Shown here piece after piece: positions 1 to 64,000 of a stretch of 64,000 bases of DNA. The stretch lies in the NCBI GenBank assembly GCA_017508385.1, contig JAFVZB010000068.1, positions 1 to 64,000 of the forward strand. Reading direction: 5' to 3'. Source of the stretch: Lentisphaeria bacterium. Lineage in GTDB: Bacteria; Verrucomicrobiota; Lentisphaeria; Victivallales; Victivallaceae. Made by a program: the position numbers and the translations under genes. Position 1 is the stretch's first letter, and every line of letters begins with the position of its first letter. The notes under the pieces were generated by a model. It saw nothing but the letters and a program-made list of their open reading frames with translations, did not search any database and was not told the DNA's origin.

Positions 1-80
1 CCGTTCTCGAGCTTATCTAATATAGCACAAAGTTTGAATTCTACACTATACTGACGCGGTTTCTTTTGTTTTTTCTCCAT
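1..80 (-). CDS. IS3-family transposase OrfA, N-terminal fragment cut by window start
   Basis: On the minus strand an ATG at 80 opens a reading frame of 26 codons that runs off the left edge. It reads MEKKQKKPRQYSVEFKLCAI and continues in the same style. A lysine-rich start followed by YS-EFK and a hydrophobic helix is the usual beginning of the helix-turn-helix OrfA of IS3-family elements. A terminal inverted-repeat-like sequence lies directly upstream. Only the beginning is visible, so neither the subgroup nor intactness can be judged. It could also be another HTH_Tnp_1 protein. Confidence 0.55.
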   Translation of the reverse strand, partial: MEKKQKKPRQYSVEFKLCAILDKLEN

Positions 81-86
81 AAAAAA

Positions 87-124
87 GTACACCTCAAAAG
101 TTGTGTCCAACTTTTGGGGTGCAC
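87..124. repeat. Inverted repeat at the end of the IS3-like element
   Basis: Two 17-base arms, GTACACCTCAAAAGTTG at 87-103 and CAACTTTTGGGGTGCAC at 108-124, are reverse complements with two mismatches and enclose the four bases TGTC. The arm resembles IS3-type terminal repeats (a TG start, then CACCCCAAAAGTTGGAC). The stem-loop lies just in front of the OrfA start codon on the minus strand. The element boundary is probably near 124, but the other end and the target duplication are outside the window. Confidence 0.5.
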
Positions 125-172
125 TTCATTTTGCAACAGCCGTTTTTCTTTGTTGAATAGTTGTCGTTTGAA

Positions 173-1171
173 TTATATTGCTTCAAAAACAACTTTTATT
201 TTGGTTTTGACAATCTCTCCGGGAGCGATATTTCTCAGTAATCCTTGCTTTTCAAACGCATCTTTTCCGACGGGGTGACAGTTTGCCGGCTCGATTCCGA
301 GAACGTAGTTGCCGCATCCCATTTGTTTCCACTCGATGAGGAAAGGCAGCTCGGCGACACTGCGCTTTACTGTGACTTTCAAGCCGGATGCCGGGTTTAC
401 TATCGCCATTGATGCCATGTTTTCTGCATCGCACGGTTCGGCACTGTGGAAATACACCTGCTCCTGAAATCCCTCCTGAGGAACCTCTATGATGTTCCAG
501 CGGTCTATTCCCTCCGCCGCACGGACATTTCTCGGAGCCACCTGATGTTCTGCCGCTTCAAGATAGCAGTTTTCATCCACCAGCGGCCAGCCGAAATTCA
601 TGTGGTTGAGTATCATCAGGGGTTGAGTCGTGAAGCCGCAGTTTTCTATTGTGTCTTCAATGACTATGCTGTTTTTTTCGCTGACCGAGGTGATTTTTCT
701 GGTCAGCAGAAGATTTTCAGAGAACACTTTGCAGTGGGATACCTTTCCTGAAACGGTGGTCACGAAGGTGACGTCATCGACGAATTCTGCCGAGGAATTG
801 ACCTCTCCTGCCGGAATATGTGAGAGTCTGCCGTGGAGTCCCTCTCCGTTTTCGGCGGGTCCCACGTTGAGATAGCCGCATCCTGTGAGCAGACCTCCGC
901 CCCAGCTGCGCAACCACTCGCTTTCGCGCTCGTTGTAGAATGCAGGAGCTCCGGGAGCACTGCCGGGAAGCCATGCCAGCTGTCTGCCGTTGAAAAAGAC
1001 TTCACCGATATCCATTCCCCGGTCGGGATAGACGTTGAAAATCAATCCTGAACCGTTGTTGACCTCGATAACTCTCATACCTCTTCCGCAGTCGTCATCG
1101 AGCACGAAACGGCGGACTCCTCCCAGCTGCCGCTGGTTTCCGAGGTAACGGCGCAGAGTTTTTTTGTTCAT
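173..1171 (-). CDS. DUF4432 family aldose-1-epimerase-like protein
   Basis: The 332-residue protein has the galactose-mutarotase-like beta fold of DUF4432: YPDRGMDIG at 48-56, GLHGRLSHIP at 111-120 with H113 and H118, HMNFGWPL at 190-197, and GIEPANCHP at 292-300. Relatives bind sugars and often accompany carbohydrate genes; a specific reaction is not established for this family, so sugar epimerase is only the likely class. The start is backed by AAGGAG nine bases upstream. It lies 12 bases after the nitroreductase gene, in the same direction, so the two are probably cotranscribed. There is no signal peptide, so it is cytoplasmic. Confidence 0.8.
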   Translation of the reverse strand: MNKKTLRRYLGNQRQLGGVRRFVLDDDCGRGMRVIEVNNGSGLIFNVYPDRGMDIGEVFFNGRQLAWLPGSAPGAPAFYNERESEWLRSWGGGLLTGCGYLNVGPAENGEGLHGRLSHIPAGEVNSSAEFVDDVTFVTTVSGKVSHCKVFSENLLLTRKITSVSEKNSIVIEDTIENCGFTTQPLMILNHMNFGWPLVDENCYLEAAEHQVAPRNVRAAEGIDRWNIIEVPQEGFQEQVYFHSAEPCDAENMASMAIVNPASGLKVTVKRSVAELPFLIEWKQMGCGNYVLGIEPANCHPVGKDAFEKQGLLRNIAPGEIVKTKIKVVFEAI

Positions 1172-1183
1172 CTGAGTGTCTCC

Positions 1184-1750
1184 TTACTTTATGGTGGTGA
1201 TATCTTCGACCCTGATTTTGGGAACGTGCAGCACGTTGCTGTCATCGAGATAGTAGGCGATTGGGCTGCCGCTTGCCACATCATCGAGAACCGGAGTTTC
1301 AGCCGGATATCCGACAGCGACCAGAAAATGGATGTCGGTATCATCATCGAGCTCAAGGATTTTTTTAGCCTCATCTTTGTTGAAAGCACCTATCCAGCAG
1401 CAACCGAGACCGTTGTTGACGGCACCGAGCAGGATATTTTCGATAGCGGCAGAGGCATCGACGACCGAGCCTCCTTTGGCTGAGGTGACGGCGATGAAGT
1501 TGCGCGGAGCGTTGACTCCCCAGACTGGAGAGCGGCGTGGAGTGACCAATCCGGCATAGCGGGTGATGTCGAAGATTTTGCGGTTGGTCTCATCGTTGTC
1601 GATAACGATGTAGCGGATAGGCTGTTTGTTGCTGCCGCTCGGAGCAAGGCGGGCAAACTCGATGAGCTCCATCATATCTTTGAGCGGAACTTTTTTATCC
1701 TGATAGAAACGGATGGTACGGCGAAGTCTCACCAAATCTTTGAAATCCAT
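1184..1750 (-). CDS. Nitroreductase family flavoprotein
   Basis: The 188-residue protein has the FMN-binding hallmarks of nitroreductases: RRTIR at 10-14, ARLAPSGSNKQP at 33-44, a central GLGCCWIGAF stretch near 115-124 and GYPAE near 148. The family reduces nitro compounds, quinones or other small electrophiles with NAD(P)H; the substrate cannot be read here. GGAGAG precedes the ATG. A terminator for the small basic protein lies upstream, so this gene and the downstream DUF4432 gene form their own unit or depend on read-through. Confidence 0.85.
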   Translation of the reverse strand: MDFKDLVRLRRTIRFYQDKKVPLKDMMELIEFARLAPSGSNKQPIRYIVIDNDETNRKIFDITRYAGLVTPRRSPVWGVNAPRNFIAVTSAKGGSVVDASAAIENILLGAVNNGLGCCWIGAFNKDEAKKILELDDDTDIHFLVAVGYPAETPVLDDVASGSPIAYYLDDSNVLHVPKIRVEDITTIK

Positions 1751-1781
1751 AAAACTCTCTCCACAAAATAATTGTTAACAT

Positions 1782-1820
1782 GAAAACAAAAAAGGACGCC
1801 AAATAAAGGCGTCCCTCTTT
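1782..1820 (-). terminator. Rho-independent terminator of the small basic protein gene
   Basis: Read on the minus strand, GGACGCC, a TTTATTT loop and GGCGTCC form a seven-base-pair stem (1794-1814), followed by TTTTTTGTTTT. It sits 25 bases after the stop codon at 1839. Confidence 0.85.
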
Positions 1821-1838
1821 CTCAAAGCAAAATCGAAA

Positions 1839-1994
1839 TCAGATCTCGACCGGCTTGGTCTTGGGCAGACCCTGAACTTTATCTTCAGGAATGCGGCCCT
1901 CGGCACGGAGAACATCGAGACGCTCATAACGTTTCATGACATTGCGGATCTTGCGGATTTTTCCGCCGACGCGGAGACTGGGATGCTGGGACAT
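1839..1994 (-). CDS. Small basic protein, PVC-superphylum signature family
   Basis: A 51-residue gene, beginning MSQHPSLRVGGKIRKIRNVM and ending near GLPKTKPVEI. The length, the MSQHxSL start, the run of basic residues and the GLPKTKP end match the small basic protein family (TIGR04137-like) shared by Chlamydiae, Verrucomicrobia and Lentisphaerae. The family is thought to act in a housekeeping role with RNA or ribosomes, but its function is not settled. AAGGAT precedes the ATG, a clear promoter lies at 2053-2080 and a clear terminator follows, so it is a single-gene transcript. It is strong evidence for the taxonomic placement. Confidence 0.88.
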   Translation of the reverse strand: MSQHPSLRVGGKIRKIRNVMKRYERLDVLRAEGRIPEDKVQGLPKTKPVEI

Positions 1995-2052
1995 GTTTTT
2001 ATCCTTTATGTTAAAATAATAATTAGTTATACAATATATCTGTCGATTTCTT

Positions 2053-2080
2053 AATATACTTCATAAATCGGTATTGTCAA
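2053..2080 (-). promoter_or_regulatory. Promoter of the small basic protein gene
   Basis: On the minus strand TTGACA (2080-2075), a 16-base spacer and TATATT (2058-2053) precede the gene. The leader is about 50 bases and AT-rich. Confidence 0.75.
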
Positions 2081-2148
2081 GTAAACTTTCCATTTTTTTT
2101 GCAGTAATTTGCATAGTTTTTCCATTTTACCGCTCAGGTGGAAAAAGC

Positions 2149-3024
2149 TCAGGGGTTTACGGTGAGTCGGCTGTCGTTGATTTCTGCCCGGGTTCCGTAT
2201 AAAACGGCATCGAAGGGCAGCTCGTGTCCGTAGGAAAATCCTGATAAGACGGGAGCGTTCACATACCGGCTGTAATCTTTGAGCAGATTTCTGACGTCAT
2301 CGCTCTGACATCCTGAGAAATATCCGGCGATGATGCCTGAACAGCTCTGTAAAATGTTGCTCAGTTTCAGCTGATTGAACATGCGGTCGAGGCGGTAGAT
2401 ATCCTCGCCGACATCCTCGAGGAGCAGTATCTTGCCTCTGACATCCGGCATGTACTGGGTGCCGATACAGCTGACAGCTACGGTGAGGTTTCCGGCAAGG
2501 AGTTCCCCCGTGGAGTTCGCCTGCTTTATCACTTCAAGCCCGAACACTCTTTTCTCTTTGGAACAGGCTGAGCGTATTGCCTCAAGTTCACGGCTTGAAC
2601 ACTCCGCAAGTTTTGCCGCCATCACCGAGGCGAGAGGAGTACCGCACTCTTTTGAAGTCATGGCGAAAAAGAGCGAGGTCAGGTCACTGTATCCGGCAAC
2701 GATTTTGTTTCCTGCGCTCCTGAGTTTTTTCCAGTCGAGCAGCGGAAGTATCCTGCCGCAGCCGTAACCGCCCCTTGCGGCAAAGATGATATCCACATCA
2801 GGGTCGCAGTATGCCTGCATCAAATCCGCCGCCCGCTCCTCATCGGAGGCGGCGAGATACTTGGGATGAGCCGTTGACGAGCCGAAAGCGTGCGGCATGA
2901 TTTTCACCTTGATACCGCACGATTGGAGCAGCTCTATCCCTTTTTGAAGCTCCTCCGCATCGGGAGTTCCGGCAGGAGATATCACTGCTGCACACTTTAT
3001 ATGCTCCGGCAGAAAACTCTTCAT
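2149..3024 (-). CDS. ldcA: Muramoyltetrapeptide L,D-carboxypeptidase (S66 family)
   Basis: The 291-residue protein matches peptidase family S66, which removes the terminal D-alanine from cytoplasmic murein tetrapeptides during wall recycling. The expected triad is visible: S113 in GYSDLT (111-116), E203 in LLED and H267 in GFSYGHELP. The nucleophile region is preceded by the family motif ARGGYGCGRILPLLD at 83-97. No signal peptide is seen, consistent with cytosolic action. Its ATG overlaps the ribBA stop as TGATG, so it is translationally coupled and falls in the riboswitch-controlled transcript, an odd partner for riboflavin synthesis. Confidence 0.9.
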   Translation of the reverse strand: MKSFLPEHIKCAAVISPAGTPDAEELQKGIELLQSCGIKVKIMPHAFGSSTAHPKYLAASDEERAADLMQAYCDPDVDIIFAARGGYGCGRILPLLDWKKLRSAGNKIVAGYSDLTSLFFAMTSKECGTPLASVMAAKLAECSSRELEAIRSACSKEKRVFGLEVIKQANSTGELLAGNLTVAVSCIGTQYMPDVRGKILLLEDVGEDIYRLDRMFNQLKLSNILQSCSGIIAGYFSGCQSDDVRNLLKDYSRYVNAPVLSGFSYGHELPFDAVLYGTRAEINDSRLTVNP

Positions 3025-4226
3025 CAGATAAGGTGCCCCATCTTCTCTTTTTTGGTGCGCAGATAAAACTCGTTGTGTTTTCCCGGCTCGATGACGATGG
3101 GAACTCTTTCGGTGACTTCCAAGCCGTAACCTGAGAGTCCGACTATTTTCTTGGGATTGTTGGTGAGCAGTCTGATGGATTTCACTCCGAGGTCGAGGAG
3201 AATTTGTATTCCGATGCCGTACTCCCGCAAATCGGCGGCGAAGCCGAGCTTTTCGTTGGCTTCGATGGTGTCGCAGCCGTTATCCTGGAGCTTGTAGGCA
3301 CTGATTTTGTTGAAAATACCGATGCCGCGACCCTCCTGCCGCAGGTAAACGAGGATTCCCGAACCGTTTTCGACGATCTGCCTGAGAGCTCCGTGGAGCT
3401 GCTCACCGCAGTCGCAGCGGCATGAGCCGAAGACGTCACCTGTCATGCACTCGCTGTGGACACGCACCAGCACGTTCTCTTTGTCTCTGACATCGCCGTA
3501 AACCAGCGCAATGTGTTCGAGCTCATCGACTTTGGTACGGTAAGCCGTGACCCGGAAATTTCCGAAAATGGTCGGCATCTCAGCCTCATCACCCCTGATG
3601 ATGAGCTTTTCTGTCGCGCGGCGGTAGGAAATCAAATCGGCAACGGTTCCGATTTTGAGCCGGTGTTTTTCAGCAAACTTCATGAGGTCGGGCAGACGCG
3701 CCATCCTGCCGTCGGGATTCATGATTTCGCAGATGACTCCGGCAGGAGCGAACCCGGCGGCACGGGCGAGGTCAACGGCGGTCTCGGTGTGTCCGGCTCT
3801 TCTCAATACTCCGCCCGGTCTGGCTATGAGCGGAAAAGAGTGTCCCGGAGTGGTGAAACTGCCCTCGGTGGCTTTGGGATTTATCAACTCGGCAATCGTT
3901 TTTGCACGGTCGTAAGCACTTATTCCCGTGGTGGTTCCGTTTTTTGCGTCAACACTCTGGGTGAAGGCTGTTCCGTAGGGGTCGCTCATCGAAGCGGGAG
4001 TGGTCAAATTGAGCTCTTTTGCCCGCTCGGCTGTTATCGGCACGCAAATAAGTCCGCATCCGTGAGTTGCCATGAATGCGATATCCTGTGCAGTGGCTTT
4101 CTCGGCTGCGATGACCAGATCTCCCTCGTTCTCACGGTTTTCATCATCGACGATGACCACCATTTTTCCCTGACGGATATCCTCGATGAGTTCAGCTGTT
4201 GTGTTGAATTTGAAGTTATTATCCAT
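3024..4226 (-). CDS. ribBA: Bifunctional DHBP synthase / GTP cyclohydrolase II
   Basis: The 400-residue fusion catalyses both entry reactions of riboflavin synthesis. Residues 1-205 are RibB, making 3,4-dihydroxy-2-butanone 4-phosphate from ribulose 5-phosphate, with [11 protein letters not shown] at 27-37 and [10 protein letters not shown] at 98-107. Residues 206-400 are RibA, opening GTP, with zinc ligands C260, C271 and C273 in SEC...CRCDCG and LRQEGRGIG at 295-303. Both halves look intact. It lies 15 bases after ymdB and overlaps ldcA by one base. An FMN riboswitch at the head of the transcript explains its regulation by the pathway end product. Confidence 0.97.
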
Positions 4227-4241
4227 TGATATATACCTGCA

Positions 4242-5030
4242 TTAAAGAGTTATGTATTCTGAAAAAGTCTGACATCCCGAGGCTCTGCCGGTGGTGTGGT
4301 CGTAGGTGAGAACGGCTCCGTCGAGACGGATTTTGCCCGTCTCCTGAACGGGAAGTCTGACGGGCATACCGGTGACGAATTTTTTGACCACGGAATCCAC
4401 AGTTCTGCCGAGAACGCTGTGGTCTGCGCCGACCATGCCGACATCGGTGACGGCGGCAGTGCCGCCTGCGAGCACCCGGGCATCGGCGGTCTGAACGTGG
4501 GTGTGAGTGCCGAAAACTGCGGTCACTTTGCCGTCGAGGAACTCCGCCATGGCGATTTTCTCACTGGTGGCTTCGGCATGGAAATCGACCACGATGGTCT
4601 TGACGTTTGACGGAATTTCTCTGAGCAGTTTTTCCATCGTCTCAAACGGACAGTATGCGGATTCCTTCATAAAGACTTTACCGCAGAGAGATATCACCGC
4701 CACACTTCCCGAGGCTGGATTGGGGAAAACACCCCATCCTCTGCCCGGCTGGTCTGCCCGGAAATTCGCCGGTCTGATGACCCGGTCGAAGCGTTTGATT
4801 TCGTTTTCAAACCCCTTCTGATCCCAGGTGTGGTCTCCGGAAGTTATCACGTCAGCCGATTTGAGCAGTTCGGTCACACAGCTCTCGGAAAGACCGTTTC
4901 CGGCGGCGGCATTTTCTCCGTTGATGATGACGAATTGAGCGTTGTATTTGCGGCGCAGTTCAGGCACAAGAGCGTTGACCGCTGCTCTGCCGCCTTTGCC
5001 GACCACGTCGCCGATGAAAAGAAGATTCAT
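4242..5030 (-). CDS. ymdB: YmdB-like metallophosphoesterase (TIGR00282 family)
   Basis: The 262-residue protein has the calcineurin-like fold of the YmdB family, some of which hydrolyse 2',3'-cyclic nucleotides. Metal-site motifs are GDVVG at 7-11, NGENAAAGNG at 37-46, SGDHTWD at 64-70, a later DFHAE and GTHTHVQTAD. The usual GNH reads GDH here (D66 in place of Asn), a conservative change at a metal ligand. The ATG at 5030 is chosen because the protein then starts MNLLFIGD as in relatives; the frame is open 67 codons further, but that stretch overlaps the riboswitch. It is the first gene after the FMN riboswitch and precedes ribBA. Its link to flavin metabolism is unclear. Confidence 0.88.
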   Translation of the reverse strand: MNLLFIGDVVGKGGRAAVNALVPELRRKYNAQFVIINGENAAAGNGLSESCVTELLKSADVITSGDHTWDQKGFENEIKRFDRVIRPANFRADQPGRGWGVFPNPASGSVAVISLCGKVFMKESAYCPFETMEKLLREIPSNVKTIVVDFHAEATSEKIAMAEFLDGKVTAVFGTHTHVQTADARVLAGGTAAVTDVGMVGADHSVLGRTVDSVVKKFVTGMPVRLPVQETGKIRLDGAVLTYDHTTGRASGCQTFSEYITL

Positions 5031-5067
5031 ACCCTGATACTCCCAATGGTGAACTGCGGGGCAGGGT
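5031..5067 (-). promoter_or_regulatory. Possible Shine-Dalgarno sequestering hairpin before ymdB
   Basis: Read on the minus strand, ACCCTG (5067-5062) is exactly complementary to CAGGGT (5036-5031), which abuts the ymdB ATG and contains its only ribosome-binding-like sequence. Such a pair downstream of an FMN aptamer could act as the expression platform at the translational level. The pairing is visible; its role is inference. Confidence 0.4.
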
Positions 5068-5120
5068 GGATGATACAGAGTTTTTGTCACGGGAAATCCG
5101 AAAATGAGCATCCCCGTGTC

Positions 5121-5281
5121 ACTTCTGCCGATCCTCTTTATACCAGACTTTACTGTCGGTTCCGGATTTCCACCGGTATCGGCTGCACACCAAAGCGCAG
5201 TTCGCGGACTTCTCTGCAAAGCAGATCTCACCGCCGGTCAGGAGTTGTTCCATCAAAAGAACTCACCATGCCCCGAAGATC
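5121..5281 (-). promoter_or_regulatory. FMN riboswitch (RFN element)
   Basis: On the minus strand the conserved blocks of the FMN aptamer occur in order: ATCTTCGGGGCATGGTGAG, GACCGGCGGT (5239-5230), AGTCCGCGA (5210-5202), GGTGGAAATCCGG, CCGACAGT (5159-5152), AGTCTGG and the closing GAAG (5125-5122), which pairs with CTTC (5278-5275). The helix after GGTGAG is longer than usual. It precedes ymdB-ribBA-ldcA, so FMN should repress the riboflavin entry enzyme. A hairpin of CACGGG and CCCGTG follows the aptamer, but no U-run is seen, so control may be translational. Confidence 0.95.
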
Positions 5282-5305
5282 GTTTATATACTTTTGTCTG
5301 TACTA

Positions 5306-5334
5306 AATATACAGTTGAGTGCGGCTTATTTCAA
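5306..5334 (-). promoter_or_regulatory. Promoter of the FMN riboswitch operon
   Basis: On the minus strand TTGAAA (5334-5329), 17 bases and TATATT (5311-5306). Transcription would start about 18 bases before the aptamer. The -35 box overlaps the stop codon of the upstream CE15 gene. Confidence 0.75.
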
Positions 5335-6533
5335 GCCCGTTCCCAGAAACGCAGGGCAAAATCGAGATATTTTTCCCAATCGTAGCGGGTGATGTCGTGT
5401 TTTCCGACCCGGCAGTGGTAGTGACGGATTCCGTTGTCGATGGAGTCTCCGCCCTGCGGAACGGGAGAAGCTGCGATTTCAGGTCTGCCGCAGAGCGCAT
5501 AAACACTGTTGGTTCCGACCAGACCGAGGAACTCACCTTTCGGGTCAGCCCAGAGGTCTTCGGTGGCACTGGCGACGGCGAGGGCTCTCGGAGCAATCAG
5601 TGAGAGCAGAAAGTGCTGGTCGTAAGGCATTGCCTGCACAGCCTTCTCGTCGATTTTTGCCTGCGGCGTGAGCCAGTGAGGAAAAGTCCTGTTCATAAAA
5701 TCGAGAGTCTCGCCGAACTCTCTCTTTGAAAGAGCCGCACCGCCGCAGCCCGAGTTGTTGGATATCACCACGCTGAGACGGGTGTCGGTCGCTCCTGCCC
5801 AGAGGGCGGTCTTGCCCAGACGGGAGTGCCCTGAAACCATGACTTTTTTGCTGTCTATTTCAGGGAGTGTTTCAACGTAGTCCATGATTCTGTGCAGACC
5901 CCACGCCCACGCACTGATGGCGGTGTATTCACCGTGCTGCGCCGTATCGAGAGTTTCCTGCGGGACCGAGAGACGGAACACGCTCTTTTTTGCTCCGTCA
6001 GCCTCATCGTGCATGAGTTGATGATAACATCCGGTGACGAGGGCAAAACCTCTTTCGAGCAGATACTCAGGAACCCAGCGTCCGTGACTTGCTCCCCGCT
6101 CAGACAGCTCGTCGGCAGGGAAAAAGTAGTCGGGCAGGGGAATGTCACTGTCGGCTTCGACCGAGTGGTTTCCCTTGAAGTTCAAGCCGATGGCGCACGG
6201 AAAAGGAGCAGTGCCGTTGGGAACATACACCAGTAGGTCAAAGTTTATCCCCGAAGCAAACCTGCCGTCGAAAGTGAGGCGCACGACTCTTCTTTTGCCG
6301 AGTCCGCCGAAGACCTCTTTTTCGGCGAGCACCTGACAGCTGACCTTTTCGGGAGCAGCGGGCAATTCGCCGAAGAGATGTTTTTTGACGATCTCCAGGA
6401 CTTTTCCGCGCTGAGAAGATTCCCACTCCTGAAACGAGCTGACAAAAGAGCCATCCTCCTTTTCGAGCGGGGAGGGCAGGGTGTATGACGGAACGAGTGT
6501 TTCATCGTAGTTTGCGCTTGAAATATCAGACAT
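5331..6533 (-). CDS. CE15-type glucuronoyl esterase-like alpha/beta hydrolase
   Basis: The 400-residue protein resembles bacterial CE15 enzymes, which cleave esters between glucuronic acid on xylan and lignin or other alcohols. The nucleophile is S237 in GHSRLGKTAL (235-244), followed by SNNSGCGGAAL (258-268), and a His in VGKHDIT (H379). The glutamate found after the nucleophile in fungal enzymes is absent (C263); bacterial members often use an acid elsewhere, perhaps in TEDLWADP. The start at 6533 is chosen over an upstream in-frame ATG because AGGAG precedes it. No signal peptide is visible, so it should act in the cytoplasm on imported oligosaccharides. Confidence 0.8.
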   Translation of the reverse strand: MSDISSANYDETLVPSYTLPSPLEKEDGSFVSSFQEWESSQRGKVLEIVKKHLFGELPAAPEKVSCQVLAEKEVFGGLGKRRVVRLTFDGRFASGINFDLLVYVPNGTAPFPCAIGLNFKGNHSVEADSDIPLPDYFFPADELSERGASHGRWVPEYLLERGFALVTGCYHQLMHDEADGAKKSVFRLSVPQETLDTAQHGEYTAISAWAWGLHRIMDYVETLPEIDSKKVMVSGHSRLGKTALWAGATDTRLSVVISNNSGCGGAALSKREFGETLDFMNRTFPHWLTPQAKIDEKAVQAMPYDQHFLLSLIAPRALAVASATEDLWADPKGEFLGLVGTNSVYALCGRPEIAASPVPQGGDSIDNGIRHYHCRVGKHDITRYDWEKYLDFALRFWERA

Positions 6534-6552
6534 TTTCTGCTCCTGATGAGTT

Positions 6553-6594
6553 GAAAAAGAAAAAGCGGCAGGAGTTGAACTGCTCCGTACCGCC
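6553..6594 (-). terminator. Terminator after the SGNH esterase lipoprotein gene
   Basis: On the minus strand GCGG and GGAGCAG pair with CTCCTGCCGC around a short TTCAA loop, then TTTTTCTTTTTC follows. It lies 15 bases after the stop at 6609 and just before the CE15 gene. Confidence 0.8.
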
Positions 6595-6608
6595 TTTGTC
6601 AAGGTTGA

Positions 6609-9551
6609 TTATTTGTTGCTCAGGAAAGTATAGATGTTTATACTCTTGTATTCCTTTGCATTCTGGGCGAAAGTCCAGTCAGCATTTTTTCCGGTCGAGT
6701 TTCCGAAACCGAAATCGGGATTAGCCGAGTGAAATCCGTTGAGAGCGAAGATGGTGGTCTTTGCTTTGTAATCGTGTATCTGCATTGAACCGTATCCGCC
6801 GCTGGGGATATACATATCGCCGAAGTCGTAGGTTTTGCTGCTGGCTCCGGGAATGTTTATCTGATTTTGACCGGCGTAGTTGTTGGACCAGAACTCAATG
6901 TTTGCCTTGTCTATGCTCTTTTGGGTGTATCCGGGAACGTTTCCTCTGACCTTGACGTTGTTCACATATTTCTGGAATTTGATTTTTGTGTCTTTCAGCG
7001 GAACTCCCACGAGTTTTGCATCTTTGGTATAGGCATCCATTGATACCTCAAGCCACTGGAACTTTCCGCTTTGAGTGGTTGCGGTCACCAGATAAGTTAT
7101 GCGTGAAAACGGTTTGTTTTCCCGGGCACGCACATCGATATGGCGTTTACGGGTCTTGACATTGTAGCTTTCGACCAGACGGTTTCCGGCATTTTTGATG
7201 TCGTTGATGAGAGTGCCCACCTGCTGATCGAACTCGACACCGCCGATAAAGGTGTAAACGGTGATGTTTTTGTACTCTTTTCCGCTTTTGGTGAAGGTCC
7301 AGTCGGGATTTTTTCCGAAAGTGGCATTGCCGAAACCGAAGTCAACGTTGGAGGACTGCAGGTTGTTGATGGCGAAGATGGTGGTCTTTGCTTTGTAGTC
7401 GTGCAACTGCATCGAGCCGTAACCCATCGATGAAGAGATCTCATCGCCGAAATCGTAGTTCTGACCTGAAGCTCCGGGGATTTTAACTGCGTTGGCACCG
7501 CCGTAGTTGTGGGGCCAGAATTCGATGTTTCCTCTATTGATGACTCTTCCGGCAAACTGCGGAACGTTTCCGAGAATGGAAATGTTGTTCACATATTTCT
7601 GGAACTTGATTTTAGTGTCTCTGAGCGGCATACCGACAAGTTTGGCATCGCTGGTGTAGGCATCCATGGTGACAGCGAGCCACTTGTAATCGTTGTTTTT
7701 GTCGGTCGCAGTGATGAGATAGGTGACGGTGGTGAAGGGTTTTTTATCCTGAGAACGCACATCGACGAGACGTTTGCGTTTTTTGACATCATACTTTTCC
7801 ACCAGACGGTTGTTGTTGGCGATGAGAGCCTTGACGATTTCCGCTTCGTCAGCCTTCTTCTCAATGCGGAAAGCTCCGAGCGGAAGTCCGTTTTCGTTGA
7901 AGAGTTTTCCGGCGCAGACATGGAGCCACATATAGCGGAGATTGACGGGATTGGAAACCTCATCCGACCAGACGATAAGCTGATTGCCTCTTGCTGTGAC
8001 ATGTGCCTTTTTGAAATTGCAGGTGGCATCCGAGACCTGGAACGTATCGACACTGCTCCAGTCTTTTTCAACTTTCCAGTTTTTGACGTTCTTGAAAGTG
8101 AGGATGAATTTGCCGTCTTTCACCTCATGTTTGATCAGGCGCGGATAGAGGGCGTTGATATTGCTCTTGCCGTAGTCCCTGCTGAGAGCAAGGTCGGCAA
8201 GACGGTATCCGACGGTCTTTTTGTCACGGGGATGGATATCGGTAAAGTCGCCGACATCGTTGATGACGACCATACCCACCTTACTGTCGTTGGCATCTTC
8301 AAAAGCCTGCTGCGCCTCCCAGAGTTGAGCGAGACTGGTTTTGTTGCCTCCGTAGGTGTAGGGCGCAAGCTGCACATAGTAGAAGCGCATATCGGGATTG
8401 TTGAAAACCTTTCTCCATCCGTTGAGCAGAGCCTGCATCTTGTGGGCGTAAAGCATACCGTCTCTGAGGTTGGAGCATCCCTGATACCAGATGGCACCGC
8501 GGATGGCGTAGGGCAGATAGGGCACGATCATCTTATTGTAGATGGCGGTAGGAGTCCTTCTGTCGATATGGGAAGTGTCAAGCTCCGAGGGGAAAGCCGG
8601 AGGCATGGGCAGAATTTCTCCTGATTCGCTTGCCTGTGCGAAGGCAGTCATCCATTGTGCGTATGCGGCCTGAGTATTTTTTGCAAATTTTTTGTAAGTG
8701 GCAGTGCCGGGAACTTTGGCGTTGACACTGTCGGCGATATTTTTGAGCTCGGGAACTGTGTCGAAGCCGCACGGAGGAGTCCAGGGTTCAATGCGGGTTC
8801 CGCCCCAGTGCGAGGTGATGAGTCCGATGGGGATGTTCATCTCACGGTGGAGCCTGGTGCCGAAGAAGAACGCCGTAGCAGAGAACCGCTCAGTGTTTTT
8901 CGAGCTCATCGGCTCCCACTTGACCTTGAAAGAGTCGTCAGGAGTGGCAGAGGTGCCGTAAGGACGGGTCACGACGATCCTGATCTGCGGAAAGTTTGCC
9001 GCTTTTACATATTTGTCGCCATCGGCGGCTCTCCAGCGGGGACGGTTGGTCCACATCGGCATTTCCATATTCGACTGACCGCTGCAAAGCCACACCTCTC
9101 CGACGAGGATATTTTTGACGGAAACACGCTCTTTGCCGCAGGTAACGGTCATGGTACGGTTGACTTTGCTCGCTTTCATCGGAGCAAGATAAGCTATCCA
9201 TCTGCCGCATTTTCCGGCAGTGGCTTTCACCGTCTGCCCGGCAAACTCCACCGTGACTTCAGCTCCCGGAGCGGCTTTTCCCCACACCGGAACTTTCATC
9301 TCTCTCTGGAGCACCATGTTGTCGCTTATGACATTGGCAACAGAAAATTTTGTGTTTACAGCGCACGGTTTTCTGTCACACGGTTTCGCAGCGGCGGGAG
9401 CCGGCTTGACATCGTTTTTTACCGGGGGCTCTACGACCTTTTTTTCTGCTGTTTTTTCAGCGGTTTTGACCTCGGTTTTACCGGAACTGATACATCCGGC
9501 AAAAGCAAGGCAGAGCGCAGAGACAAGAATGAATGTGTGTTTTTTATTCAT
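6609..9551 (-). CDS. SGNH-type acetylesterase lipoprotein with two C-terminal repeats
   Basis: The 980-residue protein begins with a lipoprotein signal ending LAFAGC (C20), then a Lys/Glu/Pro-rich linker. The catalytic part (about 65-565) is of the sialate O-acetylesterase type: CSGQSNM at 156-162 (nucleophile S160), IWYQGCSN where relatives have YQGESN, and a late DIHP Asp-His pair. Such enzymes remove acetyl groups from sialic acid or plant polysaccharides. Residues 570-777 and 778-980 are two similar copies of an unrecognised domain rich in aromatic and Gly residues (KFQKYVNN, YDFGD, YGSMQ-HDYKAKTTIFA, NPDFGFGN), plausibly carbohydrate binding. Its own promoter and terminator make it monocistronic. 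Outer-membrane anchoring is likely. Confidence 0.85.
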   Translation of the reverse strand: MNKKHTFILVSALCLAFAGCISSGKTEVKTAEKTAEKKVVEPPVKNDVKPAPAAAKPCDRKPCAVNTKFSVANVISDNMVLQREMKVPVWGKAAPGAEVTVEFAGQTVKATAGKCGRWIAYLAPMKASKVNRTMTVTCGKERVSVKNILVGEVWLCSGQSNMEMPMWTNRPRWRAADGDKYVKAANFPQIRIVVTRPYGTSATPDDSFKVKWEPMSSKNTERFSATAFFFGTRLHREMNIPIGLITSHWGGTRIEPWTPPCGFDTVPELKNIADSVNAKVPGTATYKKFAKNTQAAYAQWMTAFAQASESGEILPMPPAFPSELDTSHIDRRTPTAIYNKMIVPYLPYAIRGAIWYQGCSNLRDGMLYAHKMQALLNGWRKVFNNPDMRFYYVQLAPYTYGGNKTSLAQLWEAQQAFEDANDSKVGMVVINDVGDFTDIHPRDKKTVGYRLADLALSRDYGKSNINALYPRLIKHEVKDGKFILTFKNVKNWKVEKDWSSVDTFQVSDATCNFKKAHVTARGNQLIVWSDEVSNPVNLRYMWLHVCAGKLFNENGLPLGAFRIEKKADEAEIVKALIANNNRLVEKYDVKKRKRLVDVRSQDKKPFTTVTYLITATDKNNDYKWLAVTMDAYTSDAKLVGMPLRDTKIKFQKYVNNISILGNVPQFAGRVINRGNIEFWPHNYGGANAVKIPGASGQNYDFGDEISSSMGYGSMQLHDYKAKTTIFAINNLQSSNVDFGFGNATFGKNPDWTFTKSGKEYKNITVYTFIGGVEFDQQVGTLINDIKNAGNRLVESYNVKTRKRHIDVRARENKPFSRITYLVTATTQSGKFQWLEVSMDAYTKDAKLVGVPLKDTKIKFQKYVNNVKVRGNVPGYTQKSIDKANIEFWSNNYAGQNQINIPGASSKTYDFGDMYIPSGGYGSMQIHDYKAKTTIFALNGFHSANPDFGFGNSTGKNADWTFAQNAKEYKSINIYTFLSNK
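6612..7844 (-). repeat. Two tandem ~200-codon repeats in the esterase gene
   Basis: Codons 570-777 (7844-7221) and 778-980 (7220-6612) encode two clearly similar domains. Shared blocks in order are NRLVE-Y-VK-RKR, KPF---TYL-TAT, MDAYT-DAKLVG-PL, DTKIKFQKYVNN, IEFW--NY, IPGAS--YDFGD, GYGSMQ-HDYKAKTTIFA and DFGFGN. The copies have diverged throughout, which argues for an old duplication rather than an assembly artefact. Confidence 0.9.
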
Positions 9552-9598
9552 GACCCATTTTACCTTATATAGTTATAGTTTTCAGGCAGTTTACTGTT

Positions 9599-9627
9599 AA
9601 GATACACCGTAAGCAACGAAAAATCAA
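9599..9627 (-). promoter_or_regulatory. Promoter of the SGNH esterase gene
   Basis: On the minus strand TTGATT (9627-9622), 17 bases and TATCTT (9604-9599), followed by an untranslated leader of about 40 bases. Confidence 0.65.
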
Positions 9628-9654
9628 GCGGCAGAACGCAGCTTTGACGCAATA

Positions 9655-9688
9655 TAAACAAAAGACTCCGGAAAAATCGTCCGGAGTC
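9655..9688 (-). terminator. Terminator after paaK
   Basis: On the minus strand GACTCCGGA, a seven-base loop and TCCGGAGTC form a perfect nine-base-pair stem (9688-9664), followed by TTTTGTTT. It lies ten bases after the paaK stop. Confidence 0.9.
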
Positions 9689-9698
9689 AGGGAAGTGA

Positions 9699-11021
9699 TT
9701 ATTTTGCGGTACGCTCGTCAAAGACCCTCTTTGCCTTGCCCTCGCTGCGGGCGATGGTGTTGGGGTCAACGAGTTTGAGTTTGACACGCAGTCCGGTGAT
9801 GGATTCGATGGAAGAAGATATTTTCTTGCGTATCTTTTCCATCTTTTCCGCATCGCTGGAAATCATATCCGGGCGGAGCTCTGCATCGACCTGAATGTTA
9901 TCCATGCCGTTCTCGGTGTAGAGGATGATGCGGTAGTTCGGAGTCGTTCCCTCGATGGCGAGCAGTGCGCTCTCTATCTGTGAGGGGAATACATTGACTC
10001 CGCGGATGATGAACATATCATCACTGCGGGAGCTGATCCGGTCGATACGGCGGATGGTGCGTCCGCACTCGCAGGGCTCACTGATGATGCGGGTGAGGTC
10101 ACGGGTGCGGTAACGGATCATCGGCATGGCGTACTTGCTCAGAGTGGTAAGTACCAGCTCACCGGTTTCGCCGTCGGGAAGCACCTCACCGGTATCGGGG
10201 TCGATGATTTCGGGATAGAAGTGGTCTTCATAAATGTGCATACCGTTGTGCTTGCGGCACTCCATGGCGACGCCGGGACCGATGATTTCCGAGAGTCCGT
10301 AAATATCGAAAGCCTCGATGCCCGCACCCTGTTCGATGCGCTCACGCATACCGGCAGTCCAGGGTTCTGCGCCGAAAACTCCCGCCTTGATGGGGAGCTC
10401 TCTCAGGTCGATGCCCTGACGATCCGCCTCTTCGATGAGGTGGAGAAAATAGCTGGGAGTACACATCATGGCGGTCACTCCGAAGTCACGGATGCGCATG
10501 ACCTGACGTCTGGTGTTGCCTCCGCTGGCGGGAACAACAGTAGCTCCGAGCATCTCTGCTCCGTAGTGGGCACCGAGACCTCCGGTGAAGAGACCGTAGC
10601 CGTAAGAGACCTGAATGATATCATTTTTGCTGAGCCCGGCACCGGCAAGACCGCGGTACATCACTTCGTTCCAGACGTTGATATCATCTTTCGTGTAAGC
10701 CACAACGATGGGTTTTCCGGTGGTTCCGCTCGAGGCGTGGAGACGGACTATCTCGCTTTTTGGAACTGCAAAGAGTCCGAAGGGATAAGTATCACGCAAA
10801 TCGGTCTTTTTCATAAAGGGCAGTTTTGCAAGATCCTTGAGTTCCCTGACATCGCACGGCTTGAGTTTGAGTTTATCCATGCGGCTTCTGAAGAGTCCGA
10901 CATTCTCATAAGCATGGCGGACAATGCTCTGCAGTTTGCAAAGCTGCATCTCACGAAGATACGCAGGATCGATAAAATCTTTTGACAACAATTCGCAGTT
11001 GTCAGTCGTAATGCGTCCCAT
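9699..11021 (-). CDS. paaK: Phenylacetate-CoA ligase family protein
   Basis: The 440-residue protein is an adenylate-forming ligase of the PaaK family, which joins aryl acids such as phenylacetate to CoA using ATP. The phosphate-binding loop RLHASSGTTGKPIV is at 93-106; later come DIYGLSEIIGPGV, the GETGELVLTTL segment and YRTRDLT, with an AMP_C-like C-terminal domain. In anaerobes such ligases often handle aryl acids from amino-acid fermentation, but no partner gene is adjacent, so the substrate is open. It has its own promoter (11066-11094) and terminator. GGAG lies about ten bases before the ATG. Confidence 0.9.
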   Translation of the reverse strand: MGRITTDNCELLSKDFIDPAYLREMQLCKLQSIVRHAYENVGLFRSRMDKLKLKPCDVRELKDLAKLPFMKKTDLRDTYPFGLFAVPKSEIVRLHASSGTTGKPIVVAYTKDDINVWNEVMYRGLAGAGLSKNDIIQVSYGYGLFTGGLGAHYGAEMLGATVVPASGGNTRRQVMRIRDFGVTAMMCTPSYFLHLIEEADRQGIDLRELPIKAGVFGAEPWTAGMRERIEQGAGIEAFDIYGLSEIIGPGVAMECRKHNGMHIYEDHFYPEIIDPDTGEVLPDGETGELVLTTLSKYAMPMIRYRTRDLTRIISEPCECGRTIRRIDRISSRSDDMFIIRGVNVFPSQIESALLAIEGTTPNYRIILYTENGMDNIQVDAELRPDMISSDAEKMEKIRKKISSSIESITGLRVKLKLVDPNTIARSEGKAKRVFDERTAK

Positions 11022-11065
11022 AAAATGGCTCCATTTTTTACAGTTTGAAAAAGATGTACTTGGTT

Positions 11066-11094
11066 AATATAACACCTCAAATGCAAAACGGCAA
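11066..11094 (-). promoter_or_regulatory. Promoter of paaK
   Basis: On the minus strand TTGCCG (11094-11089), 17 bases and TATATT (11071-11066). The leader to the ATG at 11021 is about 40 bases. Confidence 0.65.
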
Positions 11095-11134
11095 GTTTTA
11101 TTGCGTTTTATAATCGAAAAATTTCAAAATGCCC

Positions 11135-11163
11135 TTGAATATTCGGAGTTTGTGAGTTATATT
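11135..11163 (+). promoter_or_regulatory. Promoter upstream of the rpsP region
   Basis: TTGAAT (11135-11140), 17 bases and TATATT (11158-11163). It would start a transcript near 11170, almost 200 bases ahead of rpsP. Confidence 0.6.
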
Positions 11164-11164
11164 A

Positions 11165-11328
11165 AATGAAATTTCATGAGGCGGGATAGTTTTTTCTGGT
11201 TATGGTCTGCATCCTCTGGACCTGGGATTTAGAAAAATCTGTCTGCGGGCAAACCGTAAAACGTGGCTGTTCGGAGTGTCTGCTGTCGATTGAGAAATTA
11301 GTGTTTTTATAGTCGAAAGTCAAAAAAC
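11165..11328 (+). ncRNA. Possible structured leader or small RNA before rpsP
   Basis: No reading frame is apparent between the promoter at 11135-11163 and the second -10-like box at 11333. The stretch holds a perfect palindrome ATGAAATTTCAT (11166-11177), a local GATTT/AAATC hairpin, and complementary segments GATAG (11185-11189) and CTGTC (11283-11287) that could close a domain of about 100 bases. Length and layout would suit 6S RNA or a ribosomal-protein leader, but I do not recognise a family. Confidence 0.25.
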
Positions 11329-11343
11329 GGCGTATAATACGCC
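11329..11343 (+). promoter_or_regulatory. Palindromic -10 element just before rpsP
   Basis: TATAAT (11333-11338) lies at the centre of the inverted repeat GGCGTATAATACGCC. No convincing -35 box is found 16-18 bases upstream. It could be a second rpsP promoter or a small hairpin in the leader. Confidence 0.4.
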
Positions 11344-11364
11344 TGAATGAAGGTAGATGACAAT

Positions 11365-11775
11365 ATGGTTAGAGTCAGACTGAAGCGTACAGGCACCCGC
11401 AATGCGGTGTGCTTCCGTGTTGTGGTTATGGATCAGCGTTCCAGCCGCGACGGTAAGGCTATTGAAGAGCTTGGTTTCTATAATCCCCGCACCAAAGAGG
11501 AAGCGGTGAATGTTGAGCGTGCCGATTACTGGAAGAGTGTCGGTGCCGTCTTCTCACCCACCGTTGTTGACGTGATCGAGCGTGTGCGTGCCGGCAAGAC
11601 CCTGCGTGATGTTGAGCGCAAGGCTGCCCCCTCAAAGAAAGCTGTTGAGCGCGCCAAGGCTGAAGCTGAGGCAAAAGCCGCAGCTGAGGCGGAAGCAAAG
11701 GCTGCTGCAGAGGCTGCCGCTGCTGAGGCTGCTGCTGCCGCAGAGGCTCCTGCGGAGGCGGCTCCCGAAGCGTAA
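11365..11775 (+). CDS. rpsP: 30S ribosomal protein S16 with Ala/Glu-rich tail
   Basis: The protein starts MVRVRLKRTG and continues through the S16 core (RDGKAIEELGFYNP, YWKSVGAVFSPTV) to about residue 90. It then has a tail of roughly 45 residues made almost only of Ala, Glu, Lys and Pro, longer than in many S16 proteins. The ATG at 11365 is preferred to an in-frame ATG at 11347, because the S16 family begins at MVxxRL and AAGG precedes it. It is the first gene of a ribosomal/tRNA-modification operon ending with rnhB. Confidence 0.95.
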   Translation: MVRVRLKRTGTRNAVCFRVVVMDQRSSRDGKAIEELGFYNPRTKEEAVNVERADYWKSVGAVFSPTVVDVIERVRAGKTLRDVERKAAPSKKAVERAKAEAEAKAAAEAEAKAAAEAAAAEAAAAAEAPAEAAPEA

Positions 11776-11796
11776 TTGCGCAAAGGGTGACTTGAT

Positions 11797-12108
11797 ATGT
11801 TCAAGAAAGTATTCGGTTTTTTGTTTGGCGGCTCCGGTAAAAAAGACGGAGCGTCAAACGCTGGAACCCTTCGTGATGTCGAGGGGTTTGTTGAGTATGT
11901 GGTGAAGTCACTGGTCGATTATCCCGACGAGGTGAACATTACCACAGTTGATAATCAGGAAGGTGCAACGATCCAGATCCGCTGCCGCAAAGAGGATATC
12001 GGTAAGATCGTTGGTAAACACGGTAAGATCATCATGGCGATCCGCTCACTGGTGAGCAGTGCCGCCGGAAGGCAGCACAAACGGATCTCCGTCGATGTTC
12101 TCGACTGA
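11797..12108 (+). CDS. khpA: KH-domain RNA-binding protein KhpA-like
   Basis: The 103-residue protein contains one KH domain with the GKHG signature at 73-76 inside DIGKIVGKHGKII. KhpA-type proteins bind RNA and in several bacteria pair with Jag/KhpB to affect ribosome function and cell division. The place between rpsP and trmD is typical. Compared with the usual length of about 75 residues it has an N-terminal extension of about 28 residues (MFKKVFGFLFGGSGKKDGAS) with a hydrophobic patch and Gly/Lys-rich linker. AAAGGGTGA precedes the ATG. Confidence 0.9.
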   Translation: MFKKVFGFLFGGSGKKDGASNAGTLRDVEGFVEYVVKSLVDYPDEVNITTVDNQEGATIQIRCRKEDIGKIVGKHGKIIMAIRSLVSSAAGRQHKRISVDVLD

Positions 12109-12158
12109 TAAGCGGCATCCGGAACATTGGTGTTCAAGAGTCGGCAGGTAATGGAAAT

Positions 12159-12866
12159 ATGACGCCGTTCAAGATCGATATATTAACATTGTTTCCGGAG
12201 CAGTTTCCCGGTCCTCTCGGTGAGAGTGTGATCGGTCGCGCTTCCGGGCGCGGGCTGATTGAGTTGAAAGCGCATGACATACGCAAGTTTGCGTCTGATG
12301 TGCGCGGTACGGTAGATGAGAAGCCTTACGGCGGAGGTCCCGGAATGCTGATGATGGCAGACCCGGTGGTCAAAGCTGTGGAGTCGGTCAGGCAGGAAAA
12401 TTCTCTTGTGATACTGACGACCCCGAGGGGCAGGGTGTTCGACCAGAAGATGGCGCAGCGTTTTTCAAAATGCAGTCATCTGGTGGTGGTGACCGGGCAC
12501 TTCGAGGGTGTCGATGAGCGGGCTATCGAGCTTGCGATCGACGAGGAGGTTTCGATCGGCGATTATGTGTTGTCAAGCGGAGTTCCTGCGGCAATGGTGA
12601 TCTGCGATGCAGTGATACGGTTGCTTCCCGGGGTGCTCGGCGATGACGAGTCAAGCAGCGAGGAGTCGCACTCCGACGGCTTGCTCGAGTACGGGCAATA
12701 CACCCGTCCTCCGGTTTACAGGGGGATGGAGGTTCCCGAGGTTCTTCTTAGCGGGGACCACGGCAAGGTCGCAGATTACCGTCGCTCGGAAATGGAGCGG
12801 CTGACGCGTGAGCGCAGACCGGATTTATGGAAAAAATTTTTAAGTCAAACAGAAAAAGAGGTTTGA
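12159..12866 (+). CDS. trmD: tRNA (guanine-N1-)-methyltransferase
   Basis: The 235-residue SPOUT methyltransferase makes m1G37 in tRNAs reading CNN and related codons, preventing frameshifts. Visible motifs are YGGGPGMLM at 57-65, [10 protein letters not shown] at 112-121, [10 protein letters not shown] at 132-141 of the trefoil knot, and [16 protein letters not shown] at 169-184 with the catalytic D173. The ATG gives the standard [13 protein letters not shown] beginning. The stop lies two bases before rplS. Confidence 0.96.
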
Positions 12867-12868
12867 AA

Positions 12869-13216
12869 ATGACAATATTGGATAAGATTCGCAAAGAGCA
12901 GGTTCGTGAAGAGCGTCACCAGTTCTCAGTCGGTGATACCATCCGCATCCACGTCAAGATCGTGGAGGGAAACACTGAGCGTATCCAGCAGTTTCAGGGC
13001 GTTGTGATCGCCCGTCGCGGCAGCGGTATCGAAGAGACCTTCACCGTCCGTCGTGTTCAGGCAGGTCAGGGAGTTGAGCGTGTTTTCCCGATCAACAGCC
13101 CCCGTATTGCTAAGATCGAGGTCCTCCGTCGCGGTGATGTCCGTCGCGCCAAGCTCTACTATCTCCGTGATAAAATTGGTCGTGATGCCCGCGTCAAGGA
13201 GCTTCGCACCAAGTAA
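12869..13216 (+). CDS. rplS: 50S ribosomal protein L19
   Basis: The 115-residue protein carries the L19 core: [47 protein letters not shown] and [15 protein letters not shown]. The ATG at 12869 is used because AGAGG precedes it and the protein then begins [11 protein letters not shown]; an in-frame ATG at 12827 lies inside trmD. L19 sits at the 30S-50S interface. The neighbours rpsP, trmD and rnhB are the conserved order. Confidence 0.96.
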
Positions 13217-13227
13217 GGCTGTCGAAG

Positions 13228-13899
13228 ATGGCTTCAAAGAAACGGGGGGATTTTTCTCCCCGTATAGACGAACTCCTCCAGCCGGAACGCAAACTCTGGG
13301 CGGAGGGGTTTTGTTTTGTAGCAGGAGTCGATGAGGCAGGCAGGGGACCGTTCGCAGGTCCGGTAGCTGCCGCAGCAGTGGTGCTCCCGAAGGGGGTGAA
13401 GCTGCCTGAAGTGTTCGATTCCAAGCAGCTCAGCGATGCCGCCCGCAGGGAGTTGAAAGAGCAAATTCTTCAACTTCCCGGAGTTATGGTCGGAGTGTCG
13501 CTGATAGATGCCCAAGTAATTGATAAGATAAATATTCTGCAAGCCACTCACCTTGCCATGCGTGAGGCGGTAAGTCAGCTTGAAAAGGTCGATTGTGTGC
13601 TTGTTGACGGACTTCCCGTCAGAGGTTTTGAAGTTGAGTCACGGAATTTAGTCAAGGGTGATTCGCTTTCGGCGAGCATCGCTGCGGCAAGTATCATTGC
13701 CAAAGTGACTCGTGATGATGTTATGGTCGGGCTTGACAAACTCTACCCTGAGTACGGTTTTGCCGACCACAAGGGTTATGGAACTGCGGCGCATCTGCGG
13801 GCGTTGCAGGAGTATGGCGTAACGCCGGTTCACCGCAGAAGTTTTCGCCCGGTGAGGGAGATAATAGATCCTCCGCCGGAGCAGTTGGAGTTGTTATGA
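13228..13899 (+). CDS. rnhB: Ribonuclease HII
   Basis: The 223-residue enzyme removes ribonucleotides and RNA primers from DNA. The four acidic metal ligands are visible with the same spacing as in E. coli: D35 and E36 in GVDEAGRG, D127 in LVDGLP and D145 in VKGDSLSASIAAASIIAK. It is the last gene of the rpsP operon, 11 bases after rplS. Two hairpins follow before thrS. Confidence 0.96.
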   Translation: MASKKRGDFSPRIDELLQPERKLWAEGFCFVAGVDEAGRGPFAGPVAAAAVVLPKGVKLPEVFDSKQLSDAARRELKEQILQLPGVMVGVSLIDAQVIDKINILQATHLAMREAVSQLEKVDCVLVDGLPVRGFEVESRNLVKGDSLSASIAAASIIAKVTRDDVMVGLDKLYPEYGFADHKGYGTAAHLRALQEYGVTPVHRRSFRPVREIIDPPPEQLELL

Positions 13900-13929
13900 T
13901 GTCTGCAATATCTGTTTATGGAGTTCTGC

Positions 13930-13986
13930 CCCGCGTCACCGACGCGGGTGGCACTTATCATGCGCCGGATATGGCGGTCTTTTGAT
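13930..13986 (+). promoter_or_regulatory. Tandem hairpins between rnhB and thrS
   Basis: CCCGCGTC (13930-13937), a three-base loop and GACGCGGG (13941-13948) form a perfect eight-base-pair stem. A second short stem, CGCC and GGCG, is followed by TCTTTT near 13978-13983. The pair may end the rnhB transcript or act in a thrS leader; the sequence does not decide. No T-box specifier structure was recognised. Confidence 0.45.
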
Positions 13987-14038
13987 GTATATATATTATA
14001 GTTAAACAGAATTTTATCTAAACAGGGATTTTTTTGAT

Positions 14039-15769
14039 ATGAGTAATTATGATCTTTCAACCATCCGTCACAGTGCTGCCCACGTCATGGCAGCAGCGGT
14101 GAAGCAGCTTTATCCTGATGCCAAATTTGATATCGGTCCGGCGACCGAGAACGGATTTTACTACGATTTTGATATGGAACACCGTCTGGTGACCGAGGAT
14201 CTCAAAGCCATCGAGAAAGCGATGAAGAAACTCATCGGCAGAAAGCTGGCGTTTGAGCGTTTCGAGACCAGCCGTGAAGAGGCGATGAAACTCCTCGAGG
14301 GTCAGCCCTACAAACTCGAGCGTTTGGCTGATATCGCCGAGGGCGATGCCATCAGTTTTTACCGCACCGGTGATTTCCTTGACCTCTGCCGCGGACCTCA
14401 CGTTGAGAACTCAGGCGAGATCGGAGCAGTGAAGTTGACCGGTATTGCCGGAAGCTACTTCCGCGGAGACGAGAAAAATCCGATGCTCCAGCGCATTTAC
14501 GGAATCGCATTCCCGACCGAGGAAGAGCTCCAGAACTACATCCGTCAGCAGGAAGAGGCGGCAAAACGTGACCACCGCAAGCTCGGAGTTGAGCTTGATC
14601 TCTTCGGATTTTCCGATAATGTCGGTCCCGGCTTGGTGCTGTGGCGTCCCAAAGGCTCGCTCATCCGCCATCTGGTCGAGACCTTCTGGAAAGAGGAGCA
14701 CTACAAAAACGGATACGAACTGCTTTACACTCCGCACATCGGTCAGAGTCTGCTGTGGGAGACCAGCGGTCACCTCGGTTTCTACCGTGACGGAATGTAC
14801 AGTCCGATGGAAATCGACGAGCGTGACTACTATGTGAAGCCGATGAACTGCCCGTTCCACATCGAGGTTTACCGTTCACGTCTGCGCAGTTACCGTGAGC
14901 TGCCCCTGCGCTGGGCTGAGCTCGGAACTGTTTACCGCTATGAGAAATCAGGAGCACTTCACGGTCTGATGCGTGTTCGCGGATTTACTCAGGATGACTC
15001 ACACATCATCTGTACTCCGGAGTCGATCGAGGACGAGATCGCAGAAGTCCTGCGTTTCAGCCTCGAGATGAACCGCACCTTCTTCGGTTCAGCCACCGTG
15101 ATCAAACCCTATCTCTCGACCCGTCCCGAAAAGGCGGTCGGCGAGCCCGAGCGCTGGGAGACCGCTATCCGCAGTCTGCGCAAAGCCGTTGACAAGTGCG
15201 GCTTGGAGTGCGAGGTCGATGAGGGCGGCGGTGCATTCTACGGTCCGAAAATCGACCTCAAAATCAAGGATGCCATCGGCAGAGAGTGGCAAACCACCAC
15301 TATCCAGTTCGACTTCAATCTTCCCGAGCGTTTCGATATGACCTATATCGGAGAGGATGGCAAGAAACACCGTCCCTACATGGTGCACCGTGCTCTGCTG
15401 GGAAGTCTCGAGCGTTTCTTCGGAATCCTCGTCGAACACTATGCCGGAGCGTTCCCGCTGTGGCTGGCTCCTGAGCAGGCAAGGATTCTGCCGGTCAGTG
15501 ATGCCCAGATCGGGGTGGCTCAGAAGATCGCATCTGAGCTGCGTGCCAAAGGTTTCAGAGTTGGTGTCGATGAACAGGCAGCCGGTCTCGGAGCCAAGAT
15601 ACGTGCCGCCCGCAACGAGCGTGTTCCCTACCTGATGGTGCTGGGAGAGCGCGAGGCTGAGTCCGGCTGTGTCTCACTGCGCACCCGCCGCGACGGCGAG
15701 CTCGGAGCGATGAGTGTTGAAGAAGTTGCTAAAAAGATGCAAAATGAGGTTGAAAATAAGATAGTTTGA
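14039..15769 (+). CDS. thrS: Threonyl-tRNA synthetase lacking the TGS domain
   Basis: The 576-residue class II synthetase charges tRNA-Thr. It starts directly in the editing domain, with H11/H15 in HSAAH and C117/H121 in CRGPH. The catalytic zinc ligands are C271 in MNCPFH, H322 in QDDSHI and H450 in MVHRALLGSLERFF; the C-terminal anticodon domain is complete. The N-terminal TGS domain of about 60 residues present in E. coli is missing, and no upstream in-frame start could supply it because the leader is non-coding. The start follows GGGA about ten bases upstream. Confidence 0.95.
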   Translation: MSNYDLSTIRHSAAHVMAAAVKQLYPDAKFDIGPATENGFYYDFDMEHRLVTEDLKAIEKAMKKLIGRKLAFERFETSREEAMKLLEGQPYKLERLADIAEGDAISFYRTGDFLDLCRGPHVENSGEIGAVKLTGIAGSYFRGDEKNPMLQRIYGIAFPTEEELQNYIRQQEEAAKRDHRKLGVELDLFGFSDNVGPGLVLWRPKGSLIRHLVETFWKEEHYKNGYELLYTPHIGQSLLWETSGHLGFYRDGMYSPMEIDERDYYVKPMNCPFHIEVYRSRLRSYRELPLRWAELGTVYRYEKSGALHGLMRVRGFTQDDSHIICTPESIEDEIAEVLRFSLEMNRTFFGSATVIKPYLSTRPEKAVGEPERWETAIRSLRKAVDKCGLECEVDEGGGAFYGPKIDLKIKDAIGREWQTTTIQFDFNLPERFDMTYIGEDGKKHRPYMVHRALLGSLERFFGILVEHYAGAFPLWLAPEQARILPVSDAQIGVAQKIASELRAKGFRVGVDEQAAGLGAKIRAARNERVPYLMVLGEREAESGCVSLRTRRDGELGAMSVEEVAKKMQNEVENKIV

Positions 15770-15780
15770 TGCTATCTTAT
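15756..15780 (+). promoter_or_regulatory. Hairpin over the thrS stop codon
   Basis: ATAAGATAG (15756-15764) and CTATCTTAT (15772-15780) form a perfect nine-base-pair stem with a seven-base loop that contains the thrS stop codon. No U-run follows, so it may be an RNA-processing or stability element rather than a terminator. Confidence 0.45.
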
Positions 15781-15793
15781 AAATATGACATTT

Positions 15794-15859
15794 GCACGGA
15801 GAGCGTGTGCCTCTGTGCGAGCGTCTGTTAAAACTGCCGGGAAATGGGTTCCGACAGTT
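15794..15859 (+). promoter_or_regulatory. Structured infC leader
   Basis: Two stem-loops precede infC. The first pairs GCACGGAG (15794-15801) with CTCTGTGC (15811-15818). The second pairs AACTG and CGG (15832-15840) with CCG and CAGTT (15851-15859). Leaders of infC-rpmI-rplT are often bound by L20 or control translation, so a regulatory role is plausible; no protein site can be assigned. Confidence 0.45.
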
Positions 15860-15890
15860 CAAAATGAAGTAAGAAAGGCAGGGTATCGTT

Positions 15891-16400
15891 ATTGCTAAGT
15901 TGTTGAAACCGAACGATCGGACTATCACTTTGACTGAAGTGCTTCTGATCGGAGCCGAGGGCGAACAGCTCGGAGTCGTCGCTTACAGCCGTGCGAAAGA
16001 GTTGGCAGCCGAGGCGGGATTGGATCTGGTTCTGGTATCAGACCGCTCCACACCTCCGGTAGTGAGGATCATGAATTTCGGAAAGCTCCGTTACGAGCAG
16101 AAGAAAAACATCAAGGCGCAGCGCAAGAATGCGATCGCCCAGAAGATCAAAGAGGTGAAGTTTCATATCAACATCGATCAGCATGACTACGAGACCAAGC
16201 TGAAAAAAGCGTTGGATTTTCTTGAGAAGAAATATCGTGTCAAAATCACCCTCGCTCTGCGCGGACGTGAGATGGCTCATCAGGATATGGCTTTTGATCT
16301 GATGAAGCAGGTGACCGAAGCGTTGACTCCGTATGCTGATGCAGACGGAACTCCGAAACTTCTCGGACGCAATATATCAGTGAATTTTGCACCCAAATGA
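15891..16400 (+). CDS. infC: Translation initiation factor IF-3, ATT start codon
   Basis: The 169-residue protein carries both IF-3 domains: GAEGEQLGVV and PPVVRIMNFGK in the N domain, KEVKFHINIDQHDYETK and LALRGREMAHQ in the C domain. The reading frame has no ATG or GTG near its beginning: a stop at 15870 is followed only by GTT, ATC, ATT and two TTG codons. The ATT at 15891 has AGGCAGGG ending seven bases before it, while the TTG at 15900 is 16 bases away. An ATT start is known for infC in E. coli, where IF-3 represses its own synthesis by rejecting it, so the same autoregulation is likely. rpmI and rplT follow. Confidence 0.9.
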   Translation: MAKLLKPNDRTITLTEVLLIGAEGEQLGVVAYSRAKELAAEAGLDLVLVSDRSTPPVVRIMNFGKLRYEQKKNIKAQRKNAIAQKIKEVKFHINIDQHDYETKLKKALDFLEKKYRVKITLALRGREMAHQDMAFDLMKQVTEALTPYADADGTPKLLGRNISVNFAPK

Positions 16401-16423
16401 TTTGAGTGCTTAAACAGGCCGCA

Positions 16424-16446
16424 GCCGGTAGTCAGCATTGACCGGC
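16424..16446 (+). promoter_or_regulatory. Hairpin between infC and rpmI
   Basis: GCCGG (16424-16428) pairs with CCGGC (16442-16446), with inner TCA/TGA pairing and a three-base bulge. It lies 60 bases before rpmI, where L20-responsive elements are found in other bacteria. No U-run follows. Confidence 0.35.
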
Positions 16447-16483
16447 TCGGTTTAACAGTCTAAAAAGACGAAAGGAACAAACA

Positions 16484-16684
16484 ATGCCGAAACTCAAGAC
16501 AAGAAAATGTGCCGCAAAACGTCTGAAACAGACGGGTACCGGCAAGTTCCGTCACCACAAGGCTGGTGCACGGCATCTGAAGACCTGTAAGAACGCGAAG
16601 CGTAAACGTCGTCTGCGTCAGGATGCAGCGGTTTCCGCATCCGAGAACAGCCGCATCAAGGCAGCACTGCCTTACGGTCTTTGA
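16484..16684 (+). CDS. rpmI: 50S ribosomal protein L35
   Basis: The 66-residue, very basic protein starts MPKLKTRKCAAKRLKQTGTG and has the L35 pattern KFRHHKAGARHL. AAAGGA precedes the ATG. It stands in the universal order infC-rpmI-rplT, 18 bases before rplT. Confidence 0.95.
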   Translation: MPKLKTRKCAAKRLKQTGTGKFRHHKAGARHLKTCKNAKRKRRLRQDAAVSASENSRIKAALPYGL

Positions 16685-16702
16685 TAGAGGAGGGATTTAC
16701 AA

Positions 16703-17053
16703 ATGGCAAGAACTACTTATGCAGTGCCCTCCCGCAAGCGTCGTAAGCGCACGCTGGAGATGGCGAAAGGTTTTTACGGCAACAGCAGCCGCAATATCCG
16801 TAACGTCTATGATGCCGTTGACAAGGCTTTGAGTCACGCCTATGTCGGCCGCAAGCAGAAAAAACGTCAGTATCGTGGTCTCTGGATCGTGCGTATCAAC
16901 GCCGCCTGCCGCGCTCTCGACGTCAATTACAGCCGCTTTATGGATGGTTTGAAGAAGGCCAATATCGAGCTGAACCGCAAGGTTCTCGCTGATCTGGCGG
17001 TCAACGAACCCGCCGAGTTCAAGGCGTTGGTCGAGCGGGTCACCAAGGCCTGA
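16703..17053 (+). CDS. rplT: 50S ribosomal protein L20
   Basis: The 116-residue protein has the L20 sequence pattern RKRRKRTLEMAKGFYGN, KKRQYRGLWIVRINAACR and LADLAVNEPAEFKALV. L20 is needed early in 50S assembly and commonly represses this operon. GAGGAGG gives a strong ribosome-binding site. A strong terminator follows the stop codon, closing the operon before pheS. Confidence 0.96.
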   Translation: MARTTYAVPSRKRRKRTLEMAKGFYGNSSRNIRNVYDAVDKALSHAYVGRKQKKRQYRGLWIVRINAACRALDVNYSRFMDGLKKANIELNRKVLADLAVNEPAEFKALVERVTKA

Positions 17054-17072
17054 GACCGTATCTTTTGATCCG

Positions 17073-17122
17073 AAACAGCTTGATTTTGGTGTTCTTCACC
17101 GATTTCAAGCTGTTTTGTGTTT
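17073..17122 (+). terminator. Rho-independent terminator after rplT
   Basis: AAACAGCTTGA (17073-17083) pairs with TCAAGCTGTTT (17105-17115), with an inner GGTG/CACC stem, and is followed by TGTGTTTT. Confidence 0.88.
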
Positions 17123-17157
17123 TAACGGGGGATTTTTTTACCGCAAAACGTTTTTGT

Positions 17158-17188
17158 TTGACAAGGGATGTTTTGCCGGAAATATAAT
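17158..17188 (+). promoter_or_regulatory. Promoter of the pheS operon
   Basis: Perfect TTGACA (17158-17163) and TATAAT (17183-17188) boxes, separated by 19 bases, a rather long spacer. The leader before pheS is about 125 bases and contains a small GGAG-TTTT-CTCC hairpin. Confidence 0.65.
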
Positions 17189-17317
17189 TGTCAGAGGGCT
17201 GTTTCACATAGGGGAGTTTTCTCCGTACAGTGTGGAAGAGTTTATTCAGAATACAATTTATGTGCATTTTGAACAAACCCTTCAGCAAATCATGCGAAGC
17301 GGTCGGACAGGAGCAAT

Positions 17318-18334
17318 ATGAATACTATAATTGAATCTATCAATCGGGCAGTGGAAGAGGCGAAGAGCCGCTGTGCCGCTGCGAAGTCGCAAGCCGATAT
17401 CGAGTCGGTTCGCATAGATTATCTCGGACGTAACGGTCTTTTTCCTGAGTTGTCACGTCAGATGGGAACTATTCCCGCCGAAGAACGCCGAGAGACCGGA
17501 GCCGCATTCAATACCGGCAGAACCGCAATCCAGCAGGCGATGGATGAGGCTGTTGCCCGTTTTACCGGTTCAGCATCCAACGATGATATCATCGATATAA
17601 CTCTGCCCGGACGCCGTCAGTGTGTCGGCAGAAAGCATCCGATCAGCCGTCTGGCTGAGGAGTGCGTGGCGATTTTCCGCAGAATGGGCTTTATTGCCGT
17701 TGACGGTCCTGAAATCGAGAGCATCTACCACAACTTTGATGCGCTCAATACTCCGATGGACCACCCCTCGCGTGACCCGCAGGATACCTTCTATTTCCCC
17801 GATGGCAGGATTTTGCGTTCACAGACTTCACCCGTGCAGATCAGAGTCATGGAAACCCACGAACCTCCGGTGCGCATCGTCGCTCCCGGACGTGTTTTCC
17901 GCCGTGATACTCCCGATGCCACCCACGGAATGAACTTCCACCAGATCGAGGGACTCTATGTCGATAAAAATGTCTCGATGGCTGACTTGAAGAGTGTGCT
18001 TCAGGATTTTGCCCGTGAGATGTTCGGTCAGGATGTCCGCATCCGTCTGAGACCCCACTTCTTCCCGTTCACCGAGCCCAGCGTTGAGTACGACTTCAGC
18101 TGTGTGGTCTGCGGCGGCAAGGGATGCAATGTCTGCAAACACTCAGGCTGGATCGAGATCGCCGGAGCCGGTATGGTCGATCCCCAGGTGTTCCGCAACG
18201 TCGGTTACGACCCCGAGGTGTGGAGCGGATACGCTTTCGGACTCGGTATCGAGCGTCTGGCAATGCTTCGTTTTCATATTCCTGACTTGCGTTTCCTCTA
18301 CGAGAACGATGTCAGATTTCTTGAACAATTCTAA
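17318..18334 (+). CDS. pheS: Phenylalanyl-tRNA synthetase alpha subunit
   Basis: The 338-residue class II catalytic subunit has an N-terminal coiled coil, then PGRRQCVGRKHPISR, FDALNTPMDHPSRDPQDTFY, TSPVQIRVM, RVFRRDTPDATHGMNFHQIEG and the final GLGIERLAMLRF that bind ATP, phenylalanine and tRNA acceptor. It forms an alpha2-beta2 enzyme with the product of pheT, which starts 11 bases downstream. CAGGAG precedes the ATG. Confidence 0.97.
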   Translation: MNTIIESINRAVEEAKSRCAAAKSQADIESVRIDYLGRNGLFPELSRQMGTIPAEERRETGAAFNTGRTAIQQAMDEAVARFTGSASNDDIIDITLPGRRQCVGRKHPISRLAEECVAIFRRMGFIAVDGPEIESIYHNFDALNTPMDHPSRDPQDTFYFPDGRILRSQTSPVQIRVMETHEPPVRIVAPGRVFRRDTPDATHGMNFHQIEGLYVDKNVSMADLKSVLQDFAREMFGQDVRIRLRPHFFPFTEPSVEYDFSCVVCGGKGCNVCKHSGWIEIAGAGMVDPQVFRNVGYDPEVWSGYAFGLGIERLAMLRFHIPDLRFLYENDVRFLEQF

Positions 18335-18345
18335 GGAGTGCAGTC

Positions 18346-20748
18346 ATGGATATTTCACGCAAATGGCTCTCTGATTATGTTGCACTTGATTGTGATGATG
18401 CAACTCTTTGTCATAAACTTACGATGGCAGGTATCGAGGTCGAGGCTGTTGAAAACAACTCAACTGTTCCCGAAGGCGTTGTTGCCGCCAAAATAGTTGA
18501 CCGTCAGGTACATCCGAACTCAGACCACCTTTCGGTGTGTCAGGTGAACGACGGAAAAAACACCATCCAGATCGTCTGCGGAGCTCCGAATTGCGATGCG
18601 GGAAAGATCGTTCCGCTCGCCACCATCGGAACCGTTTTCACCACTCCTGAGGGAGATTTCAAAATCAAGAAATCAAAACTCCGCGGAGTTGAGTCAAACG
18701 GAATGATGTGCAGTGCATCAGAGCTCGGCATATCCGACGACAACTCAGGATTGATGATACTTCCTGAGGATACAGTTATCGGAACACCGGTAAAATCACT
18801 CTATCCGGGAGATACCTTTATTGAGCTCGAAGTGACTCCGAACCGTCCCGACTGCCTCTCGATGTGGGGAGTCGCCCGTGACGTCTCATGTCTGCTCGAT
18901 GTCGAGCCGAAGTTTCCGGAAATCACCGTTCCCGCCTGTGACACTGAAATCGCCGACCTGGTGACGGTCGAGGCAAAAGAGCTCTGCCCGAGATATATCG
19001 GCAGAGTCATCGAAAATGTGAAGATCGGACCCTCTCCGGCATGGCTGGTCGAGCGTCTTGAAAGCATCGGCTTGCGCTCAATCAACAACGTCGTTGACGT
19101 GACCAACTTCGTCATGCTCGAGCTCGGACATCCGCTGCACGCCTTTGACCGTGACAAGCTCGAGGGTAAACGTGTGGTGGTAAGACGTGCCGTTGAGGGA
19201 GAAAAAATCACCATTCTCGACGGCAGGACTATCGAGCTCAAAAACGAACATCTGGTCATCGCCGATGCGGCAAAACCGATGGCTCTCGCCGGAATCATGG
19301 GCGGAGAGTTTTCCGGAGTTACCGGTGATACTGTAAATATCCTGCTTGAGAGTGCAGTTTTCAACCCCTCAAATATCCGCTCATCCAGCCGCCGCCTCGG
19401 AGTTTCAACCGATGCCAGCTACCGCTATGAGCGTGGAGTTGACTATGATATGGCAGATGCGGCATCCGACCGTGCGGTTCAGCTGATTCTTGAAGTCGCA
19501 GGCGGTACTCTCGCCAGTGCCAAGATGGATGTCAATACCGGACGTCCTGCTGAAAACGTCATCGTCTGCCGTTTTGAAAAAATCCGCAATCTTATCGGTT
19601 CCGGAGTCAGCAACGAGCGCATCGTTGAGATATTGACCAAGCTCCACCTCAAGGTCAGTGACATCACTGCCGAGGGATGCAAAGTTACGGCTCCGCTCTT
19701 CCGTCTCGACCTCACCCGTGAGGCTGATCTGGCTGAAGAGGTCGCCCGTATCGACGGTCTGGAAAAGGTTCCGCAGATCGCAGTCAACGGCAAAATCTGC
19801 CATCCGGCAAGCGAGGATGCTTACGCAAAAGTTCAGAACCTGCGTGAGATGGCGGTCTCTCTCGGACTTTATGAGTGTGTGACTTACAGCATCACCGGAG
19901 TTCCGCAGGCATTGACTGACAGCCGTTTTGAAGAGTCCGATTTGATCAAACTTGATAATCCGCTCAATCCTGATTCATCGGTCATGCGTCCCAGCCTCTT
20001 CGGAGGAATGCTCAATGTCGCCGAGCGCAACATCACCCGCGGAAACCGCAACCTCAGACTCTTTGAGCTGGATAAAGTGTTCTGCGCCAATGCAGAGAAA
20101 TATCCGGAAGAGCGTGATGAGCTTATCATGCTGCTTACCGGCAAACGCTACGCCGACCGCTACTCAGAGGATTTTGCTCTCGAGTACGATTTCTACGATA
20201 TGAAAGGTGCGGTCGAGGACCTCATGGAAATGCTCGGAGTCTCGAAGTACCGTTTCACCCGTCTCGATGACGACAAACGTTTCAAGTCAGGCAATGCTGT
20301 CGCCGTTGACATCTACGGCAGACGTGCCGGTGTTTTCGGTGAGGTGAACAACGCTCTCACCTCAGGATGGCGTCACACCTCCAAAGTGTTCGTCGCACTC
20401 TTCGAGGCACAGAGTCTCTACGATGCCTCTGTCAAAGCCAGCCGCAACTTCAAAGCTCTTGCCCAGTACCCCGCCACCTCCCGTGACGTGGCAATGCTGG
20501 TTCCTGAGGATATGGAAAACGGAAAGATCATCGAATTTATCCGCAAGCGCAACCTCGCCAATCTTGAATCAGTGCGTCTCTTTGACATCTACTGCGGTAA
20601 AGAGTTGGCAGAGCAGAACAAAAAGAGTATGGCATACGAGCTGGTTTTCCGCCACAGCGAGAGAACTCTGACCGATAACGAGGTCAACTCCGCAATGGAT
20701 AAGCTGCGCAAAGCTCTTGAAAGCGACCTCAAGGTCGAGTTGAGATAA
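18346..20748 (+). CDS. pheT: Phenylalanyl-tRNA synthetase beta subunit
   Basis: The 800-residue protein has the expected layout: a small N-terminal segment, an EMAP-type tRNA-binding domain around residues 41-150 ([18 protein letters not shown]), the B3/B4 editing region ([21 protein letters not shown]), the B5 domain, the catalytic-like domain and the C-terminal ferredoxin-like anticodon-binding domain ([12 protein letters not shown]). Full length for the long bacterial form. It is followed after 35 bases by ribH. Confidence 0.97.
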
Positions 20749-20783
20749 TCAGAACAAAAGTTTTCGGGAAGGAGTTTGATATT

Positions 20784-21266
20784 ATGATCGACAAGAATAT
20801 CGGTAATGTTTATGAGGGAGTCCTGTCAGCAGAGGGACTCAAGTTCGGAATCGTCTGCGGCAGATTCAATGACTTTTTCGTCAGCCGTCTGCTTTCAGGA
20901 GCCGTTGATGCCATCACCCGCCACGGCGGAAAAGCTGCGGATATCAGTGTGGCTTATGTTCCCGGTTCCTATGAGATACCGTTTGCGATCAAAAAGATGC
21001 TCGAGACCAAAAAATATGATGCGGTCATCGCTCTCGGAGTTGTCATTCAGGGAGCGACCAGCCACGCCGGATACATCAACTCCGAAGTGGCAAAATGCGT
21101 CGCCCAGCTCGGTCTTGAGTTCGGAGTTCCCGTCACTTACGGCATGATCACCGCAGAAAACCTCGATCAGGCTATCGAGCGCAGCGGAACCAAAGCCGGC
21201 AACAAGGGCGTGGATGCTGCTCTGGCGGCTATTGAAATGGCTAACCTCACAAAAGTGATCGGCTGA
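20784..21266 (+). CDS. ribH: 6,7-dimethyl-8-ribityllumazine synthase
   Basis: The 160-residue protein joins the RibB product to the pyrimidine intermediate to make lumazine. Motifs are [39 protein letters not shown] and [17 protein letters not shown]. The usual aromatic residue after the active-site His (TxHF) is Ala here (SHAGY), as in a number of homologues. It lies away from ribBA, without a riboswitch, within the pheST transcript; nusB starts one base after its stop. Confidence 0.95.
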
Positions 21267-21267
21267 A

Positions 21268-21744
21268 ATGGATTTTACAGACAACAACACAGAGGCGGTG
21301 AAGCCTCATACCAAGCGTCTCGGCAGAGAGTTCGCCATGCAGTTTTTGTTCAGTTGCGAGATGCAGGATGAACTTCCGGGAGCCCGGATGTTCGATACTT
21401 TTTTCGAATCTGTATGCAACGAATACAAACTGCGTGACAACCGTCTTTCCCGCAAGGGCAGGGAGTACGCCATTGCCCTCTACAACGAGGTCGTGGTGCA
21501 CAAAGAGGATATCGACAAACTGATTTCCAGCCATTGTGAAAACTGGGATTGGGATCGTGTTTCTGCGGTTGAGCGCAACATCATGCGTGTGGCAATAGCT
21601 GAGATGTGCTATTTTCCTGACGTTCCGGAAATCGTCAGTATCGACGAGGCAGTTGAGATAGCCAGAGATTTTTCCGGAGAAAAAGGCGGAAACTTTATCA
21701 ACGGCGTGCTCAATGCCATAAAAAACACCATCGTCAAGGAGTAA
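21268..21744 (+). CDS. nusB: Transcription antitermination factor NusB
   Basis: The 158-residue helical protein carries the NusB pattern GREFAMQFLFSCEM near the start and WDWDRVSAVERNIMRVAIAEM plus SIDEAVEIARDFSGEKGGNFINGVL in the C-terminal half. NusB with S10 binds boxA of rRNA operons and suppresses termination. Pairing with ribH is conserved across many bacteria. The next gene, ftsY, starts one base after its stop. Confidence 0.95.
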   Translation: MDFTDNNTEAVKPHTKRLGREFAMQFLFSCEMQDELPGARMFDTFFESVCNEYKLRDNRLSRKGREYAIALYNEVVVHKEDIDKLISSHCENWDWDRVSAVERNIMRVAIAEMCYFPDVPEIVSIDEAVEIARDFSGEKGGNFINGVLNAIKNTIVKE

Positions 21745-21745
21745 A

Positions 21746-22675
21746 ATGGCTTCCGTTTTTTCAATTTTCAAGCGCGGACTTGAGAAGAGTGCGACCAAGA
21801 TATCCCGGGTGTTCACCAGCGTTTTCACCGGAGTGAAAGCCCATGACGCAGCAAGTTTTGATGAGCTTGAGGCTCTGCTGATATCCTCAGACTTCGGAGT
21901 CACTGCCAGCGTTGAAATCGTAGCCGGATTGAAAGAGCTTTATGACCGGGGCGTGATTGCCACCGATGCCGATCTTGTCACCGAGCTGCGCAAGCAGGTC
22001 ACTGAGCTTCTTCACCGTCACGAGCGTGAAATAAATATTGCCGAACCGGGTACTCCGACCGTCATCCTGATGGTGGGAGTCAACGGCAGCGGCAAGACGA
22101 CCTCCATCGGCAAACTTGCCCACAATCTGATAAGCGGCGGCAAGCAGGTGGTGCTCGGAGCTTGTGATACCTTCCGTGCTGCGGCTGTCGAGCAGCTTCA
22201 GCTCTGGGGAGAGCGCACCGGAGCTCACGTTGTATCCTCAAAACACGGAGCTGACCCGGCAAGTGTGGCATACGATGCCATGCAGAGTGCCATCGCCCGT
22301 GGAGCCGATTATCTTCTGCTCGATACTGCCGGACGTCAGCAGAACCAGCGTGATTTGATGGCAGAGCTTGCCAAGATAAAGCGTTCCATACAGAAAGTCT
22401 GTCCGACAGCTCCCCACGAGGTGTGGCTGACGGTTGACTCCACTCTCGGAGCGAATGTGTTGAGTCAGGCAAAAGAGTTTTCCAACACCGTCGGAGTCAC
22501 CGGTCTGATACTCACCAAGCTCGACGGCACCGGTCGTGGCGGAATGGCTGTTGCATTGCATCGTGACTTTGAACTTCCGACCTTCTATGTCGGACTCGGT
22601 GAACAGCCTGAGGATTTGCAGGAGTTCAGTCCTGAATTTTACGCTGATGCCCTTTTCGGCAAGCAGGAAGGATAA
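21746..22675 (+). CDS. ftsY: Signal recognition particle receptor FtsY
   Basis: The 309-residue SRP GTPase has the N domain (about 1-95) and G domain with GVNGSGKTTSIGKLA, DTFRAAAVEQL, DTAGRQQNQRDLM and TKLDGTGRGG. There is no long acidic A domain, so membrane binding would rely on the N-terminal helix. FtsY docks ribosome-SRP complexes at the membrane. Two divergences from consensus are visible, RQQNQ where relatives have RLQNK and TGRGG where most have AKGG. Confidence 0.96.
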   Translation: MASVFSIFKRGLEKSATKISRVFTSVFTGVKAHDAASFDELEALLISSDFGVTASVEIVAGLKELYDRGVIATDADLVTELRKQVTELLHRHEREINIAEPGTPTVILMVGVNGSGKTTSIGKLAHNLISGGKQVVLGACDTFRAAAVEQLQLWGERTGAHVVSSKHGADPASVAYDAMQSAIARGADYLLLDTAGRQQNQRDLMAELAKIKRSIQKVCPTAPHEVWLTVDSTLGANVLSQAKEFSNTVGVTGLILTKLDGTGRGGMAVALHRDFELPTFYVGLGEQPEDLQEFSPEFYADALFGKQEG

Positions 22676-22681
22676 CTCCTG

Positions 22682-23722
22682 ATGCCGGAAAAATCTGACA
22701 ATTTTTTTATGCGACTCGCTCTGGGATCCGCCCGCAAAGCGTGGGGGATGACAGCTCCCAATCCGATGGTGGGCGCAGTGATTGTCAGAGACGGAAAGGT
22801 GATTTCCACCGGATATCACCACAAGGCAGGAACTGCTCACGCCGAAGTCGATGCTCTCAATAACGCAGCTCAGTCAGGTGCGGATGTCAGGGGAGCGACC
22901 ATTTACGTCACCCTTGAACCGTGCTCCACCGTCGGACGCACCGGAGCCTGCACCGAAGCGGTAATCAAAGCCGGACTTGCCAGAGTTGTTATTGGCTGTC
23001 TTGACCCCAATCCGAAGCACGCAGGCAGGGGAGTGGAGGTTCTCCGCAACGCCGGAATCGAAGTTATGTGCGGCATCGAAGAAGAGGAGTGCATTGAGCT
23101 GAACTCAGCATTTTTTACCTGGATAACCACCGGCAAACCTCTGGTGATGCTCAAAATGGCATCGACCCTCGACGGTAAGAGTGCCGCCCGAAACGGAGAC
23201 TCTTTCTGGATAACCGGCAAGGAGGCACGTTCAAGAGTTCAGGAGTTGAGACGTCTTGCCGGTGCGATAATGGTCGGAGCCTCCACACTGAAAACCGACC
23301 ATCCCCGTTTGAATGTAAGAGAGCCTGCCGACTGGCAGAATCAGCCGTTGAGACTGATTGCCTCAAACAGTATGAGTCAGAGTGAAGTCGAAGAGTTTTT
23401 TCCGGATGGAAACGTTCAGGTCGTCCGTGTGAACACAGTTGATGAGTGGGAAAAACTGCTCATTGAGCTCGGCAGAAAAAATATAATGGCACTGCTCATC
23501 GAGGGAGGCAGTGAACTTGCCGCATCGGCGATACGCTCCGGAGTGGTTGATTACGTTGAGTTTCATATCGCTCCCAGAATACTCGGAGGAGCAGGCAGCC
23601 GTCCGACCGTTGGCGGAGCTGATCCGCAGAAGATGTGTGAAGCAATAGATTTAAAGAGTGTCAAAACCACCGTTTACGGCAGGGATATTGCTGTATCCGG
23701 ATATCTCAAAAGGAGTTGGTGA
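22682..23722 (+). CDS. ribD: Riboflavin biosynthesis deaminase/reductase
   Basis: The 346-residue bifunctional enzyme has an N-terminal deaminase with zinc site H53-A-E55 and C81/C90 (PCSTVGRTGAC), and a C-terminal reductase beginning LKMASTLDGKSAARNGDS with VGASTLKTDHPRL. It converts the GTP cyclohydrolase II product to the ribitylamino-pyrimidine. The PCxH of many homologues is PCST here, not a metal ligand. Its end abuts ribE, giving a ribD-ribE pair. Confidence 0.95.
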   Translation: MPEKSDNFFMRLALGSARKAWGMTAPNPMVGAVIVRDGKVISTGYHHKAGTAHAEVDALNNAAQSGADVRGATIYVTLEPCSTVGRTGACTEAVIKAGLARVVIGCLDPNPKHAGRGVEVLRNAGIEVMCGIEEEECIELNSAFFTWITTGKPLVMLKMASTLDGKSAARNGDSFWITGKEARSRVQELRRLAGAIMVGASTLKTDHPRLNVREPADWQNQPLRLIASNSMSQSEVEEFFPDGNVQVVRVNTVDEWEKLLIELGRKNIMALLIEGGSELAASAIRSGVVDYVEFHIAPRILGGAGSRPTVGGADPQKMCEAIDLKSVKTTVYGRDIAVSGYLKRSW

Positions 23723-23724
23723 AA

Positions 23725-24387
23725 GTGTTTACCGGACTTGTTGAAATGACCGGGAAAATCTCCGGACGCAGTTCCAATGCGTTGATTGTTTCTCCGGCAC
23801 AACGTTTATCCGATACCGTTATCGGCGAGAGCATTGCCGTGAACGGATGTTGTCTTACTCTCGAGCGTGAAACTCCCTCGGGAGAGCTGGTATTTCACAC
23901 CATGGCTGAGTCTCTTCGCCGAACCAATCTCGGCACTCTGCCCATCGGAGCAAGGGTAAATCTCGAGCGTGCTCTTGCCTCGGGCTCAAGGCTTGGCGGT
24001 CATATCGTGCAGGGGCACGTTGACACGGCGGCAAAGGTCGTTTCGCTTACCCGCAAGAGTGATGGAGATTTGGAATTGGCAATCGAGCTTGCTCCTGAAC
24101 TTGCTCCGGAAGTTGTGACCAAAGGCAGTGTCGCCATTGACGGAGTTTCACTTACCGTTGTCCGTGCCGACGATGGTGAGTTTGCGGTAAGACTTATTCC
24201 TCAGACCCTTGCCGACACCGTTCTCGGCGAGCGCGGAGCGGGCAGTATCGTGAATGTTGAGACCGATATTCTCGGTAAATACGTCAGACGTCAGCTCGTC
24301 CTTGCCGGAGTTTTATCCGAGCCGGAAAAAAAGAGTTCCGGCGGAAGCGTTACTATGGAAAAATTGCGTGAAGCGGGGTTCATTTGA
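23725..24387 (+). CDS. ribE: Riboflavin synthase alpha subunit, GTG start
   Basis: The 220-residue protein is made of two similar lumazine-binding barrels, marked by AVNGCCLTLE and later AIDGVSLTVV; the enzyme dismutates two lumazines to riboflavin. The GTG at 23725 is chosen because AGGAG (23711-23715) lies nine bases before it and the protein then starts MFTGLVE as in relatives; TTG at 23716 and GTG at 23719 are too close to that site. The stop overlaps the next gene as TGATG. Confidence 0.95.
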   Translation: MFTGLVEMTGKISGRSSNALIVSPAQRLSDTVIGESIAVNGCCLTLERETPSGELVFHTMAESLRRTNLGTLPIGARVNLERALASGSRLGGHIVQGHVDTAAKVVSLTRKSDGDLELAIELAPELAPEVVTKGSVAIDGVSLTVVRADDGEFAVRLIPQTLADTVLGERGAGSIVNVETDILGKYVRRQLVLAGVLSEPEKKSSGGSVTMEKLREAGFI

Positions 24388-25163
24388 TGATAGAATTCGG
24401 ATTGAGCATTTCAACAGATGAGCACATCGAAAAACTCCCGGTAAAGCGGACTTCACGCTTTGATTTTCTGGAGTTTTCCGGCAATCTTCTTGATTCCGAC
24501 GCAGCCTGCCGCAAATTGGAGTCCTTGCGCAAAGCAGGCTGTTCCCTCGTAGTCAGAGATATGCTTGACCCGTCTCTGGTACACCTGGTGCAGACCGAGA
24601 ATTTTCAGGTAAAACTGGAGTTCGACCGCAAGCTGCACGAAAGGTGCAAAACCGCAGCTTCTCTCGGTGTCGATATGGCTGGCATTGCTTTCGATATCAC
24701 CCGTGCACTCGAGGCGCAGGATTACGCAGACGGTTTGATGAAACTTATGAAAAGCACCTTTGCAACCTTTCATGGAAACTCCATGAAGCTGGTAATTCCC
24801 GGCAGGATACCGTCGTCTCCCGGAGCAGGAAATATCACTCAGTTTTTTGCTTTTTTGAAGAATGTGATGTACTCAAACATCGTTTCTGCAATAGAGTTCC
24901 ATCCCCACGAACCGGGAGCTTTCGAAGAGCTTGAACAGCACTTCGGTGTGTTGCGTTTTCACCGCAACTTTTTCCGACTGTTTTTTGAGCCGGAACATGG
25001 AAATTATCTGAGCAGTGCCCTGCTGAAAAAGTTTCTTGATGCTGCTGATATGAAAAGTGTTGTAAGTTCCAGAGTGGCAATAGCTCCCGGGCATCAGATG
25101 CCCGATGATGCTATGCTCAAAGAGCTGCTTGAATTGATAAGTGGTATCGAAAATGAGTACTGA
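24387..25163 (+). CDS. Unknown protein, possibly TIM-barrel-like
   Basis: I do not recognise this 258-residue protein. It has no signal peptide or membrane segment. Alternating strands and helices (SRFDFLEFSG, GCSLVVRDML, GVDMAGIAFDI, SMKLVIPGR, IVSAIEFHPHEPG, MKSVVSSRVAI) resemble xylose-isomerase-like TIM barrels, but this is only an impression. Its ATG overlaps the ribE stop and its end overlaps the start of murJ, so it is firmly embedded in the operon and probably expressed with riboflavin and cell-wall genes. Confidence 0.7.
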   Translation: MIEFGLSISTDEHIEKLPVKRTSRFDFLEFSGNLLDSDAACRKLESLRKAGCSLVVRDMLDPSLVHLVQTENFQVKLEFDRKLHERCKTAASLGVDMAGIAFDITRALEAQDYADGLMKLMKSTFATFHGNSMKLVIPGRIPSSPGAGNITQFFAFLKNVMYSNIVSAIEFHPHEPGAFEELEQHFGVLRFHRNFFRLFFEPEHGNYLSSALLKKFLDAADMKSVVSSRVAIAPGHQMPDDAMLKELLELISGIENEY

Positions 25164-26760
25164 AAAGAAAAGTTCCATCGTTTCAATACTGAAATCGTCG
25201 ATAGGAGTATCATTCGCCACTCTTGCCAGCAGAGTACTCGGTCTGCTCAGAGTCAGACTCGAAGCCATGGTGCTCGGCGGAGGCGATATCGCTTCAGGAT
25301 GGTTTCTCGCATTTGCCATTCCCAACTTGCTCAGACGCGTACTCGGCGAGGGCGCACTCGGCAATGCCCTGATGCCGATAGTAGCCGAACTCGACTCAAA
25401 AGAGGGCAGGGAGTGTGTGCGCCGTGAATTGGGAGTCGTATTTTTTGTGCTCGGAGCAGTGCTTGGTTCCATCGTCATACTTGTTTCCGTTATTTCACTG
25501 CTGCTCGGCAGAGTTGAGTTTTTCCAAAATATCAGCTTCTTTTCGACTCCGAGAATGAAAATCATGCTGAGACTGCTGCCGTTGCTGATGCCGTACGGTT
25601 TTTTCATGTGTCTGGTCGGAGCAGCCGGCAGTGTCCTCAACTACTGTAAAGAGTTTGTTCTTCCTGCGCTCGGAGCGTTACTGCTGAATATATTTCTGAT
25701 TTCCGGACTTGGAGTCTCATATTATTTGCATGTCAATGATGTGGAAAAAGTCATCAATATCCTGGCGTATCTGGTTTTGATTTCAGGATTTGTTCAACTT
25801 GTTCTGATGCTGCTGCTGCTGAAAAAACAGAAGGTTCATCCCATGCTCAAAGCAGGCATATCATTGGGCAGTTTCACAAGCGGAACCGTGAAACAGCTTT
25901 TTACTACAGCACTTCCCGGCATCATCGGCGGAGTTGCCACTCAGGTAAGTTTTCTCGTTGACCGAATGATAGCCGTTTATCTCGGAGCACAGGCAGTTCC
26001 TGCACTGACCTACGTTGACCGCCTGATCGACCTGCCGATAGGTATTTTTGCTGTGAGCCTCGGCGGAGTATTGATGTCCTCGCTTTCCCGTTCTGCGGCA
26101 AACGGCAACATGGAGGATTTTTCCAACGAACTTGATTTGAGTATAAGACACGTTTTCTTTTTCTGTATCCCCATGGCGGTCGGAGTGGTGTTCTTTTTCA
26201 AACTGCTTATGAGTGTGCTCTGTCTCGGCGGCAGATATACAGTTCAGGATATTTACGCCGCTGAGGGGGTGGCTTTGTATTACGGAGCAGGGATTCCGAT
26301 ATTCTGTCTGTTGAAAGTTCTGCTTCCGGCATTCTATTCCAGAAAGAAGATGAACATTACACTCTACGCTTCGTTGTGTGCCATTGTGCTTAATATCGTG
26401 TTCAATTTCATACTGATGAAGAAAATGCAGCAGAGCGGAATAGCTCTTGCCACGGTGATATCCTCACTGGTCAACTGTTCAATACTTATATTCATACTCA
26501 TCCGTGAGGGAGTGCTGACCAAAGTTGCCAAGCCGGTCGTGTGCGGCTTGCGCTCTCTGATCATCGCATTGGCGAGTTTTTGGCTGGTGAGATTGATATA
26601 TCCGTCAGCATTGGAAATTGAAAACAACTGGAATACCGCATTCCTGCATCTGGTCGTTGCCGGAGTGCTGTTTTCTCTTTTATATTTCGGACTTTCCGCA
26701 GTCGTAAGAGCGTCTGAAATGCGGGAGTTGATTTCCATGTTCAAACATAAAAAAGCATAA
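25153..26760 (+). CDS. murJ: Lipid II flippase MurJ
   Basis: The roughly 535-residue protein has about 14 hydrophobic segments and the MurJ/MviN signature near its start: SFATLASRVLGLLRVRLEA, FAIPNLLRRVLGEGALGNALMPI. It flips lipid II across the inner membrane for peptidoglycan synthesis. The ATG at 25153 is preferred; an in-frame GTG at 25141 would add four residues. It overlaps the previous gene by 11 bases. Confidence 0.93.
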   Translation: MSTEKKSSIVSILKSSIGVSFATLASRVLGLLRVRLEAMVLGGGDIASGWFLAFAIPNLLRRVLGEGALGNALMPIVAELDSKEGRECVRRELGVVFFVLGAVLGSIVILVSVISLLLGRVEFFQNISFFSTPRMKIMLRLLPLLMPYGFFMCLVGAAGSVLNYCKEFVLPALGALLLNIFLISGLGVSYYLHVNDVEKVINILAYLVLISGFVQLVLMLLLLKKQKVHPMLKAGISLGSFTSGTVKQLFTTALPGIIGGVATQVSFLVDRMIAVYLGAQAVPALTYVDRLIDLPIGIFAVSLGGVLMSSLSRSAANGNMEDFSNELDLSIRHVFFFCIPMAVGVVFFFKLLMSVLCLGGRYTVQDIYAAEGVALYYGAGIPIFCLLKVLLPAFYSRKKMNITLYASLCAIVLNIVFNFILMKKMQQSGIALATVISSLVNCSILIFILIREGVLTKVAKPVVCGLRSLIIALASFWLVRLIYPSALEIENNWNTAFLHLVVAGVLFSLLYFGLSAVVRASEMRELISMFKHKKA

Positions 26761-26771
26761 CGGAGCAGACA

Positions 26772-27296
26772 ATGATAACCTCAGAACAATTCAAAAAGAT
26801 AAAGCTGGTTTTGACCGATATAGACGGAGTCCTCACCGACGGCAGAGTGGGATACGGCGCAGATGATTTCATCAAGTTTTTCAATTACAAAGACGGCCAC
26901 TGGATACGCATGGCGATGCGTGCCGGAATTATGGTCGGCTTTCTCTCAGGCAGAAAGTGTCTGGCAAATGAGAGACGCGCACAAGAGCTCGGAGTGACTT
27001 TCTGTCTTGAAGATGTAAAAGATAAAGGTCCTGCATTTGAACAGATATTGAAAGATTACTCGCTTGCTCCCGAAGAGTGCCTTTATATCGGAGATGATGT
27101 GATAGACGTACCCGTGATGATACGGTGCGGAATATCCGCCGCTCCTGCCGATGCGATTTCTCTGCTTGACCGTTACATCGACTGGCGTGTGAGCCGCAAC
27201 GGAGGATATGGCGTTCTTTATGAAGTAATTGAGCGTCTGCTGCGTGAGAGCGGAAAACTGGATGCTCTCCTTGAGCGTTATTGTAAAGAAAGTTGA
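26772..27296 (+). CDS. kdsC: 3-deoxy-D-manno-octulosonate 8-phosphate phosphatase-like HAD protein
   Basis: The 174-residue HAD phosphatase has LTDIDGVLTDG at 14-24 (D16, D18), the LSGRK Ser motif, a Lys in DVKDKG and YIGDDVIDVPVM. The short, capless form and DGVLTDG point to KdsC, which makes free Kdo for LPS inner core. GGAG precedes the ATG. A new promoter overlaps its stop codon. Confidence 0.88.
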   Translation: MITSEQFKKIKLVLTDIDGVLTDGRVGYGADDFIKFFNYKDGHWIRMAMRAGIMVGFLSGRKCLANERRAQELGVTFCLEDVKDKGPAFEQILKDYSLAPEECLYIGDDVIDVPVMIRCGISAAPADAISLLDRYIDWRVSRNGGYGVLYEVIERLLRESGKLDALLERYCKES

Positions 27297-27321
27297 AAAA
27301 GAGTCATTTGTGCAGTATATT
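27293..27321 (+). promoter_or_regulatory. Promoter of the L,D-transpeptidase/accA operon
   Basis: TTGAAA (27293-27298), 17 bases and TATATT (27316-27321). The -35 box overlaps the kdsC stop codon. Confidence 0.75.
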
Positions 27322-27359
27322 ATATAGAGTTTGCAACCAATTTTGCGAAAGTAGGGAAT

Positions 27360-28550
27360 ATGCCCCGTTTTGAATACCAGTTTGAGTCGAGAATCGACAA
27401 TCCGGAACGCAGGTTCAAGAGACGTCTGCGTTTTGTTGCATTGCTCCTGCTGGTATTGGCAGTTACTGCGGCTGTGATTTATTTTATCGTTCCCCACAAG
27501 GAAGATAAAGACGGCGGTCAGGATGAAAATACTCCTGCGCAGGTCGCTGAGGCGGATGAAAAAAATACTCAAACAGACGTCGCAGCCTCAGACGACAAAA
27601 AAGTTAAGACTCCCGGCGCCCAAACCCCCGGCGATAAAAAAGATACAACTCAAAATGAAAATGCGCAAAAGGGGGAAAACGCAGAGCAGGGCAGACAGGG
27701 AGATTCCGCTTCAACCGATTCTGTTTCTGAAATTACGGCTGCTCCCGAAAAAGGCAAAGTCTGGGCGGGAGACCCGGGCAATGATGCTCCGCAACAAGTG
27801 GAAAACAAAGCTCAGAACAATACTCTTGACGAGCTGAAACAGCTTTTCGACAAGCGGGATTGTCACAAACTTGCCGCAAAATCGCTCGAAGTTATAAACT
27901 CCGAAAACGAAGGCAGTGAGAACTGGCGTATTGCGGCAAAATATCTGCTCGAAGCAAGACTCATGCAGCTTACATCCAACACCGGAGTTCCCGGAATATC
28001 AAAACGTTACAGTGTGAGGGGAGGTGATACGCTTACCCGTATCGCCAACCGCAGCAAGACCACAATAACCTGCCTTATGAAGTACAACCGCCTGCAAAAC
28101 GGATTTATCCGCATCGGCAAAAAACTTATGGTTCACCCGGGACCGTGGAAGATAACCGTCTCCAAAAACAACCGACTGCTCAAACTTTACAACACTTCAA
28201 ACTCAGAGCAGCTGTTTGCCGTTTTTGAAATCGGAGTAGGCAGAATGAATTCAACTCCCGCCGGAGAGTTTGTTATCTGCAGCAGAATAAAAGCTCCGCA
28301 GTGGACAGCTCCTGACGGCAGCGTGTATGAACACGGCGACCCCGGAAACGAGCTGGGTGATTACTTTCTGAAACTTGCGGCTGTCGGAAACCCCCACAGA
28401 CCGCTTGCCGGATATGGAATACATGGAACTCCGAATGAAAGTACCGTCGGTAAATCATTGAGCAGCGGCTGTATCCGTATGCGCAATGCCGATGTGGGTT
28501 TATTATTTGAACTTGTGCCGGAAAAAACTCCGGTTACTATAACCGAGTGA
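27360..28550 (+). CDS. LysM / L,D-transpeptidase (YkuD) membrane-anchored protein
   Basis: The 396-residue protein has a short cytoplasmic start, one membrane segment (about 25-44), a low-complexity Asp/Lys/Gln-rich linker to about 150, a LysM domain at 216-259 (YSVRGGDTLTRIANRSKTT) and a C-terminal YkuD domain. The catalytic motif is complete: H355 in GYGIHG and C371 in SLSSGCIRM. It would cross-link peptidoglycan or attach proteins to it in the periplasm, pointing to a normal wall in this organism. accA follows with 14 bases between. Confidence 0.92.
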   Translation: MPRFEYQFESRIDNPERRFKRRLRFVALLLLVLAVTAAVIYFIVPHKEDKDGGQDENTPAQVAEADEKNTQTDVAASDDKKVKTPGAQTPGDKKDTTQNENAQKGENAEQGRQGDSASTDSVSEITAAPEKGKVWAGDPGNDAPQQVENKAQNNTLDELKQLFDKRDCHKLAAKSLEVINSENEGSENWRIAAKYLLEARLMQLTSNTGVPGISKRYSVRGGDTLTRIANRSKTTITCLMKYNRLQNGFIRIGKKLMVHPGPWKITVSKNNRLLKLYNTSNSEQLFAVFEIGVGRMNSTPAGEFVICSRIKAPQWTAPDGSVYEHGDPGNELGDYFLKLAAVGNPHRPLAGYGIHGTPNESTVGKSLSSGCIRMRNADVGLLFELVPEKTPVTITE

Positions 28551-28564
28551 CAGGAACGAAGATT

Positions 28565-29539
28565 ATGAACGAGAACACTTTTGAATTTGAAAAGCCGATA
28601 GCCGAACTTCAGAACAAAATCAACGAGCTCGAAGCGTTTTCCAAAAGCAGCGGAATAGATTGCTCTGACCAGCTCAAGGCTCTCAACGGACATCTGGAAA
28701 CTCTCAAATCTCAGGTTTATAACAATCTTGACGCATGGCAGAGAATACAGCTTTCACGCCATCCGGGACGTCCCTATGCACTCGATTATATCGAGCGCAT
28801 ATTCAACAACTTTATCGAATTTTCAGGCGACCGCCGCTTCCGTGACGACAAAGCCATTGTCGGAGGTTTCGCCAAGTTCGGTGATAAGCCCGTCATGGTC
28901 ATCGGTACCCAGAAGGGCAGGGATATGAAGAGCAACGTGTACCGCAACTTCGGCTGGCCCCATCCCGAGGGATACCGTAAAGCCAACCGCCTGATGCGTC
29001 TGGCAGAGAAAGCTCATGTGCCTGTCATTTGTCTTATAGACACTCCAGGAGCATTCCCGGGAATTGCCAGCGAAGAGCGTCATATAGCTGAAGCGATCGC
29101 CGCCAACTTGCGTGATATGTTTGAATTGACCGTTCCCGTGGTGGCAGTCATCATAGGCGAGGGCGGTTCCGGTGGAGCTATCGGTCTCGGAGTCGGCAAC
29201 CGTATTTTGATTATGGAAAATGCCTACTACTCAGTAATCACTCCCGAGGGATGCGCCGCTATTTTGTGGAAAGACCGCAAGTTCGCGCCTCAGGCGGCAG
29301 AGGCTTTGCAGCTCACTGCCGACAAGCTCATCACTCTGGGAATAGCCGATGAGATAATTCCCGAGCCTTTCGGAGGAGCCCACCGTGACTTCGACGAGGC
29401 GGCAAAGTATCTTGCCGACGCATTGAAAAAGCACCTCTCTGAGCTTGGAAAACTCTCATGTACCAAGCTCAAAGAGCAGCGTTACGAAAAGTTCCGTGCG
29501 ATGGGGCAGGTGGAAGAGCTTGCAGAGGGGCAGGAGTAA
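28565..29539 (+). CDS. accA: Acetyl-CoA carboxylase carboxyltransferase alpha subunit
   Basis: The 324-residue protein has the AccA pattern EFEKPIAELQNKI, RIQLSRHPGRPYALDYI, FAKFGDKPVMVIGTQKGR, the oxyanion-forming GEGGSGGAIGLGVGN and EGCAAILWKD. With AccD it transfers carboxyl from biotin to acetyl-CoA, making malonyl-CoA. AGGAA nine bases upstream supports the ATG at 28565 rather than an in-frame start at 28547 inside the previous stop. accD is not in the window. Confidence 0.96.
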   Translation: MNENTFEFEKPIAELQNKINELEAFSKSSGIDCSDQLKALNGHLETLKSQVYNNLDAWQRIQLSRHPGRPYALDYIERIFNNFIEFSGDRRFRDDKAIVGGFAKFGDKPVMVIGTQKGRDMKSNVYRNFGWPHPEGYRKANRLMRLAEKAHVPVICLIDTPGAFPGIASEERHIAEAIAANLRDMFELTVPVVAVIIGEGGSGGAIGLGVGNRILIMENAYYSVITPEGCAAILWKDRKFAPQAAEALQLTADKLITLGIADEIIPEPFGGAHRDFDEAAKYLADALKKHLSELGKLSCTKLKEQRYEKFRAMGQVEELAEGQE

Positions 29540-29545
29540 CGCCAG

Positions 29546-30025
29546 ATGAATGAGCAGTTGAAAGTAAGGCAGGCAACTCCGGAAGATGTTCCTGAGATAC
29601 ATTCATTGCTTGAGCCTTATGCCGATAAAAAAATCGTCCTGCGCCGCAGTAAAGATGATATCCTCAGTTACATCGGCAACTTTGTCGTTGCTGAAATCGG
29701 CGGCAAAATTTGCGGTTGCGGAGCTGCCAGGCATTTCGGCAATGAGCTCTACGAAGTCCGCAGTCTGGTTGTTGATCCATCCATCCAGAAAAAAGGAGTG
29801 GGCAGGGCGATAGTTGAGTTTTTCATTGAGCGGCTCAACAAATCAGAGAGCAAGTCATGGAAACTTTTTGCCCTGACCATGACTCCGGGATTTTTCATTT
29901 CCCTCGGTTTCAAAGAGGTTGAAAAAGAGATGTTTCCGGAAAAAATCTGGGCTGATTGCCTGAAATGTGCAAAATTCAACTGTTGTGACGAAAAGGCAGT
30001 GTTGTTTCAGGCGGATGATGTGTGA
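29546..30025 (+). CDS. ArgA-like GNAT acetyltransferase
   Basis: The 159-residue GNAT protein has the acetyl-CoA loop QKKGVGRAIV after VDPS and ends with PEKIWADCLKC--F-CCDEKAV. That C-terminal block is typical of the short N-acetylglutamate synthase group that starts arginine synthesis. No other arginine gene is near, so the assignment rests on sequence pattern alone. It lies six bases after accA. Confidence 0.75.
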   Translation: MNEQLKVRQATPEDVPEIHSLLEPYADKKIVLRRSKDDILSYIGNFVVAEIGGKICGCGAARHFGNELYEVRSLVVDPSIQKKGVGRAIVEFFIERLNKSESKSWKLFALTMTPGFFISLGFKEVEKEMFPEKIWADCLKCAKFNCCDEKAVLFQADDV

Positions 30026-30032
30026 ACGATAT

Positions 30033-31379
30033 ATGAAAAATTTATTGGTGATTGCGATAATGGTTTGTGCCGCACTATTCTGCGGCTGCAACTTTGCGAA
30101 AGGTAATTCTAATATGGTCAATGTCATGGATTTCGGTGCTGCCGGTGATGGAAAGACTCTCGATACCGCAGCTTTGCAAAAGTCTCTTGATACCGGGAAA
30201 ATCGTGAGGTTTCCCGCCGGAACATATCTTACCGGAACCATTTATCTGCGTTCAGGCGGAGGAATCCATCTTGAAAAAGATGCGGTCATCCTCGGTTCAA
30301 ACGATGAAAAACAGTACAACGCCAATGAATTTGCTCCGCAGAACTGGTGGAGTGTTGCCGAAAAGGCATCAGGAGCTCACCTGATAATCGGACTTGATGT
30401 CAAAGATATATCCATTACCGGAGAGGGTACGATCAACGGCAATGCGAAAAACATCTTCAACTGTGTCGTTTCCGGCAAAGACCGCCACTATTACGACCGT
30501 CCCGACTGGAGACCGTCTCAGATGATTTGGATTTGTGACAGCCGCAATATAAAAATCAGCGGAGTCACACTGAAAGATGCTCCGTACTGGAACTGTTTTC
30601 TGTACGGTTGTGAAGATATCGATATAAGAAATGTGACTATCCGTGCCGACCGTGCGGTGAGAAACACCGATGGTTTGGATATCGACGCCTGTAAAAATGT
30701 CCGTATTTCCAACTGCGATATTTTTACCGGAGACGACAGCATAGCCATCCGTGCCGACGGAGACAGGAGTAACCGCAAACAGGGTGGCGTTTTCAGCCGT
30801 GAAAATGTCTGTGAAAATGTGCGTGTCACCAATTGCCGTTTGAGCAGCACCACCTGCGCAGTCCGCCTCGGTGTCGGAACAGGTACGATACGCAACATCG
30901 ACTTGCGTGACCTCGAGGTGTACGATACCAGAACCGGAATTTGTCTCTGCGCCAGTTACGGACGCGGAAGGTTTTGTGAAATCACCGATGTGAATGTCGA
31001 AAACGTCAGGTTTGACGGCATTGCCGCTTTCTGGTATTACAATGATTGGACTGGAAAGTTTGAAGAACAAGCTCCCAAGTTGTGCTCCGATATCTCAGTT
31101 AAAAACTTCACCGGCACCCAGACCGCAAGCTCAATTATTATGGGTAATGCCGGGTATGGAATGCGAAATTTGAGCTTTGAAAACGTTGATGTCAGAAAGA
31201 CCGGAGACAAAATGAAAGAGGATATCAACAGCGACCCCAACGTGTTCAGAAAAGCCTGGGATGCTCCGTGCACCGCTTATTTCCGCAACATTGACGGACT
31301 CAAACTGAAAAACACCTCGTTTACCGGAGTTACCGCCAATAAAGAGGTGTTTATCAACGTCAAAAATATCGAGAAGTGA
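30033..31379 (+). CDS. GH28-like lipoprotein (polygalacturonase fold)
   Basis: The 448-residue protein begins with a lipoprotein signal ending LFCGC (C19) and then shows the pectate-lyase-type beta-helix of GH28: FGAAGDGKTLDTAALQ, ITGEGTINGN, NTDGLDI at 211-217 and FTGDDSIAIR at 231-240. Catalytic aspartates D213, D234 and D235 are present, but the usual GHG and RIK motifs read GVG and have no clear RIK, so activity may be altered. The ATG at 30033 is used because it gives the signal peptide. Its stop is two bases from the stop of the convergent GH43 gene. Probably surface anchored. Confidence 0.82.
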   Translation: MKNLLVIAIMVCAALFCGCNFAKGNSNMVNVMDFGAAGDGKTLDTAALQKSLDTGKIVRFPAGTYLTGTIYLRSGGGIHLEKDAVILGSNDEKQYNANEFAPQNWWSVAEKASGAHLIIGLDVKDISITGEGTINGNAKNIFNCVVSGKDRHYYDRPDWRPSQMIWICDSRNIKISGVTLKDAPYWNCFLYGCEDIDIRNVTIRADRAVRNTDGLDIDACKNVRISNCDIFTGDDSIAIRADGDRSNRKQGGVFSRENVCENVRVTNCRLSSTTCAVRLGVGTGTIRNIDLRDLEVYDTRTGICLCASYGRGRFCEITDVNVENVRFDGIAAFWYYNDWTGKFEEQAPKLCSDISVKNFTGTQTASSIIMGNAGYGMRNLSFENVDVRKTGDKMKEDINSDPNVFRKAWDAPCTAYFRNIDGLKLKNTSFTGVTANKEVFINVKNIEK

Positions 31380-31381
31380 TT

Positions 31382-32245
31382 TCAGAGCCCGGGCAGCTCA
31401 AAGATGAGCGGATGACTGGGCGGCGGCTGATTTGGTTGATGCAAGGTGCAGTATAACTTGCCGTCAAAGCCTTTGAATACCATTCCGTGCCCTCCGTTGT
31501 CAGAGAAAATCAGCTTGTCGTGGTGTTTCCACGGACCGCAAAGTTTACCGGAAACAGATTCTGCATACCCGGTGGCATAACCTCCGCATCCCTCCGGCCC
31601 CTTTGAGGACCAGAGCATCAGCAGCCTGCCGTTGTAATTGAAGAGAAAAGGTCCATCGGTGATACGATTGTGTTTTTTTCCGTCACGTTCAAAAGTGCGT
31701 GTCCATGGAGCATCCGAAGCTCTGAAGAGCAGTTGCGGAGCTGATATTGCGTTTTTCAGGTCGCAATCAAGTTGTAAAGAGACCATTTCACCATCTTCGA
31801 CTTGTTTCCATTCGTGGCAGAACACGATGTACGGAGTGCCATCTTCAATGTAAAGAGTTCCATCAAGAGCTTCCCACTCTTCCGGAGTTGCCGGTTTATC
31901 CGATACCGGAACGAACGGACCGCAGGGCGAGTCCGAGACGAATATGTGAGTGGCACGGCATTTATCCTCAGCCTTGCATGAGCCGAAAAGGTAGTATCTT
32001 CCCCTGTAAATATGGACTTCTGCCGCCCAGAAATCCCGGTCAGCCCAGAAGTTTTCAGATGGGACAAAAACAGTATATGGACCGTTCCAATTCTGTAAAT
32101 CTGAGCTTTTCCAACAGTGAAATCCAAGACACGGATATCCGATTGCAGGAGCGGTCGTACCATACATATAATAAGTTTTGCTCTTTTCATCCGCAAGGAT
32201 AAACGGGTCACGAATCAGTATTTCATTAAGTTTTTTATCAGCCAT
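31382..32245 (-). CDS. GH43-like glycoside hydrolase
   Basis: The 287-residue protein has the five-bladed propeller pattern of GH43: IRDPFIL with D13 as likely base, WAAEVHIYRGRYYLF, EALDGTLYIEDG with D128 and RITDGPFLF. At the general-acid position many members have Glu; here it is Asp (D197), as also in some gut homologues. No signal peptide, so it would act on oligosaccharides in the cytoplasm, for example removing arabinose or xylose. AGGAG precedes the ATG, which lies four bases after the comM stop. Confidence 0.82.
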   Translation of the reverse strand: MADKKLNEILIRDPFILADEKSKTYYMYGTTAPAIGYPCLGFHCWKSSDLQNWNGPYTVFVPSENFWADRDFWAAEVHIYRGRYYLFGSCKAEDKCRATHIFVSDSPCGPFVPVSDKPATPEEWEALDGTLYIEDGTPYIVFCHEWKQVEDGEMVSLQLDCDLKNAISAPQLLFRASDAPWTRTFERDGKKHNRITDGPFLFNYNGRLLMLWSSKGPEGCGGYATGYAESVSGKLCGPWKHHDKLIFSDNGGHGMVFKGFDGKLYCTLHQPNQPPPSHPLIFELPGL

Positions 32246-32249
32246 TTTA

Positions 32250-33794
32250 TTACTCCTGAGAAAAGAATTCTGACTTGCGATAAGATATAGCTTCGAGCAG
32301 AGCGGTTTCGTCGATATCATCTGCTCCGCGCAAATCGGCGACAGTCCTTGCCACTTTCAATATTCTGTCGTAGGCTCTCGGACTCAATTTGAACATATCA
32401 ATGGCGTTGCGCAAGTGCTGTTCACATTTGAGAGACAGCCGGCAGAAATCCTGCAAGTCACGGCTCGACATGGCGGCGTTGCAGTTGGTTTTTCTGCCCT
32501 CGAAGCGTTTGAGCTGCTTCAACCTTGCGGCGACGACCCTCTTTCTTATTTCCTCACTGCTCTCGCCGGACGGAGCTTTAAGAAGTTCCGCAGGTGTGAG
32601 CTGTTTTACGTCTATCATAATATCAATGCGGTCAAGCATGGGCCCCGATATGCGTTTCTGGTATTTGCGTTTTTCATTGGCTGAACACTTGCACCCCAGC
32701 GCAACGCTTCCTCTGCCGCACGGACACGGATTCATGGCGGCGCAAAGCATGAATTTAGCCGGGAACGTGCAGTTGCCTGCGGCTCTTGATATGGTGATCT
32801 CTCCGTTTTCGAGCGGCTGGCGCAGAACTTCGAGAACCGAGCGTTTGAATTCAGGAAACTCATCCATAAAGAGCACGCCGTTGTGAGCCAGACTGATTTC
32901 ACCGGGTCTCGGGTCGTGACCGCCTCCGATAAGGCCGATATCTGAAGTCGTATGGTGCGGAGAGCGGAACGGACGGTTTTTCAAAATCGGCTGATTTCCC
33001 GAAAGCAAGCCGAGCACGCTGTGGATCCTGCTGGTCTCGAGAATCTCTTCTCTGGTCATCGGCGGAAGAATTCCGGCAAAGCGTTTGGCAAGCATGGATT
33101 TTCCTGTTCCCGGACTTCCGACCATCAGCACATTGTGACCACCGGCGGCGGCTATTTCAAGCGCACGCTTGGCGGTGAACTGACCTTTGACATCGGCAAA
33201 GTCATCGGTTCCGCAGGAGTTTGCAAAGTCAAAGTCAGGAGCAGGTACCGGGGTCAGGTTTCCTGTGTTTATAAAATCGACTGCCTGCTTCAGGCTTTCG
33301 ACGGCATATACTTTGAGATTTCCATGTGCGGCAAGCGCAGCCTCGGCGGCGTTTTCTTTCGGCACCAGCAGAGCACGCAGACCGGGGATTTTTGAGAGAC
33401 AATCCGCCACCGGCAAAGCTCCTTTGACCGGACGGATTTTTCCATCAAGAGCCAGCTCGCCGATAGCTCCGGCAAAAAGCAGATGGCGGCTTTTGACGCA
33501 ATCATTGGCTCCGAGTATGGCAAGTGCGATACCGAGGTCGAAAGATGCTCCCTCTTTCCTCAAATCTGCCGGAGCAAGGTTGACCACCGAAAAGTTGCGC
33601 GGCGGAGTAAATCCGGATGAACAAAAAGCGCTTATCAACCGCTCTTTGCTCTCCTTTACTGCGGTATCAGGCAAACCTACGATGGAAATACTGCTTTCCT
33701 GAGCTGAATTGGGAGCCGCAAAGTTGCTCACCTCTATTTCCACGACCTGAGCGTCGATACCGTTGACGGCGGCTGAAAAAGTTCTGGTTATCAT
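32250..33794 (-). CDS. comM: ComM/YifB family Mg-chelatase-like AAA+ ATPase
   Basis: The 514-residue protein has an N-terminal Lon-type domain (GLPDTAVKESKERL, NLAPADLRKEGASFDLGIAL), an AAA+ core with GSPGTGKSMLAKRF and GVLFMDEFPEF, a zinc-like CNPCGRG-type segment (AAMNPCPCGRGS) and a C-terminal lid. ComM is a helicase that extends branch migration during natural transformation. The ATG at 33794 gives MITRTFSAAVNGIDA as in relatives. It lies five bases after the kinase gene. Confidence 0.93.
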   Translation of the reverse strand: MITRTFSAAVNGIDAQVVEIEVSNFAAPNSAQESSISIVGLPDTAVKESKERLISAFCSSGFTPPRNFSVVNLAPADLRKEGASFDLGIALAILGANDCVKSRHLLFAGAIGELALDGKIRPVKGALPVADCLSKIPGLRALLVPKENAAEAALAAHGNLKVYAVESLKQAVDFINTGNLTPVPAPDFDFANSCGTDDFADVKGQFTAKRALEIAAAGGHNVLMVGSPGTGKSMLAKRFAGILPPMTREEILETSRIHSVLGLLSGNQPILKNRPFRSPHHTTSDIGLIGGGHDPRPGEISLAHNGVLFMDEFPEFKRSVLEVLRQPLENGEITISRAAGNCTFPAKFMLCAAMNPCPCGRGSVALGCKCSANEKRKYQKRISGPMLDRIDIMIDVKQLTPAELLKAPSGESSEEIRKRVVAARLKQLKRFEGRKTNCNAAMSSRDLQDFCRLSLKCEQHLRNAIDMFKLSPRAYDRILKVARTVADLRGADDIDETALLEAISYRKSEFFSQE

Positions 33795-33799
33795 AGGAT

Positions 33800-34822
33800 T
33801 TAATGCTCCAGCAAATCGCATTGCCCGATGGCAGAGGCGAGGTTTATATATTTGTATCCGGTGGAAGTTTTTATCCAGTCCTGAGCAGATGAGCTGATTC
33901 CGCAAACGGCGAGCCGTTCACTGAAATCGGCAAATTCCGCATCATTCATCGGAGTGTACTCTTTTTCATCGGCTTCAAGCAGTACACGGCCACCTTTTAC
34001 TGCATAAATGCGGCGGTGCGGAATATGGTTCAACTCAAGAAAGTGGTGGATCAGCATATATTTGAACGGGTCTGAGCTTTCGAGCTCAACGGCATTGGAT
34101 ATATCCTGCGGAGCATCTGCCGCAAAAACGGTGTCATCCTCTATACTGACAAACTTTTTGTAGCCTGAGAGTATCTGGCTTTTCCGTTTCTGCCACGATG
34201 AGAGCACCTTCACCGTGTGGTGTTTCAATTCAGTGTCAAAAACCTCTTCCGGAGTTCGTTCTGAACATACTTTCAATACCGGATAAAGCTGCTCTCTCAA
34301 CAGATTGCGGCGCAGTTCAAGCGCAAAGTAGCTGAAATGCGAATCAGGACTTTTCAATATGGATGGCACTATATCGGCACTGCAGACATCGACCAGCAGA
34401 AAAGAGTTGTCATCGGCATTGTATAAAACATTTCCGGAGTGCAGGTCATCATGTCTTAAATTGTTGTCTTTGAGCTTTCTGATAAATTGGGCAAACGCTG
34501 TAAGCATGGAATTGTCAGGAGTGTTGTATCTGAGAAATGCACAGAGTTCGACGTAGTTTTCCGCACTTTCTGTCACCAGCCAGTTTCTTGAGACAGCAAG
34601 GTGTTCAACGACCGGAATCCCTCGTGCAGATATTTTCATGGCGTGCCTGAACTCTTTTCGCAATCCGTTGAAAAAGCGGGTGTCATGTTTGAAAAAAAAT
34701 TTCCCGCATTTGAACACCTGCCGCACCGGATTTTCTTTGACAAGCTGCGGATCGGTCATCTGTTTGAGCGGGTCTGTTCCGAGCTTCTCTTTTGCTTGGA
34801 AATTTGCATAACGCCACTTCAC
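33800..34822 (-). CDS. Kdo/WaaP-type lipopolysaccharide kinase-like protein, GTG start
   Basis: The 340-residue protein has the small-kinase motifs in order: lysine K45 in KFFFKHD, E57, catalytic loop HDDLHSGN at 124-131 (D126, N131) and D145 in LLVDV replacing DFG. This is the pattern of InaA/WaaP/Kdo kinases that phosphorylate LPS core sugars. About 150 further residues beyond the kinase core are unrecognised. GTG at 34822 overlaps the rsmD stop as GTGA, so the two are coupled. Confidence 0.72.
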   Translation of the reverse strand: MKWRYANFQAKEKLGTDPLKQMTDPQLVKENPVRQVFKCGKFFFKHDTRFFNGLRKEFRHAMKISARGIPVVEHLAVSRNWLVTESAENYVELCAFLRYNTPDNSMLTAFAQFIRKLKDNNLRHDDLHSGNVLYNADDNSFLLVDVCSADIVPSILKSPDSHFSYFALELRRNLLREQLYPVLKVCSERTPEEVFDTELKHHTVKVLSSWQKRKSQILSGYKKFVSIEDDTVFAADAPQDISNAVELESSDPFKYMLIHHFLELNHIPHRRIYAVKGGRVLLEADEKEYTPMNDAEFADFSERLAVCGISSSAQDWIKTSTGYKYINLASAIGQCDLLEH

Positions 34823-35385
34823 TTTACTACTCCTTTCAGGAAAGTTGTTGTGGCGAAACGCCGCAGTTCAAAATCAGAAAAAGCGGGATTGTCGATGAAG
34901 TTTCCGATAGTTCCCGGAGTATCCGGCAGTTCCCATATCACCAGACATCCTGAGGCGGCGCAGAGAAAATCCTCATTGCGGAAGAGCTCAGAAAAGAGCT
35001 CCGCAGATATTGCGTAAGGAGGGTCGGCAAAGATGATGTTGCTTGAATAAACCGCATCGAGATATCTTGAGGTATCAAGGATACTGCAGTTGACAACTTC
35101 AAAAGAGCATTTCACCCCCGCCCGCAGTACTTTTTGAATGTTCTCTTTGATTATCCTGCAGTGCAACGGCGATTGTTCTATCATAAATGCCCGGTCAGCT
35201 CCGCGGCTTGCTGATTCCAGAGCCAGAGCTCCTGAACCAGAGCACAAGTCAAGTACCCCGGCACCTGAAAAGGAGCCGAGGCTGTCAAAAAGAGCTTTAC
35301 GTGCTCTGCCGGAGGTCGGACGAACCTCCAACCCGGCAGGAACGGTAAGTTCAATATTGCGTGCTGTTCCGGATATGATGTTCAT
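34819..35385 (-). CDS. rsmD: 16S rRNA (guanine-N2)-methyltransferase RsmD
   Basis: The 188-residue SAM enzyme has RPTSGRARKALFDSL at 22-36, SAM motif DLCSGSGALALE at 46-57 and the N2-methylating motif DPPY at 121-124. It modifies G966 in the 30S head. The predicted -10 box ends seven bases before the ATG, so the mRNA may have almost no leader. It heads the operon rsmD-kinase-comM-GH43. Confidence 0.94.
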   Translation of the reverse strand: MNIISGTARNIELTVPAGLEVRPTSGRARKALFDSLGSFSGAGVLDLCSGSGALALESASRGADRAFMIEQSPLHCRIIKENIQKVLRAGVKCSFEVVNCSILDTSRYLDAVYSSNIIFADPPYAISAELFSELFRNEDFLCAASGCLVIWELPDTPGTIGNFIDNPAFSDFELRRFATTTFLKGVVK

Positions 35386-35391
35386 GTACTA

Positions 35392-35420
35392 AACATAGCA
35401 CCGATGTTGTGATTTTGCAA
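35392..35420 (-). promoter_or_regulatory. Promoter of the rsmD operon, probably leaderless
   Basis: On the minus strand TTGCAA (35420-35415), 17 bases and TATGTT (35397-35392). The A of the rsmD ATG is at 35385, seven bases after the -10 box. Confidence 0.6.
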
Positions 35421-35449
35421 AGATATCACGATAATTTAAGCAAGATAAA

Positions 35450-35477
35450 TTGCATTTTTTCAGTTTACGGCTAAATT
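35450..35477 (+). promoter_or_regulatory. Possible promoter of prmA
   Basis: TTGCAT (35450-35455), 16 bases and TAAATT (35472-35477). A TATATT follows directly and may serve instead. Confidence 0.45.
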
Positions 35478-35513
35478 ATATTTGTGCAAACGTTAAAATA
35501 ATGGAGTAATGTC

Positions 35514-36398
35514 ATGCAGGAAGAAATTCTTTATACCATCAAACTTGAGGATTGGTCAGAATCAGAAGGTCTGGTTCCTGAGCTGCTCGGAGCTTTTGAG
35601 TGTGACTTCAGCAGTTTCGAAGACCGTGAGAGCCGCAAATTTTTCCATACCCTTTACTTTCCGACTCCCGAAGAGCGTGATGCAATTCTTCCCGGAGTCA
35701 TGCAGGCGATAAAGGAGTGGAAAGAGTTCGGAGCCGATCTTGAGTTCTGCGGAGCCGGAGAGGTCAAAAAGTCCGAGTGGGCAGAGGCGTGGAAAAAGTA
35801 TTTCAAGCCGATAGAAATATCAGATCGTCTTGTGATCCTTCCCAGCTGGGAAAAGACCGAGGTCAAGCCCGGACAAAAGGTGTTGACCCTCGACCCCGGC
35901 ATGAGTTTCGGCACCGGACAGCACGCCACAACTTTGTTTTGCTTCAAAATGATCGACCGTCTCTCATGTGAGGATGGCATAAATACCATGCTCGATGCCG
36001 GTTGCGGTTCAGGGATCCTCGCTATCGCCGCAGGTCTGCTCGGCTACAAAAAAGTCGATGCCTTTGACTTCGACCCTGATGCGGTCAGTGTGGCAAAGGA
36101 GAACCTTTCGCTCAACGGTCAGGAGTGGATAACTCCGACTGTCGGGGATGCCGCTGAGTACGCCGGAAGTCCGGAAAAATATGACCTTGTATGTGCCAAT
36201 ATCCTCGGACACCTGCTGATTGCGTTTTCAGGCAATATTTCCCGCTGGGTCAAAGATGGCAAATACCTCGCCCTTGCCGGAATTCTGAACGCTGATTTCG
36301 ATTCCGTTTCCCGCTGCTACTGCGAAAAGGGATTTGAAGAGATAGAGCGTTTCACTCTGCGTGAGTGGACAAGCGGCTTGTTCCGCAAGGTAAGATAG
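35514..36398 (+). CDS. prmA: Ribosomal protein L11 methyltransferase
   Basis: The 294-residue protein has the PrmA pattern LDPGMSFGTGQHATT at 126-140, SAM motif LDAGCGSGILAIAAG at 160-174 and DLVCANILGHLL. It trimethylates L11. GGAG precedes the ATG. The gene appears to be transcribed alone. Confidence 0.93.
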   Translation: MQEEILYTIKLEDWSESEGLVPELLGAFECDFSSFEDRESRKFFHTLYFPTPEERDAILPGVMQAIKEWKEFGADLEFCGAGEVKKSEWAEAWKKYFKPIEISDRLVILPSWEKTEVKPGQKVLTLDPGMSFGTGQHATTLFCFKMIDRLSCEDGINTMLDAGCGSGILAIAAGLLGYKKVDAFDFDPDAVSVAKENLSLNGQEWITPTVGDAAEYAGSPEKYDLVCANILGHLLIAFSGNISRWVKDGKYLALAGILNADFDSVSRCYCEKGFEEIERFTLREWTSGLFRKVR

Positions 36399-36450
36399 TT
36401 CCGAATATCCGTAAGGTTACATTTAGTTAAAAGATGGTACTTTTTGTCAA

Positions 36451-36478
36451 TTGAAAACTTTTATCTCAGTGCTATTTT
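36451..36478 (+). promoter_or_regulatory. Promoter of thuA-gfo
   Basis: TTGAAA (36451-36456), 16 bases and TATTTT (36473-36478), followed by a leader of about 40 bases. Confidence 0.6.
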
Positions 36479-36522
36479 AAGTACAGAGACAACAGTTTGT
36501 TGCTCAGAAGTGGAGATATATC

Positions 36523-37296
36523 ATGAAGAACAAAATAAAAGTAACCGTCTGGAACGAGAACCGCCATGAAACACACGATGGCATTATCAGGAAAAAACGT
36601 GCAGGTGATGATGCCTGCCGTATGCACTATCCTCAGGGAATGCACGCAGCCATCAAAGCGGCTCTTGACCTCGATGGCAGTTTTGAAGTTGATTGTGCTT
36701 GGCTGGATAAGGATGATGAGCATGGTTTGAGCGAAGAGGTGCTCGCAAACACCGATGTCCTCTTCTGGTGGGGGCACTGCGCCCATGGTGAAGTGAAAGA
36801 TGAGGTGGTTGACCGCATCCAGAAGCGTGTGCTCGAGGGAATGGGACTGGTTGTCATCCACTCAGGACACAAATCAAAAATTTTCATGCGCCTGATGGGA
36901 ACAAGCTGCGACTTGCTCTATCGGGTCGCCGCAGAAAAAGAGCGGGTCTGGGTAGTTGAAAAAGCCCACCCCATCGCCGAGGGATTGCCCGCATATTTTG
37001 AATTGCCGCACACTGAGATGTACGGCGAGCGTTTCGAGATACCGGCTCCGAAGGACACAGTTTTCATCTCATGGTACGAGGGAGGCGAGGTGTTCCGCAG
37101 CGGGTTGACTTTTGAGCGCGGATACGGCAGGATATTCTATTTTGCTCCCGGCCATGAGGCATACCCGATATTCCATGACAAAAATGTGCAGAGAGTGCTC
37201 TGCAACGCCGCAAAATGGTGCGCTCCGCGTTACCGGTCATCCTACGGCTGCAAGTGCATGGAGCCGCTCGAAGAGTTGAAAAGCAGAGGTGAGTGA
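36523..37296 (+). CDS. ThuA domain protein
   Basis: The 257-residue protein belongs to the ThuA-like class I amidotransferase-related fold: KVTVWNENRHE near the start, DVLFWWGHCAHGEV, GLVVIHSGHKSKIF and YFAPGHEAYP at the end. ThuA proteins are linked to trehalose and other sugar use, especially 3-keto sugars, and often pair with Gfo/Idh dehydrogenases, as here. The stop lies two bases before the ATG of that gene. The exact reaction is not known from sequence. Confidence 0.85.
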   Translation: MKNKIKVTVWNENRHETHDGIIRKKRAGDDACRMHYPQGMHAAIKAALDLDGSFEVDCAWLDKDDEHGLSEEVLANTDVLFWWGHCAHGEVKDEVVDRIQKRVLEGMGLVVIHSGHKSKIFMRLMGTSCDLLYRVAAEKERVWVVEKAHPIAEGLPAYFELPHTEMYGERFEIPAPKDTVFISWYEGGEVFRSGLTFERGYGRIFYFAPGHEAYPIFHDKNVQRVLCNAAKWCAPRYRSSYGCKCMEPLEELKSRGE

Positions 37297-37298
37297 CA

Positions 37299-38360
37299 AT
37301 GAAAGATAAACTTCGTGCCGGAGTCATCGGTATGGGTGTCGGGGTAAGGCACGCCTGCGGATATCTTGAACACAAAGATGTTGAACTGGTCGCCGTCGCC
37401 GCCAAGGATGATTTGCACAAAGTAAGTGAAAAGTGCCCCGGTTTCACCGGTAAGGTGTACGAAGATGCCTATGAGATGCTCGCAAAAGAGAAACTTGATA
37501 TCGTTTCCGTTGCAGTACCGAATTTCCTGCACAAGGAGTTCACCATTGCCGCTCTTGAGTCAGGAGCTCATGTTCTCTGCGAAAAACCCATGGCACTCAA
37601 CGCTTCCGAGGCTCAGGAAATGCTCGATGCTTCCAAACGGTGCGGAAAAAAGCTGGGAATAAATTTTTCATACCGTTTCTATCCGCAGAGTCAGGCGATG
37701 AAATCCATCGTTGATGAGGGATTGCTCGGCAATATCTACTACGGACGCACCGTCTGGCTGCGCCGCCGCGGTATTCCCGGTTTGAACTCCACCGCAAGAA
37801 CATACGGTACCTGGTTTTTTGACAAAAAGCGTGCCGGAGGCGGTCCGCTGATCGACCTCGGAGTTCACCGTCTCGATCTGGCTCTCTGGCTGATGGGATA
37901 TCCCGAGCCCGAGTGGGTGATGGCAAGCACATACGACAAGCTCGCCCGCCGCATGGCAGCAGAAAACGGAGTCGAGTACTCCGTTGAAGATATGGCGTGC
38001 GCCATGATAAAATTCAAAAACGGAGCAACTCTCGAGCTCGATGCCGCCTGGGCGGTCAACATCAAAGAGCGTGAGTTCCAGCAGACCCGCATTGCCGGCG
38101 AAAAGGGCGGACTTTTCCAATATAACGTCAATGAGGAAAAGAAGTACGAAATCGAGTACTATTATGACATTGACGGAAGGCAGTTCGACAGCAGGCTTCA
38201 CACGCTCACCGATGTGCCAAGTGCCTACTCTCAATTTGTTGATGCTGTGCGGGATGACAAACCGTTTTCCGTAACTCCTGAACAGGGAGTCACCGTAATG
38301 CGTATTCTCGATGCCGTTTACAAATCAGCAGCAGAGGGAGCTCCGGTAAAAATCGGTTAA
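37299..38360 (+). CDS. Gfo/Idh/MocA family dehydrogenase
   Basis: The 353-residue protein has an N-terminal Rossmann fold (AGVIGMGVGVRHACGYLEH), the CEKPMALNASEA loop with the conserved Lys and a C-terminal alpha/beta domain (GGGPLIDLGVHRLDLALWLMGYPEP). Such enzymes oxidise or reduce sugars and inositols with NAD(P). ATG at 37299 follows GAGGTGAG. The pairing with ThuA suggests a keto-sugar route. A bidirectional terminator follows. Confidence 0.9.
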   Translation: MKDKLRAGVIGMGVGVRHACGYLEHKDVELVAVAAKDDLHKVSEKCPGFTGKVYEDAYEMLAKEKLDIVSVAVPNFLHKEFTIAALESGAHVLCEKPMALNASEAQEMLDASKRCGKKLGINFSYRFYPQSQAMKSIVDEGLLGNIYYGRTVWLRRRGIPGLNSTARTYGTWFFDKKRAGGGPLIDLGVHRLDLALWLMGYPEPEWVMASTYDKLARRMAAENGVEYSVEDMACAMIKFKNGATLELDAAWAVNIKEREFQQTRIAGEKGGLFQYNVNEEKKYEIEYYYDIDGRQFDSRLHTLTDVPSAYSQFVDAVRDDKPFSVTPEQGVTVMRILDAVYKSAAEGAPVKIG

Positions 38361-38374
38361 GTTCAGTGATGCAG

Positions 38375-38414
38375 AAAAAGACCCGTCGGAAAACTCTTCC
38401 TGACGGGTCTTTTT
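38375..38414. terminator. Bidirectional terminator between gfo and GH35 genes
   Basis: AAAAAGACCCGTC and GACGGGTCTTTTT are exact reverse complements around a 14-base loop, so the structure ends with a U-run on either strand. It lies between convergent stops at 38360 and 38428. Confidence 0.93.
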
Positions 38415-38427
38415 GATTACCTGAAAA

Positions 38428-40233
38428 TCACTCAAAAATATAATCTCCGAGTCCGGGATGCTCTTGAAATGTCACCTTGTCATCAAGTTGATACTGTTCA
38501 AATATGACGATTTCATTTCTTCCCTTTTTGAGCAGAGCCGAGGGAACGTAAAGAGCGGTGTCGGGACCGATGTTCCAGTATTTGCCGATGTTGAAACCGT
38601 TTATCCAGATGCATCCCTTTTGACCGGGAAACTTGATAAAGGTTTCGGCGATCTCATCGACATTGAAATATCCTTTGGCGAAAACAGGGTCGTTTGCGTT
38701 TTTTGACACTCCGCTTTGCCATGATATTTTGCTGAGGATATCATCTTCCATTTCCAGCGGAAAGTGGGTAAAGTTATCCTGCCGCTCAAAGTTCACCAGA
38801 ATTTGTTCGACGCCTTTGCGCTCAGTTCCGCACGCAGGACCGTAGTTGACGTAGCCGGTGTTTTCCACGAGCACATCAAGGACTGCACCTGAGTTGTTGA
38901 TTTCCACCTCAAGCATATCGCTTTTACCGCTGCGCCAGACGGAGCCTGCGTATTTTCCGTCAACCCAGACCTGAGCACGGTCACGCAGACCTCTCAGACG
39001 GATAGTTTCCGCTCCGAGCGGACCCCGCAAAATTGTGCGGTAAAGCAGATATCCCTGCCGCATACCGAGCGACTCCATGCTTTGCGGGTCTCCGTGCACG
39101 GATTTTCTGCTGATGTCATCAAGTACATCAAAGAGTCTTGCCGAGCTTTCAAAAGCAACTTCACCGTAACTTCTCTTGACGGTGGGAGCAGGAACTTCCG
39201 CCGGAGTTGCCGGGTTGTATTTTCTTATCACATCCTGAATAGCTTTGAATTTAGGTGCGGCATCACCCCACTCCTGCATGGGCGCATCGTAATCGTAACT
39301 GGTTACTCCGCAGGCGTAGTTGTCAAAAGGAGGAGTTTCCATGTTTGCACCGTTGGTGAACCCGAAGTTTGTACCACCGAGCAGCATATAGAGATTGACC
39401 GAAGCTCCGCGGGCAAGGATTTTATCAAGCTCATTGCAGAAGTGCTTCTGTTCATCGGCATTGGCACGGTTGCGGGGAACTCCGCAATGCGTGATGCCGC
39501 CGTTGCCGCCTGTCCAGTATTCCATGCAGAACTCAGGACCGTAAGGAAAGAGCTCTTTGCGCATGGCAAAACTCTTTTCAGTGTCGCAGTCAGGACCGAT
39601 GGTGATAGTCACCGGCAGCTCAGGAACAGACCCGCCGAGCAGGGTTATCGGAAACTTCGGGCAATCCGCCGTCACCAGCGGAACATCAAATCCGTGGTCA
39701 GTGAACATCTTTGCCACAGTGCGCAGATATTCTGTATCCCTGCCGAACCAGCCGTATTCGTTTTCCACGACACCCATGATGATGTTGCCGCCTTTTGAGT
39801 ATTGACGGCAGGCAAGCTGAGGCAGCAGCCAGTTGAAGTACCTTTCGAGTTTTTCAAGGTACACCTTGTTCATGCGCCGCACTTTGCATTTGTCAAGAGC
39901 GCAGAGCCACGGAGGCAGAGCTCCGTTGTTCCACTCTCCGCAAATAAATGGACCGGGGCGCACAATGACATAAAGTCCGAGCTCTTTTGCCGTATCAATG
40001 AAACGGCAGAAATCGAGTATGCCGGAGTTGTCAAAGATGCCCTCTCTCTTTTCGTGCTGATCCCAGCAGAAATAGGTCTCGACAGTGTTGATGCCGATAG
40101 CTTTTGCCCGCTCGAGACGGTCACGCCACAATTCGTGGTGGGTGCGGAAATAGTGGATGGCTCCTGAAATTATCTGTGTCGGCTTGCCATCTATGAGAAT
40201 GTTTTTTTCATCAAGAGTTACGCTTCTCTTCAT
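38428..40233 (-). CDS. GH35 beta-galactosidase
   Basis: The 601-residue protein has the GH35 TIM barrel: SGAIHYFR, NTVETYFCWDQHE, VRPGPFICGEWNNGALPPWL, acid/base E159 in VENEYG and nucleophile E238 in CMEYWTGG, followed by small beta-sandwich domains (GFNIGKYWNIGP, VPSALLKKGRN). It would release terminal beta-galactose or a related sugar. No signal peptide is seen, so cytoplasmic. It is the last gene of a four-gene operon; its ATG overlaps the previous stop as ATGA. Confidence 0.92.
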   Translation of the reverse strand: MKRSVTLDEKNILIDGKPTQIISGAIHYFRTHHELWRDRLERAKAIGINTVETYFCWDQHEKREGIFDNSGILDFCRFIDTAKELGLYVIVRPGPFICGEWNNGALPPWLCALDKCKVRRMNKVYLEKLERYFNWLLPQLACRQYSKGGNIIMGVVENEYGWFGRDTEYLRTVAKMFTDHGFDVPLVTADCPKFPITLLGGSVPELPVTITIGPDCDTEKSFAMRKELFPYGPEFCMEYWTGGNGGITHCGVPRNRANADEQKHFCNELDKILARGASVNLYMLLGGTNFGFTNGANMETPPFDNYACGVTSYDYDAPMQEWGDAAPKFKAIQDVIRKYNPATPAEVPAPTVKRSYGEVAFESSARLFDVLDDISRKSVHGDPQSMESLGMRQGYLLYRTILRGPLGAETIRLRGLRDRAQVWVDGKYAGSVWRSGKSDMLEVEINNSGAVLDVLVENTGYVNYGPACGTERKGVEQILVNFERQDNFTHFPLEMEDDILSKISWQSGVSKNANDPVFAKGYFNVDEIAETFIKFPGQKGCIWINGFNIGKYWNIGPDTALYVPSALLKKGRNEIVIFEQYQLDDKVTFQEHPGLGDYIFE

Positions 40234-41024
40234 CTTGCAGTTCCCCTTATGATTTTTCCGGGTATCGGAATGGAGTATTCTCTGCCGGGATACTTGGCAG
40301 AAAAATAGTCGGCAAACAATGTCGGGTCTGTACTGTTGAAAGTAAACATATCGAAGTGAGCCGGAATGGTCAAGCTGATATCGAGAGCTCCGGCAAGATC
40401 GACAGCCTCCTGATAAGTCATGTTGCCGATGCAGTTGGCTTTGTAACGCACGGCATCACGTCCGTTGATGGGCAGGAACGCAAAGTCGTAAGGAGCAAGG
40501 GCTTTGAGTTTGGTCTGCAACCCCTCGTAAATGCAGCAGTCACCCGAGTGGTAGAATTTTATTCCGTCACACTCGATGACGAATCCGAGAGCCGTAAAGT
40601 TTCCGTCGGAGTCAGTTTCCAAAAGCTCGTGAGCCGAAGCGACGGCGGTTATCTTTACGCCGTCAAGCTCAATGGTCTCTGAGTCATTGAGCGCAGATGT
40701 GCGCTCTGCCGGAACTTCCCCGACGTTCACCGCTCTCGGAAATACAAATACCGCATCCTTCGCCGCCTTCACCATATCGGGCAGGGCGGCCCGGTCGATG
40801 TGGTCGGCGTGGTCGTGGGAACCGGTTATGATATCAGCAACACACACCTCATCAGCCCGGCAGAGCACGGGAACGTTCCTCTCCTCAAGGTCGGTCAGAA
40901 ACGGGTCGAGCCATATTGTTTTATTTTTTGTTTTCACTACAAAACTGTGCTGACCGAGCGGCAGAATGGCATACTCTTTTTCCTGCAGTGAAAGGGAATT
41001 GAATTGTTCGATAAGAGTTTTCAT
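40230..41024 (-). CDS. UlaG-like metallo-beta-lactamase fold hydrolase
   Basis: The 264-residue protein has the metal motif SHDHADH at 69-75 (H70, H72, D74, H75) and a later YHSGDCCIYEGL, resembling metal-dependent hydrolases of the UlaG (L-ascorbate 6-phosphate lactonase) group. In this operon, between a short-chain dehydrogenase and a GH35 gene, a sugar lactonase or phosphodiesterase role is plausible but not shown. Overlaps of four bases at both ends tie it to its neighbours. Confidence 0.8.
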   Translation of the reverse strand: MKTLIEQFNSLSLQEKEYAILPLGQHSFVVKTKNKTIWLDPFLTDLEERNVPVLCRADEVCVADIITGSHDHADHIDRAALPDMVKAAKDAVFVFPRAVNVGEVPAERTSALNDSETIELDGVKITAVASAHELLETDSDGNFTALGFVIECDGIKFYHSGDCCIYEGLQTKLKALAPYDFAFLPINGRDAVRYKANCIGNMTYQEAVDLAGALDISLTIPAHFDMFTFNSTDPTLFADYFSAKYPGREYSIPIPGKIIRGTAR

Positions 41025-41749
41025 ATCATCAACTTGCCTCCGTCAACAATGATGTTTTGACCGGTTATTCCCTTTGCCTGCTCAGAGAGCAGAAAGAGCA
41101 CAGCCGGAACGACACTGCTTTCATCGAGCAGGAACGGCAGCGCCTGATCTCTCAGCAAATCGGCTTTATCCTGTTCGGTGACAAAATCGGCAAGCTGCCG
41201 TTCAGTCATGATCCAGCCGGGAGAGACCATGTTTGCCCGGATCATCTCTCTGCCGAGTTCTCTCGCCAGAGAACGGGTGAAACCGATGAGTCCTGACTTT
41301 GCCGCACCGTAGAGAGTAAACGGAGCAAGTCCGAGCATCCAGTTGGTCGTGCCGATATTGACGATGCTTTTTCCCTCACCCTTGCGTATGAGCTCGAGAG
41401 CCGCACGGGAAACAGAAAAGGCACTCTTCAAATTGAGCAGAATAAATTTATCAAACTCCTCTTCGTCAGCCTCATCGAAAGTTACACGTTTGTCACAGCC
41501 TACGTTGTTGACGAGGAAATCGATTTTTCCGTCAGCTGCGGCAATTTCTGCAAACCACTCTTTTATCTCTGCGGAGTTCGAGATATCACATTTACGGTAA
41601 ACCGCATTTGAGTTATCAATGGTTTTGCCGGAGTTTCTCGAACAGTACCAGACTTTTGCTCCGCATTTGGCCAAGTCAGCGGCAACGGCTTTGCCAATTC
41701 CGCAGCTGCCTCCGGTGACAACTGCGGTTTTTCCATGAAAATCGTACAC
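41021..41749 (-). CDS. Short-chain dehydrogenase/reductase
   Basis: The 242-residue SDR has the cofactor motif TGGSCGIG at 12-19, NNVG at 81-84, and the catalytic pair Y147 and K151 in LYGAAKSG. The usual catalytic Ser 13 residues before the Tyr is Thr (T134, in NIGTTNW). The protein ends with GQNIIVDGG, typical of classical SDRs acting on sugars or hydroxy acids. It lies 11 bases after the zinc dehydrogenase and overlaps the hydrolase gene. Confidence 0.88.
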   Translation of the reverse strand: MYDFHGKTAVVTGGSCGIGKAVAADLAKCGAKVWYCSRNSGKTIDNSNAVYRKCDISNSAEIKEWFAEIAAADGKIDFLVNNVGCDKRVTFDEADEEEFDKFILLNLKSAFSVSRAALELIRKGEGKSIVNIGTTNWMLGLAPFTLYGAAKSGLIGFTRSLARELGREMIRANMVSPGWIMTERQLADFVTEQDKADLLRDQALPFLLDESSVVPAVLFLLSEQAKGITGQNIIVDGGKLMI

Positions 41750-41760
41750 TTCTCTTGCCT

Positions 41761-42792
41761 CTACGGATTGATGATAACTTTGTTGCGGTTCTTTTCGCCC
41801 ATAGCCTCGACCGCCTTGTGGATATCTTTGAGCGCAAAGCGGTGAGAGACGATTTTTTCGGGATCGACCAGCTGACGCTCCATCAGACGGATAGCCGCCT
41901 GCATGGCTTCAGGAGTCGTACCGAAAGATGCATCCATTCTGCCCTCGAGGAAGTGGGTGTAGCCTCCGTCAAGCTCGAATTTTTCGTGAGTTGTGATACC
42001 GAATACGTTCCACTTGGTGCCTCTGCGGCGGAGTGCGGTCATCAGATTGACCGCTGCGATGGGACCTGCCGCCTCAACTACGAGGTCGGGACCGTTGGGA
42101 ATGATATCATAAACCTGTTTCACCGGGTCTCCGGCATTGGGGTCGATGGCGTGAGTAGCTCCGAGGGAAAGCGCATTGTTTCTGGCATAGTCGGATGAGT
42201 CGATGGCAATGAGCCTTCCTGCGCCTGCGGCTTTTGCGACCATGAGACAGAGCAGACCGATACCTCCGGTACCGATGACAACCACATCATCCCCGAGGTG
42301 CATCTCACTCTTTTTAATGACTCCTTTCCACGCTCCTGAAAGCGGTTCGGTGAGGGCGGCGGCATCGAAAGAGATGTTGGCGGGTTTGAGGAAAATACAC
42401 TCAGCTCCGGTGACCATGTATTCGGCGAAAGCTCCCGGCAGAACGATATCCGGACCGTCTCCGCCGGTGGTGTAGGCGTGTTCGCAGTAGTGAGTGTTTC
42501 CGTCACGGCAGCTTGAACAGACTCCGCAGTATCCTGACGGCTGACAGATGACATCATCCCCGACCTTGAAGTGGGTGACTCCCGCTCCGAGTTCGACGAT
42601 AGTTCCTGACGGCTCATGACCGACGATGCAGGGCAGTCCGACATTGCGGCGGATACCCTTGATGGCTTTGTAGTCAGTTGCGCAAAATCCGCAGCTGCGG
42701 ACTTTTACCAATACCTGACCGGATCCCGGATGCGGCATCGGAACCTCTTCAAGGCGCAAATCATTAAAATCGTGTAATACTGCTGCAAGCAT
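41761..42792 (-). CDS. Zinc-dependent medium-chain dehydrogenase
   Basis: The 343-residue protein is of the sorbitol/threonine dehydrogenase type. Catalytic zinc residues are C37 in GFCATD and H59-E60 in VGHEPSG; structural zinc cysteines are C89, C92, C95 and C103. The NAD domain has GTGGIGLLCLMVAKAAGAGRLIAID. It probably oxidises a sugar or polyol. AGGAGAG precedes the ATG at 42792. It is the first gene of the operon ending in GH35, divergent from the ROK regulator. Confidence 0.9.
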   Translation of the reverse strand: MLAAVLHDFNDLRLEEVPMPHPGSGQVLVKVRSCGFCATDYKAIKGIRRNVGLPCIVGHEPSGTIVELGAGVTHFKVGDDVICQPSGYCGVCSSCRDGNTHYCEHAYTTGGDGPDIVLPGAFAEYMVTGAECIFLKPANISFDAAALTEPLSGAWKGVIKKSEMHLGDDVVVIGTGGIGLLCLMVAKAAGAGRLIAIDSSDYARNNALSLGATHAIDPNAGDPVKQVYDIIPNGPDLVVEAAGPIAAVNLMTALRRRGTKWNVFGITTHEKFELDGGYTHFLEGRMDASFGTTPEAMQAAIRLMERQLVDPEKIVSHRFALKDIHKAVEAMGEKNRNKVIINP

Positions 42793-42835
42793 TTTTCTCT
42801 CCTTTATCATTGGTGACGGATGTTGTCTTTTGGTA

Positions 42836-42864
42836 AATATAGCACATAAAAAACAATGTGTCAA
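42836..42864 (-). promoter_or_regulatory. Promoter of the ADH-SDR-MBL-GH35 operon
   Basis: On the minus strand TTGACA (42864-42859), 17 bases and TATATT (42841-42836), a near-ideal promoter. Its -35 box is part of the candidate operator at 42861-42871. Confidence 0.8.
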
Positions 42865-42871
42865 GTCTTGA
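42861..42871. promoter_or_regulatory. Candidate ROK operator
   Basis: TCAAGTCTTGA is a perfect 5-1-5 inverted repeat between the two divergent -35 boxes and overlapping that of the catabolic operon. Its place suits repression by the adjacent ROK protein; there is only one copy, so the evidence is positional. Confidence 0.45.
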
Positions 42872-42875
42872 TATA

Positions 42876-42904
42876 TTGAAAAACAGAGAAGCTCATGCTA
42901 TATT
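42876..42904 (+). promoter_or_regulatory. Promoter of the ROK regulator gene
   Basis: TTGAAA (42876-42881), 17 bases and TATATT (42899-42904). An ATG at 42910 lies six bases after the -10 box, so the transcript may be leaderless if that start is used. Confidence 0.65.
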
Positions 42905-44001
42905 ATAATATGAAAAACAAAACTAAAAATTTTATCCGTCAGAAACAGATGCGCAGCGAGACCGTCAGGAGTCTTGTTGAGTGCATATCCCGTGGTATTG
43001 ACACAAAGCGCAAAATCATGGCGGAGACCGGATTTTCGTGGGGAAGCGTTGCTACTTTGACCACTGAATTTCTCGATAGCGGAGTAATCGTTGAATACAA
43101 TGTGGAAAATGACCGCCGCACCACCCATTACCGGCTTACAAACGACGAGTATTACGCCCTCGGAGTCGAGGTGGCAAGCAGAAAAATTTCCTTTTCACTT
43201 GCTGCTGCCGACGGAACTTTGCTGGAAACGCTCTCTTTTGCCGTTGAGCCGATAAATAACACCAATTGTTGTGAAATTATCAAGTCGGCATACGAAAAAT
43301 ACAGTGCTGATTCCCGGTTTGACAATGATAAAATACTGGTGACGGCGTGTGCGCTCACAGGAGCAGTTGACGGTGAAAATCTGGTATGGCTTTTTTCTCC
43401 GCACCATCCTGAAATAAAGGAGTGTGAGCTTGCCGTACTCAAAACGGTTTTGCCGGGCAAACTCAAAGTCGAGCACGATATATTTTCCAAAGCACGTTCA
43501 ATATATTTTCACCATCATATTGAAGAAAAAAGTTCGGTTTTCATCCACGTCGGCGAGGGTATCGGACTTGCCGCCTGCACGCAAGGTGAGTTCTTTTCCG
43601 GAAAACGCGGTTTTTCCGGTGAGATAGGTCATATTCCCTTCGGCAGTAATAACAGCGCCGTCTGCCGGTGCGGAAAAAAGGGATGCCTTGAGTGCTCTCT
43701 TTCGCTTGAAGCACTCAAAAAATACGGAGTCTCATCTTTAGCAGAACCCTTTACTTTTCTCTGCGTTACTGCGGTGAACCTCTTTGACCCCGAATATCTT
43801 GTCGTCGGAGGAGAGGCGGTCGAAGAGATGATTTTTTCAAACTCCGCACACTGGCAGCAGACGATACGCAGCGGAGCATGGATGCAGGCTCCTGAAAATA
43901 TCCTTTTTTACCGTATGGATGATTGCCTTACCTCTTTCGGAGCGGCACTCGGCTGCCGCCGTGAACTGGTCGATTTTATCACTCTCAACGTTTGCCGTTG
44001 A
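42895..44001 (+). CDS. ROK family transcriptional regulator
   Basis: The protein (368 residues, or 363 from the second ATG at 42910) has an N-terminal winged helix-turn-helix (RGIDTKRKIMAETGFSWGSVATLTTEFL) and a ROK sugar-kinase-like domain with the zinc motif CRCGKKGCLEC. The regular kinase phosphate loop is poorly conserved, fitting a repressor rather than a kinase. The second ATG fits the promoter better, because the first lies upstream of the -10 box. It likely senses a sugar and controls the divergent dehydrogenase/GH35 operon. Its end overlaps the convergent dus gene by 17 bases. Confidence 0.87.
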   Translation: MLYYNMKNKTKNFIRQKQMRSETVRSLVECISRGIDTKRKIMAETGFSWGSVATLTTEFLDSGVIVEYNVENDRRTTHYRLTNDEYYALGVEVASRKISFSLAAADGTLLETLSFAVEPINNTNCCEIIKSAYEKYSADSRFDNDKILVTACALTGAVDGENLVWLFSPHHPEIKECELAVLKTVLPGKLKVEHDIFSKARSIYFHHHIEEKSSVFIHVGEGIGLAACTQGEFFSGKRGFSGEIGHIPFGSNNSAVCRCGKKGCLECSLSLEALKKYGVSSLAEPFTFLCVTAVNLFDPEYLVVGGEAVEEMIFSNSAHWQQTIRSGAWMQAPENILFYRMDDCLTSFGAALGCRRELVDFITLNVCR

Positions 44002-44881
44002 GCATTGAACGGAATTTATCTGAATCGCTTCCCCAGAGGAGACGGGCGATTTCGAGTGATGCCCCCTGCGCACTGTTGAGTGTTGAAAAGGTATCAAAAA
44101 ACTCCTCTTTCAGACTTTCCTCATCTGCGACTGGTTTGTTTTCCATTCTTCTTAAAAGAGCAAGGTCACGCATCCACGGACGGGCTGACATGATGCCGCA
44201 ACCGTCAGCCTTTTGCGCAAGACTCATTGCGGTTTCGACCGAACTTATATCGCCGTTGAGTATCAGAACCATTCCCTGTTCGCGGGCAGGTGATGTCAGA
44301 GCGATGACTTCATCAAAACGCTCCTGCATATCAGGTACAGGAATATATGCCTCTTTTGTCGTGCGGCAGTGGATGGTCAAACGGTCAGGCTTGCCGTACT
44401 CGATGATAGTATTCAACACCTCCCGGGTTGCCGGAAAGTCATATCCGATACGGCTTTTGACTGAAAATCTGCCATCGGGCAGGGTGTCACGCAGGTGCTT
44501 CAATATATCGGCAAGTTTTGCAAGGTCTTTCAAAGCACCGCCTCCGGCATTACCTGATACGACTCTGTTGCTCGGACACCCGCAGTTGAGATTTACTTCA
44601 AAACAACCGGCATCCAACATCATTTTTGCGGTTTCTCCAAGCAGTTTTGCATCGGTTCCCATGAGCTGACCCGACACCGGGAGTCCGGTGTTGAGAAAGG
44701 GAGTGAGGAACTCCATCAGGTAACGTTTTTTGGGAACATAACCCGACACTCTGAAAAAAGGAGTCATCCAGCGTGAGACCAGCTCAAGTTTTGAAACAGT
44801 CTCGATGAAGGCAGTTTTCATAACTCCCTCCATGGGACCCGGCCACACTTCTGATATCTGATTTTCGGTAAAGTTTTTCAT
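43985..44881 (-). CDS. dus: tRNA-dihydrouridine synthase
   Basis: The 298-residue flavoprotein has PGPMEGVM near its start, GQLMGTD, NLNCGCPSNRV with the catalytic Cys, VKSRIGYD, LTIHCRTTKEAY and NGDISS. It reduces uridines in tRNA D-loops. The ATG at 44881 gives the normal length; no clear ribosome-binding site precedes it. Which uridines it targets cannot be read. Its 3' end overlaps the convergent ROK gene. Confidence 0.9.
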   Translation of the reverse strand: MKNFTENQISEVWPGPMEGVMKTAFIETVSKLELVSRWMTPFFRVSGYVPKKRYLMEFLTPFLNTGLPVSGQLMGTDAKLLGETAKMMLDAGCFEVNLNCGCPSNRVVSGNAGGGALKDLAKLADILKHLRDTLPDGRFSVKSRIGYDFPATREVLNTIIEYGKPDRLTIHCRTTKEAYIPVPDMQERFDEVIALTSPAREQGMVLILNGDISSVETAMSLAQKADGCGIMSARPWMRDLALLRRMENKPVADEESLKEEFFDTFSTLNSAQGASLEIARLLWGSDSDKFRSMLNGKR

Positions 44882-44910
44882 AGTTGCAAGCAAAAAGATG
44901 TGTTTTATAA

Positions 44911-44939
44911 AATATAACCTCTCAATAACTCTTTTTCCA
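44911..44939 (-). promoter_or_regulatory. Promoter of dus
   Basis: On the minus strand TGGAAA (44939-44934), 17 bases and TATATT (44916-44911). Its -35 box lies next to the divergent pfp promoter. Confidence 0.6.
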
Positions 44940-44941
44940 GC

Positions 44942-44970
44942 TTGATAAATCACGGAAAAGGTGGTATTTT
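44942..44970 (+). promoter_or_regulatory. Promoter of the pfp operon
   Basis: TTGATA (44942-44947), 17 bases and TATTTT (44965-44970). The leader is about 55 bases and AT-rich, ending in GAGGA before the ATG. Confidence 0.65.
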
Positions 44971-45030
44971 ATATGGAAAAACTTTTTTTATAAAAATAAC
45001 AACACTAAAAATAAAGAAAAGAGGAAAATC

Positions 45031-46689
45031 ATGAGCAGAATTTCTCCGCTTCAGAAAGCAAGAGCCGCCTACCAGCCGAAACTCCCCGTCGCCCTGCGCA
45101 ACGGAGCAGCTGTCAAAGTCAACGAGGGAGCTCCGACCACCAGTGCCGGTGATGTCGAAGCCATCGCAAAACTCTTCCCCAATACTTTCGGAAGCCCGGC
45201 TCTCACCTTTGAGACCGCAGCCGAAAAGGGCTCCTTTGCCCCCATCAACGTCGGAGTCATTCTTTCCGGCGGACAGGCTCCCGGCGGACACAACGTCGTT
45301 TCCGGTATTTATGACGGCTTGAAGAGCCTCAATGCCGACTGCCGCATCTACGGTTTCCTCAAGGGACCCGATGGCTTGGTCAAGAGCGAAGCCATGGAAC
45401 TTACAGATGAGATCATCGACGCCCACCGCAACACCGGCGGATTCGATATGATCGGTTCAGGACGTACCAAACTTGAGACCGAAGAGCAGTTCCTCGCCGC
45501 CAAAAAGAGCTGCGAAGAGCGTGGAATCACCGCCCTCGTGATCATCGGCGGTGACGACTCCAACACCAACGCCTGCGTGCTCGCTGAGTTTTTCAAGGCA
45601 AACAACATCGGAATCAACGTCATCGGCTGCCCCAAGACTATCGACGGCGACCTCAAAAACGAGTGGATCGAGACCAGCTTCGGTTTCGATACCGCCTGCC
45701 GTGTTTACAGCGAGGTCATCGGTAACGTCGAGCGTGATGCCAACTCCGCCAAGAAGTATTGGCACTTCATCAAACTTATGGGCCGCAGTGCTTCACACAT
45801 CGCTCTTGAGTGCGCACTCCAGACCCAGCCCAACATCGCCATCATCTCCGAGGAGGTCGCCGCCAAAAAGATGACCCTCGGTGAGATCGTCGATCAGATC
45901 GCCAATGTCGTGGCTGCCCGCGCCGCCAAAAAACTCAACTTCGGAGTTGCCCTTATTCCTGAGGGACTCATCGAGTTCGTTCCTGAAATCAAAGTTCTCA
46001 TTGCCGAGCTCAACGAGCTGCTTGCCGCCAACGACGCAAAGCTCGCCGACCTCGATGCCGCCGCCAAAGCTGAGTTCGCCGCCGCCAATCTGCAGACTAA
46101 CTCCGCCGCAGTCTTCAAGAGTCTGCCCGCCGGAATCCAGAACCAGCTCTGCAACGACCGTGACCCCCACGGCAACGTTCAGGTCTCACTCATCGAAACC
46201 GAGAAGATGCTTGCCGAGATGGTCAAGGGTCGTCTCAAAGAGATGAAAGCCGAGGGCAAATACGACGGCAAGTTCTCAACTCAGGTTCACTTCTTCGGAT
46301 ACGAGGGACGCTGCGCCGCTCCCTCCAACTACGATGCCGACTACTGTTACAGTCTCGGATACAACGCCGCCGCTCTCATCGGAGCCGGACGCACCGGATA
46401 TATGTCACTTGTCCGCAATACCACTCTTCCCGCTGACCAGTGGATAGCAGGCGGTATTCCGATCACCATGATGATGAATATGGAGCGTCGCCACGGAGCA
46501 GATAAGCCGGTTATCCGCAAAGCTCTGGTCGAGCTTGACGGAGCACCGTTCAAATACTTTGCCTCCAAACGTGACGAGTGGGCGATCGAGACCAGCTTTG
46601 TCTATCCCGGTCCCATCCAGTACTTCGGACCCAGCGAGGTTTGCGACCAGATCACCTGGACTCTCGCTCTCGAAAAAGGCGCAAAGTAA
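45031..46689 (+). CDS. pfp: Pyrophosphate-dependent phosphofructokinase
   Basis: The 552-residue protein is a long-form PPi-PFK. ILSGGQAPGGHN is at 77-88; GGDDSNTNA at 173-181 carries the Asp that selects pyrophosphate over ATP; PKTIDGDLK at 201-209 has the matching Lys; MGRSASHIALE follows. It interconverts fructose 6-phosphate and the 1,6-bisphosphate reversibly, using PPi. Strong codon bias (mostly C-ending) compared with neighbours suggests high expression. It is followed after 12 bases by gatC. Confidence 0.95.
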   Translation: MSRISPLQKARAAYQPKLPVALRNGAAVKVNEGAPTTSAGDVEAIAKLFPNTFGSPALTFETAAEKGSFAPINVGVILSGGQAPGGHNVVSGIYDGLKSLNADCRIYGFLKGPDGLVKSEAMELTDEIIDAHRNTGGFDMIGSGRTKLETEEQFLAAKKSCEERGITALVIIGGDDSNTNACVLAEFFKANNIGINVIGCPKTIDGDLKNEWIETSFGFDTACRVYSEVIGNVERDANSAKKYWHFIKLMGRSASHIALECALQTQPNIAIISEEVAAKKMTLGEIVDQIANVVAARAAKKLNFGVALIPEGLIEFVPEIKVLIAELNELLAANDAKLADLDAAAKAEFAAANLQTNSAAVFKSLPAGIQNQLCNDRDPHGNVQVSLIETEKMLAEMVKGRLKEMKAEGKYDGKFSTQVHFFGYEGRCAAPSNYDADYCYSLGYNAAALIGAGRTGYMSLVRNTTLPADQWIAGGIPITMMMNMERRHGADKPVIRKALVELDGAPFKYFASKRDEWAIETSFVYPGPIQYFGPSEVCDQITWTLALEKGAK

Positions 46690-46701
46690 GGAGTAACAAC
46701 G

Positions 46702-47007
46702 ATGCCGGAAACGGAAATCGATATCAAATACGTTGCCGAGCTTGCCCGTCTGGAGCTGAACGACAGTGATGCCGCCAAACTCCAGCGCGAGCTCGGTCAG
46801 ATAGTCAACTACATCGCCGAACTCGGAGAGCTCGATGTGTCAGGTGTTGAGCCTACCGCTCACGCCTCTTTGCTCACCAATGTGGTGAGAGAGGATGTCC
46901 GCAAGCCCTCATTTGACCGCAGTGAGATGCTGAAAAATGCTCCCGGAGTAGTCGATGACAACCTGGTGAAAGTCCCGCAGGTGCTGCCGGGAGAGGGGAG
47001 CAACTGA
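46702..47007 (+). CDS. gatC: Aspartyl/glutamyl-tRNA amidotransferase subunit C
   Basis: The 101-residue protein shows the GatC pattern IKYVAELARLELNDSD, LGQIVNYIAELGELDVSGVEPTAH and a conserved VREDV stretch. GatCAB converts Glu-tRNA-Gln or Asp-tRNA-Asn to the amides. AAGGAGT precedes the ATG. gatA follows at once; gatB is not in the window. Confidence 0.94.
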   Translation: MPETEIDIKYVAELARLELNDSDAAKLQRELGQIVNYIAELGELDVSGVEPTAHASLLTNVVREDVRKPSFDRSEMLKNAPGVVDDNLVKVPQVLPGEGSN

Positions 47008-47011
47008 TATT

Positions 47012-48469
47012 ATGGATCTTTCCGAAAAAAACAGACAGACTCTGCTCGGTCTCGCCGGAGATTTGAAAGCAAAAAAGATATCTTCGGTCGAGCTCGTCAA
47101 TGAGTGCTTCAAAAAAATCGATGAGCGTGACAACACCGTCAAGGCATTTCTGTCAGTTGACCGTGAAGCAGCTCTCAAAGCCGCAGAAGAGGCGGACAAA
47201 CGCCGTGCAGAGGGCAAATCCCTTAGCGATTTTGACGGAATTCCGGTCGGAATAAAAGACAATATCGCCGTCAGAGGCGAGACTTTGAGCTGTGCTTCAA
47301 AACTTTTGAAGCCGGTCGTCTCTCCCTATGATGCTACCGCAGTTGCCCGTTTGCGTGATAAAGGAATCATTCCTTTCGGCAGGCTGAACATGGATGAGTT
47401 TGCCATGGGTTCAAGCTGCGAAAACAGTGCGTTCCAGAAAACCTGCAACCCCTGTGATACGGAGCGTGTTCCGGGTGGTTCTTCGGGCGGCAGTGCCGCC
47501 GCAGTTGCGGCAGGTCTTGTACCCGCCACACTCGGCAGTGATACCGGCGGTTCGATCCGTCAGCCTGCGGCATTCTGCGGAACCGTCGGACTCAAGCCGA
47601 CCTACGGACGCATTTCACGTTACGGTCTTGTCGCATTCGCTTCAAGTCTTGACCAGATAAGTCCTCTGTCAAACAGTGTGACCGATGCCGCCGCTCTGCT
47701 GGATATCATGGCAGGCGTTGACAGGATGGATTCCACCAGTCTCGATGCTGCCGCTCCCAATGCGCTTGCTTCTGCTCTGTCAGGAGCCGCAAGCGGCAGT
47801 TTGAAAGGTGTCAGGATCGGACTCCCTGAAGAGTATTTTGCTTCAGGTTTGTCAAGTGGTGTTGACAAAGTCATGCAGAACTCCATCGAGCTTGCAAAAA
47901 GCATGGGAGCAGAGCTGGTCAAAGTCTCTCTTCCGCACACCAAGTATGCGGTTGCAGTCTATTACATCGTCGCCACCGCCGAGGCAAGTGCAAATCTTGC
48001 CCGCTTCGATGGAATCCGTTACGGAGACCGCAAAGAGGGTCGTGACCTCATCGACACCTACTTCAAGAGCCGCGGAGCCGGTTTCGGTGATGAGGTGAAA
48101 CGCCGTATCCTGCTCGGAACCTATGTGCTTTCAAGCGGTTACTACGATGCCTATTACCTGCGTGCACAGAAAGTGCGCACCCTCATCCGCAAGGATTTTG
48201 AGGAGGCGTACAAGCAGTGTGATATATTGCTCACTCCGGTGACTCCAAACGCCGCATTCAAGTTCGGCGAGAAGTCAGACCCGCTTCAGATGTATCTCTC
48301 GGATATCTTCACTATCGCTCTCAACCTTTCAGGTGACTGCGGAGTGAGTGTTCCCGGCGGAAAAGATGAAGCTACCGGTATGCCTGTCGGCGTGCAGTTC
48401 CTTGCTCCTGCTCTCGGCGAAGCAAAACTGCTCGGTGCGGCAGCCGCATTTGAAGCAGCATTGAAATAA
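47012..48469 (+). CDS. gatA: Aspartyl/glutamyl-tRNA amidotransferase subunit A
   Basis: The 485-residue amidase has the Ser-cisSer-Lys machinery: Lys in PVGIKDNI, and PGGSSGGSAAAVAAG with SDTGGSIRQPAAFCG. It releases ammonia from glutamine for GatB. GAGGGGAG lies upstream of the ATG. Gene order gatC-gatA is common; the B subunit must lie elsewhere. Confidence 0.96.
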   Translation: MDLSEKNRQTLLGLAGDLKAKKISSVELVNECFKKIDERDNTVKAFLSVDREAALKAAEEADKRRAEGKSLSDFDGIPVGIKDNIAVRGETLSCASKLLKPVVSPYDATAVARLRDKGIIPFGRLNMDEFAMGSSCENSAFQKTCNPCDTERVPGGSSGGSAAAVAAGLVPATLGSDTGGSIRQPAAFCGTVGLKPTYGRISRYGLVAFASSLDQISPLSNSVTDAAALLDIMAGVDRMDSTSLDAAAPNALASALSGAASGSLKGVRIGLPEEYFASGLSSGVDKVMQNSIELAKSMGAELVKVSLPHTKYAVAVYYIVATAEASANLARFDGIRYGDRKEGRDLIDTYFKSRGAGFGDEVKRRILLGTYVLSSGYYDAYYLRAQKVRTLIRKDFEEAYKQCDILLTPVTPNAAFKFGEKSDPLQMYLSDIFTIALNLSGDCGVSVPGGKDEATGMPVGVQFLAPALGEAKLLGAAAAFEAALK

Positions 48470-48489
48470 TTTTCAGGGATTGGCGAACA

Positions 48490-48993
48490 ATGGTGATATT
48501 CGGTATTGACCCGGCGATCCGCACGACCGGCTACGGAGTCATACGGATAGTTGACCGCAGTTTTGAAATCATCGACTGCGGTGTTATCGCCAATGCACAG
48601 AAAATGTCTCACAGCGAGTGTCTGCGCCGCCTCTACGGAGGAGTGGCGCAGATTTGTGATTTATACAAGCCGGATTGTGCTGTTCTTGAAGATCCGTTTG
48701 TCGGACGCAACAGTAAAACCGCTATCATACTCGGCATGGCTCGGGGGGGGATAATTTCATCTCTGGTCAACAACGGTATTCCGGCATACTCCTATACTCC
48801 CAGTGCGGCGAAGCGTGCAGCATTCGGCAATGGTCATGCTGCCAAAGAGCAGGTTGCCTGTCTGCTTGCCGGTGAGCTTGGTATATCCGTTGACAACATT
48901 CCTCTTGACAGCACCGATGCCATCGCCCTTGCAGTTTGCCACGCCCAGAAAGTTTTGCACCCCGAGCTTTCAGTGGAGCCTAAATGTCTTTGA
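48490..48993 (+). CDS. ruvC: Holliday junction resolvase RuvC
   Basis: The 167-residue nuclease has all four acidic ligands at the expected spacing: D7 in FGIDPAIRTTGYG, E67 in AVLEDPF, D140 and D143 in PLDSTDAIALAVCH. It cuts Holliday junctions delivered by RuvAB, which are not in the window. The end overlaps the next gene by ten bases. Confidence 0.95.
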   Translation: MVIFGIDPAIRTTGYGVIRIVDRSFEIIDCGVIANAQKMSHSECLRRLYGGVAQICDLYKPDCAVLEDPFVGRNSKTAIILGMARGGIISSLVNNGIPAYSYTPSAAKRAAFGNGHAAKEQVACLLAGELGISVDNIPLDSTDAIALAVCHAQKVLHPELSVEPKCL

Positions 48994-49595
48994 CCGTTCC
49001 GGCAGATATGCACACCCACCAACCGGGGCAGGGGGAGTATTTTCTGCTTTCCGTAAACGGCAACACTGCGGCAAAGTACTGCTCACGGGAGTTTCATCCG
49101 TGGCATCTGCCTGAAAAGTTTGTTCCGCTGACCGATGAGTTCCTTGAAGAGCTGAAAAGCTGTTCTGCTCTCGGAGAGATTGGTCTCGACCGTTTGCGCG
49201 GACCTGATTTGATGATCCAGCGGCGTTATCTGGATGTTCTGCTCGAAGCGGCTCAACACTTTTCTCTGCCGGTAGTGATCCACAACGTCAGATGTGAGTC
49301 AGAGATACTTTCCGCACTGCGCGGATTTCCCAATGCCGTTTTGTTCCACGGTTTCAGGGGAGGCGGCAAAGCTCTCGAAAAGCTGTTGGATGCGGGTTAT
49401 TTTGTTTCATTCAGTGAAATATCGAATGTATCAATGGCAGCGTATCTCAAGGCAAACGGATTGCACAACACCGGAATCGAGAGTGATTATACAGGCATAT
49501 CCATTACTGATATCGCAGCCGGAATATCCCGCTGTCTTGATATTGATGTTACATATAATTCAATAAACACATTCAAAAGGTTTCTTGCAATATGA
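48984..49595 (+). CDS. TatD-like metal-dependent hydrolase
   Basis: The 203-residue protein is a shortened, divergent TatD-family member. Metal-binding positions are still visible: HTH in DMHTHQPG, Glu in ALGEIGLD, His in VVIHNVRC and HGFRGG, and Asp in ESDYTG. TatD proteins are 3'-exonucleases or DNA-repair nucleases; the usual length is about 255 residues. It is coupled to ruvC (overlap of ten bases) and tcdA (ATGA overlap), which supports a DNA or RNA role. Confidence 0.75.
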   Translation: MSLTVPADMHTHQPGQGEYFLLSVNGNTAAKYCSREFHPWHLPEKFVPLTDEFLEELKSCSALGEIGLDRLRGPDLMIQRRYLDVLLEAAQHFSLPVVIHNVRCESEILSALRGFPNAVLFHGFRGGGKALEKLLDAGYFVSFSEISNVSMAAYLKANGLHNTGIESDYTGISITDIAAGISRCLDIDVTYNSINTFKRFLAI

Positions 49596-50296
49596 TGGAG
49601 TTGAACCGGGCAGAAAGAACGGTGCGTATCACCGGAATGGAACTCTTTGAAAGGATTTCGCAGTTCCGTGTTCTCGTTTGCGGAGTCGGAGGTGTCGGAG
49701 GTTATGCTGCCGAACATCTTGTCAGAAGCGGAGTGGAAAAGCTGACTCTCGTTGACGGAGATGTTGTCGATATATCCAACATCAACCGCCAGATAGCCGC
49801 CCTCGACAGTACAGTCGGCAGGGGAAAGTGTGAGGTTTTGAAAGCACGTTTTCTTGAGATAAATCCCGGTGCGGATATCGTATGCAGCAACAGTTTTTTG
49901 AAAACCCGAAGCGATGTTGACCTGCTGTTGAATGAAAAGTTTGATTTTGTCATAGATGCCATCGATGATGTTCCGGCAAAGATCGAATTGATTGCAGCGT
50001 GCGTTGAGAAAAATATTCCATTGATAAGTTCAATGGGAGCCGCTGGAAAATACGATATATCCTGTATCCGTGTCGCCGATATCAGTAAGACGACCGATTG
50101 TCCGCTGGCACGGGTCGTACGCAAAAAATTGCGGGAGCGTGGAATAAACAAGGGCGTGTTGACTGTTTATTCGACAGAGGAAACGCTTTCTTCTGCTGTT
50201 CCGGGCGAAAAACCGGGCAGTCTGTCACATCTGGTTTCTTCATTCGGAGCTTACTGTGCTCAGGAGGTTCTGCGGTTTATCCGTGATAACCAATGA
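49592..50296 (+). CDS. tcdA: ThiF-family tRNA threonylcarbamoyladenosine dehydratase
   Basis: The 234-residue E1-like protein has the ATP-binding region VCGVGGVGGYAAEHLVRSGV, LVDGDVVDISNINRQ and DAIDDVPAKIELI. TcdA cyclises t6A37 of tRNA to ct6A. Length and pattern match TcdA/CsdL rather than MoeB or ThiF. It closes the pfp operon and ends ten bases from a convergent gene. Confidence 0.88.
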   Translation: MMELNRAERTVRITGMELFERISQFRVLVCGVGGVGGYAAEHLVRSGVEKLTLVDGDVVDISNINRQIAALDSTVGRGKCEVLKARFLEINPGADIVCSNSFLKTRSDVDLLLNEKFDFVIDAIDDVPAKIELIAACVEKNIPLISSMGAAGKYDISCIRVADISKTTDCPLARVVRKKLRERGINKGVLTVYSTEETLSSAVPGEKPGSLSHLVSSFGAYCAQEVLRFIRDNQ

Positions 50297-50306
50297 AGTT
50301 CAAAGT

Positions 50307-51971
50307 TCAGTGTTCCGGATAAAATTCGCTGTTTTCTTTGAGAACCCCTTTCCATAAATATATCTTCTCTTTCTGGTACGTATAGTTCGGAGCCAGAAGA
50401 TTGCTCCACTTTCTGTCGAGGGTCTGGGGGAAAGTTGTACTTATCAAGTAAACAGTATCCTTGTTTTCCGGCAGTTCGGAGACATTTTTAAGCTGATACA
50501 CCGGAATACCTGTATAGAACAATCCGCCGTAAAATCCTCTGATATCGCATTTGTACAGCCGGTCAACAGATTCCTCTCTGAGAGCATTTTTGATATCGTT
50601 TGCCAGTTTGTGTTTCCTGTCATCCTGAGAACGATACGGATTTATCACACTGCCGTAAAAGAGTCCGGTAGTGACCGACAAAGTCAATATCAGCATCCAG
50701 AGCGGAGCGGAACGTCTTCCGCAGTAAAAAAATACTCCTAGTGCCAGCGTGCACATCATGGCACTGAGCAGTTCCATCATGTATTTTTCGCTGTTTCTGA
50801 AATCAAGTGAGCTTGATATACTTATGAGAGAACCGATAATGTTTTCCGGCAGAAAGATGACACAGATGAATGCGATGAGCTCGATAGCGATGAGCAGTTC
50901 ACCCACGATAAGCAATTTTCTTATTCTGTTGCCGTATCGTCTTGTTCCGAGATCATAAAATATGCCGGTCTGTATGGCAAGCGGACCGATAAGATAAATG
51001 AGTTCCCTTGCATCGTGGTCAGGCATGATCCACAACAGAAGTAGAGTTGAGAGCGTGAGCGTTCTCAGATATCTGCTGTATATCGGAGTCTGGTCAGTTG
51101 ATTGCAGTGCTACGCAGAACGGCATCCATGCAATAAAAGTCCACGGAAGCAGCCGTACCGGCAGCATCACGGGGAATGCGAGCAGTTCCATCCAGTAGTC
51201 AGAACTTTGAAACTCAGAGTCGAGCAGTACGCCGGTGATTGATTTTCCGGTGCTGATTGAAAATTGCAGCAGATATCCGGCTGAAATAAGCGAAAGTATC
51301 AATATTGCGACGACAAATCCCGGCTTTCTGAATTTTGATTTCACCGAAAGCGGACGACGGAAAAACAGCATTGGAAAAATAAAATATATCAACATCCGGA
51401 AACCGCCGGAAAAGAACGCCAGTGTGACGAGAAGCGCAGATATTATCCACGCCATGTTCCAGTTTGCTTTTCTGATTCCGTAGTGGAAAAAAGCCAGCTG
51501 GGCAGAAAGCAGGAAAAAAGCATTTGTGGTCGTCGGATAACCCTCGATGGCTTTATCCAGAGCGAGAATGGTCGTCAGCATGACCGCCGCAGAGACCAGA
51601 CCTGCGCGTGCGGAACGTGCTGAGGCCGAGGCACCGGTGAGTGCAGCAGTGAGCAGCAGCATGATGAAAGATACAGTGCGCAGAGCTTTATCAATGGGTA
51701 ACCCGGTAGCGTGGTGGAGCATAGCTGATAACGCCTGAAAAAGCACACCCTCAGAGAGCTGCTGGATATGGTGCGCTGTCGGAACAGGAGACGAAAAGGA
51801 AAACTCTCCGGCAATTACAGCATGCAGACTTTCATTGCGGAACAACTCACGGTTGCTCATCAGCCACGGCATAAAAATAACAGAACTTGCGATAATAAGC
51901 AGAGATATTCCGAGCCACAACGGCACGGAAAATTCTTTGTAAAGACCTGTTATTTTTTTTCGGCTGAACAT
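50307..51971 (-). CDS. Multi-spanning membrane protein, GT-C glycosyltransferase-like
   Basis: The 554-residue protein has about 12 hydrophobic segments and a first periplasmic loop with RNESLHAVIAGEF, resembling the acidic catalytic loop of ArnT/PMT-type GT-C enzymes. The C-terminal 120 residues are soluble and probably periplasmic. It may transfer a sugar from a polyprenyl carrier to lipid A or proteins, but the family match is weak. There is no obvious ribosome-binding site. A terminator separates it from the gene upstream. Confidence 0.6.
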   Translation of the reverse strand: MFSRKKITGLYKEFSVPLWLGISLLIIASSVIFMPWLMSNRELFRNESLHAVIAGEFSFSSPVPTAHHIQQLSEGVLFQALSAMLHHATGLPIDKALRTVSFIMLLLTAALTGASASARSARAGLVSAAVMLTTILALDKAIEGYPTTTNAFFLLSAQLAFFHYGIRKANWNMAWIISALLVTLAFFSGGFRMLIYFIFPMLFFRRPLSVKSKFRKPGFVVAILILSLISAGYLLQFSISTGKSITGVLLDSEFQSSDYWMELLAFPVMLPVRLLPWTFIAWMPFCVALQSTDQTPIYSRYLRTLTLSTLLLLWIMPDHDARELIYLIGPLAIQTGIFYDLGTRRYGNRIRKLLIVGELLIAIELIAFICVIFLPENIIGSLISISSSLDFRNSEKYMMELLSAMMCTLALGVFFYCGRRSAPLWMLILTLSVTTGLFYGSVINPYRSQDDRKHKLANDIKNALREESVDRLYKCDIRGFYGGLFYTGIPVYQLKNVSELPENKDTVYLISTTFPQTLDRKWSNLLAPNYTYQKEKIYLWKGVLKENSEFYPEH

Positions 51972-51990
51972 TTTAAGTTATGGACAGGGG

Positions 51991-52026
51991 GAAAAGAGTT
52001 CCCGGTTATTTCCGGAAACTCTTTTC
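51991..52026 (-). terminator. Terminator after the Gfo/Idh gene at 52039-53361
   Basis: On the minus strand AGAGTTTCCGG and CCGGGAACTCT pair around an AAATAA loop (one mismatch), followed by TTTTCC. A short U-run makes it moderate. Confidence 0.7.
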
Positions 52027-52038
52027 TGTTTTGATGTG

Positions 52039-53361
52039 TCAGAACTCAATGAGTTCCTGAACTTTCACCGGCAGACCGGTGCGCATGGCGATGTTTGCAC
52101 CGATACCGGTCAGGATGGACTGGGCTCCGTCGGTGAAGTCGGCATAGTGACCCAACGGATCATCAGTGTTGCCGACAAAGAGGTTTTTCAGCAGCTTGGC
52201 ATCGCCGCCGCCGTGACCGCTCTTGTCGCCCTCGTCGTAGGTAATGACCTGCGGTTTTCCCCAGAAGGGCTGGAAGATGATTTCAGGAACCATATCTTTG
52301 CGGATATCCTCAGCCTCATCCTCTCTCATTCCGAAAACAGAAAGGTCTTCGTCGGCTTTGGTGAAGCCTTGCTCAACGACGTTGAATTCAAGTCTTCCCT
52401 TGGTGCCGTTGAATGCGACACGATAACCTTCCCACGGGCAGTGGGCGCAAAGACTGTAACTCATCTGGACTTTGTTTTTATAGCGGACGAGGACGTTCAT
52501 GTTATCCTCGATATCTATTCCGTCACCGAACACACTCTGGTCACGATAGTAGCTGTCGGCATCCTCAGCCTGATAATAGAGCGCATCGATCCTGGTTCCG
52601 GGTTTGACGTGCAGAGCAAAGGGATCTTTTGCGGCAACTTCGCTGTTGCGTGCACGGCTGTAAAACTGGGTGATACCGCGTTTTTCAGCGTTCTCTTTGC
52701 CGTAGAACTTGAGGTCGCCGAGAGCGAATACGAGTTCAGGCTGAGAGTCGAGCCACCAGTTGACCAGGTCAAAGTGGTGAGTTGATTTGTGGATCATCAG
52801 ACCGCCGGAGTTGCGTTTATTGCGGTGCCAGCGGCGGAAATAATCCGCACCGTGACTGGTGTCGAGCAGCCACTCAAAGTGGACACTGGTGATATCTCCG
52901 CAAATTCCGCTTTTGATAAGCTCTTTGATTTTGGTGTTGCGGGGACTGTAACGGTAGTTGAAAGTGACGGTGTATTTTCTGCCTGTTTTTTTCTGGGTAT
53001 CGATGATCTGCTGGCACTTTTCGGGATCAACGGTCATGGGTTTTTCGCTGATGACATCGCATCCGAGTTCCATGGCACGGCAGCCGTAGTAGTGGTGAGT
53101 GCGGTCGATTGTGGTCACGATCACTACATCGGGTTTGGTTTCAGCAATCATTTTGTCGAATTCATCGGCGGTGTAAGCCGCTACCGGAGCATGGTCGCAC
53201 TCTTCTTTAAGGAACACGTTGTTGTAAAAGGCAACACGTTTGGGGTTCACATCGCAAAGAGCGACAAGCTCAGCGACATCGTTGTGAGTCTTTGCCGCAG
53301 CTCTTATGTACATTTCACAACGTCCGCCGGTTCCGACGACAGCATAGCGTTTTTTAGCCAT
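52039..53361 (-). CDS. Gfo/Idh/MocA family dehydrogenase
   Basis: The 440-residue protein has VVGTGGRCEMYIRAAAK at the N-terminus, SEKPMTVDPEKCQQII with the conserved Lys and a C-terminal domain containing SGGLMIHKSTHHFDLVNWWL. It is longer than the usual 350 residues, like a group common in Lentisphaerota and Planctomycetes that may act on polysaccharide sugars. GGAG supports the ATG at 53361. It has its own promoter and terminator. Confidence 0.88.
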   Translation of the reverse strand: MAKKRYAVVGTGGRCEMYIRAAAKTHNDVAELVALCDVNPKRVAFYNNVFLKEECDHAPVAAYTADEFDKMIAETKPDVVIVTTIDRTHHYYGCRAMELGCDVISEKPMTVDPEKCQQIIDTQKKTGRKYTVTFNYRYSPRNTKIKELIKSGICGDITSVHFEWLLDTSHGADYFRRWHRNKRNSGGLMIHKSTHHFDLVNWWLDSQPELVFALGDLKFYGKENAEKRGITQFYSRARNSEVAAKDPFALHVKPGTRIDALYYQAEDADSYYRDQSVFGDGIDIEDNMNVLVRYKNKVQMSYSLCAHCPWEGYRVAFNGTKGRLEFNVVEQGFTKADEDLSVFGMREDEAEDIRKDMVPEIIFQPFWGKPQVITYDEGDKSGHGGGDAKLLKNLFVGNTDDPLGHYADFTDGAQSILTGIGANIAMRTGLPVKVQELIEF

Positions 53362-53414
53362 AGAAAATACTCCATTTTGATTTGTTTTCTTGTTTACATA
53401 CAGGTAAACGTAAT

Positions 53415-53443
53415 AATATAGCAACGATACGGCTTTTTTTCAA
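53415..53443 (-). promoter_or_regulatory. Promoter of the Gfo/Idh gene
   Basis: On the minus strand TTGAAA (53443-53438), 17 bases and TATATT (53420-53415). The remaining sequence up to 53549 is AT-rich and shows nothing else. Confidence 0.75.
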
Positions 53444-53549
53444 ATGGTAAATCAAAATTTAAGATGCAGCTTTTTGCGGATAAACGGCGGTAAAAAAAGC
53501 AAAAATCAAAATATCTGCTTTATTTCCTCATCTTTTTTCATTTTTGTAC

Positions 53550-53578
53550 TTGACAATATGGCAAATTGGGATTAGATT
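53550..53578 (+). promoter_or_regulatory. Promoter of the pilB operon
   Basis: TTGACA (53550-53555), 17 bases and TAGATT (53573-53578); leader of about 50 bases ending in AGGAG. Confidence 0.7.
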
Positions 53579-53636
53579 TTACACGATATTTTATTGTCAT
53601 TAAAAAAAATGTGAATTTTAACAGGAGAAACTGGCT

Positions 53637-55349
53637 TTGGCAAGGGATGCTGAATATATTATGATGCTCCTTCAGGAGTACGGAATGGCAACCGCCGAGC
53701 AGGTCGCAAAGGCCCGTGATGCGGCAGCGCTTGATCCGGACGAGAAGGATGCTGTGGATTTTCTGGTTGAGCAGGGTGTCATCAGCGAAGATGAGCTGCT
53801 GGCAATGCTCGCCCAGCAATATGGTATGGAGATGATGAGCCTTGAGGGATTTACCATTCCCATGGAGGTCATTTCAAGCGTGAGCGTTGAAATCGCACGC
53901 TATTATCAGATCGTTCCGGTCGCCCGTCACAACGATGTGCTGACCGTGGCGATGAGCGATCCGTCGGATATGGAAAAGCTCGATACTCTGCGCTATCTGC
54001 TCGGCGGAGATGTTGAGGCAGTAGCTGTTCCCCGAAGCCAAATCGAAAAGGCTATCGAGAAATACTACGTCGAGGATGAAGAGAAGCTCAAAACGATGAT
54101 CAACGACAAGGATGTCAACAATGTTGAAGTTCTTGTTTCCGAAGAGGAAGAGACCAACGTCGGAGCTATGGATGATGACACCATTCCGATCATCCGCCTT
54201 GCTACAAAAATCATCGTTGATGCCTACAAGATGAAAGCATCCGATATCCACCTCGAGCCGATGGAAAAGCGTTACCGCATCCGTTACCGCATCGACGGAA
54301 GTCTGCGTGAGGTCGAGGGACCGCCGAAGTATTTGCAGGCGAACTTCACCAGCCGCATAAAGATCATGTCCAGAATGGATATCACCGAGAAGCGCATTCC
54401 TCAGGACGGACGTATCCAGATATCAGTCGGTGACAAGGATATCGACTTGCGTGTATCATCAATCCCGACCGTGTTCGGCGAGAGTATCGTTATGCGTATC
54501 CTGGATAAAGCAAGTATCCAGCTCGATATTCCCAAGCTGGGTTTTTACGCAGACGACCTCGATCTGGTGAACAAGATCATCAACTATCCCGACGGAATTT
54601 TCCTTGTTACCGGACCTACCGGTTCGGGAAAAACCACCAGTTTGTATGCGTTTTTGAATACGATCAATACTCCGGCGCGAAAACTCATCACCGTTGAGGA
54701 CCCGGTCGAGTATCAGCTGCCCGGTATCAACCAGGTGCAGGTTGACCGCCACGTCGATATGACATTTGCAGCGGCACTCCGCTCAATGCTGCGTCAGGCT
54801 CCCAATATCATCATGGTAGGAGAGATCCGTGACGTGGAAACTGCTGAAATTGCCATCAACGCAAGTCTTACCGGACACTTGGTGTTCAGTACTCTGCATA
54901 CCAACGATGCTCCCGGTGCAGTTACCCGTCTTGTCGATATGGGAGTAAAGCCCTTTCTGGTCGCAACAAGTTTGCGTGCGGTCATGGCACAGCGTCTTCT
55001 GCGCCGTGTCTGCAAAGAGTGCCGTGAGGAACACACTCCGACGTCAACCGAGATACGTATGCTCGGACTTACTCCTGAATACATCGCCAACCACAAGTTT
55101 TACAAAGGCAAAGGATGTCCGGTCTGCGGCTACACCGGTTACAAAGGACGTATCGGTATTTATGAGATATTCCTTATCACTGAGGATGTCGGCAGGCTTA
55201 TTTTTGCCAATGAGACCAGTGGTAGAATAAGAGAACAGGCACGCCGCAATGGTATGCGCTCACTCCGTGACGATGCCATGCGTAAAGCCGAAGCAGGAAT
55301 CTCTTCACTCGAAGAGGTTATTTTCGTGACATTACGCGACGACGCTTGA
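53637..55349 (+). CDS. PilB/GspE-type secretion ATPase, first copy, TTG start
   Basis: The 570-residue protein has an N-terminal MshEN domain (about 1-150), then the RIRYRIDGSLREV region, Walker A GPTGSGKTTS, the Asp box and Walker B IIMVGEIRDVETAEIA, the His box STLHTND and a four-cysteine zinc motif (CKEC and CPVC). It would power type IV pilus or type II secretion assembly in the cytoplasm. The frame starts with TTG; AGGAG lies nine bases upstream. A second ATPase and PilC follow. Confidence 0.92.
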   Translation: MARDAEYIMMLLQEYGMATAEQVAKARDAAALDPDEKDAVDFLVEQGVISEDELLAMLAQQYGMEMMSLEGFTIPMEVISSVSVEIARYYQIVPVARHNDVLTVAMSDPSDMEKLDTLRYLLGGDVEAVAVPRSQIEKAIEKYYVEDEEKLKTMINDKDVNNVEVLVSEEEETNVGAMDDDTIPIIRLATKIIVDAYKMKASDIHLEPMEKRYRIRYRIDGSLREVEGPPKYLQANFTSRIKIMSRMDITEKRIPQDGRIQISVGDKDIDLRVSSIPTVFGESIVMRILDKASIQLDIPKLGFYADDLDLVNKIINYPDGIFLVTGPTGSGKTTSLYAFLNTINTPARKLITVEDPVEYQLPGINQVQVDRHVDMTFAAALRSMLRQAPNIIMVGEIRDVETAEIAINASLTGHLVFSTLHTNDAPGAVTRLVDMGVKPFLVATSLRAVMAQRLLRRVCKECREEHTPTSTEIRMLGLTPEYIANHKFYKGKGCPVCGYTGYKGRIGIYEIFLITEDVGRLIFANETSGRIREQARRNGMRSLRDDAMRKAEAGISSLEEVIFVTLRDDA

Positions 55350-55370
55350 TAATCTGTAAGGTGAATAATT

Positions 55371-57059
55371 ATGTTGGATATTGAAAGTACAGCGTTGGTA
55401 GATCTTATCAACAGTGAATACGGCAGTTCAAATCCCGCTATCAAAGGACACATGGCTGAAGTGCTTGAGGAGTGTGAGAACTCCGGAAAAACCGCCTTTG
55501 AAGTGATAGTGAATTATGGAATATTCACGCAGGAGCAGCTGCTTGAACTTATGGCAGCCAATCTCGGTTCTTACGTGTGGGACCCCAGAAACGGTGATAT
55601 TCCCCGGGAGACCATCGATGTGCTGGATAACTCGACAGCCCGCACTCACGGAGTTATTCCGGTTGATGTTGATGAGGTAAGCATTTATCTTGCGATGCGC
55701 AATCCGCTTGATTACCGCACTGTTGAGGCTCTGCGTTTTATTACCGGTAAGGATGTGATTCCGGTTCCGGTTGCTCCGGATACCTTTGAGACCGAGCTTG
55801 AACGCTACTATCCTGAAAAAATCGATACCGTTGCCGACATCGTTGCCCAGTTCGGTGAGTATGCCGAAGAGGAGATCGACGAAGACAGCGATGACCGTGC
55901 CAATGATGCTCCTATCATCAAGTTTGTGGAAGTCGTCATTCAGCAGGCTATCCGTGACAAGGCATCTGATATTCACTTTGAACCGTTTGAAAAGACATTC
56001 CGCATCCGTTACCGTGTTGACGGAGCACTTTATGAAATGCCTCCGCCGCCGAAGAGTCTTGCCCGTCCGGTCATCAGCCGTGTCAAAATCATTTCAGGAT
56101 TGAACATTTCTGAGCGCAGACGTCCTCAGGATGGACGTATCCAGTTGAAATACAACGGCCGTCCGGTCGATTTGCGCGTATCGTGTCTTCCCACCAGTTA
56201 CGGTGAGTCAGTGGTGCTCCGTGTGTTGGATAGAAGCGTGGTCAACCTTGAACTTGATGCTCTCGGTATCGGTTCGGACGTGCTCGCCAATTTGCGTGAT
56301 CTGATCCACTTGCCCAACGGAATCATTCTGGTTACCGGTCCGACCGGTTCCGGAAAGACCACTACACTCTACTCTGCTCTCGGAGAGATCAACAATATCG
56401 AAGACAAGCTCCTGACCGCAGAGGACCCGGTCGAGTACGATATCGAAGGTATCGTGCAGTGCCCGATCAACGATGCGGTGGGAATGACATTCCAGAAAGC
56501 TCTGCGAGCGTTCCTCCGTCAGGACCCCGACCGTATTCTGGTAGGAGAGATCCGTGACTTCGAGACCGCTCAGATCGCTATCGAGGCGAGTCTTACCGGA
56601 CACCTGGTGTTCAGTACGCTCCACACCAACGACTCCGCCAGTACCATCACCCGACTCATGGATATGGGAGTCGAACCGTTCCTTATCGCATCCAGTGTGG
56701 CGGGAGTTCTCGGTCAGCGTCTTATCCGCCGCGTGTGCAACAACTGCAAGGCGTTCTACACTCCGACCGACCATGACCTTGAGCGTCTCGGTCTCGAAAG
56801 AGGTCAGGTCGAGGGCAGACAGTTCTGCTACGGTAAAGGATGCAACATCTGCAACAATACAGGTTACAAAGGCAGAAAAGCTCTCACCGAACTCATGGTC
56901 ATCAATCAGGAGTTGAGAGATATGATATCCAACGGAACTCCTGCCAATATCCTGCGTGACAAGGCTTGCGAACAGGGTATGAGAACTCTGCGTGAAGACG
57001 GACTTATGGCGATTTTCAATGCTGAAACTTCCGTTGACGAAGTCGTGCGTTACACATAA
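55371..57059 (+). CDS. PilB/GspE-type secretion ATPase, second copy
   Basis: The 562-residue protein has the same layout as its upstream neighbour but has diverged widely: MshEN-like N domain with acidic linker (EYAEEEIDEDSDDR), RIRYRVDGALYEM, Walker A GPTGSGKTTT, RILVGEIRDFETAQIA, STLHTND and CNNC/CNIC zinc cysteines. Both copies keep all ATPase motifs, so both should be active. AAGGTGAA precedes the ATG. Confidence 0.92.
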   Translation: MLDIESTALVDLINSEYGSSNPAIKGHMAEVLEECENSGKTAFEVIVNYGIFTQEQLLELMAANLGSYVWDPRNGDIPRETIDVLDNSTARTHGVIPVDVDEVSIYLAMRNPLDYRTVEALRFITGKDVIPVPVAPDTFETELERYYPEKIDTVADIVAQFGEYAEEEIDEDSDDRANDAPIIKFVEVVIQQAIRDKASDIHFEPFEKTFRIRYRVDGALYEMPPPPKSLARPVISRVKIISGLNISERRRPQDGRIQLKYNGRPVDLRVSCLPTSYGESVVLRVLDRSVVNLELDALGIGSDVLANLRDLIHLPNGIILVTGPTGSGKTTTLYSALGEINNIEDKLLTAEDPVEYDIEGIVQCPINDAVGMTFQKALRAFLRQDPDRILVGEIRDFETAQIAIEASLTGHLVFSTLHTNDSASTITRLMDMGVEPFLIASSVAGVLGQRLIRRVCNNCKAFYTPTDHDLERLGLERGQVEGRQFCYGKGCNICNNTGYKGRKALTELMVINQELRDMISNGTPANILRDKACEQGMRTLREDGLMAIFNAETSVDEVVRYT

Positions 57060-57098
57060 TTTTGATATGCGTCTAGAATATGTAAGGAGATAATTACC

Positions 57099-58343
57099 AT
57101 GCCGCAATATACATATACTGCGATGAACGCTCAGGGCAAGGAGCTCAAGGGCAAAATCAATGCTGCCAGTGAAGAGGCGGCGATTGCCGACCTTAAGGCG
57201 AAGGGTTTGTTCCCGACCTCCATCAAAGCTGCAGCGGCAGCTGTCACTACAAAAAAGAAAAAGGGCGGCGGCTTCAATGTCGCACTTGGTCCTGTTGTTG
57301 TAAAGAAGAAGGATCTGACGGTGTTCACCCGCCAGCTGGCCATTCTGCTTGATGCCGGACTTCCGTTGATCCGCAGTCTCAGAACTCTTGAAAAACAGTC
57401 TAAAAATCCCGCCCTTAAAATCGTGGTCGGACAAACTGCCGATACAGTGGAAGGCGGAGCTACTTTCGCCGAAAGTCTGGCTCAGAATCCCAAGTCGTTC
57501 GACAAGCTGTACCTCAACATGGTGCGTGCCGGAGAGGCCTCCGGAGCTATGGAGATCATTCTTGACCGTCTGGCAAGTTTCATGGAAAAAGCATCCCGTA
57601 TTGCCGGAAAAGTCAAATCAGCAATGATTTATCCTATCGTTATCCTGAGTTTGGCAACCCTGACACTTATCGGTATGATGATCTTCATCGTGCCTAACTT
57701 CGCCAAGATCTTCCAGGATCTTCTCGGTCCGAAAGAGCCGCTCCCGGCAATTACCCAGGGACTTATCTTTGTTTCAAACACACTTGTTTCCAACTGGTAC
57801 TTCTACGTCGGCGGAGTGGTGGCGATCGTTGTCATATACAAGATCATTGTCTCTTTCAAATATGGAAAATGGGGACGTGACTGGGTCGTTTACAATATGC
57901 CGATTTTCGGAGACCTTGTTTCCAAAACCGCAATTTCCCGCTTCGGACGTACCCTCGGAACTTTGATGAGCAGCGGTGTGCCCGTGCTCGGAGCTCTCGC
58001 CATCGTTCGTGAGACCAGCGGAAACGAAGTTGTAGCCACCGCCATTCAGAAGGTTCACGATGCTGTCCGTGACGGAGATGGAATTTCCAAGCCGCTCGGC
58101 GACACCAAGATTTTCCCTGAAATGGTTATCTCAATGGTCGAGGTAGGTGAGGAAACCGGTAAGCTCCCTGAGATGCTCACCAAGATCGCCGACACCTACG
58201 ATGAAGAGGTAGATAACGCCGTGAGCGCACTCACCAGTCTTATCGAGCCTTTGATGATCGTGCTTCTGGCAGGCGTTGTCGGAACGATCGTTATCGCACT
58301 TTTCATGCCGCTTACCACCATTATTACCAAGCTGGCGGTGTAA
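57099..58343 (+). CDS. PilC/GspF inner-membrane platform protein
   Basis: The 414-residue protein has two repeated GspF domains (KDLTVFTRQLAILLDAGLPLIRSL and ISRFGRTLGTLMSSGVPVLGAL) and three membrane segments near residues 175-200, 225-250 and 385-405. It links the ATPase to the pilin subunits. AAGGAG precedes the ATG. No pilin, PilD or secretin gene lies nearby. Confidence 0.93.
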   Translation: MPQYTYTAMNAQGKELKGKINAASEEAAIADLKAKGLFPTSIKAAAAAVTTKKKKGGGFNVALGPVVVKKKDLTVFTRQLAILLDAGLPLIRSLRTLEKQSKNPALKIVVGQTADTVEGGATFAESLAQNPKSFDKLYLNMVRAGEASGAMEIILDRLASFMEKASRIAGKVKSAMIYPIVILSLATLTLIGMMIFIVPNFAKIFQDLLGPKEPLPAITQGLIFVSNTLVSNWYFYVGGVVAIVVIYKIIVSFKYGKWGRDWVVYNMPIFGDLVSKTAISRFGRTLGTLMSSGVPVLGALAIVRETSGNEVVATAIQKVHDAVRDGDGISKPLGDTKIFPEMVISMVEVGEETGKLPEMLTKIADTYDEEVDNAVSALTSLIEPLMIVLLAGVVGTIVIALFMPLTTIITKLAV

Positions 58344-58361
58344 GTTCCCGGAATTTCTGTC

Positions 58362-59060
58362 ATGGATATTTTTCTTTGCAATATAGGCAACACCCATACC
58401 ACGGCTTGTGTGTGGAACGGTGAACGAATGGAAAAAAAGTTTTCCGTTCCGACGGGAGAATTTGAAGTTTCCATGATTCCTCAGGATGTGCCTGTTGCAG
58501 CTGCCTGTGTGGTTCCTGCTGTGCGGGAAAAAATATCTGCTGAACGTGAAGTGTTTTGGGTGTCATCTGGCAACTGCTCAGAAAAACTGGATTTTTCTCT
58601 GGTCAATGCCTCGACACTCGGGGCAGACCGTGTAGCCAATGCTGTGGCTCTTGCTGACAGTATTCCGCTTCCTGCGCTGGTGGTTGATTGCGGAACAGCC
58701 ATCACAATAGAAATCGTTGATGCCAACCGTTGTTTCCGGGGCGGAGCGATAGCTCCCGGCAGAATTTTGATGCGTAAAGCTCTTTTTACCGGTACTGCTC
58801 AGCTGCCTGATATTCCGCTTTCGGATAAAGTTCCCGGAGGTGCCGGAATCGATACATTGACATCGATGACATTCGGCATCGACCGCGGAGCTGTCGGCAT
58901 GGTGCGCCAGCTGATTTCTGCGTGCTGTGCACAATACGGCATCCGTCGCTGCATTGCCACCGGAGGTGATGCCGATTTCTTTCTTGAGGCAATTCCCGAG
59001 CTTGAAAAAGCTGATGAGTTTTTTACCTTTAATGGCATAAAATCAGCCTGTGGAGCATGA
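58362..59060 (+). CDS. coaX: Type III pantothenate kinase
   Basis: The 232-residue ASKHA kinase makes 4'-phosphopantothenate, the first step to CoA. Motifs are NIGNTHT at 7-13, TLGADRVANAVAL with D89, VDCGTAITIEIVD at 108-120 and GGAIAPG at 127-133. The first motif usually begins with Asp; here it is Asn (N7), which may affect phosphate or metal handling, while the other residues are intact. It lies 18 bases after pilC. Confidence 0.87.
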   Translation: MDIFLCNIGNTHTTACVWNGERMEKKFSVPTGEFEVSMIPQDVPVAAACVVPAVREKISAEREVFWVSSGNCSEKLDFSLVNASTLGADRVANAVALADSIPLPALVVDCGTAITIEIVDANRCFRGGAIAPGRILMRKALFTGTAQLPDIPLSDKVPGGAGIDTLTSMTFGIDRGAVGMVRQLISACCAQYGIRRCIATGGDADFFLEAIPELEKADEFFTFNGIKSACGA

Positions 59061-59776
59061 ATATGAAAATATTTGCAATACCGACAGTATTGTTGGTCAT
59101 AGTCTCGGTCGTAGTGGCTGGCGATTATCCGTCAGAGAGCGGTTTATGGAAGAGTTTCAACGCAACACCCGGCAGCAGAGTGCATGTCAATCGTGTGTTT
59201 GTAAGACCGGATGAAGCCTTGCGCAAAGAAAAGAAATACCGTAAACACAATGAGCAGGTCGCAAAGGCAAATGCCCGTTTCCGTGCCCGCAGGGTAGTCC
59301 GGCGCAAGGCTCTTGAACGCATTTTCAGTGATTTTGTTCCGGGAGAAAAAGCGGTGATATTGAGGGAAAAGTACGACCTTTTTCATGAACGCTGCTACAT
59401 AGCAAATGTGGTGACTCAACGTTCTCTCTACTATATTGAAATGTATGAGGTTCCTGAAAAGGGATGTGTTATCACCAAATATGCCCTCACTGACAGCGAA
59501 TTTAAAAACTTCCGCAATGCTGCATCAAAGCTCAAACACTCGGATGGAAGTTGTGAAATGACAGATTCCCGCGATTATCCGACCTTTATCTCAGTAAGAG
59601 ATAAATCAGGAAAATGGATGACAGTAGTTTGTTCATCAATTACTACTGTTTTTAATAGTCCGAACGAAAAGCAGAAGGATTTTTACAGGAAGATTTCAGG
59701 AGTGGTCTCATTTGTTTCCGAATTTTCAAATTTCAAAAGAACCAGAGTGGTGCCTCCGGTCATCGTAAAAAAATAA
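59057..59776 (+). CDS. Secreted protein of unknown function
   Basis: The 239-residue protein starts with a Sec signal (MNMKIFAIPTVLLVIVSVVVAG) likely cut after residue 21. The mature part has a very basic region (RPDEALRKEKKYRKH, RFRARRVVRRKALER) and then a mixed beta region (YIANVVTQRSLYYIEMYEV, TFISVRDKSGKW). I recognise no family. Its ATG overlaps the coaX stop as ATGA. Confidence 0.75.
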   Translation: MNMKIFAIPTVLLVIVSVVVAGDYPSESGLWKSFNATPGSRVHVNRVFVRPDEALRKEKKYRKHNEQVAKANARFRARRVVRRKALERIFSDFVPGEKAVILREKYDLFHERCYIANVVTQRSLYYIEMYEVPEKGCVITKYALTDSEFKNFRNAASKLKHSDGSCEMTDSRDYPTFISVRDKSGKWMTVVCSSITTVFNSPNEKQKDFYRKISGVVSFVSEFSNFKRTRVVPPVIVKK

Positions 59777-59820
59777 TCTCCGCATTTCTGTCGTGGAGTA
59801 TTTAATTTTGATTAAGCATG

Positions 59821-59849
59821 TTGCAAAATCATCTGCTGCGTGTTATTTT
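59821..59849 (+). promoter_or_regulatory. Promoter of the two-component system
   Basis: TTGCAA (59821-59826), 17 bases and TATTTT (59844-59849). AAGGAGG follows before the ATG. Confidence 0.6.
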
Positions 59850-59878
59850 AAGAGGTATTCAAAGGAGGAACTTTTTTT

Positions 59879-60574
59879 ATGGAAGACATTGGATACCGTA
59901 TCTTGATAGTTGAAGACGATGAAAGTATCCGCAATCTTACGCGTATGCATCTCAAAATGAACGGATTCAGCAATGTTGTTGCCGTGTCAGATGCGAAAGA
60001 GGCCATTGAGGCAGCTTCAAGGAGACGTCCGGATGTTTTACTTCTCGATATCATGCTGCCGGGGACAGATGGAATAACCCTGTTGAAACATTTCCGCAGT
60101 GAGCCTGAATTTCATAATATGGCGGTGATAATCATAACTGCAAAAGGGGAGGATGAAGATATTGTTGACGGTCTTGAAGCAGGAGCAGATGATTATCTGG
60201 TAAAGCCGTTCAGTGTCAATGTTCTCGTTGCCCGCCTGAGAGTTCAGCTCAGACGTGTATCGGTCAAAGCGAGTTATGCAGTTACTTCCATCGACGGTTT
60301 GGAAATCGATTCCAACAGCCGTATCGTAAGATTGAACGGTGAAAAGATACCCATGACGGCGGATGAGTTTGATACCATCAATTTGCTGGTGAGAAATCCT
60401 GAAAAGGTATATACCAGACGTCAGATAATAAACAACGTCAAAGGCGGAGACTATCCGGTTACAGACAGAGTTGTTGATATCAGGATGATGAAGATCAGGC
60501 GCAAGCTCAAAAAATGGGCAGAGCACTTGATAACCGTGCGCGGAGTCGGATACAAAGTGACCGAAGTTTTATGA
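59879..60574 (+). CDS. OmpR/PhoB-type response regulator
   Basis: The 231-residue protein has a receiver domain with D13/D14 in VEDDES, phosphorylated D57 in LLLDIMLPG, Thr in IIITAKGED and Lys in YLVKPFS, and a C-terminal winged helix (DEFDTINLLVRNPEKVYTRRQI, DVRMMKIRRKLKK-type end). A strong AAGGAGG drives it. The kinase gene overlaps its stop as ATGA. Confidence 0.95.
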   Translation: MEDIGYRILIVEDDESIRNLTRMHLKMNGFSNVVAVSDAKEAIEAASRRRPDVLLLDIMLPGTDGITLLKHFRSEPEFHNMAVIIITAKGEDEDIVDGLEAGADDYLVKPFSVNVLVARLRVQLRRVSVKASYAVTSIDGLEIDSNSRIVRLNGEKIPMTADEFDTINLLVRNPEKVYTRRQIINNVKGGDYPVTDRVVDIRMMKIRRKLKKWAEHLITVRGVGYKVTEVL

Positions 60575-61998
60575 TGGTAAAAAAGATACAGCTGTATTGG
60601 CTTTTTCCGGTATTTGTTGTCGTACTGGTCGTTGCCGCCGTCGTAATAATAGATTTGCAGATAAATTACTTCAGAGAATCCTATTTTTCTGCGCTGCGGC
60701 AGGAGATCAATCTGCGCAACCAACTGATAATCGATATGTTCAGGACGATGGAAAAATCGGGCATATCTCATGCTGATCTGCAATCGGTGTTTACTCAACA
60801 GGGCGAAAATCCCCTGGTGTTGAAAATCAAACAAATCGGAGGTCCCGTTGTGTTTGAAACCTCGAGCACTCCTGCTCATTTGCGCCGCATACTCAGCGTT
60901 CAGCGTATCAGGAACATCTTGCGCGGACCGGCACATGATGAAGTTATATTTGAGTTCAATCCATATTTCAAAACCTATTTTGCCTACAACGCCGAGACGT
61001 TCACCCACAAGAATACCCGTTATGTGCTGCTGATGGCAGAACAGTGCGAAAGTGTGACGAGGTTGATCAAGCTCTCTGAGTTTGCCGTTTTTGTGTTGAG
61101 TGCTATGGGATTTGTTCTTGTCGGATGGCTGATATTTTTCTTTTTCCGCCAACTGCGTTCTCCATTGAAACGGTTGAAAGTGAGTACGAGGGCGATTGCG
61201 GGCGGAGACTTTGATTATCCGGTATATATTCCCCGCTCAGGAGTGGTCAAAGAGATCGCTGTGAGTGTCAGAGACATGGCTGAGCATCTGAAAGGACAGA
61301 TCGTTCAGCTGAAAAAATTTGAAGAGCAGAGGCGTGAGTTTTTCGGAGCAATATCCCACGCCATGAAAACTCCGCTCACCGGAATTCTCTCAGCTGTCGA
61401 GGGAATAGAGCAGGGGGCTCTCGATAATCCCGAGTACAGAAATGAGTGTATCAAGGCAATAAAAATCCAGTCACAGCGGCTTTCCGGATTGCTTCACGAT
61501 TTTTTGAGTATCAACACTATTGAGCTGTACGAATCAAAAAAGATCAGGGATTTCCTGCCGGTGTATATTTCAGAGCTTCTCGAAGAGGCGGCAGAAAGTT
61601 TCAGACATCATCCTGATGTTCATATTGAAGTCGTGTCTCCTGAAGATGAACCTGAAATACCCGGCAACCCGGTGCTTCTGATTCAGGCGTTTGAAAATCT
61701 TTTATCCAATGCGGTCATGCACGGTTGTGCTGACAGGATAAGATGTGAAGTTCAATATAATTGCGGCAATCTTGATATATTTATTTGTGACAATGGATGC
61801 GGAATACCGGTAGCCGAGCGTGAGTTGATTTTTGAGCGTCTTTACCGTCTGGCAAATAAAAAGAACGAGCTCATTCCCGGAAACGGACTCGGATTGGTGA
61901 TCGTGAAGCGTGTGGTTGAGCTCCACAACGGTCAGATATCTGTGGTTGACGGCAACGAAGTGTGGAAGACCGTCTTCAAAATATCACTTGAAAATTGA
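60571..61998 (+). CDS. HAMP sensor histidine kinase
   Basis: The 475-residue kinase has a first membrane segment at 9-28, a periplasmic domain of about 140 residues, a second segment at 171-192, HAMP at about 192-244, H263 in ISHAMKTPLTG, N box NLLSNAVMHG, G1 CDNGCGIP and G2 GNGLGLVIVKRVVELHNG. The ATG at 60571 is chosen as it overlaps the regulator stop and starts just before the first membrane segment. The signal is unknown; no target operon is adjacent. Confidence 0.94.
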   Translation: MMVKKIQLYWLFPVFVVVLVVAAVVIIDLQINYFRESYFSALRQEINLRNQLIIDMFRTMEKSGISHADLQSVFTQQGENPLVLKIKQIGGPVVFETSSTPAHLRRILSVQRIRNILRGPAHDEVIFEFNPYFKTYFAYNAETFTHKNTRYVLLMAEQCESVTRLIKLSEFAVFVLSAMGFVLVGWLIFFFFRQLRSPLKRLKVSTRAIAGGDFDYPVYIPRSGVVKEIAVSVRDMAEHLKGQIVQLKKFEEQRREFFGAISHAMKTPLTGILSAVEGIEQGALDNPEYRNECIKAIKIQSQRLSGLLHDFLSINTIELYESKKIRDFLPVYISELLEEAAESFRHHPDVHIEVVSPEDEPEIPGNPVLLIQAFENLLSNAVMHGCADRIRCEVQYNCGNLDIFICDNGCGIPVAERELIFERLYRLANKKNELIPGNGLGLVIVKRVVELHNGQISVVDGNEVWKTVFKISLEN

Positions 61999-62016
61999 AC
62001 TGATCATCACAGAGCG

Positions 62017-63170
62017 TCAGAACTTTCCTGAGTTTCTTGCTTTATATTGCTCTTTCCATAACTCATCAGCTGCTTTGAGACGTAAAAACTCCTCTTTATC
62101 AACGGGTATGGTTGGAGCTTTACTGATGATATGTTTGAGACATGAATCCGGAGTTGCCAGTTTTCCTGCAATGATATCAGATTCTGTTATGCGTGAAAAA
62201 AGTATCTCCTTGTAGTCATTTCTGCCGTGATCGTGAACGATGTATATCGTTCCATTGTCATCAAAACCGCATCGGGATAAGATACATTTGTGTCTGGATC
62301 GAGCAGTAATGACCACTTCCATGTGGCACCGTCATCATCGCTTAAAGAGGCGGTCATCCATTCACGCCGCCGTTCAATTTTGGCGTTGCGTATCAGAAGC
62401 AGTTTTCCGGAAGGCAGACGTTTCAGGTAAAAACGTGATGATGGTGAGACAAGATTGGTGACTTCTCCATCAGTCCACGATTTTCCGCCGTCATAAGAGA
62501 AGGATTGAGCAAGAGCTTTTTCTTCGCACCTTGCCATCATCCAGATAGATCCGTCGAGTTTTTCTACTGCCATGGCTTCATCGAACGGAGTGTTTACTTT
62601 TTTGCCGCCGATTTTGCGGCACCATGTTTTACCGCCGTCACTGCTCTCGGAATAGCTGTATCTGTCGTTGCTCCAATCATAGGAAAACAACAGAATCCTG
62701 CCATCTGAGAGCACGGTCGGTTGACAACGTAAAAAACCATGGGTCAAAAGTTTCGGTTCACTCCAAGTGAGCTCATCAGCATCCGGATTTTCACATATCA
62801 TAGCCCACAATTTCAGATGATTGATGTCATTTTGGAGATAGTTGTCATCTCTGATCGTCCAAAAAGCCCACATCCGTTTGTCTGGAGATATCCAGAGCTG
62901 AATATCGATAGCACGCACATGTAGTTCGGGATTGCTGGCAATGACAAGCTGTACATCACTCCAGGTTTCACCGTTGTCAGTGCTTTTGACCAAAACATTG
63001 CAGTTGAGTGGGGATGGTTCACCGGTTCCTCCGGTGTACCATCCTGCAAAAAGAATTCCTCCGTGGGTTCTGGCTATGGTTGGACAACCCTGCCAAAAAC
63101 GTTTGTTTTCGTTATAACTTTCGTCAGGAGAGGTTATGATTTTACCGAAAATTCCCACGGAGTTACTCAT
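62017..63170 (-). pseudogene. BNR-repeat sialidase-like gene interrupted by a frameshift
   Basis: From the ATG at 63170 a protein of the BNR/Asp-box sialidase fold is read, with Asp boxes STDNGETW, SSDGGKTW, SYDGGKSW and SDDDGATW. After NVSYPD the frame goes into an unrelated tail and stops at 62187. The expected continuation GFDDNGTIYIVHDHGR---KEILFSRITESDI is present in another frame and ends at 62017. One missing base around 62266-62270 explains this. A genuine mutation or a sequencing error are both possible. AGGGAA precedes the ATG; it lies 16 bases after the Gfo/Idh gene. Confidence 0.75.
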
Positions 63171-63186
63171 TTACCGGTTCCCTGTT

Positions 63187-64000
63187 TTATTTTTCTGACG
63201 GGAACGGAATGTTGTTCTGCTCATAAGCCTTCTGCATAACTGCGATGCGGCGGCGGATGTCTGCCGGAGTTATCTCCTGCGGTTTACCGTTGCGAATCGC
63301 CTCAAACAGAGTGTCGTAGAGCTTTTTGACCGGTTTGGGGGCAGGGGCGGCGCCGGCACCGCTGTCGGCAGCACCTTCCGGCTCCCAGGTCTCGGTGATG
63401 AATTCAAGTTTCTCTGAGCAGTATTTGCGACCCTCGAGCGGAACGGTATCAAGCGGACGCTCGGGATATTTGCTCCAGTCAACATATTTCCACTCAAGTT
63501 TTGAGGTTCCGCCGTGGAGAGTTCCGGCAGTTCCGCAGATGGGCCAGCGATCCTGCGGAAAAGCGTTGGTGGCAGAAATGATCAATTCGACCTGCGGAGA
63601 GTTTTTGCCGTGCAGAGTGATATTGAACTCATCTTCAGCATCACCGCTTGAGAGACTGTTGCGCAGAAAAGCGCAAACTTCCGGTTCCTCTTCTGTGCCG
63701 AAGAGCTCCATACCGTGATCGACGAGGTGCGGACCGTTGTTGTAGAGCTGACCGCCTCCGAAGGCACGGCTGGTCTGCCAATCCCAGCGGCGTGAAAATC
63801 CGGGCCATGAAATTCTGACATATTTGATTTTGCCGAGGACTCCGCTCTTGCAGATTTCGAGAACTTTCTGGAAGTCCTCTTCGTAGCGTCTCTGCTGGAA
63901 GGGCTGAAGAATACGGTTGTTGCGTTTTGCGGCTTCGATCATGGCATCGACATCATCTGTTCTGTAACCGAATGGTTTCTCGCAGAGCACGTGTTTGCCT
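63187..64000 (-). CDS. Gfo/Idh/MocA family dehydrogenase, N-terminus outside the window
   Basis: The visible part begins within GKHVLCEKPFGYRTDD, the Lys-containing loop after the nucleotide-binding half, and runs through GGGQLYNNGPHLVDHGMELFG to its stop at 63187. A Gly/Ala/Pro-rich insert (AADSGAGAAPAPKP) near the end is unusual. It precedes the sialidase-like gene in the same direction, so both probably belong to a sugar-degradation operon continuing to the right. Confidence 0.88.
   Translation of the reverse strand, partial: GKHVLCEKPFGYRTDDVDAMIEAAKRNNRILQPFQQRRYEEDFQKVLEICKSGVLGKIKYVRISWPGFSRRWDWQTSRAFGGGQLYNNGPHLVDHGMELFGTEEEPEVCAFLRNSLSSGDAEDEFNITLHGKNSPQVELIISATNAFPQDRWPICGTAGTLHGGTSKLEWKYVDWSKYPERPLDTVPLEGRKYCSEKLEFITETWEPEGAADSGAGAAPAPKPVKKLYDTLFEAIRNGKPQEITPADIRRRIAVMQKAYEQNNIPFPSEK

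Follow-up and report, generated by a model that had tools for sequence, protein, structure and literature searches.

Four tightly packed genes of a Lentisphaeria bacterium encode a zinc-dependent dehydrogenase (ADH1), a dehydrogenase of the SDR type, a metallo-beta-lactamase-fold hydrolase (MBL) and a GH35 glycosidase. This raises the question whether the four enzymes serve one pathway and, if so, on which substrate they would act. An earlier note on this DNA had read the set as a non-phosphorylating oxidative route for galactosides, in which the glycosidase frees a sugar, the two dehydrogenases oxidize it and the UlaG-like hydrolase opens a lactone.

Gene organization

The window, i.e. the whole stretch of 64,000 nucleotides that was analysed, is contig 39 of a 2.48-Mb MAG that is 86% complete. 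Open reading frames and Pfam matches confirmed the four-gene unit, the enzyme families and the spacing given in the earlier note, and the ROK gene it had placed divergently was found as well:

41761..42792, minus strand: ADH1, an NAD-type, Zn-dependent dehydrogenase of the MDR type that opens the operon (ORF, Pfam ADH_N/ADH_zinc_N)
41021..41749, minus strand: SDR dehydrogenase with the NADP-type signature Cys36-x-Arg38 (Pfam adh_short, alignment)
40230..41024, minus strand: MBL, a UlaG-like hydrolase of the metallo-beta-lactamase fold in which all ligands for two metals are present (Pfam Lactamase_B_3, alignment, model, Foldseek)
38428..40233, minus strand: GH35 glycosidase, BgaC-like, last gene of the operon (Pfam, match to 4mad)
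42895..44001, plus strand: divergent ROK-family regulator (Pfam)
42836..42864, minus strand: strong, near-consensus promoter predicted for the operon, TTGACA-17-TATATT, its -10 box preceded by TG (extended -10), from 11/12 consensus matches only
42876..42904, plus strand: predicted ROK promoter TTGAAA-17-TATATT, mirror of the operon promoter, from 10/12 consensus matches only
38375..38414, no strand assigned: bidirectional terminator-like hairpin with 13-bp perfect arms and A and T tails (direct reading)

ADH1 and SDR are separated by 11 bases, SDR and MBL as well as MBL and GH35 overlap by 4 bases each, and the hairpin lies between GH35 and a convergent Gfo/Idh gene. To judge from the sequence, ADH1-SDR-MBL-GH35 looks like a single transcription unit that is bounded on both sides, and the cassette is probably under ROK control. 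Because the -10 box predicted for the ROK gene shares bases with the gene's first ATG, translation probably starts at 42910 or later. A ROK gene also adjoins the related locus L122, and LacI, GntR or AraC regulators are found at other loci.

Conservation of the three-enzyme core

Orthologues of ADH1 with 68-80% identity were detected in 22 of 388 genomes sampled across the phylum, and the best plasmid-borne relatives in a plasmid search share less than 37% identity. As far as searched, ADH1 is by its sequence a distinct family. Of these 388 genomes, 31 have an MBL orthologue, and both genes are present together in 18 of the 22 ADH1 genomes where 1.8 would be expected (P~3e-19); after collapse to genus level MBL accompanies ADH1 in 14 of 18 genera (P 2e-11) and within the window's order in 11 of 11 genomes (P 3e-13), these P values ignoring deeper relatedness. 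ADH1 and MBL also co-occur unlinked, sometimes on separate contigs (G009, G010, G011, G006, G305, G216, G420). Together with the genus-level result, this argues for a functional coupling of the two enzymes.

Gene order was compared at 25 ADH1 loci with context, based on tblastn positions. An NADP-type dehydrogenase follows ADH1 in 24 of them, either an SDR (15 loci) or an MDR-type enzyme termed ADH2 (9 loci), and MBL comes next in 17. The full order ADH-SDR-MBL-GH35 returns in L165 (G369), which belongs to another family of the same class, and the pair MBL-GH35 in L113; beyond this, MBL stands after an ADH/SDR pair in many phyla. The earlier note had proposed conservation of the gene order as its own test: the set of ADH, partner and MBL recurs phylum-wide, the four-gene order in L165. 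By these sequence comparisons, the conservation of the three-enzyme core is more than chance.

Signatures of the dehydrogenases and the hydrolase

The catalytic Cys34, Cys37, His59 and Glu60 region with its zinc ligands, four structural cysteines and D198 are invariant in all 23 ADH1 orthologues compared, D198 being the aspartate of an NAD-type motif. Curated models do not assign ADH1 a substrate: the IolM scyllo-inosose 3-dehydrogenase model NF041097 gives 188 bits (cut-off 450) and the L-threonine 3-dehydrogenase model TIGR00692 gives 189 bits (cut-off 458). In the AF2 model of ADH1 one loop has a pLDDT below 50.

The SDR has the glycine-rich motif and the catalytic Tyr-x-x-x-Lys of classical SDRs in 15/15 sequences, with Thr134, Tyr147 and Lys151 invariant. 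All 15 also carry Cys-x-Arg (R38), an NADP-type signature known from NADPH-dependent tropinone reductases. Its top NCBIfam model is D-xylose 1-dehydrogenase of the XylB type (NF053674; 175 bits, below the cut-off of 400), glucose 1-dehydrogenase is also among the best models, its profile matches sulfoquinovose 1-dehydrogenase, and there is a match to the gluconate 5-dehydrogenase 1vl8. ADH2 has the NADP-type motif Gly-Gly-Arg in 9/9 sequences, and one ADH2 scores above the cut-off for the Glu_dehyd_C domain. SDR and ADH2 belong to different superfamilies and both carry an NADP-type motif; they thus stand in for each other with the type of cofactor kept.

In MBL, residues H70, H72, D74, H75, H132, D162 and H223 are invariant in 41/41 sequences. 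The predicted structure (pLDDT 95.7) has UlaG structures as its top Foldseek matches, so the description as UlaG-like in the earlier note holds structurally; UPF0173 proteins and NAPE-PLD are further fold relatives. MBL shares the fold and the HxHxDH motif with UlaG, the L-ascorbate-6-phosphate lactonase of the ula pathway, but is only 24% identical, scores 31 bits against the curated UlaG model NF008688 (cut-off 306, not reached) and is not accompanied by ula phosphotransferase genes. UlaG has an N-terminal helical arm of ~30 residues and a single-metal site without an equivalent of His170 (PMC3219644), whereas MBL lacks this arm and carries H132, an additional histidine at the metal site, in 41/41 sequences. 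Based on sequence and model, MBL is thus best classified as UlaG-like, not as UlaG.

The neighbours of distant MBL relatives are informative in regard to the substrate. Cousins with 31-34% identity adjoin a Zn-ADH, an SDR and a LarA homologue, two of them also a 6PGDH homologue, and D-gluconate 2-epimerases have been found among LarA homologues (PMC7583248). A relative with 44% identity (L054) is surrounded by an ADH, an SDR, a TIM-barrel epimerase-like protein and a UlaD/HxlA-type decarboxylase. Judging from these surroundings, aldonates and keto-aldonates are the likely metabolites, and the lactone-opening role previously proposed for MBL gains support, as it fits these neighbours (LarA, 6PGDH, UlaD/HxlA-type).

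Link to beta-galactosidases

The GH35 protein matches the Pfam catalytic domain with 316 bits (cut-off 27) as well as BetaGal_ABD_1 and BetaGal_gal-bd, and aligns over its full length with the beta-galactosidase 4mad (E 3e-130). Both catalytic glutamates are present and align with 4mad, the acid/base in ENEYG and the nucleophile in CMEYW/CMEFW, and there was no signal for a partial gene. Five genomes (G000, G369, G079, G103, G236), compared to about 0.13 expected, have a full-length GH35 gene no more than 10 kb away from the core or its MBL, a distance that was chosen post hoc and a setting in which sugar genes cluster in general. A single origin of this linkage found no support: the linked GH35s do not form one clade and the tree forces five changes. 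At L161 a GH2-LacZ takes the place of GH35, at L126 a GH123. With GH35s of different clades and a GH2-LacZ near the core, the galactoside link is recurrent, and this repeated recruitment of different beta-galactosidases is its strongest support. The idea of a glycosidase-linked sugar route gains support in the same way, as beta-galactosidases recur beside the core.

A proposed sugar oxidation route and its alternatives

We favour, with a probability of roughly 0.4, that the cassette couples a beta-galactosidase of intracellular type to a conserved core of three sugar-oxidizing enzymes that would act by C1 oxidation, lactone opening, aldonate oxidation and later phosphorylation of a ketose. The NADP-type dehydrogenase (the SDR here, an MDR enzyme elsewhere) would oxidize the freed aldose at C1 to a lactone, MBL would hydrolyze the lactone to the aldonate, and ADH1, with NAD, would oxidize the aldonate at a secondary hydroxyl. 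The resulting keto-aldonate could be converted to a ketose, perhaps by decarboxylation, and then be phosphorylated by a PfkB or xylulokinase-type kinase, a final step that is absent from the window operon. The proposal builds on the best curated models of the SDR, the Glu_dehyd_C match of ADH2 and the UlaG-like fold of MBL, and further on the co-occurrence of ADH1 and MBL, the fixed NADP-type partner, the neighbours of the MBL cousins, the ketose-type kinases and the nearby GH35 and GH2-LacZ genes.

Several observations count against this C1-oxidation model. ADH2 profiles best match galactitol-1-phosphate 5-dehydrogenase and not glucose dehydrogenase, MBL was undetected in 4 of the 22 ADH1 genomes, many MBL homologues of Planctomycetes and Clostridia adjoin unrelated genes, and the window operon encodes neither a galactonate dehydratase nor an aldolase or decarboxylase. 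NADP-type partners are, moreover, equally typical of reductases.

A role of both dehydrogenases as oxidases is plausible, and redox epimerization fits the cofactor signatures equally. In the latter case ADH1 would use NAD to oxidize a sugar, a polyol or an aldonate at one hydroxyl, the NADP-type partner (SDR or ADH2) would reduce the ketone with opposite stereochemistry, as happens in the L-idonate and L-glucose pathways, MBL would only supply the aldonate from a lactone, and a kinase would take the product. The fixed NAD motif of ADH1 (D198, 23/23) and the NADP motifs of its partners (R38 in 15/15 SDRs, GGR in 9/9 ADH2 sequences) suit an oxidation followed by a reduction, as does the match of the SDR to 1vl8, and Luteolibacter LG18 of the same phylum pairs the NAD dehydrogenase LguD with the NADPH reductase LguC (PMC12632266). 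However, the best curated models of the SDR are aldose 1-dehydrogenases, NADP enzymes such as LguA can oxidize C1 as well (PMC12632266), and the lactone-forming step would need to sit elsewhere. Overall, we regard epimerization as doubtful.

A cyclitol route appears quite improbable. Here ADH1 and MBL would resemble IolM (Zn-ADH) and IolN (hydrolase) of Thermotoga maritima in inosose oxidation and hydrolytic ring opening, with the SDR as first dehydrogenase. The combination of ROK, Zn-ADH, MBL-type hydrolase, PfkB and AP_endonuc_2-type epimerase recalls TM0411-TM0416, and an IolO-like epimerase is encoded in L043. For ADH1, IolM is one of the two top NCBIfam models, and for the L126 ADH1 it is the best, but with 188 bits ADH1 stays far under the 450-bit cut-off and scores equally for L-threonine dehydrogenase, a likeness judged by curated model scores. 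The PfkB kinase does not match the TM0415 structure 1vk4, and the beta-galactosidase neighbours would be left unexplained.

Similarly improbable is that MBL is a phosphodiesterase or other hydrolase merely co-transcribed with the dehydrogenases: its fold relatives include UPF0173 and NAPE-PLD, UlaG acts on cyclic nucleotide analogues too (PMC3219644) and some MBL homologues adjoin QueC, RsgA or helicase genes, but MBL co-occurs with ADH1 far above chance even across contigs and follows the ADH/SDR pair in many phyla.

Kinases and the fate of galactose

The statement of the earlier note that no kinase, epimerase or transporter is present is correct for the window operon and does not hold for the operons of relatives. 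Nor is a non-phosphorylating pathway supported, as the core operon of several relatives also encodes a kinase, either PfkB or xylulokinase-like: PfkB is encoded downstream of the core in L118, L126 and L165 and beside the ROK gene in L122, and an FGGY kinase closest to xylulokinase occurs in L166 and L168. The nearest structure to the L126 PfkB is 2qhp, a Bacteroides-type fructokinase. The window genome has four FGGY matches, and no close copy of this PfkB was detected in the 86% complete MAG (best 28%). A transketolase gene near L163 was not counted as support because it lies beyond a release-factor gene.

Galactokinase is present in the window genome and in 130 of 137 genomes of the order, so that the core is not required to be an exclusive or dedicated galactose route. 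galT (PF01087) is missing from 136 of these 137 genomes, with or without the core, and GalY is predicted to stand in for it in related bacteria (PMC5583593). The idea that loss of galT makes the core the sole route for galactose was dropped: this loss is independent of the core, galactokinase is near-universal and GalY is a predicted substitute.

In a more specific version of the C1-oxidation model, the core would mirror the oxidative branch of the pentose phosphate pathway, but with a free sugar. Here galactose would be oxidized to galactonolactone (SDR/ADH2, NADP), opened to galactonate (MBL) and oxidized at C3 (ADH1, NAD); decarboxylation would then yield D-xylulose, and phosphorylation by a xylulokinase-like or PfkB kinase would come only after that. 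We consider this version a long shot; if true, it would represent an undescribed galactoside route of the PVC superphylum beside galactokinase.

Taken together, the oxidative galactoside reading of the earlier note is partly supported. Its remark that the set is not known as a described pathway agrees with our literature search within its scope, in which no published description of a pathway with this gene set was found. As far as sequences tell, the core is probably an undescribed route that oxidizes a free sugar via a lactone. Its significance lies in a well-conserved ADH1 family, which is 68-80% identical phylum-wide and set apart from the other relatives found, and in the hydrolase that accompanies it. 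That the core is repeatedly joined to beta-galactosidases from different clades and families suggests a route by which largely uncultured bacteria oxidize sugars of galactose-containing glycans; its parts are few and soluble.

Comparison with known systems

The L-idonate pathway of E. coli likewise employs a Zn-ADH and then an SDR on a sugar acid (IdnD/IdnO). However, it includes no lactonase or glycosidase, and the best models of the SDR described here are aldose 1-dehydrogenases. In the De Ley-Doudoroff pathway galactose is degraded by galactose dehydrogenase, galactonolactonase, galactonate dehydratase and KDPGal aldolase. If the C1-oxidation model is right, the first two steps would be shared, but galactonate dehydratase and KDPGal aldolase were not seen in the operon or the core loci, the core has a second, NAD-dependent dehydrogenase, and its relatives have ketose-type kinases.

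The inositol cluster TM0411-TM0416 of T. maritima contains ROK, Zn-ADH, metallohydrolase, PfkB and AP_endonuc_2-type epimerase genes. The operon and its intermediates have been described (PMC5931981). Zn-ADH, metallohydrolase and ROK are common to both systems, and PfkB and the epimerase are found in relatives of the core. In contrast, ADH1 scores below the IolM cut-off, the kinase does not resemble TM0415, and the core has an SDR as an additional enzyme and beta-galactosidases in its neighbourhood.

The lgu pathway for L-glucose and L-galactose of Luteolibacter LG18, a member of the same phylum, comprises the NADP aldose dehydrogenase LguA, the NAD dehydrogenase LguD and the NADPH reductase LguC (PMC12632266). 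It resembles the system proposed here in the combination of NADP aldose and NAD aldonate dehydrogenases, a fructokinase gene in the cluster and a divergent regulator, and differs by an altronate dehydratase, a tagaturonate reductase and a KDPG aldolase, with no metallohydrolase in the lgu cluster (PMC12632266). The window operon, in contrast, has no dehydratase or aldolase and instead combines MBL with a beta-galactosidase.

Genes around the dehydrogenase core

Facing the GH35 operon, an overlapping gene pair is found in the window:

36523-38360 (+), ThuA-family gene and Gfo/Idh/MocA oxidoreductase gene

The pair is convergent with the operon, and the terminator between them is common to both. 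Its oxidoreductase is iolG-like and levoglucosan-dehydrogenase-like with scores below both cut-offs, and no such pair adjoining the core was seen in other genomes. A Zn-dehydrogenase gene other than ADH1 of the operon is present in the genome of the window:

G000:C45:6112-7113 (L128), Zn-dehydrogenase gene

It reaches 215 bits with the IolM (scyllo-inosose 3-dehydrogenase) model, above the score of ADH1, and contains one in-frame TGA within the matched stretch.

At other core loci, further genes accompany the dehydrogenases:

L126:9474-10550, ORF of 358 aa immediately 3' of the PfkB kinase gene
L166:3893-5998, L169:1143 and L172:3810, URO-D-family genes adjoining the core

The ORF, without any Pfam or NCBIfam match, is followed by two GH123-domain genes. 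The URO-D-family proteins could possibly act as decarboxylase or methyltransferase.

In Planctomycetota and related genomes, HAD hydrolase, Zn-ADH, metallo-beta-lactamase-fold hydrolase, SDR and LarA homologue make up related clusters at four loci (L061, L063, L064, L073), joined at L061 and L064 by a 6-phosphogluconate dehydrogenase homologue; these clusters possibly represent another undescribed aldonate pathway.

Across the order, galactokinase occurs in 130 of 137 genomes and canonical galT (PF01087) in only one, which agrees with the predicted replacement of galT by GalY (PMC5583593).
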